DNA of 35,996 nt, taken from the NCBI GenBank assembly GCA_026396705.1, contig JAPLWE010000060.1, positions 1-35,996 of the forward strand, read 5' to 3'. The notes under the pieces were generated by a model. The model saw only the letters and a list, made by a program, of their open reading frames with translations. It searched no databases and was not told the DNA's origin. The position numbers and the translations under genes are program-made. The stretch comes from Candidatus Gribaldobacteria bacterium. Its GTDB lineage: Bacteria > Patescibacteriota > Minisyncoccia > Minisyncoccales > CG1-02-41-26. Of this stretch, positions 1-35,996 are shown piece after piece; the stretch's first letter is position 1; every line of letters begins with the position of its first letter.

Positions 1-3000
1 AGGTTGGTAAAAAGAGGCACTTCAAAGTCTACTGCTTTTCTACGTAGATAATAGTCGTCGGGTATTTTTTCGGCAAACTCTTCGTCAGATATATTAATAA
101 CCAAGTCAATTTTGCCTTGCTCAATAAATCCTTTGATATTAGGGGACAGCGTTGTGGACATTTTTTGCAAGGTCTTATTAGGAGCGCCATTTTCTCGCAA
201 AAACTGCGATGTTTTGGGAGTGCCATACAGCTGGTAGCCCATTTGACATAGTTTTTTGGCGCTATCTAAAAATTTGCTTTGGTTTTTAATGCCACCTAAG
301 CTTAATAAAATGTTTTTTTGGGGAATTTTGAAGCCAGTGGCTAAAAGCGATTTTAAGTAGGCCTCCTCTAAAGTGTCGCCAAAGCAGGCCACTTCGCCGG
401 TTGAGGACATTTCTACATTAAGAATGGGATCTGCTCCCGCCAAGCGGGCGAAAGAAAACTGGGGCGCCTTGACGGCCACATAGTCCAGCACAAAATTAAA
501 ATCAATTGGTTTAACTTTCTGCCCAACAATCGCTTTGGTGGCCAGTTCTATCAAATTGACTTTGCTTACCTTAGAAATAAAGGGCATAGTGCGCGCCGCT
601 CGCAAATTGCATTCAATTACTTTTATTTTATTGTTTTTGGCCAAAAATTGGATATTAAACGGCCCGGTGATATTGAGCTTGGCGGCTAGCTGGCGGGCCA
701 CATCTTTTATTTGTCGCAGAGTGGCTACATAAAGTTTGTGGGCAGGCATCACAATAGTGGCGTCGCCCGAGTGCACCCCGGCGTTTTCTATATGCTCGGT
801 GATTACATAATTTAACAGAACGCCTTTTTGCGCCACCGCGTCAAGCTCAATTTCTTTCGCGCCAGTGATAAATTTAGTGATAACTACTGGGTGTTCAGTG
901 TTAATTTGAGCAGCTTTTTTAAGATAATTTTCTAAATCAGTTTCTTGAAACACCACGCTCATAGCCGCTCCCGATAAAACATAGCTTGGTCGCACTAAAA
1001 TCGGATAGCCAACTTTATTAGCAAAATCGCGGGCTTTAGTTAAGTCTGAGCATTCTTGCCAGAGGGGTTGTTCAATGTTTAGCTCGTCCAAAAGCTGGGA
1101 AAACTTGTGGCGATCTTCTGCGCGGTCAATATCTTTTGCCTTAGTGCCCAGGATTTTCACGCCAGCTTTGGCTAATTTGATAGAGAGATTATTAGGAATC
1201 TGTCCGCCCATAGAAACAATCACGCCTAAAGGCTTTTCTTTTTGGTAAATGTCAATTACCCGCTCTATGGTGAGCTCTTCAAAATAAAGCTTATCGCTTT
1301 CGTCATAGTCGGTGGAAACAGTTTCTGGATTGCAATTAATGAGAATAGTTTTGAAGCCCATTTTTCGCAAGGTTCTTACTGTATTAACGCAACACCAATC
1401 AAACTCTACTGATGAGCCGATACAGTAGGGGCCTGACCCCAACACCATTATTTTTTTTGCCTTATCGTTTTTAGCCGAATTATATTTGATATCATCTTCA
1501 ATGCCATTGTAGGTTAAATATAAATAATTGGTTTTGGCGGGGTATTCGGCCGCCAGTGTGTCAATTTGTTTGGTAAAGGGCAAAATGTTTTGTTGCTGGC
1601 GAAATTCTTTGATTTTTAAGGCTGGGCGATTCAACAGGTTGCCGATTTGTTTGTCGGAAAAGCCTTGTTGTTTGGCCTTTGAGATTAAATCATGATTGGG
1701 CTTTTGGGCTTTTTTGATTTCTCGACTGGTAGCCACGATATTTTCAATTTTATGTAAAAACCAAGGGTCAATTTTAGACCACTGATGAATAGTGGCTATT
1801 TTTACACCTTGCTCTAGCGCGCGAGCTATCGTGAAAACTCTTTCGGGCGTGGGTTGTTTGATGTCTTGTTCTAGGTTGTGGTAACTATCGCCATTGCTGG
1901 TGTTGGCTAGCAAGCCGTCCACGCCAATATTGAGCATGCGTAAGGCTTTTTGCAAAGCCTCTTCAAAACATCGCCCAATCGCCATCACTTCGCCCACTGA
2001 TTTCATTTCTGATCCGATGATCGGGGATACCTTGCGGAATTTTTTTAAGTCCCATCTAGGGATTTTTACTACTAAATAGTCAAGAGCTGGCTCAAAAAAT
2101 GCTTTGGTAACTTTAGTAATAGAATTTGGTATTTCTGATAAAGAGTAGCCCAAGGCTAGTTTGGCGGCTACAAAAGCCAAAGGATAACCAGTAGCTTTAG
2201 AAGCTAAAGCCGAGCTACGCGATAATCTAGCATTTACTTCAATCACGCGATACTCGTTGGAAGTTGGGTTTAAGGCATATTGGATATTGCACTCCCCAAC
2301 AATGCCCAAATGTCGAATGGTTTTAATGGCCACCTCGCGCAATAGATGGTATTGCTCGTTGTTTAGGGTTTGCGAGGGCGCCACTACAATGCTCTCACCA
2401 GTGTGAATGCCCATGGGGTCAAAGTTTTCCATATTGCAAACCGTCAGGCAATTGTCGGCTTTATCTCTCACTACTTCGTATTCAATTTCTTTCCAGCCGC
2501 CCAAATATTCCTCCACTAAAACCTGTTGCGCTACTAAAAGCCCTTTTTTAAGCATTTCTTGCAATTCTTTTCTGTTGTGGGCTACTCCAGAATTTTTGCC
2601 GCCCAAAGAGAAGGCGCTTCTTAGCATTAAAGGAAAACCGATTTCGTTAGCTATTTTTTCGGCTTCAGCCAACGACTTAACTGCCTGTCCGCGAGGAGTA
2701 AGCACCTTGATTTCACTTAATCTTTTGGCAAAAAGCCCTCTATCTTCGGTGTCTTCAATTGTTTTGGTGGGCGTGCCCAAAACCGTTACTTTTTTTCGCC
2801 AAAGCTAGCCCGCAGTTTAAGGCGGTTTGCCCGCCAAAGGAAAGCAAAATGCCATCGGGTTTTTCTTTGGCAATAATTTGCTCTACAAAATAAGGGTTAA
2901 CCGGCAAAAAATAAACTTCGTCAGCCAAATAGTCCGAGGTTTGAATAGTGGCGATGTTGGGATTGACCAAGATCACTTTGATTTTTTCTTCTTTAAGCGC

Positions 3001-3090
3001 TTTAATGGCTTGCGAGCCAGAATAGTCAAACTCGCCTGCTTCACCGATTTTCAAAGCGCCCGAACCCAGTATTAATACTTTTTTTATCAT
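1..3090 (-). CDS. carB: Carbamoyl-phosphate synthase large subunit, partial (runs off the window start), frame broken near 2790
   Basis: Minus-strand translation [32 protein letters not shown]..., then in another frame [29 protein letters not shown]... and ...[19 protein letters not shown]... The second half is open to position 1. The frame changes at an A7 run (minus strand). Confidence 0.93.
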
Positions 3091-4098
3091 AATAATTTTA
3101 TAAAGTTGTCAAAAATAAATCGTGTGTCGGTTGGCCCGGGGTTGGCCTCGGGGTGAAATTGCACAGCCATAAACGGTTTGGTTTTGTGTTTAATACCTTC
3201 CACTGTTTGGTCGTTGTTGTTATAAAACCAAACAGCCCAATCCTTGGGCAAGCTTTTGGCTTGAACAGCGTAGCCGTGGTTTTGGCTGGTAATATAACAA
3301 TGTTTGGTTTTAGTTTCCAAGCAAGGTTGGTTTTGCCATTAATTGATTGCCCAAGCAAATGCCTAAAATTGGCAGATTTGTTTTTAATAATTGTTGAATA
3401 TTGCTAATGGTTGTTGGGCAGGCCTTGGGATCGCCCGGCCCATTAGAAATGACTACTCCATCAAACCGTGTTTTTATTTCTGATAGGACAACATTGTATG
3501 GTGTCCTAATCACCGAAATGTCCCTATCAAGTAAGGCTCGCAAGATGCTTAGCTTCAAGCCACAGTCAATTAACAGCACGGTCTTCTTGCCTCTTAAATA
3601 AACTTCTGTTTTTTTAATAGATACTTGTCCAGCTAGGTCAGTTTCATTTGGGTCAAAAAAATCTCCAATTGATTTGGAGATAGGGGATTGGTCGGGAACT
3701 ATTTTGGAAAGCATACAACCGGTTATTCTTAACTCTTTAGTGAGGGCTCGGGTGTCAACGCCGAAAACTCCGGGTATTTTTTCTTCTTTGAGCCATTGGT
3801 CCAAAGATTTTTGAGCGCCATAGTGACTGTATTGAAAAGAGTAATTATCAACAATCAACCCAGAGATTTGAATTTTATCTGACTCCCAAGTTTTTTTATC
3901 GGGAGCTCCATAGTTGCCGATTAAAGGATAGGTCAAAACTAAAATCTGTCCTTTATAAGACGGGTCGGTGATGGTTTCGGGATACCCCACCATACCCGTG
4001 TTAAAAACTAATTCGCCCTCGGCCCCCTGACTATGCCCAAAAAAATACCCCCGATAACAGGAGCGATTTCTTAAAATAATAGTAGCTTTTTTATGCAT
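3087..4098 (-). CDS. carA: Carbamoyl-phosphate synthase small subunit, frame broken near 3310-3335
   Basis: [51 protein letters not shown]; GATase motifs [10 protein letters not shown] and AVQFHPEA lie in different frames. TGA stop overlaps the carB ATG (ATGA). Confidence 0.92.
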
Positions 4099-4169
4099 AA
4101 GAAAAATCAATTTGTTTATTTTAGAGTAGAAAAAAATAAAAAGCAAATTTATGCATAACGCAATACAAG

Positions 4170-4190
4170 ACCAACTTATGCTGGTTTTTT
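4170..4190 (+). terminator. Terminator-like hairpin ACCAAC-TTAT-GCTGGT followed by T6
   Basis: Read from sequence. Lies between divergent genes with no plus-strand gene upstream inside the window. Confidence 0.4.
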
Positions 4191-4251
4191 GTTTTGCAAA
4201 GATTGGGGTGGTTGTGGTAAAATAATTAAAGATGTAGTAAGGTAAAATAAT

Positions 4252-4602
4252 ATGGACAAGAAGTCAAAGATATTTTTTGTAGTTTTCTTCTTCCTTGTTT
4301 TGGTAGCCACGGGCCTATCTTTTTATAAATACTTTATTTTGAAAGATTATTATATTAAAGCTGAGGCGGCGTGCGACCCCCAACAAGAGAAGTGCTTTAT
4401 GATTGAATCTGATTCGGGCGAAGGGACTAGCTATTACAAATTAGTGAAGAAAAAAGCGCGCGACATTCCGCTATGCGAGGTAGATTCTCCTGATTGTCCG
4501 GCCTTGGCTTGCCAGGTAGGCGAGGACTGCCAGGAGGTATTTTGTGACGAAACCACCAAACCCGAGGGAGTGGAGTGCACTAATCCCGCAACATTTCAAT
4601 AA
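4252..4602 (+). CDS. Small membrane-anchored, Cys-containing hypothetical protein
   Basis: N-terminal TM segment (IFFVVFFFLVLVATGLSFY) and a C-terminal region with about 9 Cys; followed by a terminator. Confidence 0.75.
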   Translation: MDKKSKIFFVVFFFLVLVATGLSFYKYFILKDYYIKAEAACDPQQEKCFMIESDSGEGTSYYKLVKKKARDIPLCEVDSPDCPALACQVGEDCQEVFCDETTKPEGVECTNPATFQ

Positions 4603-4611
4603 CCAAACTTC

Positions 4612-4637
4612 AAAGAGCGCCAAGGCGCTCTTTTTTT
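4612..4637 (+). terminator. Rho-independent terminator
   Basis: AAAGAGCGCC-AA-GGCGCTCTTT stem followed by a T run. Confidence 0.85.
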
Positions 4638-4648
4638 GATTAAAAAGT

Positions 4649-5662
4649 ATGGATTTTTTGATTACTATACTTAATTTTTTACAAAGCCACTGGCTAATAC
4701 TCGCTTTTGCCGCTCCAATGTCTTGGGCTTTAGTCAACCTCATTGATGTTTATTTCGTCGGTAAGGTTTATCAAGACGAATTAGACGGCACCATTATTGC
4801 CGGGCTTTTTCAGATTTTGCCTTGGACGGTACTTATTTTCTTTTTAAAAATTGACATGGGCCAATTTATTAACTTGGGCGGTGGCGGGAATTCATTTTGG
4901 GTAGATCCGATTTTATTTACTGCCTTGGTTGGCGGATTTTTGTTTGCCTCGTCTTTTTATTTTTACTTCAAAACCTTGTTTAGCCATAATGATGTATCGC
5001 TCTTGCAAATTATTTGGAGCTTAACCATTGTGGCTGTGCCAGTTTTTTCTTTTCTTTTTTGGGGCGAAATATTATCTTTTTACCAATATTTAGGTATGGT
5101 GGTAATACTTTTGGGGGCTGCCATGCTTTCTTTAAGCAAGGGGTTGAAAGCTAAAATTTCTAGTCGTTATATTTGGCTCATGTTGGGGGCGGTGATTTTT
5201 CTTTCTTTGAGTATGGTTTTTGAAGAAAAAGTTTATTCTGATTTGGCCGCTAGGGGTTTGGGCAACCAAGGTTTTTTGGTTGGGCTTTTGTTTTTTTCTA
5301 TTGGAGCTTTTTTGGCTGGTTTATTTTTTGCGATTGTTGGCAAAAGAAACCCCCTGCCTTTAATTAAAAAATATTTAAAAATACTTCTAATACTGGAGGG
5401 GCTTTCGGCTTTAGGCAATTTCGCTTCGCAGGCCGCTATTAATGCGGCCCCATCGGTGTCTTTTGTGGCTGCTGTAGAAACCTTTGTGCCAGTTTTTATA
5501 CTTTTGTTTAGCGCGCTGATTTTATTTGGCTTTACTTATATTCTCATTCTCAAAAAAGATAAGCAAGTTATCAAAAAAATATACCAAGAACAATTAAACG
5601 GAGTTTGGGTTAAGGTTATAGCTACTATTATTATGGTGGCTGGGGTCTACATAATGACTTAG
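4649..5662 (+). CDS. EamA/DMT-family transporter-like integral membrane protein
   Basis: About 10 hydrophobic segments and an internal repeat of the DMT type; abuts the next gene. Confidence 0.8.
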   Translation: MDFLITILNFLQSHWLILAFAAPMSWALVNLIDVYFVGKVYQDELDGTIIAGLFQILPWTVLIFFLKIDMGQFINLGGGGNSFWVDPILFTALVGGFLFASSFYFYFKTLFSHNDVSLLQIIWSLTIVAVPVFSFLFWGEILSFYQYLGMVVILLGAAMLSLSKGLKAKISSRYIWLMLGAVIFLSLSMVFEEKVYSDLAARGLGNQGFLVGLLFFSIGAFLAGLFFAIVGKRNPLPLIKKYLKILLILEGLSALGNFASQAAINAAPSVSFVAAVETFVPVFILLFSALILFGFTYILILKKDKQVIKKIYQEQLNGVWVKVIATIIMVAGVYIMT

Positions 5663-6976
5663 ATGAATAAATTTATGAAAGTCCTATTTATTTCAGGAGA
5701 ACTTATCGCGGGCGACTTGGCATATCGTTTGAAACAGGAGGGCTGTGAAGTTAAGTTATACATAGAAGATAAAAGTAGGAAGGATTGCTTTGATGGCATG
5801 GTGGAAAAGACCGATAATTGGCGAAAAGAGCTTGATTGGGTTGGTAAAACAGGCTTGATTGTTTTTGATGATGTGGGCTATGGGAAAATTCAGGATAACT
5901 TAAGAAAAGACGGCTACAATGTGTTTGGGGGCTGTGAAGAAGGAGACAGATTAGAAAAAGACAGAGAGTTTGGGCAGAAAATTTTTCGTGATTATGGTAT
6001 AAAAATCCCTGACACTTTCAATTTTGACAATATTAAGTCAGCCATAAATTATATTAAAAACCATAAAGGCGCCTGGGTTATAAAACAGAACGGCCATGAA
6101 AGCGCGCTTAATTATGTTGGAGTAATGAATGACGGGAGCGATTCAATTAGCATGCTTGAAAGTTATGATAAGCATCTAGAAGAGGATATATCGGTGAGTT
6201 TGCAGAAAAAGGTTTATGGTATAGAAATAGGCGTGGCTAGGTATTTTAATGGAAAGGATTGGGCGGGTCCGATTGAAATTAATATTGAGCACAAGGCATT
6301 GTTTAATGGTGGAATTGGCCCGCAAACAGGCGAAATGGGCACTGTTATTTGGTATGAAAATAACGAAAAAAATAAGCTCTTTCAAACAACTTTAGCAAAG
6401 CTGAAGCCATTTTTAGAAAAAATAAATTTTAAGGGAGATATTGACATAAATTGCATTGTCAATAAAAAAAATCTCTATCCGCTTGAAGCAACAGCGCGCC
6501 TTGGTTGCCCATCAACTCATTTGCAAACAGAAATACAATTATCGCCATGGAAAGATTTTTTAATGGCCATAGCCAAAGGCGATAATTATAACCTGAAGTA
6601 TAAAAAGGGATACGGCATTGTTGTGTCAGTTTCTATCCCGCCATTTCCATATAAAGCTATTTCAAGCAAGTTTTATTCAAAAGATGTCAAAGTTTTATTT
6701 AAAAAGAAACTTTCCAGAAAAGAATGGGATAGAATTCATTTTGAGGAAGTCTCATTAAAAGAAAATGGCAACAAAGAACAATACTGCGTTGCGGGAAGCA
6801 ATGGCTATATTCTTTATGTTACTGGGTTTGGTAGCACGCTTCAAAAAGCTAGAAAACAAGCGTATAATTTAATTGATAAAATAGTCATTCCAAAAATGTT
6901 TTACCGCACAGATATCGGTGCTCAATTTATAGCCACCGACCAAAAATTGCTGAAAAAATGGGGGTGGATAGAGTAA
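5663..6976 (+). CDS. ATP-grasp protein, phosphoribosylamine-glycine ligase (PurD)-like
   Basis: ATP-grasp features: GAWVIKQNGHES, GIEIGVARYFNGKDW, GGIGPQTGEMGT, DIDINCIV, PLEATARLGCPS. Start may be the ATG at 5672-5675. Confidence 0.75.
   Translation: MNKFMKVLFISGELIAGDLAYRLKQEGCEVKLYIEDKSRKDCFDGMVEKTDNWRKELDWVGKTGLIVFDDVGYGKIQDNLRKDGYNVFGGCEEGDRLEKDREFGQKIFRDYGIKIPDTFNFDNIKSAINYIKNHKGAWVIKQNGHESALNYVGVMNDGSDSISMLESYDKHLEEDISVSLQKKVYGIEIGVARYFNGKDWAGPIEINIEHKALFNGGIGPQTGEMGTVIWYENNEKNKLFQTTLAKLKPFLEKINFKGDIDINCIVNKKNLYPLEATARLGCPSTHLQTEIQLSPWKDFLMAIAKGDNYNLKYKKGYGIVVSVSIPPFPYKAISSKFYSKDVKVLFKKKLSRKEWDRIHFEEVSLKENGNKEQYCVAGSNGYILYVTGFGSTLQKARKQAYNLIDKIVIPKMFYRTDIGAQFIATDQKLLKKWGWIE
6953..6970. 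repeat. 18-bp direct repeat copy 1 (AAAAAATGGGGGTGGATA)
   Basis: Exact match to 8882-8899; within the 3' end of the ATP-grasp gene (KKWGWI). Confidence 0.9.
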
Positions 6977-6997
6977 ATAGGAAAAGCTATACAGCGC

Positions 6998-7028
6998 TTG
7001 ACAGCATACGTTTTTTTTTTGCTAACCT
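6998..7028 (+). promoter_or_regulatory. Putative promoter of CHAP-like cassette 1
   Basis: TTGACA then GCATACG(T)10 GCTAACCT; the equivalent TTGACG...GCGTGCG(T)8GCTAATCT precedes cassette 2. The -10 match is weak. Confidence 0.45.
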
Positions 7029-7044
7029 TAAAGTAGCTTTTATA

Positions 7045-7056
7045 ATTCAAGGAGAA
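7045..7056. repeat. Inverted repeat, left arm, cassette 1 (ATTCAAGGAGAA)
   Basis: Exact reverse complement of 7677-7688. Confidence 0.85.
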
Positions 7057-7064
7057 AGAATATA

Positions 7065-7080
7065 GTGGCATTATTGCCAC
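7065..7080 (+). promoter_or_regulatory. 5' UTR hairpin GTGGCA-TTAT-TGCCAC immediately before AGGAGG
   Basis: Perfect 6-bp stem; the paralogous leader has GTGGTA-TTAT-TACCAC (compensatory change). Confidence 0.8.
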
Positions 7081-7092
7081 AGGAGGATTAAA

Positions 7093-7659
7093 GTGAAAGT
7101 AAAAAATTGCATTTATCTTTTTGCTATTTTGTCAATGGTTCTAATGATAGGGTGCGGTTCGGATACGAATACGCCGACCGTATCTGAAAGTAATGACGGG
7201 CAGGCAATGCTTGCTCCTAATGTTTGTTATAGTGAAGCGCAAATCAATTCGTTAATATTGGCGGCGGCGGCAAAAGATGTAGGCAACACAAAAGCTGGGC
7301 AATGTAAGGTTTGGGTTAATAACATTGTGTATTCTTCAACGAAGATATCTCTCCCAGCAATGGATAGTTACTACACATGGGCGTCAAGCACCTTTGCTAG
7401 AATTATTTGGCAAGTCAAATTTGCTTGCGTTCCAAGTTTTTCAACAGCATTGAAGCCAGGTCAGATTATGCAAATCCAATGGCAATCAACCTACATGAAT
7501 GGCGGGCCTCATACCATCATCTTGCAATCGGTTTCGCCAACATCAATCTCGTATTATGAAGCCAATGCTGGACCTGCGGTTAGATTATGGACAACATCTA
7601 TAGCCCGATGGCAACAAATAGCGGGAGCTTGGACGGTTTACCAAGTCAAAAGTTACTAA
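7093..7659 (+). CDS. Lipoprotein with CHAP/NlpC-P60-like cysteine peptidase/amidase domain (paralog A)
   Basis: GTG start 6 nt after AGGAGG; signal peptide and lipobox (LMIGC); GQCKVWV (CHAP-type Cys) and GPHTIILQSV (His) motifs; paralog at 11650. Confidence 0.7.
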   Translation: MKVKNCIYLFAILSMVLMIGCGSDTNTPTVSESNDGQAMLAPNVCYSEAQINSLILAAAAKDVGNTKAGQCKVWVNNIVYSSTKISLPAMDSYYTWASSTFARIIWQVKFACVPSFSTALKPGQIMQIQWQSTYMNGGPHTIILQSVSPTSISYYEANAGPAVRLWTTSIARWQQIAGAWTVYQVKSY

Positions 7660-7676
7660 AACTAAAAAATTATTTC

Positions 7677-7688
7677 TTCTCCTTGAAT
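7677..7688. repeat. Inverted repeat, right arm, cassette 1 (TTCTCCTTGAAT)
   Basis: Exact reverse complement of 7045-7056. Confidence 0.85.
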
Positions 7689-7692
7689 AAAA

Positions 7693-7721
7693 CCAACTCC
7701 TATTGCGACAATAGGAGTTGG
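7693..7721 (+). other. Perfect 13-bp hairpin CCAACTCCTATTG-CGA-CAATAGGAGTTGG
   Basis: Read directly; no T tract follows; the equivalent position after the paralog has a hairpin with compensatory substitutions. Confidence 0.85.
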
Positions 7722-7744
7722 CATATCAAAATTTACTAGAATTC

Positions 7745-8740
7745 ATGCAGAAGTTAAAACGTAAAAAAATAATAAATATTATAGGACTTTTGTTAATTTT
7801 TATTTTTATAGTTAGCGCAGTTTTGCTTTTTTGGAATTCAAAAAAAGCGCAGAAAGCTGAAACTGAAAATAACCAATATCTGGGTATAGAGTTAATAAAA
7901 AATAAGAATCTTGTTAATGAAGCTATTGAAAAAATAAGCAAATTAAAAATTCCTGTTTTTACTAAAGATAACCCCGGGGTAATTATTGAAGAGATTTCTC
8001 ATGCTGTCAATCTTTATTCACCGCTTCAATTTGCTCCGGCAAAAAAGTATTGGCAATGGTGGATAAGCGATGACGGGTGGAACATACTTGATGAAAATGC
8101 AGTGGTAGCTTCATTAAACATTCCAGTTATAAGCGTTCAAGATCAGCGCACTGGAGAATATCAACCCGCAGGTCCCAAACATCCGTTATCCCAAACCTTA
8201 AATAAATTTATTTTTGATACATTTGAAAATAACGGTTTTCAGCTAAACGCAACCAATACATCTAAAACAGAAGATGATGACAGCCTTTTCGATTATGTTA
8301 TATCTTTCCAAAAAGGCGAATTAAGATGCGCTCTAAATACTAGCAATGGCGGCGCTCAAACTGATAAGCCAAACCAAAAAGAAAGCGGCTATTACTTTCT
8401 TTACTTCATTAGCTGTTCTAACCAATTTAACAAAGCATATCAGGAGCAAGTTCCCTACTTGAAGGTGCTAGGAAACTACGACACCGTAGTAGTTCCTGAA
8501 AAGAGAATAGGGAGTTTCGTTTATCTTAGCGTTCATGGTCGGTTAAGCGGATATTTTATAATTGGAGAGATGGCAAGAGAGAAAATGAAAATCATTTTTG
8601 CGGGGCAAGAGTATCCTCCTTGTAATCTGATGATAGATAATGGTGTTCCCATGGAAATATATGAGAAATGTGACGAGTCAAATTATCCCTATAAATCGCC
8701 GTCAAGCTATCAAACTATCTGGAACCCTCAAAGCCCTTAA
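7745..8740 (+). CDS. Hypothetical protein with N-terminal TM segment
   Basis: MQKLKRKKIINIIGLLLIFIFIVSAVLLFW... ATG at 7745 is preferred over the TTG at 7718, which lies inside the hairpin. Confidence 0.75.
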   Translation: MQKLKRKKIINIIGLLLIFIFIVSAVLLFWNSKKAQKAETENNQYLGIELIKNKNLVNEAIEKISKLKIPVFTKDNPGVIIEEISHAVNLYSPLQFAPAKKYWQWWISDDGWNILDENAVVASLNIPVISVQDQRTGEYQPAGPKHPLSQTLNKFIFDTFENNGFQLNATNTSKTEDDDSLFDYVISFQKGELRCALNTSNGGAQTDKPNQKESGYYFLYFISCSNQFNKAYQEQVPYLKVLGNYDTVVVPEKRIGSFVYLSVHGRLSGYFIIGEMAREKMKIIFAGQEYPPCNLMIDNGVPMEIYEKCDESNYPYKSPSSYQTIWNPQSP

Positions 8741-8772
8741 TGATTTTTATAATTTTTGCCAAAGCCAGGCCG

Positions 8773-8828
8773 TTTTCGTGAAATTTTTAAATTGTTTAGG
8801 AGTTTCGCAAGGGCGGTTTTTTGATTGC
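8773..8828 (+). terminator. Probable rho-independent terminator (long GU-containing hairpin followed by T6)
   Basis: CCGTTTTCGTGAAA ... TTTCGCAAGGGCGG followed by TTTTTT; imperfect stem. Confidence 0.5.
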
Positions 8829-8881
8829 TCAAAATTTTGCAGGCTGTTTATTGTAGGTAAGGCATTAAAAATGTTAGAATC

Positions 8882-8899
8882 AAAAAATGGGGGTGGATA
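8882..8899. repeat. 18-bp direct repeat copy 2 (AAAAAATGGGGGTGGATA)
   Basis: Exact match to 6953-6970; also reads KKWGWI followed at once by TAA. Confidence 0.9.
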
Positions 8900-8923
8900 T
8901 AAAATTTAAGAAATTTAATATCT

Positions 8924-9817
8924 ATGATTGAATCTATTATCAATTGTAAAAACATAAAAGACGCTGATTGTTTGATTTTGACTGCTGGATACGACAGAAC
9001 ATCTTCCCTTGGGAAAGGGGCGAGTAAAGGAGGGAATATGATTGTTAAATGTCTTCATCAAGACATTGAATTTTTTGATAGATATAATCTAATGGAAACT
9101 AACCATGTTTATAAAATAGCTCACAAAGATTTAGGTATTTCAAACAAAATGCTTCCCGAGCAAATGGTGAAAAAAATAAAAAATGATTATTTAAAACTAA
9201 TTAATGACAAAAGACTTTTAATATTGTTGGGCGGTGATCACTCTGTTTCATCTGGAGTTTTTCAAGCAATTTCAAAAAAATATGATTCTGAAGATATTAC
9301 TGTTTTTCAAATAGACGCTCATTGCGACCTAAGAGATAATGATGCTAACGCTAATCCAGACCAATCTTATGTAAGCAAGTTCGCGCATTCTTGCGTGATG
9401 AGGAGAGCTTCTGAAATGGATTTTAATATAGTGCAAGCGGGTATTCGATCATACGCTAAGGAGGAGTACGATTTTTTTCAGAAAAGTAATAGGATACAAG
9501 TTTTTGAATGGAGAAAAAATATTCCAACAATAGAAGAAATAATCAAGAGCATCAAAACAAGAAAAGTCTATATTACTTTGGATATTGATGGGATAGACCC
9601 AGCCCATATGCCAGCGACGGGAACGCCAGTGCCAGGCGGGTTAGAATGGTATTACGCTATTAAACTTTTGTCAGAATTAATTAAGAAAAAAGACATTATA
9701 GGATTTGATATTGTTGAAGTCGCTCCGAGAGACAATGATGAGCTCACGCAGTTTGCCGCCGCTCAATTATGTTATTATATGATTGGGAATTGTTTAATAA
9801 AAAACAAAAAAGTTTAA
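8924..9817 (+). CDS. Ureohydrolase family protein (arginase/agmatinase/formiminoglutamase)
   Basis: Metal-binding motifs GGDHS, DAHCD and DIDGIDP are all present. Confidence 0.9.
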   Translation: MIESIINCKNIKDADCLILTAGYDRTSSLGKGASKGGNMIVKCLHQDIEFFDRYNLMETNHVYKIAHKDLGISNKMLPEQMVKKIKNDYLKLINDKRLLILLGGDHSVSSGVFQAISKKYDSEDITVFQIDAHCDLRDNDANANPDQSYVSKFAHSCVMRRASEMDFNIVQAGIRSYAKEEYDFFQKSNRIQVFEWRKNIPTIEEIIKSIKTRKVYITLDIDGIDPAHMPATGTPVPGGLEWYYAIKLLSELIKKKDIIGFDIVEVAPRDNDELTQFAAAQLCYYMIGNCLIKNKKV

Positions 9818-9821
9818 AGTT

Positions 9822-11528
9822 ATGTTATTAATTTGTCCTGACTCATCACCAACATTTTTGAAACTATTTGATTTAAGTGTTGCTCCGCACCTTCTCTTTT
9901 ATTCCTACATACCGATTATCGTTGTTTCATTATTTTTCGGTTTTTTCGTGTATTATAAAAGCAAACATTCAATTCATGGAAAAAATTTGCTTTATATTTC
10001 AATCGCATTTTCTTTATTTCTTCTAAATGAGATTATCCAATGGATAGCTGCCCCGGTGGCTTTGGTAGCGTATGCATGGTCGCTAGCCCCATTTTTTCAA
10101 GTTTTTATTTGGTTTTTTACTATAAACTTTTTTTATTGTTTTCTACAAAGCAAACCAATACCACTTAACATAAGAATTATATTATCAGTATTGTTTTTAC
10201 CTATAATTTTTTTCTTACCTTCAAGCTTTAATATATCTTATTTCGATTTAAACAATTGCGAAGGGAAAATTGGTTATATGTGGTATTACTTATATGTTTT
10301 CCAAATATTATCAACTTTGTTTTTAATTTTTTGGGGAATAAAAAAATATAGGGCTACTATAGGAAAATTCAGGAACCAAATTTTATTATCAATAATTGGC
10401 GTTTCCTCTTTCCTTTTCGTGCTCGCTGCTTCTAATATTTTTGGAGAGGTCTTCAAAGTTTATGAAATAAATCTTGTGGGTCCAATAGGAATGGTTATTT
10501 TTTTAGGATTGCTAATTTATACCATTATTAAGTTTGAAACTTTCAACATTAAACTCCTTGGTGCTCAAGCTCTGATTGGCGCGCTGATAGTTCTGATCGG
10601 TTCGCAATTTCTTTTTATCCAAAATCCAACTAACAGGATTTTAACAGCCATTGCTTTTGTCTTAATTACATTTTTTGGTTGGTTTTTGGTCAAAGGTATT
10701 AGAACGGAAATCAAACAGAAAGAACAATTAGATAAAGACGCTAAGGAGTTGGCTAAAGCCAAAGAAAGGGTAGAGACGGCCTATGGCATAGAGAAAAAAG
10801 CCAAGGAAGAGCTTCAGCGCATAGATGAGGCCAAAAGCCAATTCATTATGGCCACCCAACACCATTTGCGAACGCCCCTGACTGCTTTGAAGGGTTACCT
10901 GTCAATGTCTTTGGAGGGCGATTTTGGCGAGGTCAATGATGTCTTGAAAGACAAGATTGCTTCTTGCTTTGATTCAACCAATCGGCTGATTAAGCTGGTC
11001 AACGAATTTTTAGACATTTCTAAATTGCAATTGGGCAAGGGTATTTTAGATATCAAAGAAACTTCTATTACTGATATGTTGAAAGATGTTATTGTTGAGA
11101 TTCAGCCCGAGGCCGACAAAAAGGGCGTTTACCTAACGCTAACTTTGCCCCCAGAGCCCTCGCTTTTAATAATGGCTGATCCAGTCAAGCTTAGAGAGGC
11201 TTTATATAATTTAATTGACAACGCAGTTAAATACACAGAAAAGGGCGGAGTAAAAGTTGAATTACAGGTTGCGACTAAGGCTAAAAAGAATTTTGCGCTT
11301 GTTAAAGTTGCCGACACGGGCATTGGTATGAGCGCGGAAGAAGTAAAAAATGTTTTTGGCCGTCAATTCGAGCGAGGCAAAGAAGCCAAAAAAGTGTATG
11401 CTTTGGGCCGAGGCATTGGGCTTTACATTGCAGCCAGCATTATCAAGGCGCATGAGGGCAAAATTTGGGCCGAATCATTGGGCTCGGGCCAAGGCAGTTC
11501 GTTTTTCGTTGAGTTGGGGGCGAAGTAG
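9822..11528 (+). CDS. Membrane sensor histidine kinase
   Basis: Multi-TM N-terminus; H-box QHHLRTPLTALKGYLS; N-box DNAVKYTEKGG; DTGIGM; GRGIGLYIA. Confidence 0.93.
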   Translation: MLLICPDSSPTFLKLFDLSVAPHLLFYSYIPIIVVSLFFGFFVYYKSKHSIHGKNLLYISIAFSLFLLNEIIQWIAAPVALVAYAWSLAPFFQVFIWFFTINFFYCFLQSKPIPLNIRIILSVLFLPIIFFLPSSFNISYFDLNNCEGKIGYMWYYLYVFQILSTLFLIFWGIKKYRATIGKFRNQILLSIIGVSSFLFVLAASNIFGEVFKVYEINLVGPIGMVIFLGLLIYTIIKFETFNIKLLGAQALIGALIVLIGSQFLFIQNPTNRILTAIAFVLITFFGWFLVKGIRTEIKQKEQLDKDAKELAKAKERVETAYGIEKKAKEELQRIDEAKSQFIMATQHHLRTPLTALKGYLSMSLEGDFGEVNDVLKDKIASCFDSTNRLIKLVNEFLDISKLQLGKGILDIKETSITDMLKDVIVEIQPEADKKGVYLTLTLPPEPSLLIMADPVKLREALYNLIDNAVKYTEKGGVKVELQVATKAKKNFALVKVADTGIGMSAEEVKNVFGRQFERGKEAKKVYALGRGIGLYIAASIIKAHEGKIWAESLGSGQGSSFFVELGAK

Positions 11529-11552
11529 CGATTGCTGGAGACGGATTGAATC

Positions 11553-11581
11553 TTGACGGCGTGCGTTTTTTTTGCTAATCT
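11553..11581 (+). promoter_or_regulatory. Putative promoter of CHAP-like cassette 2
   Basis: TTGACG-GCGTGCG(T)8GC-TAATCT; aligns with the region upstream of cassette 1. Confidence 0.45.
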
Positions 11582-11600
11582 AAAGGTAGCTTTTATTATC

Positions 11601-11614
11601 TATTCAAGGAGAAA
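11601..11614. repeat. Inverted repeat, left arm, cassette 2 (TATTCAAGGAGAAA)
   Basis: Exact 14-bp reverse complement of 12271-12284. Confidence 0.87.
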
Positions 11615-11621
11615 GAATATA

Positions 11622-11637
11622 GTGGTATTATTACCAC
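11622..11637 (+). promoter_or_regulatory. 5' UTR hairpin GTGGTA-TTAT-TACCAC immediately before AGGAGG
   Basis: Covaries with the hairpin at 7065-7080 (C-G to T-A). Confidence 0.8.
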
Positions 11638-11649
11638 AGGAGGCTAAAA

Positions 11650-12255
11650 GTGAAAAATTACATCTGTCTTTCAGTTATCGCTATCTTGTTAATGATTTTA
11701 ATGGTTGGATGTGGCTCGGACACGAATACGCCGACCATATCCGAAAGCAATGCTGGGCAGGCAATGTTAGCGCCACCAGTTTACACCGAAGCGCAAATCA
11801 ACTCGCTGATATTGGCAGCGGCGGCGAAAGATGTAGGCAAGTTAAAAGGTCAATGCAAACCTTGGGTAACAGCTTTGATACCACAAGCTGTGAGTGGTCG
11901 GACAATCGGCCCCACCGAACTGTGCAATTTGTATTATTATAATGCCCAGTGGAATCCTGCTGGCAATGCGAAAGTGGTGTGGCAGTTATATACCCCAAAT
12001 TCTTGCATAACCAGCTTTCCGTCTTCTCTGAAGTCGGGACAGATTATCCAGTTGAGGTGGAGGCCAGATGTTGCCAAGTATTGGAATTGTTGCAATAATG
12101 GTCCGCATACAGCCATAATTCAGTCTGTAAGCTCCACAAGCATGCAATGGTATGACTCCAATTTTAACAATGACTCCATTGTCAGATCGCACCCTTTCAG
12201 TTTAGCGCAGTGGCAAAAATATGTTGTCGCTTGGACGGTCTATCAGATTCTCTGA
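11650..12255 (+). CDS. Lipoprotein with CHAP/NlpC-P60-like domain (paralog B)
   Basis: Lipobox (LMVGC); conserved linker GSDTNTPTISESNAGQAMLAP; GQCKPWV; GPHTAIIQSV; same leader as 7093. Confidence 0.7.
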   Translation: MKNYICLSVIAILLMILMVGCGSDTNTPTISESNAGQAMLAPPVYTEAQINSLILAAAAKDVGKLKGQCKPWVTALIPQAVSGRTIGPTELCNLYYYNAQWNPAGNAKVVWQLYTPNSCITSFPSSLKSGQIIQLRWRPDVAKYWNCCNNGPHTAIIQSVSSTSMQWYDSNFNNDSIVRSHPFSLAQWQKYVVAWTVYQIL

Positions 12256-12270
12256 TTCTAAATAACAAAT

Positions 12271-12284
12271 TTTCTCCTTGAATA
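12271..12284. repeat. Inverted repeat, right arm, cassette 2 (TTTCTCCTTGAATA)
   Basis: Exact reverse complement of 11601-11614. Confidence 0.87.
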
Positions 12285-12286
12285 AA

Positions 12287-12322
12287 CCGAGCCCTATCAG
12301 AATGATTTTAAATAGGGCTCGG
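12287..12322 (+). other. Hairpin CCGAGCCCTAT ... ATAGGGCTCGG
   Basis: 11-bp perfect stem with a 14-nt loop; three compensatory differences from 7693-7721. Confidence 0.85.
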
Positions 12323-12334
12323 ACATTTCAACTT

Positions 12335-13090
12335 ATGCTCAAAAAAATCTCTAAAATACTAACCAAATATGCTTTGTGCGTCATAATCGCCCTGATTTTA
12401 ATTTCGGTTGCTTGGACGATAGTTTTTTATTTCCATTACAAGGGCAAAGAACAAACAACAGAAGCTAAATTTCAAAGCGATCTTAACATCGCCTTGAGTA
12501 ACCAAGTAGAAAAAGATATTTACGCTATTATCCCTGGCCCGAAATATTTCAATAAAAAATATGGATTCTCGATGGCAGTGCCGAGCGGTAGATGTATTTT
12601 AGAGTATAAATCATCGCTTTCAGATGGTGACATCATTTCATTAGTAGATAGAACTATTCAAGACAATCTTGGTATTTTTACTGACGCTATTCTGAAAGGC
12701 GAGCCAGGTTCTGGTGGCATAAGATATTATTTTTCTATAGTTATAGCGCCTATCAAAGCACCATTAAAAGATAAGGAAGGGCAGGGATCTTCTTCAAGAG
12801 AAGAAGCCAAAAATCTTGAACAAGCGTTTAAGAATGGTTTTGTTGAGAAAACTGAATATTGGATAAATAAGGACAGAAAGGTAACCCTGTATCTTACCGC
12901 AAAGAAAAATGAGGCTTGGCCGAATTCTCTGGACATGGAATTACCAGTTGAGGAAGCATTTTTTGAGGACGGGAACAATGTTTATAATTTTTTCACATCT
13001 GCTCCTTACTACAATGACAGCATAGAAGAAAGGGAAAGTCACATAAAAATAATGGAAGAAGCGATAAAATCAATAAAATTTATTGACTAA
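12335..13090 (+). CDS. Hypothetical protein with N-terminal TM segment
   Basis: MLKKISKILTKYALCVIIALILISVAWTIVFYF...; ATG at 12335 preferred over the TTG at 12278 inside the inverted repeat. Confidence 0.72.
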   Translation: MLKKISKILTKYALCVIIALILISVAWTIVFYFHYKGKEQTTEAKFQSDLNIALSNQVEKDIYAIIPGPKYFNKKYGFSMAVPSGRCILEYKSSLSDGDIISLVDRTIQDNLGIFTDAILKGEPGSGGIRYYFSIVIAPIKAPLKDKEGQGSSSREEAKNLEQAFKNGFVEKTEYWINKDRKVTLYLTAKKNEAWPNSLDMELPVEEAFFEDGNNVYNFFTSAPYYNDSIEERESHIKIMEEAIKSIKFID

Positions 13091-13114
13091 TTCAAAAAAC
13101 ACTATTTTAATTTC

Positions 13115-13140
13115 AAAACCAGCTTGCGCTGGTTTTTGTT
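13115..13140 (+). terminator. Rho-independent terminator AAAACCAGC-TTGC-GCTGGTTTTT
   Basis: 9-bp stem including the A/T flanks, followed by a T-rich run. Confidence 0.8.
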
Positions 13141-13270
13141 TTACAGACGAATATCGGGGTGATTGCAGACAATGGTTTGAAAATGTTAAGATTAAATAAT
13201 TGATTCACTCTGCAGTCTTTGCCGTAGGGTTATTTACAAAAGTCGAGAATTGCCAAGAAATTAATATAAT

Positions 13271-13744
13271 ATGGAGCAGAAAATAACAATTGGCAATGTG
13301 TGTTTTATCAAGGATTCTGTCAATGATAAAGTATTGTTGTTAAAAAGAGCAAAAGAGCCAATGCAGAATATGTATACTGGCGTTGGTGGTAAAACAGATT
13401 TTGGAGAGAGTATTGGCGAATCTTGCGCGCGAGAAGCCAAGGAGGAAACTGGCCTAAACATCAGCGATGTTAAATTAAGAGGGGTTATTAAAACAATTTT
13501 AGACGGAAGCGCATCCTCTTGGGTTTTGTTTGTTTATACTACAGATAAGTTTGACGGAAAGATAATTGATTGCGTTGAGGGCGAATTGAGCTGGGTGCCT
13601 ATGGCTGATATTTTCTCGTATGAATTGATTGGTTTTATCAGAAGAATTTTACCTCATATTTTAAGCGAGCAGGGTTTTGTGGAGGGTTTGATTTTGCATG
13701 ACATCAGAGGCAATATTATTGAAGAAAAATTGATCGTTAGCTAA
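13271..13744 (+). CDS. NUDIX hydrolase (MutT-like)
   Basis: Nudix box GGKTDFGESIGESCAREAKEETGLNI. Confidence 0.95.
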   Translation: MEQKITIGNVCFIKDSVNDKVLLLKRAKEPMQNMYTGVGGKTDFGESIGESCAREAKEETGLNISDVKLRGVIKTILDGSASSWVLFVYTTDKFDGKIIDCVEGELSWVPMADIFSYELIGFIRRILPHILSEQGFVEGLILHDIRGNIIEEKLIVS

Positions 13745-13790
13745 AAATGAAAGATCTGCTCCGATCTTGCCATGGCGTAGTTTTAATATT

Positions 13791-13822
13791 CAGGAAGGAG
13801 GGAAGCTCCTTCCTGTTTTTTT
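13791..13822 (+). terminator. Rho-independent terminator
   Basis: CAGGAAGGAG-GGAAG-CTCCTTCCTG followed by T7. Confidence 0.88.
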
Positions 13823-13861
13823 GCGCTTGCTTTGAGCTTGGCGAAAGGGTAAAATAAAAAA

Positions 13862-15574
13862 ATGTTTTCAACGAGCAGAAAATTTTTGTTGGCTGGTTTT
13901 TTGTTAGCGGCTTTGGCTATGCCGTTGTTTTCTGTTAAAGCCGATTCCTTGGGGCAAAGCCATGTTTTTTTTGTAGATAAATCATTTGATGACCAAGATC
14001 GCTCTCAAGTAACCGCATCTTTGAAAATAGTCGCCAATAACGGATATTTCTATGTGGAAGACAGCTGGTATAACAGTTTAACCGCTCAACAGAAAACAGC
14101 CGTTGATAATGATTTACAAAAGCTGGCCAATGAATTTGATAATACTATCTATCCTAGGCTCACTACTGCTTATGGCTCGGAGTGGAGGCCGGGTATTGAT
14201 AATGACAATAAACTAACTATTCTTTTGCACGATATCAAAAAAGGAGCGGCTGGTTATTTTAGAACTCAAGATGAATCTCCGCAAATTCAATCGGCTGATT
14301 CCAATGAACGAGAGATGCTTTTTCTTAACGCTAACGGGCTATCATCTAATTTGATTAAAAGTTATTTGGCTCACGAGTTTAGCCATTTAATCACTTATAA
14401 TCAAAAAGATCGCTTGCGTGGCATAACAGAAGATGTTTGGCTGAATGAGGCTCGGGCCGATTACGCTCCGACTATTTTGGGCTACAATGATGTTTATCAA
14501 GGAAGTTATTTGGAGCAAAGAGTAAAGGGTTTTATTAATAATTCTCGCGACCCTATTATGGAATGGCTCAACACTGAAGGCGACTATGGGGCTTTAGATA
14601 TTTTTACTTATTATTTAGTAGAAAGATATGGCGTAGATATTTTGGCTGAGTCGTTAAAAACAAACCTAGTTGGCGTTGATTCTTTGAATAGTTTTTTAAG
14701 AAAATATGGTTATAGCAAAACATTCAGCCAAATTTTTAGCGATTGGTCGTTGGCTATTTATCTTAATGATTGCTCTTTAGGAATGGATTATTGCTTTACC
14801 AGGCCAGAACTTAAAGCTGTAAAAGTGGCGCCGTTTTTTATTTTGGCTCCTAGCGCCTCGCTAACTAAATTGGGCTTGGTGTATCAGGAAAAACCTTGGG
14901 CTGGCTATTGGTATCGCATTATGGGCGGGCAAGGCAAGCTTGACTTAAAATTAGCGGTTGAAGCGGGAGTTGCCTTAAAAGTGTTTTATGTTCTATGCGC
15001 GCAAACTGGCGCTTGTTGGGTAGAAAATTTGCCACTTAATGTTAATAACCAAGCTGAAATTATTTTTGATAATTTTAGTAGCGATTACGCTTCGCTCACT
15101 TTAATCCCAACAATTTTATGGCCGTTAACCCCGCCAGAGGATTTTTCACCTGTTTATAATTTATCCATTAACCTGCAAAATTTTTCCAGTCAAGATGAAG
15201 CCACGCGCGTTGAACAATTGCAAAAGCAATTAAACGAGTTATTGCAAAAAATAGCTCAAGTAAAAGCGCTTTTAGAAAAGCTAAATAATCAACAGGCTTT
15301 AAAAATAACTTGTCAAATTAGTTTTGATAAGTCTATGGCCTTGGGAGATAAAGGCGACAATATTAAATGTTTACAAGCATTTTTAGCTGCTCAGGGTAGC
15401 GATATTTATCCATCAGGCGCAGTCTCTGGTTTTTATGGCTCTTTAACCCAACAAGCTGTAATTCGCTTTCAAGCTAAATACGCCAGCGAAATTTTGACCC
15501 CCTTGGGTTTGACTGCTCCCACTGGCCGAGTGGGCTTGGCTACTTTGGCTAAAATTAAAAGCTTGTCTAAATAA
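13862..15574 (+). CDS. Secreted HExxH metallopeptidase-like protein with C-terminal peptidoglycan-binding domain
   Basis: Signal peptide; SYLAHEFSHLITY (HExxH); coiled-coil-like segment; C-terminal MALGDKGDNIKCLQAFLAAQGSDIYPSGAVSGFYGSLTQQAVIRFQ (PG_binding_1-like). Confidence 0.85.
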   Translation: MFSTSRKFLLAGFLLAALAMPLFSVKADSLGQSHVFFVDKSFDDQDRSQVTASLKIVANNGYFYVEDSWYNSLTAQQKTAVDNDLQKLANEFDNTIYPRLTTAYGSEWRPGIDNDNKLTILLHDIKKGAAGYFRTQDESPQIQSADSNEREMLFLNANGLSSNLIKSYLAHEFSHLITYNQKDRLRGITEDVWLNEARADYAPTILGYNDVYQGSYLEQRVKGFINNSRDPIMEWLNTEGDYGALDIFTYYLVERYGVDILAESLKTNLVGVDSLNSFLRKYGYSKTFSQIFSDWSLAIYLNDCSLGMDYCFTRPELKAVKVAPFFILAPSASLTKLGLVYQEKPWAGYWYRIMGGQGKLDLKLAVEAGVALKVFYVLCAQTGACWVENLPLNVNNQAEIIFDNFSSDYASLTLIPTILWPLTPPEDFSPVYNLSINLQNFSSQDEATRVEQLQKQLNELLQKIAQVKALLEKLNNQQALKITCQISFDKSMALGDKGDNIKCLQAFLAAQGSDIYPSGAVSGFYGSLTQQAVIRFQAKYASEILTPLGLTAPTGRVGLATLAKIKSLSK

Positions 15575-15575
15575 T

Positions 15576-17399
15576 ATGGAACCAGCTAATGATATAACAT
15601 TTTTTGGGCAAACTGATTTTCGTCAAGGCACGCAAAAGTTTGGCATCAAGCGTAAAGACCGTCGCCAACATATGTATGTGATTGGTAAAACTGGCGTGGG
15701 CAAAACAGCTTTGCTGAAAAATATGGCTTTGCAAGATATCGCTCGGGGCGAGGGCTTGGCCATTATTGATCCCCACGGCGAATTTGTGGAAGAAGTTTTA
15801 GACCATATTCCCATAGAACGGATCGATGATGTGGTTTATTTTAATCCGGCTGATTTGGATTTTCCGATTAGTTTTAATATCTTAGAAGTGCCTGATACCA
15901 AATATAAGCATTTAGTTGCTTCGGGCATAATCGGTGTTTTTACTAAAATTTGGGCTAATGTTTGGTCAGCCAGAATGGAGTATATTTTAACCAATTGCAT
16001 TTTGGCTTTGTTGGACACTCCAGGCACCACCTTGTTGGGTATTTTGCGTATTTTAACTGACCGCGACTATCGCCAAACTATTGTTAATAATTTACAAGAC
16101 CCGGTGGTCAAAGCTTTTTGGGTTAATGAATACGAAGAGTGGAGGGATCAATATAGAAATGAAGCCATAGCTCCCATTCAAAATGAGGTAGGCCAGTTTT
16201 TGAATGTTTCTCTAGTGAGAAATATTGTGGGCCAAGAGAAAAGTAGCATTGATCTGGCCAAGATAATGGATAGCCGTAAAATTTTGCTGGTTAATGTTTC
16301 CAAGGGTAGAGTAGGCGAGGACAATTCTTCATTGTTGGGCGCTATGCTTATTACTAAAATTCAATTGGCGGCCATGGAAAGAGTCCGAATTCCCGAAGAG
16401 CAGCGACAGGATTTTTTCTTATATGTAGATGAATTTCAAAATTTCGCTACTGAATCTTTTGCCGCTATTCTGTCAGAAGCTAGAAAATACCGCTTAAATT
16501 TAATTTTGGCTCATCAGTATATTGGCCAATTAGTAACTGATCGTATCACTAAAGTCCGAGATGCGGTTTTTGGCAATGTGGGCACATTAATTTCTTTTAG
16601 AGTCGGGGCGGAAGACGCTGAATTTTTAGAAAAAGAATTTACTCCCGAGTTTACCATTCAGGATATTGTTAATATGCCCAATTACCATATTTATTTACGA
16701 TTAATGATTGATGGGGTGACCAGTCGGCCATTTTCGGCTGGCACTTTACCGCCTCTGGAATTATCGGAAAACATTAAAAATCGTCAAAAGATTATTCAAC
16801 GATCTCGCGAGCAATATGCTCAACCCAGAACCGAAGTTGAACAACAAATTGCTTCTTGGTCGGGGATGCTTAATGTTGCCCCTAGTGGTAGCAGCTCAAT
16901 AGCTAGCCACATGACTAGTCCCACAGCTAGCCCAGCCGGGCTTTATGACGCCAAGTGCACTACTTGTGGCAAGTGGACCAAGCTTACTTTTCCGCCCGAC
17001 GGAGTGCGGCCGGTTTATTGCAAATCCTGTTTCAAGAAAGCCGACAAAGAAAAAGAGATCTCTGCCTCTGCTAATAACAACGCGAGTAGGGGCGGGAGAA
17101 ACAAGTCCGAACAATTTTCCGCTTTAGAAGAAATGGGCATAGAGTTCTCTCCCAAAGCCGGGCCAGCCATCGAGAGAAAATCTATGTTTCAAGAAACCTC
17201 ATTGAGAAGCAAAGAAACCCCACCCGCCATTTCTTTGGAAGAGGCTATGAAGCGAGAGCCTCAGCTTGTCAGGAAAAATCAAAAGAAAAAAGTTGACTTA
17301 GAAGAGCTGCGTCATTTATTGGGTGATTCAATAATCAAGCCCAAGGACGACGACGAAGATTGGGTTGACGAAGAAAAAGCCATGGAGAAACGGAAATGA
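15576..17399 (+). CDS. VirD4/TraG-like (type IV secretion coupling protein family) ATPase with C-terminal zinc ribbon
   Basis: Walker A GKTGVGKTALL, Walker B FFLYVDEFQNF; C-terminal CTTCGKWTKLTFPPDGVRPVYCKSCF. Confidence 0.87.
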   Translation: MEPANDITFFGQTDFRQGTQKFGIKRKDRRQHMYVIGKTGVGKTALLKNMALQDIARGEGLAIIDPHGEFVEEVLDHIPIERIDDVVYFNPADLDFPISFNILEVPDTKYKHLVASGIIGVFTKIWANVWSARMEYILTNCILALLDTPGTTLLGILRILTDRDYRQTIVNNLQDPVVKAFWVNEYEEWRDQYRNEAIAPIQNEVGQFLNVSLVRNIVGQEKSSIDLAKIMDSRKILLVNVSKGRVGEDNSSLLGAMLITKIQLAAMERVRIPEEQRQDFFLYVDEFQNFATESFAAILSEARKYRLNLILAHQYIGQLVTDRITKVRDAVFGNVGTLISFRVGAEDAEFLEKEFTPEFTIQDIVNMPNYHIYLRLMIDGVTSRPFSAGTLPPLELSENIKNRQKIIQRSREQYAQPRTEVEQQIASWSGMLNVAPSGSSSIASHMTSPTASPAGLYDAKCTTCGKWTKLTFPPDGVRPVYCKSCFKKADKEKEISASANNNASRGGRNKSEQFSALEEMGIEFSPKAGPAIERKSMFQETSLRSKETPPAISLEEAMKREPQLVRKNQKKKVDLEELRHLLGDSIIKPKDDDEDWVDEEKAMEKRK

Positions 17400-17469
17400 A
17401 AATGTCTAATGTCTAATAAAATACCCAATGTCAAAAATTAGTCATTAGTCATTAGGATTTAGACATTTT
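17399..17469. repeat. Intergenic short-repeat element with 11-bp terminal inverted repeats
   Basis: AAAATGTCTAA / TTAGACATTTT, with internal AATGTCTAATGTCTAAT and ATTAGTCATTAGTCATTAG reiterations. Confidence 0.7.
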
Positions 17470-19210
17470 GCCTATGCTTACTCCTATTTTTGACAAGCTA
17501 ATTAATGATATTTTAGCTTCTCTCAAGCCTCATCAGCGGAAATGCCCCCAATGCGGGGCGGTTTTTGATATTTTCCAAGAAGACATTGAGTTTTACAAAA
17601 TATCTAAGGTGCCCCCGCCAACTTTGTGTCCGACTTGTCGCTTGCAACGGCGACTAGGATACCGAATAAACTTTTTACCGACTTTTTATAAAAAAACTTG
17701 CTCGGCTCCGGGGCATAACGAAAAAGTGATTTCTTTTTATTCGCAAACCAATCCTATAAAAATTTATGATTATGACTATTGGTATTCAGATAAATGGGAT
17801 CCCTTGGATTATGGCTGGGAATATAATTTTGAGAAAAAGTTTTTTGGCCAATGGTGTGAGTTTATTTTAGCTGTTCCTAATTTATCCCTTTATAAAGACC
17901 CCAAAGGCGTCAATAGTGATTATGTCGTTTCGGGAATTTCTCCTAAAAATTGCTATTTTTCAGCTAGCCCAATTCGTTGTGAGAATCTCTACTACTCATC
18001 AGCCAGCTATGACTCGCAAGATTGTATAGATGCATTGCAAGTAAAATCGTCTCATAATTGTTATGATAGCGTTTACTTGTTCCATTGTTTCAATTGTTTT
18101 TCTTGCTATGAATGCCAAAATTGCCTGGATTGCTTTTTTCTTTTTGATTGTCGTAATTGCCAGCATTGTTTTGGCTGCGCTAATTTAAGGAACAAAAAAT
18201 ATTATTTTTTTAACCAGCCGTTAAGCAAGGAAAATTATGAACAGAAAATTAAAGAAATTAATTTGGGTAGTCGTCTAGTTCTGCGAAAATGTCAAGCACA
18301 ATTTGCTGAAATATCGCAACAAGCTATCAAGAGGGGAGTATATAACATTAATATTGAACGATCTTTCGGTGATCTTCTAAGAAATTGTCGTAATTGTTTT
18401 TCTTGTTTCGGTATCATCGGCGGGCCTAGCGAAAATTTGAGATATATAGTTTCTGCTGATAAAATTAGCAACTCTATGGACATTTCTGGTGGCTCGAATC
18501 TTTCACTTTGCTATGAATCAGGAGGATTGAGTAGAAGCAGCAAGATTAAATTTTCTATTAGGATGCGAGGTAATAATTTAGATTGCGAATATTGCTATGA
18601 GTGTGGCGATTGCGAATATTGTTTTGGCTGTTTTGGCTTAAAAAATAAAAAGTTTTGTATTTTCAATAAGCAATATAGTGAGAAAGAATATTGGCAAGTA
18701 GTTGATAAGATCAAAACGCAGATGTTACAACAGGGAGAATACGGCGAATTTTTTTCACTTTCAATGAGCCCTTTTGCTTATCAAGATTCTGATGCTCAAA
18801 TTGAGTTTCCCTTAGCTAGGGAGGAAATTATCAAAAATAATTGGCATTGGCAAGAAGAGGTAAAAAGTGACATTGACCTAACCAAATTTCAAGCATTAAA
18901 ATCAGAACAAGTGCCCGATGACATTTCTGCTGTTTCTAATGATATTTTGAATGTGGTAATTATTTGCCAGCAAACAAACAAGCCTTTTCGTATTATGCCA
19001 TTTGAGCTAGAATTTTATCGCAAGAAAAATTTGCCCTTGCCAACTATCCACCCACTGCAAAGAATGAAAAATCGCTTTGTGTCACGTCGCCACTGGCGCT
19101 TATGGCAATATCCTTGCTCAAACTGTGGTCAAGAAATGTGTTCCAGCTGGGACCCGGCCAAAAAATACAAGGTCTATTGCGAAACCTGCTACCTCAAAGA
19201 AGTAGTATAG
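17468..19210 (+). CDS. Very cysteine-rich protein with zinc ribbons and (Cxx)n repeats
   Basis: About 38 Cys by hand count in 580 aa; CFNCFSCYECQNCLDC...CRNCQHCFGC and CEYCYECGDCEYCFGC; N- and C-terminal zinc ribbons. Confidence 0.85.
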   Translation: MPMLTPIFDKLINDILASLKPHQRKCPQCGAVFDIFQEDIEFYKISKVPPPTLCPTCRLQRRLGYRINFLPTFYKKTCSAPGHNEKVISFYSQTNPIKIYDYDYWYSDKWDPLDYGWEYNFEKKFFGQWCEFILAVPNLSLYKDPKGVNSDYVVSGISPKNCYFSASPIRCENLYYSSASYDSQDCIDALQVKSSHNCYDSVYLFHCFNCFSCYECQNCLDCFFLFDCRNCQHCFGCANLRNKKYYFFNQPLSKENYEQKIKEINLGSRLVLRKCQAQFAEISQQAIKRGVYNINIERSFGDLLRNCRNCFSCFGIIGGPSENLRYIVSADKISNSMDISGGSNLSLCYESGGLSRSSKIKFSIRMRGNNLDCEYCYECGDCEYCFGCFGLKNKKFCIFNKQYSEKEYWQVVDKIKTQMLQQGEYGEFFSLSMSPFAYQDSDAQIEFPLAREEIIKNNWHWQEEVKSDIDLTKFQALKSEQVPDDISAVSNDILNVVIICQQTNKPFRIMPFELEFYRKKNLPLPTIHPLQRMKNRFVSRRHWRLWQYPCSNCGQEMCSSWDPAKKYKVYCETCYLKEVV

Positions 19211-19216
19211 AAATTT

Positions 19217-19239
19217 AGGAAGGAGTTAAACTCCTTCCT
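19217..19239 (+). terminator. Terminator-like hairpin AGGAAGGAG-TTAAA-CTCCTTCCT
   Basis: 9-bp stem; weak T tract. Confidence 0.55.
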
Positions 19240-19272
19240 TGGCTGGGTTTTGTGTTATAATGTAAAAATAAT

Positions 19273-20733
19273 ATGCCAAGAGGTTCACGATTACAAATAA
19301 TTAAATACGCTCCACCGCCACCCGAGTTGCCCATTTATGGCAAGATTGATCCGGCTGATGTTTCTTATTTTGGGCGCACTAATTATGTAGCTGCTTTAGA
19401 GGAAAAGCGCTTTATTTTTGGTATTAAAAGAGCTGACCGCAGGAGGCACATGTATGTTATTGGCAAGAGCGGAGTGGGCAAGTCAAAGTTTTTGGAGTTG
19501 CTTTTACGCCAAGATATTGCTTATGGTCATGGCTGCTGTTTAATTGACCCGCACGGCGATGTGATTGAAGCAATGCTTGATTTTGTGCCTGAAGATCGCA
19601 TTGATGATGTGGTGATTATTGACCCTTCGGATGCCGAGTATCCGGCTTCTTTTAATCCATTGGCTAATATTGACCCGGGCTTTAAGCATCAGCTGGCTCA
19701 AGGCCTGATTGAAGTTTTGGAAAAACAATTCGGCGCCAACTGGACGCCCCGTTTAGAGCATGTTTTTCGTTTTACTTGCTTGGCCTTGCTTGATTATCCG
19801 CACGCCACTATGCGGGGGATGATTTCTATGCTCACTGATCGCAATTACCGCCAGCATGTGGTTGACTATATCGAAGATGATATGGTGCGACGATTTTGGG
19901 CGATTGAGTTTGCCGACTGGTCGGAAAAGTTTGACACTGACGCGATTATTCCGTTGGTTAATAAGCTGGGGCAGTTTTTGTCTGATCCGATGTTGCGCAA
20001 TATCTTTGGCCAGCAAACCAATAAAATTGATTTGGCTGATTTAATGAACCGCCAAAAAATAGTTTTTATCAATCTTTCCAAGGGTCGGCTGGGCGAGGAA
20101 AATGCCAGCTTTTTTGGCTCAATGTTTATCACTAAGTTAAAGCAAGCTGGTATGGCCCGAGCCAGTATTCCAGAAAAAGACCGTTTGGATTTTTATCTTT
20201 ACATTGATGAGTTTCATAACTTGGTTACCGAAACATTTGAAAACCTTTTGTCGGAAGCTAGAAAATATGGCCTTTGTTTAACGATGGCTCATCAGTATAT
20301 GAGCCAGCTCTTAGCTAAAGTGCAGGGGGCAGTGTTGGGCAATGTTGGCTCAATTGTGATTTTTCGAGTGGGTGGGGAAGACGCAGTTAAACTAAAGCCA
20401 GAAATGGCGCCGGTGTTTGATACCAAAGATATGATTAATTTGGGTATGCAGGAGTTTTATATCAAGATGACCATTGATGGTGAAGTTTATGATCCATTTT
20501 CAGCTGAAACCTTGAAAATTTTACCAGCCCCTCATATTTCTTTTAGGGAGCAAATTATTAAACGATCACGCGAAAAATATACTATCTCGGCTGGCGAAGC
20601 CAAGCGCTTGATCGCTGAAGAAGAAAACAGTATTTTAAGATCCGCTCAAGAAAAAACCGCCATTTCGGGCAAGAAAGGCGGTGAAGGCGATTCGGTCGGC
20701 CAAGTGGCTCAAGAGGCCGAGCCGATGGTTTAA
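19273..20733 (+). CDS. VirD4/TraG-like ATPase (paralog of 15576)
   Basis: Walker A GKSGVGKSKFL, Walker B FYLYIDEFHNL; collinear similarity to the 15576 protein. Confidence 0.88.
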   Translation: MPRGSRLQIIKYAPPPPELPIYGKIDPADVSYFGRTNYVAALEEKRFIFGIKRADRRRHMYVIGKSGVGKSKFLELLLRQDIAYGHGCCLIDPHGDVIEAMLDFVPEDRIDDVVIIDPSDAEYPASFNPLANIDPGFKHQLAQGLIEVLEKQFGANWTPRLEHVFRFTCLALLDYPHATMRGMISMLTDRNYRQHVVDYIEDDMVRRFWAIEFADWSEKFDTDAIIPLVNKLGQFLSDPMLRNIFGQQTNKIDLADLMNRQKIVFINLSKGRLGEENASFFGSMFITKLKQAGMARASIPEKDRLDFYLYIDEFHNLVTETFENLLSEARKYGLCLTMAHQYMSQLLAKVQGAVLGNVGSIVIFRVGGEDAVKLKPEMAPVFDTKDMINLGMQEFYIKMTIDGEVYDPFSAETLKILPAPHISFREQIIKRSREKYTISAGEAKRLIAEEENSILRSAQEKTAISGKKGGEGDSVGQVAQEAEPMV

Positions 20734-20766
20734 TTCGCTGTCGAAGTCGGACTTCGACAGCGAATT
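20732..20766. terminator. Near-perfect 35-bp palindrome between convergent genes (possible bidirectional terminator)
   Basis: AATTCGCTGTCGAAGTC-G-GACTTCGACAGCGAATT. Confidence 0.7.
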
Positions 20767-21908
20767 TAGTATAATGAGTAGGTCTGGTCGAGCATTTGGT
20801 TAAGCGAAAATTTTTCTAGTTGTTGTTTGGCGTTTTCCGCCAAACTTTTTTGTTGCTCGGAATTATTAAGCAAATTTTCAATGACGCTTGCTAAAGCGGT
20901 TGATGATTTTGGTTTAACTAAAATGCCTGATTGATTGTTTTCAATTATTTCAGGAATAGCTCCAACCGTGGTGGCGATAATTGGCCTCTGGGCGGCCATA
21001 GCCTCTAAAATAACAAAAGGAAAGCCTTCTTTGACTGATGGTAAAACAAAAATATCAAAGGCCTTAAGATATTTACTGGCTTGGGGTATCCTACCAGCTA
21101 GAAAAACATAGTCAGCCAAATTTAATTTTACTATTAGCTTTTCTAATTTTTTTCTTTGTGGGCCATCGCCGATAATCACTAAAAAGAAATTTTGGTCGCG
21201 CTGGCGCAGAATGCTAGCCGCCTCAAGGAGATAGGTTAGCCCTTTGGTGGCATAAAAGTTAGCGATGGTGCTAATCACTGGCTTAGTGGTTTCGCTATCG
21301 GCTGGCGGTAATATTTGCTGGCGAGCTTGTTCTTTTGTTAAGAAGTTAATTGATTGGCAATTAAGACCATTATAAATTTTAACAAATTTATTCTTTGGAG
21401 CGATTTTTTTTCTTAAGCCAATTTGTAGATCGCGTTCTGATAAAACAATAAATAAGTCTTTATATTTAGCGGAAATTTTTTCCACTAAAAAATAAATTAG
21501 CGATTTACCAAACCCCGGTTCAAGAAAAACCCAGCCGTGAACAGTGTAGACAACTTTTAAGTTTGCTTTGGTTTTTTTCTGATAGATTTTAGCAGCCCAA
21601 CTGCCCAAAAACCCGGCCATTGAGCTATTGAGGTGCAGAACATCTGGCTTTTCTTGCAATAATAATTGGACAATTTCTTTGAGGCATTTTTGGGCAGTGA
21701 GGGGATTGGGCAATCTTTTTAGATTGAAAATTTTAACAGTTTTAACAGCTGGAAAATCAGCTAGTTGATTCAATAGCTCGCCATCGCCTTGGCCAGCTGC
21801 CACGATGGCTTGGTAGTTGGTTGGCGGTAAATTAACAGCCAAATCGCGCACATATTTTTGCGCTCCGCCGTATTCTGATGAGGTAATTAAATAAAGGATT
21901 TTTTTCAT
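20766..21908 (-). CDS. Glycosyltransferase family 4
   Basis: GGAQKYVRDLA; VVIIGDGPQRKKLE; FVLPSVKEGFPFVILEAMAAQRPIIAT. Confidence 0.93.
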   Translation of the reverse strand: MKKILYLITSSEYGGAQKYVRDLAVNLPPTNYQAIVAAGQGDGELLNQLADFPAVKTVKIFNLKRLPNPLTAQKCLKEIVQLLLQEKPDVLHLNSSMAGFLGSWAAKIYQKKTKANLKVVYTVHGWVFLEPGFGKSLIYFLVEKISAKYKDLFIVLSERDLQIGLRKKIAPKNKFVKIYNGLNCQSINFLTKEQARQQILPPADSETTKPVISTIANFYATKGLTYLLEAASILRQRDQNFFLVIIGDGPQRKKLEKLIVKLNLADYVFLAGRIPQASKYLKAFDIFVLPSVKEGFPFVILEAMAAQRPIIATTVGAIPEIIENNQSGILVKPKSSTALASVIENLLNNSEQQKSLAENAKQQLEKFSLNQMLDQTYSLY

Positions 21909-21965
21909 TGACCCTAAGGTTATTTATCACTATAATAACATAAATTATAAGCTTTTATCTATAAT

Positions 21966-22898
21966 ATGGCAAAAATTTTAATAACTGGGGGCGCTGGTTT
22001 TATTGGGTCTAACTTAGCCGAAAAATTAGTGGAGCAAGGCCAGGAAGTGGTTGTTTTGGATAATTTAGCCACTGGTAGATTGGGCAATCTTCAAAAAATT
22101 GAAAAGAAAATACAATTTATTGAAGGCGATATTCGCGAGCTTGATTTTTTGAAAGAAAGTTTCAAAGGCATTGATTTTATTTTTCATTTGGCGGCCTTGC
22201 CCGGAGTTTTTTTCTCGGTGCAAAGCCCAGAACAATGCAATAAAACCAATATTGAAGGCACTTTGAATGTTTTATTGGCGGCTCGTGATAACAAAGTTAA
22301 AAGAGTTATTTTTGCTTCTTCATCTTCAATTTATGGCGGTGTTTCTGAAATAAATCAAGAAGATCAAAAGCCTCAACCCCTTTCACCATACGCCACCAGC
22401 AAGATAACTGGCGAATATTATGCTAATAATTTTTATAAATTATTTGGCTTAGAAACGGTTTGCTTGAGATTTTTCAATGTTTTTGGGCCTCATCAAAATC
22501 CTTCATCCGAGTATGCTGCAGTTATTCCTTTATTTATTAAATTAGCCATTGAAGACAAGCAGCCCATAATTTTTGGCGACGGCCAGCAGAGTCGCGATTT
22601 CACTTTCGTGGAAAATGTGGTTGAGGGAATGATTCTAGCTATGAACTCGGCCAAAGCCGCCGGGGAAGTTTTTAATTTGGCTTGTGGCGACAATATTACG
22701 GTTAACCGGTTAGTTGAAACAATTGGCCAAATTTTAGATAAAAAGATTATCCCTATTTATCAAGACCCTCGTCCTGGCGATATTTACCGTTCGCAAGCCA
22801 ATGCTGATAAAATTAAAGCTATGCTCGGATTTACCCCTCAAGTTAGTTTTGAAGATGGTTTGGCTAAAACTATTGCTTATTTGAAAGAAAATTTTTAA
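21966..22898 (+). CDS. NAD-dependent epimerase/dehydratase (UDP-glucose 4-epimerase-like SDR)
   Basis: GGAGFIGSNLAEKL; SSSSIYGG; YATSKITGEYY. Confidence 0.93.
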   Translation: MAKILITGGAGFIGSNLAEKLVEQGQEVVVLDNLATGRLGNLQKIEKKIQFIEGDIRELDFLKESFKGIDFIFHLAALPGVFFSVQSPEQCNKTNIEGTLNVLLAARDNKVKRVIFASSSSIYGGVSEINQEDQKPQPLSPYATSKITGEYYANNFYKLFGLETVCLRFFNVFGPHQNPSSEYAAVIPLFIKLAIEDKQPIIFGDGQQSRDFTFVENVVEGMILAMNSAKAAGEVFNLACGDNITVNRLVETIGQILDKKIIPIYQDPRPGDIYRSQANADKIKAMLGFTPQVSFEDGLAKTIAYLKENF

Positions 22899-22905
22899 TT
22901 CATCA

Positions 22906-24015
22906 ATGGCCATAAAACCAAAAATTGTTATTTTATGTTCTTCATACGCGCCCTTTATAAGTGGCGCGGAAGCTTTTATTAAAGAAACAGTTGAGCGATT
23001 GCAAAATAATTACGACTTTGTTGTTTTAACAGCCCGTTTCAAAAAACAATTAGCCAAACAAGAACAGCAAGATGGTTGTTTGATTAAGAGAATGGGCTTT
23101 GGCTTGCCCTTTGGTTTGGACAAGTTTTATTTTATGATTTTTTCGCCTTTTCTGGCTGTAAAATTAAAGCCAGCCATCGCGCACGGCGTGATGGAAAGTT
23201 ATGCAGGCGTTGCTTTAATAATTTTAAGATGGCTTAACAAAAAAATACCAAGCATTTTAACTTTACAATGCGGTGATTTGGATCATCCTAAAAAGCAAAA
23301 GAAAATTCCCAAGTGGCTCTGGCGAAAAATTCATACCACGCCCGATTACATTACAGCCATTAGTAGTTTTTTAGCTAAGCGAGCTGAACGGTTAAGAAAA
23401 AGCAAAGAAAATATTTTTATTATTCCCAATGGTTTTGATGTTAATGAGTTGCCTCGAAAAGAAAAAGTTTTTGAAAATCGTATTGTTTGTGTGGCCCGTC
23501 TTTCTTGGGAAAAGGGGATTGAATATTTAATTAAGGCCTTGCCTGAAATTTGTCAGCAATTTCCTTACGCTCATTTAGTTATAGTAGGCGATGGCCCGGA
23601 AAAAGAAAATTTAGGCAATTTAACTGAAAAATTAGGGCTATCCGAGGCTGTTTTTTTTAGGGGTTTTTTGCCTCACCAAGAAGCCTTAAAAGAAATTTCT
23701 CAAGGGGAAGTTTTTGTTTGTCCTTCGCTGGCCGAAGGTTTGGGTAATGTTTTTTTGGAGGCGCAAGCTTGCAATACACCAGTGATTGGCGCGAATGTGG
23801 GCGGTATTCCCGATATTATTCAAGATGGTTTTAATGGTTTTTTAATTCAGCCGAAAAATAGTCAAGTGATTGTTGGGGCGGTTATAAAAATTTTCAGCGA
23901 TAAAAATTTAGCCCAACAGCTGGCGCAAAACGGCCAAACAACTGTGCAAAAATTCGCCTGGCCCAATATTGTTAGCCAAGTAGATAATTTATATCAAAAA
24001 ATTTTACATCAATGA
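22906..24015 (+). CDS. Glycosyltransferase family 4
   Basis: VIVGDGPEKENL; VFVCPSLAEGLGNVFLEAQACNTPVIGANVGGIPDII. Confidence 0.93.
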   Translation: MAIKPKIVILCSSYAPFISGAEAFIKETVERLQNNYDFVVLTARFKKQLAKQEQQDGCLIKRMGFGLPFGLDKFYFMIFSPFLAVKLKPAIAHGVMESYAGVALIILRWLNKKIPSILTLQCGDLDHPKKQKKIPKWLWRKIHTTPDYITAISSFLAKRAERLRKSKENIFIIPNGFDVNELPRKEKVFENRIVCVARLSWEKGIEYLIKALPEICQQFPYAHLVIVGDGPEKENLGNLTEKLGLSEAVFFRGFLPHQEALKEISQGEVFVCPSLAEGLGNVFLEAQACNTPVIGANVGGIPDIIQDGFNGFLIQPKNSQVIVGAVIKIFSDKNLAQQLAQNGQTTVQKFAWPNIVSQVDNLYQKILHQ

Positions 24016-25201
24016 AAATTTTAATTGCTACACCTTTATTTCCTCCGGAAATTGGCGGCCCAGCCACTTATGTTTTTAATTTGGCTCAAAATTTGGCTAA
24101 AAGGGGAGTAGAGGTTTTAGTGATTTCATTTGGCAATAGCGAAAACTTGCTTTGGGAAAGAAATGAAAATAGTTTTGAAAAAATTATTGTGCCTTTGAAA
24201 ATGGCTAAAGGCCTAAGGCATATTTCTTTTTTTAGGCAAATTTTGCAAAATGGCAAGAATTTTGATTTGATTTATATCCATGACTTATGGTCGGTAGGTT
24301 TGCCTGTTCGTTTGGCTAATATCTTTTCAAGAAAGCCATTGATTGTTCGCTTAGGAGGGGATTCTCTATGGGAAGTGGCCGTAGAACGGGGTTTAACTAA
24401 AACTATTTTGCCTGACTACTATGAGCAATCTAAAAATGATCGCGAGAATTTAGTTAAAGCTTTACAAAATTTTGTGCTGCGAGGGTGTCATAAAGTTATT
24501 TTTTCTAGTATTTTTTTGCAGGATATTTTTTTGCGCTATCGGCCAATTACTCAAGAGCAGGCAATAGTTTTAGAGAACTCCCAGAAGATTGCTTTGGCTA
24601 TTTCTGCCATTGAGCCATTGAATAATCAGCCACCAGTTTTATTGTATGCGGGCCGCCTAACTAAATGCAAAAATTTAGAGACATTGCTTAAAGTTTTTTC
24701 TGAAGTATCAAAAAAGAATTCGCAGCTGATTTTTAAGATAGCCGGCAATGGCCCGCAAATGGTAAGCTTGCTTGATTTAGCTGTGCGATATGGCTTGGGG
24801 GCTCGTTTGAAATTTATTGGCGTTTTATCGGCCTCGGAATTAGCTAAAGAAATTACTCAAGCATGGCTTTGTGTTTTGCCGTCCTTGAGTGAAGTGAGCC
24901 CAAATTTTGCCTTGGAATGTTTGAGCTTAAAAAAACCGCTTATTCTAACCAAATATAATGGTTTGGCTGAAAATATTAAAAATAAGCTGATTCTAATGGT
25001 TTGGCTGAAAATATTAAAAATAAGCTGATTCTAATTGATCCGCTTGATGAGCAAGATATTTTTCAAGCCATAGCCAATCTGCTGGACAGTGAAAAATATC
25101 AGGCGTATTGTAAGGCTATCGCTAACTTGGATCTTAGCCGAACTTGGGATGATGTGGTTGATGAACATATAAAATTATTTGAAACGATATGTCAAAAATA
25201 A
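24012..25201 (+). CDS. Glycosyltransferase family 4, frame broken by a 38-bp tandem duplication
   Basis: PPEIGGPATYVFNLAQNLAKRG; LLYAGRLTKCKNLETLL; the C-terminus continues in ORF 25001-25201 after the duplication. Confidence 0.85.
24956..25031. repeat. Exact 38-bp tandem duplication
   Basis: TAATGGTTTGGCTGAAAATATTAAAAATAAGCTGATTC twice in tandem. Confidence 0.97.
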
Positions 25202-26176
25202 TCAAAAAAATTAAATACACTTGGCAGGTTTTTCGCTGGTTTGTTTTAGACAATTTATTGCACAGCGAAGTCAAAAAAGTTGGCCATTTATTTTTGATTA
25301 TGCTCAAGCATTATTTGGGCGCTCGGCCTCATTCAGCTATTATTGAAACTGGCAACACCTGTAATTTTCAATGCGCCACTTGTCCTACGCCTCATAAACT
25401 GATTCACGCCCGACGAGCCCCAATGATTATGGGCTTGGCTGAATTTCAAAAAATTATTGATCATATCAAAAATTATGTTCATATTGTTTATGTTTATAAT
25501 TCTAACGAGCCATTATTAAACCCAGCGATCGTTGAAATGATTAAATACGCCAGCCAAGCCAACTTGCACACGATGATTTCCACTAACGCTTCTTTGCTTA
25601 CTGAAGAAAAATCGCGAGCTATTTTGAACTCGGGGTTGGGCGAGATACGGTTTGCCTTGGACGGCCTCACCAAACAATCTTTTGAGGCCTTTCGGGTGGG
25701 TGGTAATTTTGAGCAAGTCATTGGCAATATCCGTCAGTTTTGCCGGCTGAAGCAAGAACTAAAAAAACATCGCCCGATTGTTACTTTGCAGTTTATTCTT
25801 AATCGCTACAATCAAGACCAAATTCCTGATATTAAAAAATTTGCTAAAGAAATTAAGGCTGACAAGCTTTATATCAAGCCGTTTATTTTAAGCCCTTACG
25901 CTTACAACGAGGAAGAAAGAAAGGTTTTGAGTCGCAAATTTTTCCCTACCAAGGATATCAATGATGAAGAAATTGTTTATAAAAAAAGTGTTTACGGTTT
26001 TAGTTAATGGCGAAATGGTCATGTGCTGCTTTGATTTGTTTGGTGATTATTCTTATGGCAATTTGATTGAAAAGGATTTCAAAGCTTTGTGGTTTTCCGA
26101 CAAAGGCAAAAAAATTCGCCACCTGGCCTATAAGCGCTTTTTCCCTCTTTGTCAAAAATGCGGCAACATTGAATAA
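25189..26176 (+). CDS. Radical SAM protein with SPASM-like C-terminus, frame broken near 25980
   Basis: ETGNTCNFQCATCP (CxxxCxxC); C-terminal VNGEMVMCCFD...CQKCGN in another frame after an A7 run. Confidence 0.82.
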
Positions 26177-26215
26177 AAAGTGCAATATGTCTGCATAGAT
26201 TACCAAAAAATACCC

Positions 26216-26240
26216 GGGGCAGATCCTCTGCCCCTTTTTT
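26216..26240 (+). terminator. Rho-independent terminator
   Basis: GGGGCAGA-TCC-TCTGCCCC followed by T6. Confidence 0.9.
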
Positions 26241-26288
26241 ATTGCCAAAAATATTCAAAAAGAGTAAATTTAAGGTAACATTTTTGCA

Positions 26289-27062
26289 ATGAAAATAATT
26301 GAAATTAAAGCCAAAGAGATTTTTACCAAAACCAAGTTGGGGGCTGACTGGGTGGTTAATCCTTATGCGGGTTGCGCTCATCAATGCCTTTATTGCTATG
26401 CCAAATTTATAGCTAAGTGGAAGCCAGTGGAATATGGCAAGTGGGGTAGTTGGGTGGAGGCAAAAATCAACGGACCGGAGCTGGTTAAGGCTAAGAAGGT
26501 CAAAGGGGAAGTTTTTATGAGCTCAATTTGCGACGCTTACCAGCCCGTTGAAAAAGAATTGAGGCTAACAAGGAGGATACTAGAAAATATGGATAAAAAT
26601 GTTAAACTATCCATATTAACCAAGTCAGATTTAGTGTTGCGCGACATTGATATTTTTAAACAGTTTAAAAATATAGAAGTTGGGCTAACTATTAATAGCT
26701 TTACTAATAAGGCTAAAGAGTTTTTCGAGCCAGCAGCTATCGCAGTTGAGAAACGCATCATTGCTTTGCAAAAATTAAAAGAACAGGGGATTAGCGTTTA
26801 CGCTTTTGTTAGTCCGATTATCCCTGGGCTAATTCATTTGTCCGACATTATCAATAAGACTAAAAACTTGGTTAATTATTACTGGTTTGAGTTTCTAAAT
26901 TTACGGGGAGCGGGCAAAGAATTTGTTGAAGTTTTACAAAAAGAGTTTCCAGAGAGTTATAAAATTGTCAGCAATGCCACGCTTTACCAAGAATTTATTG
27001 AACGAACAACAAACTTAATAAACAGCTCCCACATAAAAATCCGCGGAATTGTCAAACATTGA
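26289..27062 (+). CDS. Radical SAM protein, SplB/DNA photolyase-like family
   Basis: NPYAGCAHQCLYCYAKF (CxxxCxxC) and GEVFMSSICDAYQPVEKEL. Confidence 0.85.
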   Translation: MKIIEIKAKEIFTKTKLGADWVVNPYAGCAHQCLYCYAKFIAKWKPVEYGKWGSWVEAKINGPELVKAKKVKGEVFMSSICDAYQPVEKELRLTRRILENMDKNVKLSILTKSDLVLRDIDIFKQFKNIEVGLTINSFTNKAKEFFEPAAIAVEKRIIALQKLKEQGISVYAFVSPIIPGLIHLSDIINKTKNLVNYYWFEFLNLRGAGKEFVEVLQKEFPESYKIVSNATLYQEFIERTTNLINSSHIKIRGIVKH

Positions 27063-27066
27063 GATT

Positions 27067-27693
27067 ATGTCGTATATATTTTTAGATGAATCGGGCGATT
27101 TGGGGTTTAGCGAGGAATCAAGTAAGTGGTTTATTTTAACCATTGTTTTTACCAATAATCATCGCTGTGTTGAAAAATGCGTTAAAAAAATTCACCATGG
27201 ATTAAAAAAGAAATACAAAAAAGTGTCCGAATTGCATGCTTATCATTGTGATGCCACGACCAAGAAAAGAATTTTGAGATTATTAGCCCAAGCCCAAGAT
27301 TTAAAAATTTTGTCTGTTGTTTTGAATAAGAAAAAAGTTTATATTGATTTGCAAAATCAAAAAAATTATTTATATAATTATACAGCGAATATTTTGCTTG
27401 ATAGATTATCAAGCAAGAATGTTTTAAGTAAAAAAGAGCAAATTAAAATTATCATTGACCAACGAGAGACCAACAAATTTTTAAAAGAAAATTTTGAGAA
27501 TTATTTAAAAAGTAATTTAAAAAAACAGTTTGATAATTTCGAAATAAAAATAAAACCATCGCACACCGAGAAGTGCTTACAGGCGGTTGATTTTATCTCA
27601 TGGGCGATTTTTAGAAAATATGAGCAAAGCGATTACGAATATTACGAAATAATCAAAGATAAAATTATTGAAGAAAACTTGCTTTTTCCTTAA
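27067..27693 (+). CDS. DUF3800 domain protein
   Basis: MSYIFLDESGDLGF N-terminus and a C-terminal QAVDFISWAIFRKYE-type motif. Confidence 0.85.
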   Translation: MSYIFLDESGDLGFSEESSKWFILTIVFTNNHRCVEKCVKKIHHGLKKKYKKVSELHAYHCDATTKKRILRLLAQAQDLKILSVVLNKKKVYIDLQNQKNYLYNYTANILLDRLSSKNVLSKKEQIKIIIDQRETNKFLKENFENYLKSNLKKQFDNFEIKIKPSHTEKCLQAVDFISWAIFRKYEQSDYEYYEIIKDKIIEENLLFP

Positions 27694-27697
27694 CCTA

Positions 27698-27768
27698 AAA
27701 TAAGAAAACCCCCTGTTTTGACGGGACGCCTTACGGTATCCCAACACAGGAGGACTTACTTCTTATTT
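27698..27768. other. Intergenic nested-hairpin element, candidate structured RNA
   Basis: AAATAAGAA/TTCTTATTT, CCCCCTGT/ACAGGAGG (one mismatch) and GGGACGCCTTACGGTATCCC nested in order. Confidence 0.6.
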
Positions 27769-27788
27769 ATATGATACCATAAAACTTT

Positions 27789-28331
27789 TTGTCAAGCAAG
27801 GGAGTTTATTCACACAGATTAAAAATAAAATTTATTTTAAGGCCGTTTAGGAAGGGGGATGAGATTTCGTTGCAGAAGAATATTGATAATAAAAAGATTG
27901 CTCGCAATTTGGCAACCGTGCCTTATCCTTATACTATTAAAATGGCCAAAGAATGGGTGGCTAAAAAATTAAAAGAAAATAAGAATAGACAGCCCATAAT
28001 AATAGATTTTGTTATTGATATTAATGGCGAGGTAGCTGGCGCTATTGGTTTTCATAAAATTGAACAAGAGCATAGGGCGGAGATTGGTTATTGGTTAGCT
28101 GAAAAGTATTGGGGAAGCGGCATAATGACAGAAGCAATAAGAGAGGCAAGCAAGTTTGCTTTCGGTAAATTGAAGCTTAAAAGAATATACGCGGCGGTTT
28201 TTCCTTGGAATAAAGCCTCAATGCGGGTTTTAGAGAAAAATGGTTTTAAGTTTGAAGGTATTTTGAGAAAAAATACCCTTAAAAATGGCAAACTAATTGA
28301 TGACCACATTTTTGCGAAAATTAAAAAATGA
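27789..28331 (+). CDS. GNAT acetyltransferase (RimJ/RimL-like)
   Basis: AEIGYWLAEKYWGSGIMTEAI and VFPWNKASMRVLEKNGFKFEGILRK; start codon uncertain. Confidence 0.9.
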   Translation: MSSKGVYSHRLKIKFILRPFRKGDEISLQKNIDNKKIARNLATVPYPYTIKMAKEWVAKKLKENKNRQPIIIDFVIDINGEVAGAIGFHKIEQEHRAEIGYWLAEKYWGSGIMTEAIREASKFAFGKLKLKRIYAAVFPWNKASMRVLEKNGFKFEGILRKNTLKNGKLIDDHIFAKIKK

Positions 28332-28341
28332 AATTAAATTT

Positions 28342-28929
28342 ATGAAAAAAATTATTTTAGCTTCTTCATCTCCCAGAAGAAAAGAGTTGTTGAAAATACT
28401 TGTTGGCGATAATTTTGAAATTAAAACTAGCGATTATGAGGAGGATAATTCCTTGGCTTTATTGCCCAAGGATTTGGTTTTGTTCCATTCTTTGGAAAAA
28501 GGCAGAGATGTGGCTAGAAAATTGCCCGAGGGCATTGTTATTTCCGCTGACACCATTGTTGCTTTTGAGAACAAGGTTTTAGGCAAGCCTAAAACAATTG
28601 GAAACGCCAAAGAAATGTTGGAAAAAATTAACGGGCAATGGGTGGAGATAATCACTGGCATGGCAGTGATTGATATCACCAGTAAAAAAGAATTTCAGCA
28701 CCTTGAAGTGGCTAAGGTTAAGATTAAGCAAATGTCCGAGCAGGAAATTGATAGCTATATTGAAACAGGCGAGCCAATGGATAAGGCCGGAGCTTTTGCC
28801 GTGCAAGGCAAAGGAGCTATTTTGATTGAAAAAACAGATGGTGATTTTTATAGCATAGTGGGTTTGCCTTTGTTTGAGCTGAATAAACTATTAGCTCAAG
28901 CAGGCGTTAATATTTTTGATTATAAATAG
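28342..28929 (+). CDS. maf: Maf family nucleotide pyrophosphatase
   Basis: MKKIILASSSPRRKELL; ISADTIV; KAGAFAVQGKGA. Confidence 0.95.
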   Translation: MKKIILASSSPRRKELLKILVGDNFEIKTSDYEEDNSLALLPKDLVLFHSLEKGRDVARKLPEGIVISADTIVAFENKVLGKPKTIGNAKEMLEKINGQWVEIITGMAVIDITSKKEFQHLEVAKVKIKQMSEQEIDSYIETGEPMDKAGAFAVQGKGAILIEKTDGDFYSIVGLPLFELNKLLAQAGVNIFDYK

Positions 28930-28932
28930 TTT

Positions 28933-30147
28933 ATGGTAAAAAATGAGGACAATAATATAGAGCAGCCGGAGATGATTTTTTCGGTGGGGGAGTATATTGA
29001 GGCGGTTAATTTATTTTTGAAAAAGTTTAAGGCAAAAATTACTGGCGAAATAACCGAAGTTAAAGTTTACCCAAGCGGGCATTGCTATTTTTCTATAAAA
29101 GATAAAAGTAATAATAGCGTTTTGAGCTGTATTATGTGGAAGTATGACTACAGGATATGCGGGGTAGAACTGGTTGAGGGCTTAGAAGTTATCTTAAATG
29201 GCGAGGGGCAAGTATATACAGCTAACGGTAAATTTAGCTTTGTGGCTAAAACCGTAGAATTGAAAGGCGAGGGCGCTTTGCAAAAGGCTTATTTGCAATT
29301 GAAAAATAAATTGGAAGCGGAAGGGCTTTTTGCTGATGAAAAGAAACGACCATTGCCCGAATATCCGCAAAACATTGGAGTGATCACCTCAAAACAAGGG
29401 GCAGTTATTCATGATTTATTAACTAATTTGGGCAAGTTTGGCTTTAAGATAAAAATGGTTGACTCTAGAGTGGAGGGTCAAGAAGCGATTAGCGACTTGT
29501 TGGGAGCGATTAAAGCATTGAGAAAACAAAAAATTGATGTTCTGGTAATAATGCGTGGTGGCGGGTCTTTGGAATCATTGCAAGCTTTTAACAATGAAAC
29601 GCTGGTTAGAGCCATTGTTGATTTTCCCTGTCCAGTGATTGCCGCTATTGGCCATGACAAAGATTTGCCTTTGTTGGCTTTGGCAGCCGATTATATCTGC
29701 TCTACACCCACGGCCGCCGCTAATATTATCAGTAAATCGTGGGAAATGGCGCCCTTGAGAATAAGCCAGTGCCAAAGAATTATTGCTGATTGGTTTAATG
29801 ATTTTTTCAATAAATATAAAAAATATGAAAGCCAGCTTAACAATTATATTTTGCGGATAGAGCAGGGGATTGCCAGTCAGAAAAAGCTTTTGGATGGTTG
29901 TTGGCAGAAAACTACCAGCGCCTTTGCTTTTAATTTGAAAGAACTTATCCAAAAGCTATATTTTATCGCTCAAAATATCAAAGCCCAAGATCCGCAGAAT
30001 AATTTGGCGCTTGGCTATTGCTTGGCTAGAAAAAACGGCCAAATTGTCAGAACAATTGATAATTTACAAGCGGGCGATGACTTTTCTTTGCAGATGGCTG
30101 ATGGTATAGTTGATTCAACAGTTAAAAACACGAGGGCAGACCTCTAG
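28933..30147 (+). CDS. xseA: Exodeoxyribonuclease VII large subunit
   Basis: OB-fold N-terminus (GEITEVKVYPSGHCYFSIKD); GVITSKQGAVIHDL; DVLVIMRGGGSLESLQAFNNE; IGHDKDLPLLALAADYICSTPTAAA. Confidence 0.96.
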   Translation: MVKNEDNNIEQPEMIFSVGEYIEAVNLFLKKFKAKITGEITEVKVYPSGHCYFSIKDKSNNSVLSCIMWKYDYRICGVELVEGLEVILNGEGQVYTANGKFSFVAKTVELKGEGALQKAYLQLKNKLEAEGLFADEKKRPLPEYPQNIGVITSKQGAVIHDLLTNLGKFGFKIKMVDSRVEGQEAISDLLGAIKALRKQKIDVLVIMRGGGSLESLQAFNNETLVRAIVDFPCPVIAAIGHDKDLPLLALAADYICSTPTAAANIISKSWEMAPLRISQCQRIIADWFNDFFNKYKKYESQLNNYILRIEQGIASQKKLLDGCWQKTTSAFAFNLKELIQKLYFIAQNIKAQDPQNNLALGYCLARKNGQIVRTIDNLQAGDDFSLQMADGIVDSTVKNTRADL

Positions 30148-30168
30148 CATTTGTCCTCGTACAAAATT

Positions 30169-30381
30169 ATGGAAAAACAATTTAACTTAAAAGAGGCCTT
30201 AAAAAAGCTTGAAGAAATATCAAAATGGTTTGAAACCCAGAAAGAAATTGATATTGAAGAAGGTATTAACAAAGTAAAAGAAGCGGCTGGCTTGATTAAA
30301 GCCAGCAAAGACCGGCTCAAAGCTGTCGAAAACCAATTTGAGGAAATCAAAAAAGAAATTTACCAAGATGCCAGCGAGTAA
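30169..30381 (+). CDS. xseB: Exodeoxyribonuclease VII small subunit
   Basis: Small helical protein directly after xseA; FNLKEALKKLEEISKWFE. Confidence 0.9.
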   Translation: MEKQFNLKEALKKLEEISKWFETQKEIDIEEGINKVKEAAGLIKASKDRLKAVENQFEEIKKEIYQDASE

Positions 30382-31069
30382 ATTTATGGAGTTAAAAATT
30401 CAAAAAGAGATATTTGAGACATTTCCTGATTTTATCGCGGGCGTGGTTATGGTCAAAGGCGTAGATAATGTTGGTAATAATTTAGAGATTATTGAACTTT
30501 TAAGAAATGCCGAAAAAAACCAAAGGGAAAAGTTTGCCGGGCTGGAATCTTTCAGCCAACATCCGCAGATTTTGGCTTGGCGCTCATGTTATCGCAAATT
30601 TGGTAGCGATCCTCATCAATACCGCTGTTCAGCGGAAGCCATTATTAGGCGGATATTAAAAGGCGACCAATTGCCTAATATCAATAAATTAGTTGATTTG
30701 TATAATTATATTTCGCTGAAATATGTTTTGCCGGTGGGCGGAGAAGATATGGATAAAATAGCAGGTGATTTGTTTTTGGGCTTTGCTAATGGCGATGAAC
30801 AGTTTATTCGGCTGGGCGGGGTGGAAAATGAGCCACCACAAAAAGGTGAAGTGGTTTATAAAGACGACGAAGGGGTGGCTTGTCGCAGATGGAATTGGCG
30901 GGAAGCCGACCGCACCAAGCTAATCGAGCAAACGAAAAACGCCATCATAGTGGTTGAGGCCCTTTCGCCAGCCAGCAAAAATGAAGTGGAGGGCGCTACC
31001 CAAGAATTGGCCGACTTAATCAAACAATACTGTGGCGGCGAGGTGAGTTTTTCTATGCTGGAGCGCTAA
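30368..31069 (+). CDS. Stand-alone B3/4 (tRNA-binding/editing-like) domain protein
   Basis: RSCYRKFGSDPHQYRCSAEAIIRRIL and LPVGGEDMDKIAGDLFLGFANGDEQF; start at 30368 or 30386. Confidence 0.85.
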   Translation: MPASKFMELKIQKEIFETFPDFIAGVVMVKGVDNVGNNLEIIELLRNAEKNQREKFAGLESFSQHPQILAWRSCYRKFGSDPHQYRCSAEAIIRRILKGDQLPNINKLVDLYNYISLKYVLPVGGEDMDKIAGDLFLGFANGDEQFIRLGGVENEPPQKGEVVYKDDEGVACRRWNWREADRTKLIEQTKNAIIVVEALSPASKNEVEGATQELADLIKQYCGGEVSFSMLER

Positions 31070-31123
31070 CTTTTGGAATTGATTTTTGTCCTTAGATCTG
31101 TTATCCTTAAAATAATCAAGAAT

Positions 31124-31408
31124 ATGCCTAAACCAAAAATAGAATTTAAGATATCTATTAATTTTTTAAAAGAGGGCGAAAAGTTTATTGCTTACAGCCC
31201 AGTTTTAGATTTATCAACTTGCGGAGATACTTTAGAGCAAGTAAAAAAGCGGTTTGAAGAAGCGGCCGGTATTTTTTTTGAAGAAACTGTAAAAAATGGA
31301 ACCCTAGAAAATGCTCTATTAAATTTGGGCTGGCAGAAAATTCAAAAGGTTTGGCAGCCCCCTGTCTTTATTGGCCAAGGATTTCAACAGGTTGCTTTTG
31401 CTATGTAG
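31124..31408 (+). CDS. hicB: HicB-family antitoxin-like protein
   Basis: FLKEGEKFIAYSPVLDLSTCGDTLEQVKKRFEEAAGIFFEE. Confidence 0.85.
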   Translation: MPKPKIEFKISINFLKEGEKFIAYSPVLDLSTCGDTLEQVKKRFEEAAGIFFEETVKNGTLENALLNLGWQKIQKVWQPPVFIGQGFQQVAFAM

Positions 31409-31409
31409 T

Positions 31410-31640
31410 ATGGCTCATTTAACCCCTATCTCTTGGAAAAAGTTTGAAAAGTTTTTATTTTTTATTGGTTGCGAATTAAATAGAACAAAAGGCGACCATC
31501 GTATTTATTGGCGAGGCGACTTACAAAGACCGGTAGTTGTCCCGATGGAAAAGGATTTACCGGTTTTTGTTATCCGTAATAATCTCCGAGTTTTGGGAAT
31601 GAACCTTGAAGAATATTTGGAAATTTTGAAAAGAATTTAA
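31410..31640 (+). CDS. hicA: HicA-family toxin-like protein
   Basis: ISWKKFEKFLFFIGCELNRTKGDHRIYWR...VIRNNLRVLGMNLEEYLEIL. Confidence 0.85.
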   Translation: MAHLTPISWKKFEKFLFFIGCELNRTKGDHRIYWRGDLQRPVVVPMEKDLPVFVIRNNLRVLGMNLEEYLEILKRI

Positions 31641-31647
31641 AAAATAT

Positions 31648-32103
31648 ATGCCTAACCAAAAGAAAATTTTATGCAGCGCTTGTTTGTTGGGGGTGAAATG
31701 CCGCTATGACGGTCAAAGTAAGCCCAATGAGAAGGTTTTGGCTTTGTCTAAAAAAGAAATTTTAATTCCTGTTTGTCCGGAACAATTGGGAGGGTTGCCA
31801 ATACCTCGTGTGGCTTCGGAAACAACCGCGAGCGGAGAAGTGGTTTTAGCTGGGCAGGGTAAAGTTGTTACTAAGCAGGGGGACGATGTTACGGAGAATT
31901 TTATCAAAGGAGCGCAAGAGGTTCTAAAGTTAGCCAAGACATTGGATATTGAAGAAGCGATTTTGAAACAGAGAAGCCCGTCGTGTGGCTCCTGCCAAAT
32001 TTATGATGGCTCATTTTCTAAAACTGTAGTTAAGGGTGATGGCGTCACAGCTGCTTTATTGAAGCAAAATGGCATTAAGGTTATTTCTGAAGAAGATTTA
32101 TAA
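31648..32103 (+). CDS. DUF523 domain protein
   Basis: LCSACLLGVKCRYDGQSKPN; PVCPEQLGGLPIPR; LKQRSPSCGSCQIYDG. Confidence 0.92.
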   Translation: MPNQKKILCSACLLGVKCRYDGQSKPNEKVLALSKKEILIPVCPEQLGGLPIPRVASETTASGEVVLAGQGKVVTKQGDDVTENFIKGAQEVLKLAKTLDIEEAILKQRSPSCGSCQIYDGSFSKTVVKGDGVTAALLKQNGIKVISEEDL

Positions 32104-32113
32104 CTATTTCACG

Positions 32114-32335
32114 ATGAAAATATCGGTAAAAGTTAAAACAAAAGCGAAAGAGCAACGAATAGAAAAAATTGAGGAAAATGTTTTTGCTGTTTGGGTAAAA
32201 GAGCCAGCTCAAAAAGGCAAAGCTAATGCAGCGGTGATTAAGGTTGTAGCTAAACACTTCAAAACGGCCCAAAGTAATGTTCATTTGGTGGCTGGTTTAG
32301 CCAGCTCTCAAAAAATTGTTGTAATTAAGATATAA
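32114..32335 (+). CDS. DUF167/YggU family protein
   Basis: MKISVKVKTKAKEQRIEKIEENVFAVWVKEPAQKGKANAAVIKVVAKHF. Confidence 0.9.
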   Translation: MKISVKVKTKAKEQRIEKIEENVFAVWVKEPAQKGKANAAVIKVVAKHFKTAQSNVHLVAGLASSQKIVVIKI

Positions 32336-32338
32336 AGT

Positions 32339-32662
32339 ATGATTAATTTTGAGGATTTTCAAAAAATTGATTTGCGAGTTGGGAAAATAATTGTGGCAGA
32401 AAAGGTGGAGGGCTCTGAAAAACTTCTTAAATTGCAGGTTGATTTGGGGGTAGAGATTGGCCCTCGGCAAATTATAGCTGGCATTGCCCAAGTCTATCAG
32501 CCCGAAGAAATGGCGGGCAAGCAGATTGTGGTGATAGTAAATTTAGAGCCCAAGATTATCAAGGGCCTAGAAAGCCAGGGTATGCTTTTGGCGGCTGACG
32601 ATGGCCAACCAGTTTTACTCACACCAGACAAACCAATAGCTAACGGCGCTAAAGCGCATTGA
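32339..32662 (+). CDS. Stand-alone tRNA-binding protein (Trbp111 / MetRS C-terminal domain-like)
   Basis: FEDFQKIDLRVGKIIVAEKVEGSEKLLKLQVDLG...RQIIAGIAQVY. Confidence 0.9.
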   Translation: MINFEDFQKIDLRVGKIIVAEKVEGSEKLLKLQVDLGVEIGPRQIIAGIAQVYQPEEMAGKQIVVIVNLEPKIIKGLESQGMLLAADDGQPVLLTPDKPIANGAKAH

Positions 32663-32682
32663 TAAGAAAATAAACTCATAAA

Positions 32683-33837
32683 ATGACGATTCTTTCTATA
32701 GGTTATACGCGAGAGCTTTTTGAAGATAATATCTACTCTGATACCAGACAAAGGCTATTGTTTTATAGTCAGCAATTAGACAAATATTATGTAATAGCTC
32801 ACTCAATGTTGCGCGATGGATTAAAGCCGAAAAAAATAGCTGATAACTTTGAGGCAATTCCATCAGGTGGTATAAATAGAGCGCATTCATTTTTTAAGAT
32901 TATTTCAATAGGATCGCGGATTTGTTCAAGAGAGCGCGTTGATTTAATACAAGCTCAAGATCCGGTTTTTACAGGATTGGCTGGGCGCATACTTTCTTTG
33001 ATGTATAAAATTCCTATGGATGTAACTGTTTATGGAATAAATCCATTTGATAAACACTGGAGATCAGAATCATTTTTTAATAAAATAGCAGCGCCTTTGG
33101 CTAAATATATTTTAAGAAAAGCCAACGGTATTCAAGTAGATGGCTCGCAAGCTATGTGTAGCTTGATTCAAAACAAACTAGATCCTTCAAGAATTTTTCT
33201 TAAGCCTTTAGTGCCATTAGATAGTCATAATTTTTATAATTCTGATGGAAGTCAAATTCGCGATAAATTGCTTGGCTCTCAATTTGATAAAATAGTTTTA
33301 TTTGTTGGCCGTTTAACAAAGCAGAAAAATTTGAAGCTATATATGCAAGTGATTAAGAGCATTGTGGCTGAGTTTAATAATCGTGTATTGTTTGTTATTG
33401 TTGGGCAGGGAAATGAAGAAATAAAAATAAAAAAATTGGCGTCAAACTTAGGTATTGATCATAATATTATATGGATACCGCGTCTTTCTCGTTCTGAAAT
33501 TCCCCTATATTTCGCCGCCGCCGATGTCTTTGCTTTACCATCTTTATACGAGGGATTTGCCAGAGTTCTTATGGAGGCCGCGATGGCCGGAAAGCCTATT
33601 ATTACTACAGCTGTAAGCGGCGCTGATGATGCTGTTATTAATGGTGAGACAGGTTTTATTGTGGGCATCAATAATAAAGCTGAATTTAAGGATAGATTAA
33701 AAGACTTGCTTAAGAATGAAGCAATCGCCAAGAAAATGGGGTCAAAGGCTCAAAAATTAATGAGAGAAAAATACGATTCTAATAAGATACTCTGGAAGCA
33801 GATTGAAATTTGGAATCAAGTAATTAAAGCAAAATAA
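32683..33837 (+). CDS. Glycosyltransferase family 4
   Basis: LFVGRLTKQKNLKLYMQV; VFALPSLYEGFARVLMEAAMAGKPIITTAVSGADD. Confidence 0.92.
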   Translation: MTILSIGYTRELFEDNIYSDTRQRLLFYSQQLDKYYVIAHSMLRDGLKPKKIADNFEAIPSGGINRAHSFFKIISIGSRICSRERVDLIQAQDPVFTGLAGRILSLMYKIPMDVTVYGINPFDKHWRSESFFNKIAAPLAKYILRKANGIQVDGSQAMCSLIQNKLDPSRIFLKPLVPLDSHNFYNSDGSQIRDKLLGSQFDKIVLFVGRLTKQKNLKLYMQVIKSIVAEFNNRVLFVIVGQGNEEIKIKKLASNLGIDHNIIWIPRLSRSEIPLYFAAADVFALPSLYEGFARVLMEAAMAGKPIITTAVSGADDAVINGETGFIVGINNKAEFKDRLKDLLKNEAIAKKMGSKAQKLMREKYDSNKILWKQIEIWNQVIKAK

Positions 33838-34979
33838 TGTTTATTTTTAACATTTCTTGCGATTGGCGTAATATCTATATCAATGACTTAGATAGCGTTA
33901 AGGCGAAATTGCTTCGCGATGGTTTTAATTTAGATAAAGATAAATTTTTTATTGTTTCATCAAACAAACTATATTTGGGCTATAAAAAAATTGACCAGCA
34001 GTTTGAGGTTTTTTATTTGCTTTGCCCGCAGATTTTGCTGCCATTTTTTTTACTGATTGCTCCAATAATTTTTTTAGGTAAAACAATTGTAGAAAAACCA
34101 AACCTTTGCTACGCCACTACGCCATTTATGGGCTGGGTTTTTTGGCCGTTAAAATATTTTTTGAAAATACCGGTTTTTTGCAATTATGTTAGCTCGGTTT
34201 CACAGATTATTGAACAAAAGGGCGGGTTAAAACGAAAAATAGCTGCTAAATTGGTCAGTTTTTTTGAGTTTATGGGCGCTAAAATGGCTGATGTTTTAAT
34301 GCCTAACAGCCAATGGTTAAAACAAAAATTATTAAACTGGCGAATTTCGTCTAGTAAAATTGTTTTTCGGCCGGTCCGGCCGCCACAAATTGAAAATAAT
34401 TCTGCTCAAGTTATAAAATTAGGAGAAACTTATAATTTAGTTGGCAAAAAAGTTATTTTTACCGTAGCTCGGTTAGAGAAGGAGAAAAATATCGCCTTGG
34501 TTTTACAAGCTATTCCTTTATTAAAAGATAATAATACTGTTTGGCTGATAGCGGGCAGTGGCTCGCAAGAGGCGGCCTTAAAAAAGCAGGCTGAAGAACT
34601 TGGCCTGCAGGACAGGATTATTTTTTTGGGTTATATTGACCACGAGCGTATTTGGCCTTATTATGAGCTTTGTTCTGTCTTTGTCTTGTCGTCGTTATCA
34701 GAAGGCATGCCCACGGTTATTTTGGAGGCAATGTTGATGAGTAAGCCAGTAGTCGCTTCAAACATAGCGGGTAATAGAGAATTGGTTACCGATCAAGCAA
34801 CCGGTCTTTTGTTTAATCCGGCTTCAGCGAGCGAGTTAGCCGAAAAAATCAACCAGATTTTGAGTGGCCCTGATTTAGCGAACAGCTTGGTCCAACAAGG
34901 TAAGCAAAAAGCGCTTGCTTATGTCAGACAATACAAAAGCATTAAGCAAATTTATCAATACTTTTTAGCAAAATTATGA
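33837..34979 (+). CDS. Glycosyltransferase family 4
   Basis: IFTVARLEKEKNIALVLQA; VFVLSSLSEGMPTVILEAMLMSKPVVASNIAGNREL. Confidence 0.92.
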   Translation: MFIFNISCDWRNIYINDLDSVKAKLLRDGFNLDKDKFFIVSSNKLYLGYKKIDQQFEVFYLLCPQILLPFFLLIAPIIFLGKTIVEKPNLCYATTPFMGWVFWPLKYFLKIPVFCNYVSSVSQIIEQKGGLKRKIAAKLVSFFEFMGAKMADVLMPNSQWLKQKLLNWRISSSKIVFRPVRPPQIENNSAQVIKLGETYNLVGKKVIFTVARLEKEKNIALVLQAIPLLKDNNTVWLIAGSGSQEAALKKQAEELGLQDRIIFLGYIDHERIWPYYELCSVFVLSSLSEGMPTVILEAMLMSKPVVASNIAGNRELVTDQATGLLFNPASASELAEKINQILSGPDLANSLVQQGKQKALAYVRQYKSIKQIYQYFLAKL

Positions 34980-35608
34980 CCGAGCTATCTAAAATATATT
35001 CTTTTCATAATGCTCAAGAAAGAGGCAGGGGGTTTGTGATTTTTGGCAAAGAAAGAGGCGAACTTTTCGCTAAATGGCTGGGCCAGGGCAAAAGAATTTT
35101 AGATTTGGGTTGTCGCGATGGCGCTTTAACTAAATATTATACCACTGGCAATGAAATTTTAGGTTTAGATATTGATCAGGGCGGACTGGATATTTGCCAC
35201 CAAGAATTGGGTATTGAAACAAAATTATTAGACTTGAACGGTGATTGGGATTTAGCTGACGAAAGTTTTGACGCGGTGGTGGCTGCTGAATTATTAGAGC
35301 ATCTTTATTATCCAGAAAAGGTTTTGCAAAAGATTTATGATGCTCTAAGACCAGGTGGGGTTTTTGTTGGCTCTGTCCCGCACGCTTTTAGCTTAATGAA
35401 TAGATGGCGGATTTTGCTGGGTAAAAAAGAGGGCACGCCTTTGGCCGACCCCACACACATTAATCATTTTGCCTATGGCGAATTTGAAAAAATGCTCAAA
35501 AATATTTTCAGCGAGGTTGAAATCGCGCCCTTTACCCGTTTTAGGTTATTGGGCAAATTTTTTCCGCGTTATTTTTCTTTTTTGCTGTTTTTTCGTTGCC
35601 GTAAATAG
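34976..35608 (+). CDS. Class I SAM-dependent methyltransferase
   Basis: RILDLGCRDGALTKYY; LGLDIDQGGL; FDAVVAAELLEHLYYPEKVL. Confidence 0.9.
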   Translation: MTELSKIYSFHNAQERGRGFVIFGKERGELFAKWLGQGKRILDLGCRDGALTKYYTTGNEILGLDIDQGGLDICHQELGIETKLLDLNGDWDLADESFDAVVAAELLEHLYYPEKVLQKIYDALRPGGVFVGSVPHAFSLMNRWRILLGKKEGTPLADPTHINHFAYGEFEKMLKNIFSEVEIAPFTRFRLLGKFFPRYFSFLLFFRCRK

Positions 35609-35621
35609 CTTAAGATATTAA

Positions 35622-35996
35622 ATGCAAAAGTTAAGCGATAATGAAATAGTGAAGAGACACTTGAAAGGTGACGAAGAGGCTCTGGAATTTTTGGTTAGGC
35701 GGTATCTCAAGCCAATTTATAGTTTTGTTTGTAGAAATGTTGGCGATGCAGATGTGGCTGAAGATATAACCCAAGAAACATTTGTAAAAATGTGGAAAAA
35801 TCTAAAAAAATTTGATCAACAAAAAAATTTCAAGTCTTGGCTTTTCACTATTGCCAAAAATAGCTCCATTGATTTTTTGCGAAAGAAAAAAGTGACGCCT
35901 CTTTCTTTCGCAGAGGAACTTATCGCTGAGAAAGGTGATATGGTGGAAAATATTGCTCAAAAAGATATTTTAGAAGCTTTTAATATTGCCTCAAAA
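35622..35996 (+). CDS. ECF-type RNA polymerase sigma factor, partial (runs off the window end)
   Basis: ATG at 35622, open to the end: LVRRYLKPIYSFVCRNVGDADVAEDITQETFVKMWKNLKKFD...FKSWLFTIAKNSSIDFLRKKK. Missing from the supplied ORF track. Confidence 0.9.
   Translation, partial: MQKLSDNEIVKRHLKGDEEALEFLVRRYLKPIYSFVCRNVGDADVAEDITQETFVKMWKNLKKFDQQKNFKSWLFTIAKNSSIDFLRKKKVTPLSFAEELIAEKGDMVENIAQKDILEAFNIASK

Follow-up and report, generated by a model that had tools for sequence, protein, structure and literature searches.

To our knowledge, few bacterial mRNAs are known in which the 5' and 3' untranslated regions (UTRs) of the same molecule pair with one another, and the 3'-UTR elements reported are not conserved between relatives. 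In the hbs mRNA of B. subtilis, a pairing of approximately 14 nt between the 5' UTR and the 3' UTR is reported to shield the transcript's 5' UTR against cleavage by RNase Y (Braun et al. 2017, as reviewed in PMC7821165), and the hbs 3' UTR has been reported not to be conserved in the orthologs of close relatives (PMC7821165). In the icaR mRNA of S. aureus, a 7-nt pairing covers the actual Shine-Dalgarno (SD) sequence, which prevents initiation and generates a cleavage site for RNase III (PMC3868564). The hok and aapA type I toxin mRNAs are closed at full length by a 5'-3' interaction, with coupled covariation in the hok family (PMC6733600). The comparative analysis given below suggests that a long-range helix between the 5' and 3' UTRs probably closes a lipoprotein cistron in a manner most like the protective hbs interaction.

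The window, a stretch of 35,996 nt, belongs to a Paceibacterota genome of 847 kb (G000) and contains two copies of the lipoprotein gene. Perfect inverted repeats around these genes had been described in a first-pass annotation, and both pairs were confirmed, each flanking one lipoprotein gene. The features of the two copies are as follows (L008, L009, L010 and L020 are homologous loci in other genomes).

6998-7028, + strand: putative promoter of copy 1, recognized from the sequence (TTGACA, 7 nt, T10 tract, GC, TAACCT; 19-nt spacer), with a homologous block in copy 2, L010 and L008
7019-7046: alternative promoter match of copy 1 in the sequence, TTGCTA-16-TATAAT (TATAAT at 7041-7046), overlapping the first
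7045-7056, + strand: 5' arm of copy 1, ATTCAAGGAGAA (12 bp)
7065-7080, + strand: small leader hairpin of copy 1, GTGGCA-TTAT-TGCCAC
7081-7086, + strand: SD-like AGGAGG by the start codon of copy 1, separate from the 5' arm
7093-7659, + strand: lipoprotein gene, copy 1 (188 aa, GTG start), with a CHAP-like predicted fold and candidate Cys-His-Asn residues
7677-7688, + strand: 3' arm of copy 1, TTCTCCTTGAAT, the perfect complement of the 5' arm
7693-7721, + strand: hairpin 3' of the copy 1 3' arm, lacking a U-tract on this strand
7745-8740, + strand: membrane-anchored partner gene downstream of copy 1, a homolog of the L010 partner (phmmer E ~3e-78)
11553-11581, + strand: putative promoter of copy 2, also recognized from its sequence (TTGACG, 7 nt, T8 tract, GC, TAATCT; 17-nt spacer)
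11601-11614, + strand: 5' arm of copy 2, TATTCAAGGAGAAA (14 bp)
11622-11637, + strand: small leader hairpin of copy 2, GTGGTA-TTAT-TACCAC
11638-11643, + strand: SD-like AGGAGG by the start codon of copy 2
11650-12255, + strand: lipoprotein gene, copy 2 (201 aa, GTG start)
12271-12284, + strand: 3' arm of copy 2, TTTCTCCTTGAATA
12287-12322, + strand: hairpin 3' of the copy 2 3' arm, lacking a U-tract on this strand
12335-13090, + strand: membrane-anchored partner gene downstream of copy 2, a homolog of the L009 partner and weakly of the gene upstream of L020

The 5' arms of the two copies lie at -48 and -49 relative to the start codon and the 3' arms at +18 and +16 relative to the stop codon, with the hairpin directly after. 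The leader hairpins of copies 1 and 2 differ by one compensatory pair change, and L010 has only a 4-bp version. If the alternative promoter of copy 1 were used, transcription would start inside the 5' arm. The T tract between the -35 and -10 elements is 10 nt long in copy 1 (7011-7020), 8 nt in copy 2 (11566-11573) and 9 nt in both L008 and L010, with spacers of 19, 17, 18 and 18 nt respectively; such a homopolymeric tract could undergo slippage and is thus a candidate phase-variation site. A conserved leader peptide starting at GTG 7065 was considered and rejected, the frame having 8 codons in copy 1, an out-of-frame run-on in copy 2 and a different spacing in L010. Elsewhere in the window, a perfect 38-bp tandem duplication (24956-25031) is located close to where one reading frame ends, at its border with the next.

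The length of the repeats is by itself weak evidence, as a 12-bp repeat at such spacing is unremarkable. Shuffled windows contained on average 3.4 inverted repeats of at least 12 bp and 0.27 of at least 14 bp at a spacing of 400-900 nt, and several AT-rich inverted repeats of at least 12 bp in this range are also present in the window. What stands above chance is the placement in the UTRs, where the 5' arm falls within the leader and the 3' arm between stop codon and hairpin, together with the recurrence in homologs. The genome-wide search for the arms that the first-pass annotation had proposed gave five occurrences of the copy 1 12-mer in the 847-kb genome (approximately 0.19 expected). Four of these are the arms and the fifth lies in an unrelated coding sequence; the 12-mer occurs as a pair nowhere else.

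Both lipoproteins gave no match to a Pfam or NCBIfam family and no convincing sequence match in the PDB. The predicted model of copy 1 (mean pLDDT 74) resembles a CHAP amidase in its fold, the comparison with the CHAP endolysin domain Ly7917 giving a Foldseek E value of 1.3e-4 and a TM-score of 0.47. H140 and N158 are invariant in the family and the cysteine of a GQCK motif is present in most members; these residues would fit a Cys-His-Asn site. In close homologs a membrane-anchored partner gene adjoins the lipoprotein gene, and it is conceivable that the partner is an immunity-type protein against a wall amidase. A type I toxin-antitoxin mRNA was also considered and set aside, the products being lipoproteins of 188-201 aa with a CHAP-like predicted fold and an Rfam scan of the window giving no match.

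Homologs of the lipoprotein were sought in 1,390 genome look-ups and were found only in the window's own class, where their distribution is patchy; the named records with homologs are Paceibacterota and Zambryskibacteria MAGs. The viral contigs, plasmids and phages searched contained no homologs. Members with readable flanks were L010 (G022), L008 and L009 (G002), L018 (matching G659), L020 and L023 (G516), L021 (G551), L028, L032 and L034 (G742), L029 (G761) and L030 (G715). L008 may be decaying, since it carries a premature in-frame TAA before the C-terminus. At L009 (1-130, G002:C21), which lies at a contig edge, transposase-like sequence takes the place of the 5' half of the lipoprotein gene. 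The L009 3' arm reads TTCTCCTTGGGC, with GGGC at the place of GAAT in the window arms. The missing 5' half, whose leader would be predicted to contain GCCCAAGGAGAA, was sought in G002, and no match to the leader was obtained.

To score pairing between the two UTRs, the 90 nt preceding the start codon were compared with the 45 nt following the stop codon, and the best uninterrupted Watson-Crick helix between these segments was taken. Perfect cores of 10-14 bp were obtained for five genes of four genomes, the only genes for which the feature was shown. Copy 1 gave 12 bp with -20.5 kcal/mol, copy 2 14 bp with -22.7 kcal/mol, and L010 11 bp with -19.5 kcal/mol, its arms being of the type that the window and G022 have in common (ATTCAAGGAGA / TCTCCTTGAAT). 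L008 gave 10 bp with -19.1 kcal/mol (GAATACGCCT/AGGCGTATTC) and L020 11 bp with -20.0 kcal/mol (TAACAATCCGC/GCGGATTGTTA). The start of the 3' arm falls between +13 and +18 in all five genes, that of L008 being counted from the distal stop, and the 5' arm lies at -26 to -55. When leaders were combined with 3' UTRs, the pairing was -19 to -23 kcal/mol within an arm type and -6 to -14 kcal/mol across types. The relatives keep complementarity in the same places while the letters have changed, so evolution seems to preserve the pairing itself.

Control genes were taken from contig samples of the four genomes, and 3 of 751 reached -19 kcal/mol. Among the 245 controls from G000, two had a helix of this strength between leader and 3' UTR. 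One is a putative REP-type transposase gene and the other a PaaX-like gene, each with palindromic flanks; both look like mobile or palindromic elements. At L056 the putative REP-associated-type transposase gene (minus strand, 1388-2134) is flanked by the palindrome TGTCAACACCGAGTGTTGACA and its inverse. At L050 (3324-3932, G000:C12) a PaaX_M gene (Cas2-like domain) lies between inverted copies of a palindromic element that share a 26-bp inverted repeat. Counting the window and G022 arms once on account of their shared ancestry, there are 11 units, and finding three independent arm types in them has P ~1e-5 against the 751 controls; for two arm types among the ten units outside the window type P is ~7e-4, values that serve as guides since the -19 kcal/mol cut-off was set after the family was seen. 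Eight more distant homologs (L018, L021, L023, L028-L030, L032 and L034) lacked strong pairing. The 7-bp helix of L018 (-13.1 kcal/mol) was equalled by 17 of 245 controls, and the other seven fell within the control range, with no strong pairing.

These distant homologs, the frequency of 12-bp repeats at this spacing and the common ancestry of the window and G022 arms would all suit an origin by chance or hitchhiking, in which the window and G022 inherited their arms along with a duplicated gene, those of G002 and G516 being coincidental. Such an origin is nevertheless improbable, as two more unrelated arm pairs were found in the ten remaining units and their positions agree as well. It is likely that the pairing itself is the property under selection.

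The sequences around the arms bear on the choice between an RNA helix and a DNA element. Upstream of the 5' arm, copies 1 and 2, L010 and L008 share a promoter block composed of a TTGAC-like hexamer, 7 nt, a tract of T8-T10, GC or GT and TAA..T; downstream of the 3' arm, copies 1 and 2, L010 and L009 share a homologous hairpin. In L008 the window promoter block is retained (TTTTTTTTTGCTAACCTTGAAGTAG) and the arms have been replaced on both sides. The first-pass annotation had offered two hypotheses, terminal inverted repeats of a mobile cassette of approximately 0.65 kb or a long-range contact within the mRNA, and had taken the shared sequence beyond the arms as slightly favoring an RNA role. 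This last point held, the conserved promoter block and hairpin both lying outside the arms. The patchy distribution of the lipoprotein family would suit a cassette, and inverted repeats do flank single genes elsewhere in G000, namely the putative transposase and PaaX-like genes described above. Against this, copies 1 and 2 and L010 have the promoter block and the hairpin in common outside the arms, L008 shares the promoter block, the arms differ between homologs while the outer promoter is constant, and in the genome the 12-mer occurs as a pair only around the two window genes. Since the outer promoter stays in L008 while both arms differ, RNA pairing is favored over transposon ends. The cassette is therefore disfavored, with very little probability left to it, and complementarity across three unrelated arm types supports the 5'-3' mRNA contact. 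A conserved DNA operator was likewise judged unlikely, because the arm types are unrelated in sequence.

The 5' and 3' arms had also been described as SD-like and anti-SD-like. In the window the 5' arm does contain AAGGAG and the 3' arm reads UUCUCCUU, which would allow the helix to act as a translational brake: the 3' arm, serving as an anti-SD, would keep the ribosome-binding region covered until removal or displacement of the 3' end. Masking of the SD by a 5'-3' interaction is documented for icaR (PMC3868564) and aapA3 (PMC6733600), and a product resembling a peptidoglycan amidase could need tight control. However, the AGGAGG next to the window genes is a separate element downstream of the 5' arm and outside the helix, and the core helices of L008 and L020 are situated 5' of the SD, with core arms that are not SD complements. 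Deletion of the 3' arm in silico hardly altered SD accessibility in copy 1, L010 and L020, slightly lowered it in copy 2 and raised it from 0.43 to 0.62 in L008. Simple SD masking is argued against because removal of the 3' arm frees no SD in four of the five genes and frees that of L008 only moderately. The 3' end of the G000 16S rRNA (L062, G000:C36), GGATCATTTCTATT, is also devoid of CCTCC; the motif is likewise absent in the family members G017 and G011 and in G551, and is present in G516. Loss of CCUCC has already been reported for other candidate phyla, for example Campbellbacteria and Wolfebacteria (PMC10783764). SD-like tetramers in G000 are not enriched before starts (4.5% compared to 8.5% further upstream). 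A clean AGGAGG is found in the lipoprotein genes and a handful of other G000 genes despite this 16S rRNA. SD likeness therefore does not hold as the essence of the arms and appears, on comparison of the arm types, to be incidental to one arm sequence among several. A translational brake, which together with a processing stem forms the main functional alternative to protection, is unlikely.

In the minimum free energy folds, each of the five predicted transcripts (691-760 nt) is closed by the arm helix, with a core pair probability near 1. The predicted helix extends to approximately 20 bp with bulges in copy 1, covers 14 bp in copy 2 and runs well past the 10-bp core in L008. A 5'-3' run of at least 8 bp was predicted in 12 of 116 genes of G000, both window genes among them. 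Control genes often show 5'-3' closure, and whole-transcript folding as sole proof was dropped; the folds show compatibility, and the claim rests on the comparative evidence. We infer that the helix predicted in these models also forms in the cell.

In the proposed mechanism the two arms would pair with each other to form a long-range RNA helix. The 5' arm would lie in the leader approximately 50 nt before the start codon and, from the promoter prediction, approximately 10-20 nt from the 5' end of the mRNA; the 3' arm would lie approximately 15 nt past the stop codon, directly before the hairpin. Once the cistron is transcribed the ends would zip together, placing the reading frame in a closed loop. 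The main task of this loop would be protection or insulation: as in the hbs mRNA, decay that depends on the ends or is directed by the leader would be kept from the lipoprotein cistron, a role that is put forward tentatively and may well not be the principal one.

The position of the partner gene bears on a further role. It lies downstream of the lipoprotein gene in the window, L010 and L008 and upstream of it in L020, where the 5' arm overlaps the stop codon of the partner. Because of this upstream partner, the L020 5' arm need not be near the 5' end of an mRNA. Since no U-tract follows the window hairpins on the + strand, cotranscription of the partner gene is possible. With the arms enclosing the lipoprotein frame in either arrangement of the partner, and read-through into the partner being plausible, the helix could be a stem similar to those around rRNAs, at which a double-strand-specific nuclease cuts a polycistronic transcript and so separates the lipoprotein cistron from the partner gene. 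The core helices of L010 and L020 are just 11 bp, which speaks against such processing, and it is regarded as improbable. A last possibility, to which hardly any weight is given, is that the closed-loop mRNA itself governs translation in a lineage devoid of the anti-SD, for example by handing terminating ribosomes back to the nearby start; the 5'-3' helix would then be fast-evolving yet always complementary.

Complementarity that is apparently maintained through sequence replacement is a signature of selection on pairing. The arms offer a concrete case in which bacterial closed-loop mRNA could be tested by compensating changes, in a group whose RNA regulation is little studied.

When compared with known systems, the arms resemble the terminal inverted repeats of small mobile elements in being perfect inverted repeats that flank one gene, and differ from them in that the conserved promoter block and hairpin of the window lie outside the repeats. 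The lipoprotein mRNA shares with the hok and aapA mRNAs the predicted 5'-3' closure of the full-length molecule; those encode small toxic peptides and are accompanied by antisense RNAs, whereas here the product is a lipoprotein of approximately 190 aa and the Rfam search gave no antitoxin RNA. As in icaR, an anti-SD-like motif in the 3' UTR would pair with a purine-rich motif in the leader of its own mRNA. One difference is that the lipoprotein arm lies apart from the gene-proximal SD-like motif and is not SD-like in two relatives. The likeness to hbs consists in a pairing of at least 10 bp between both UTRs of one protein-coding mRNA; protection is proposed here by analogy, and the lipoprotein pairing differs from that of hbs in surviving complete replacement of its arms.
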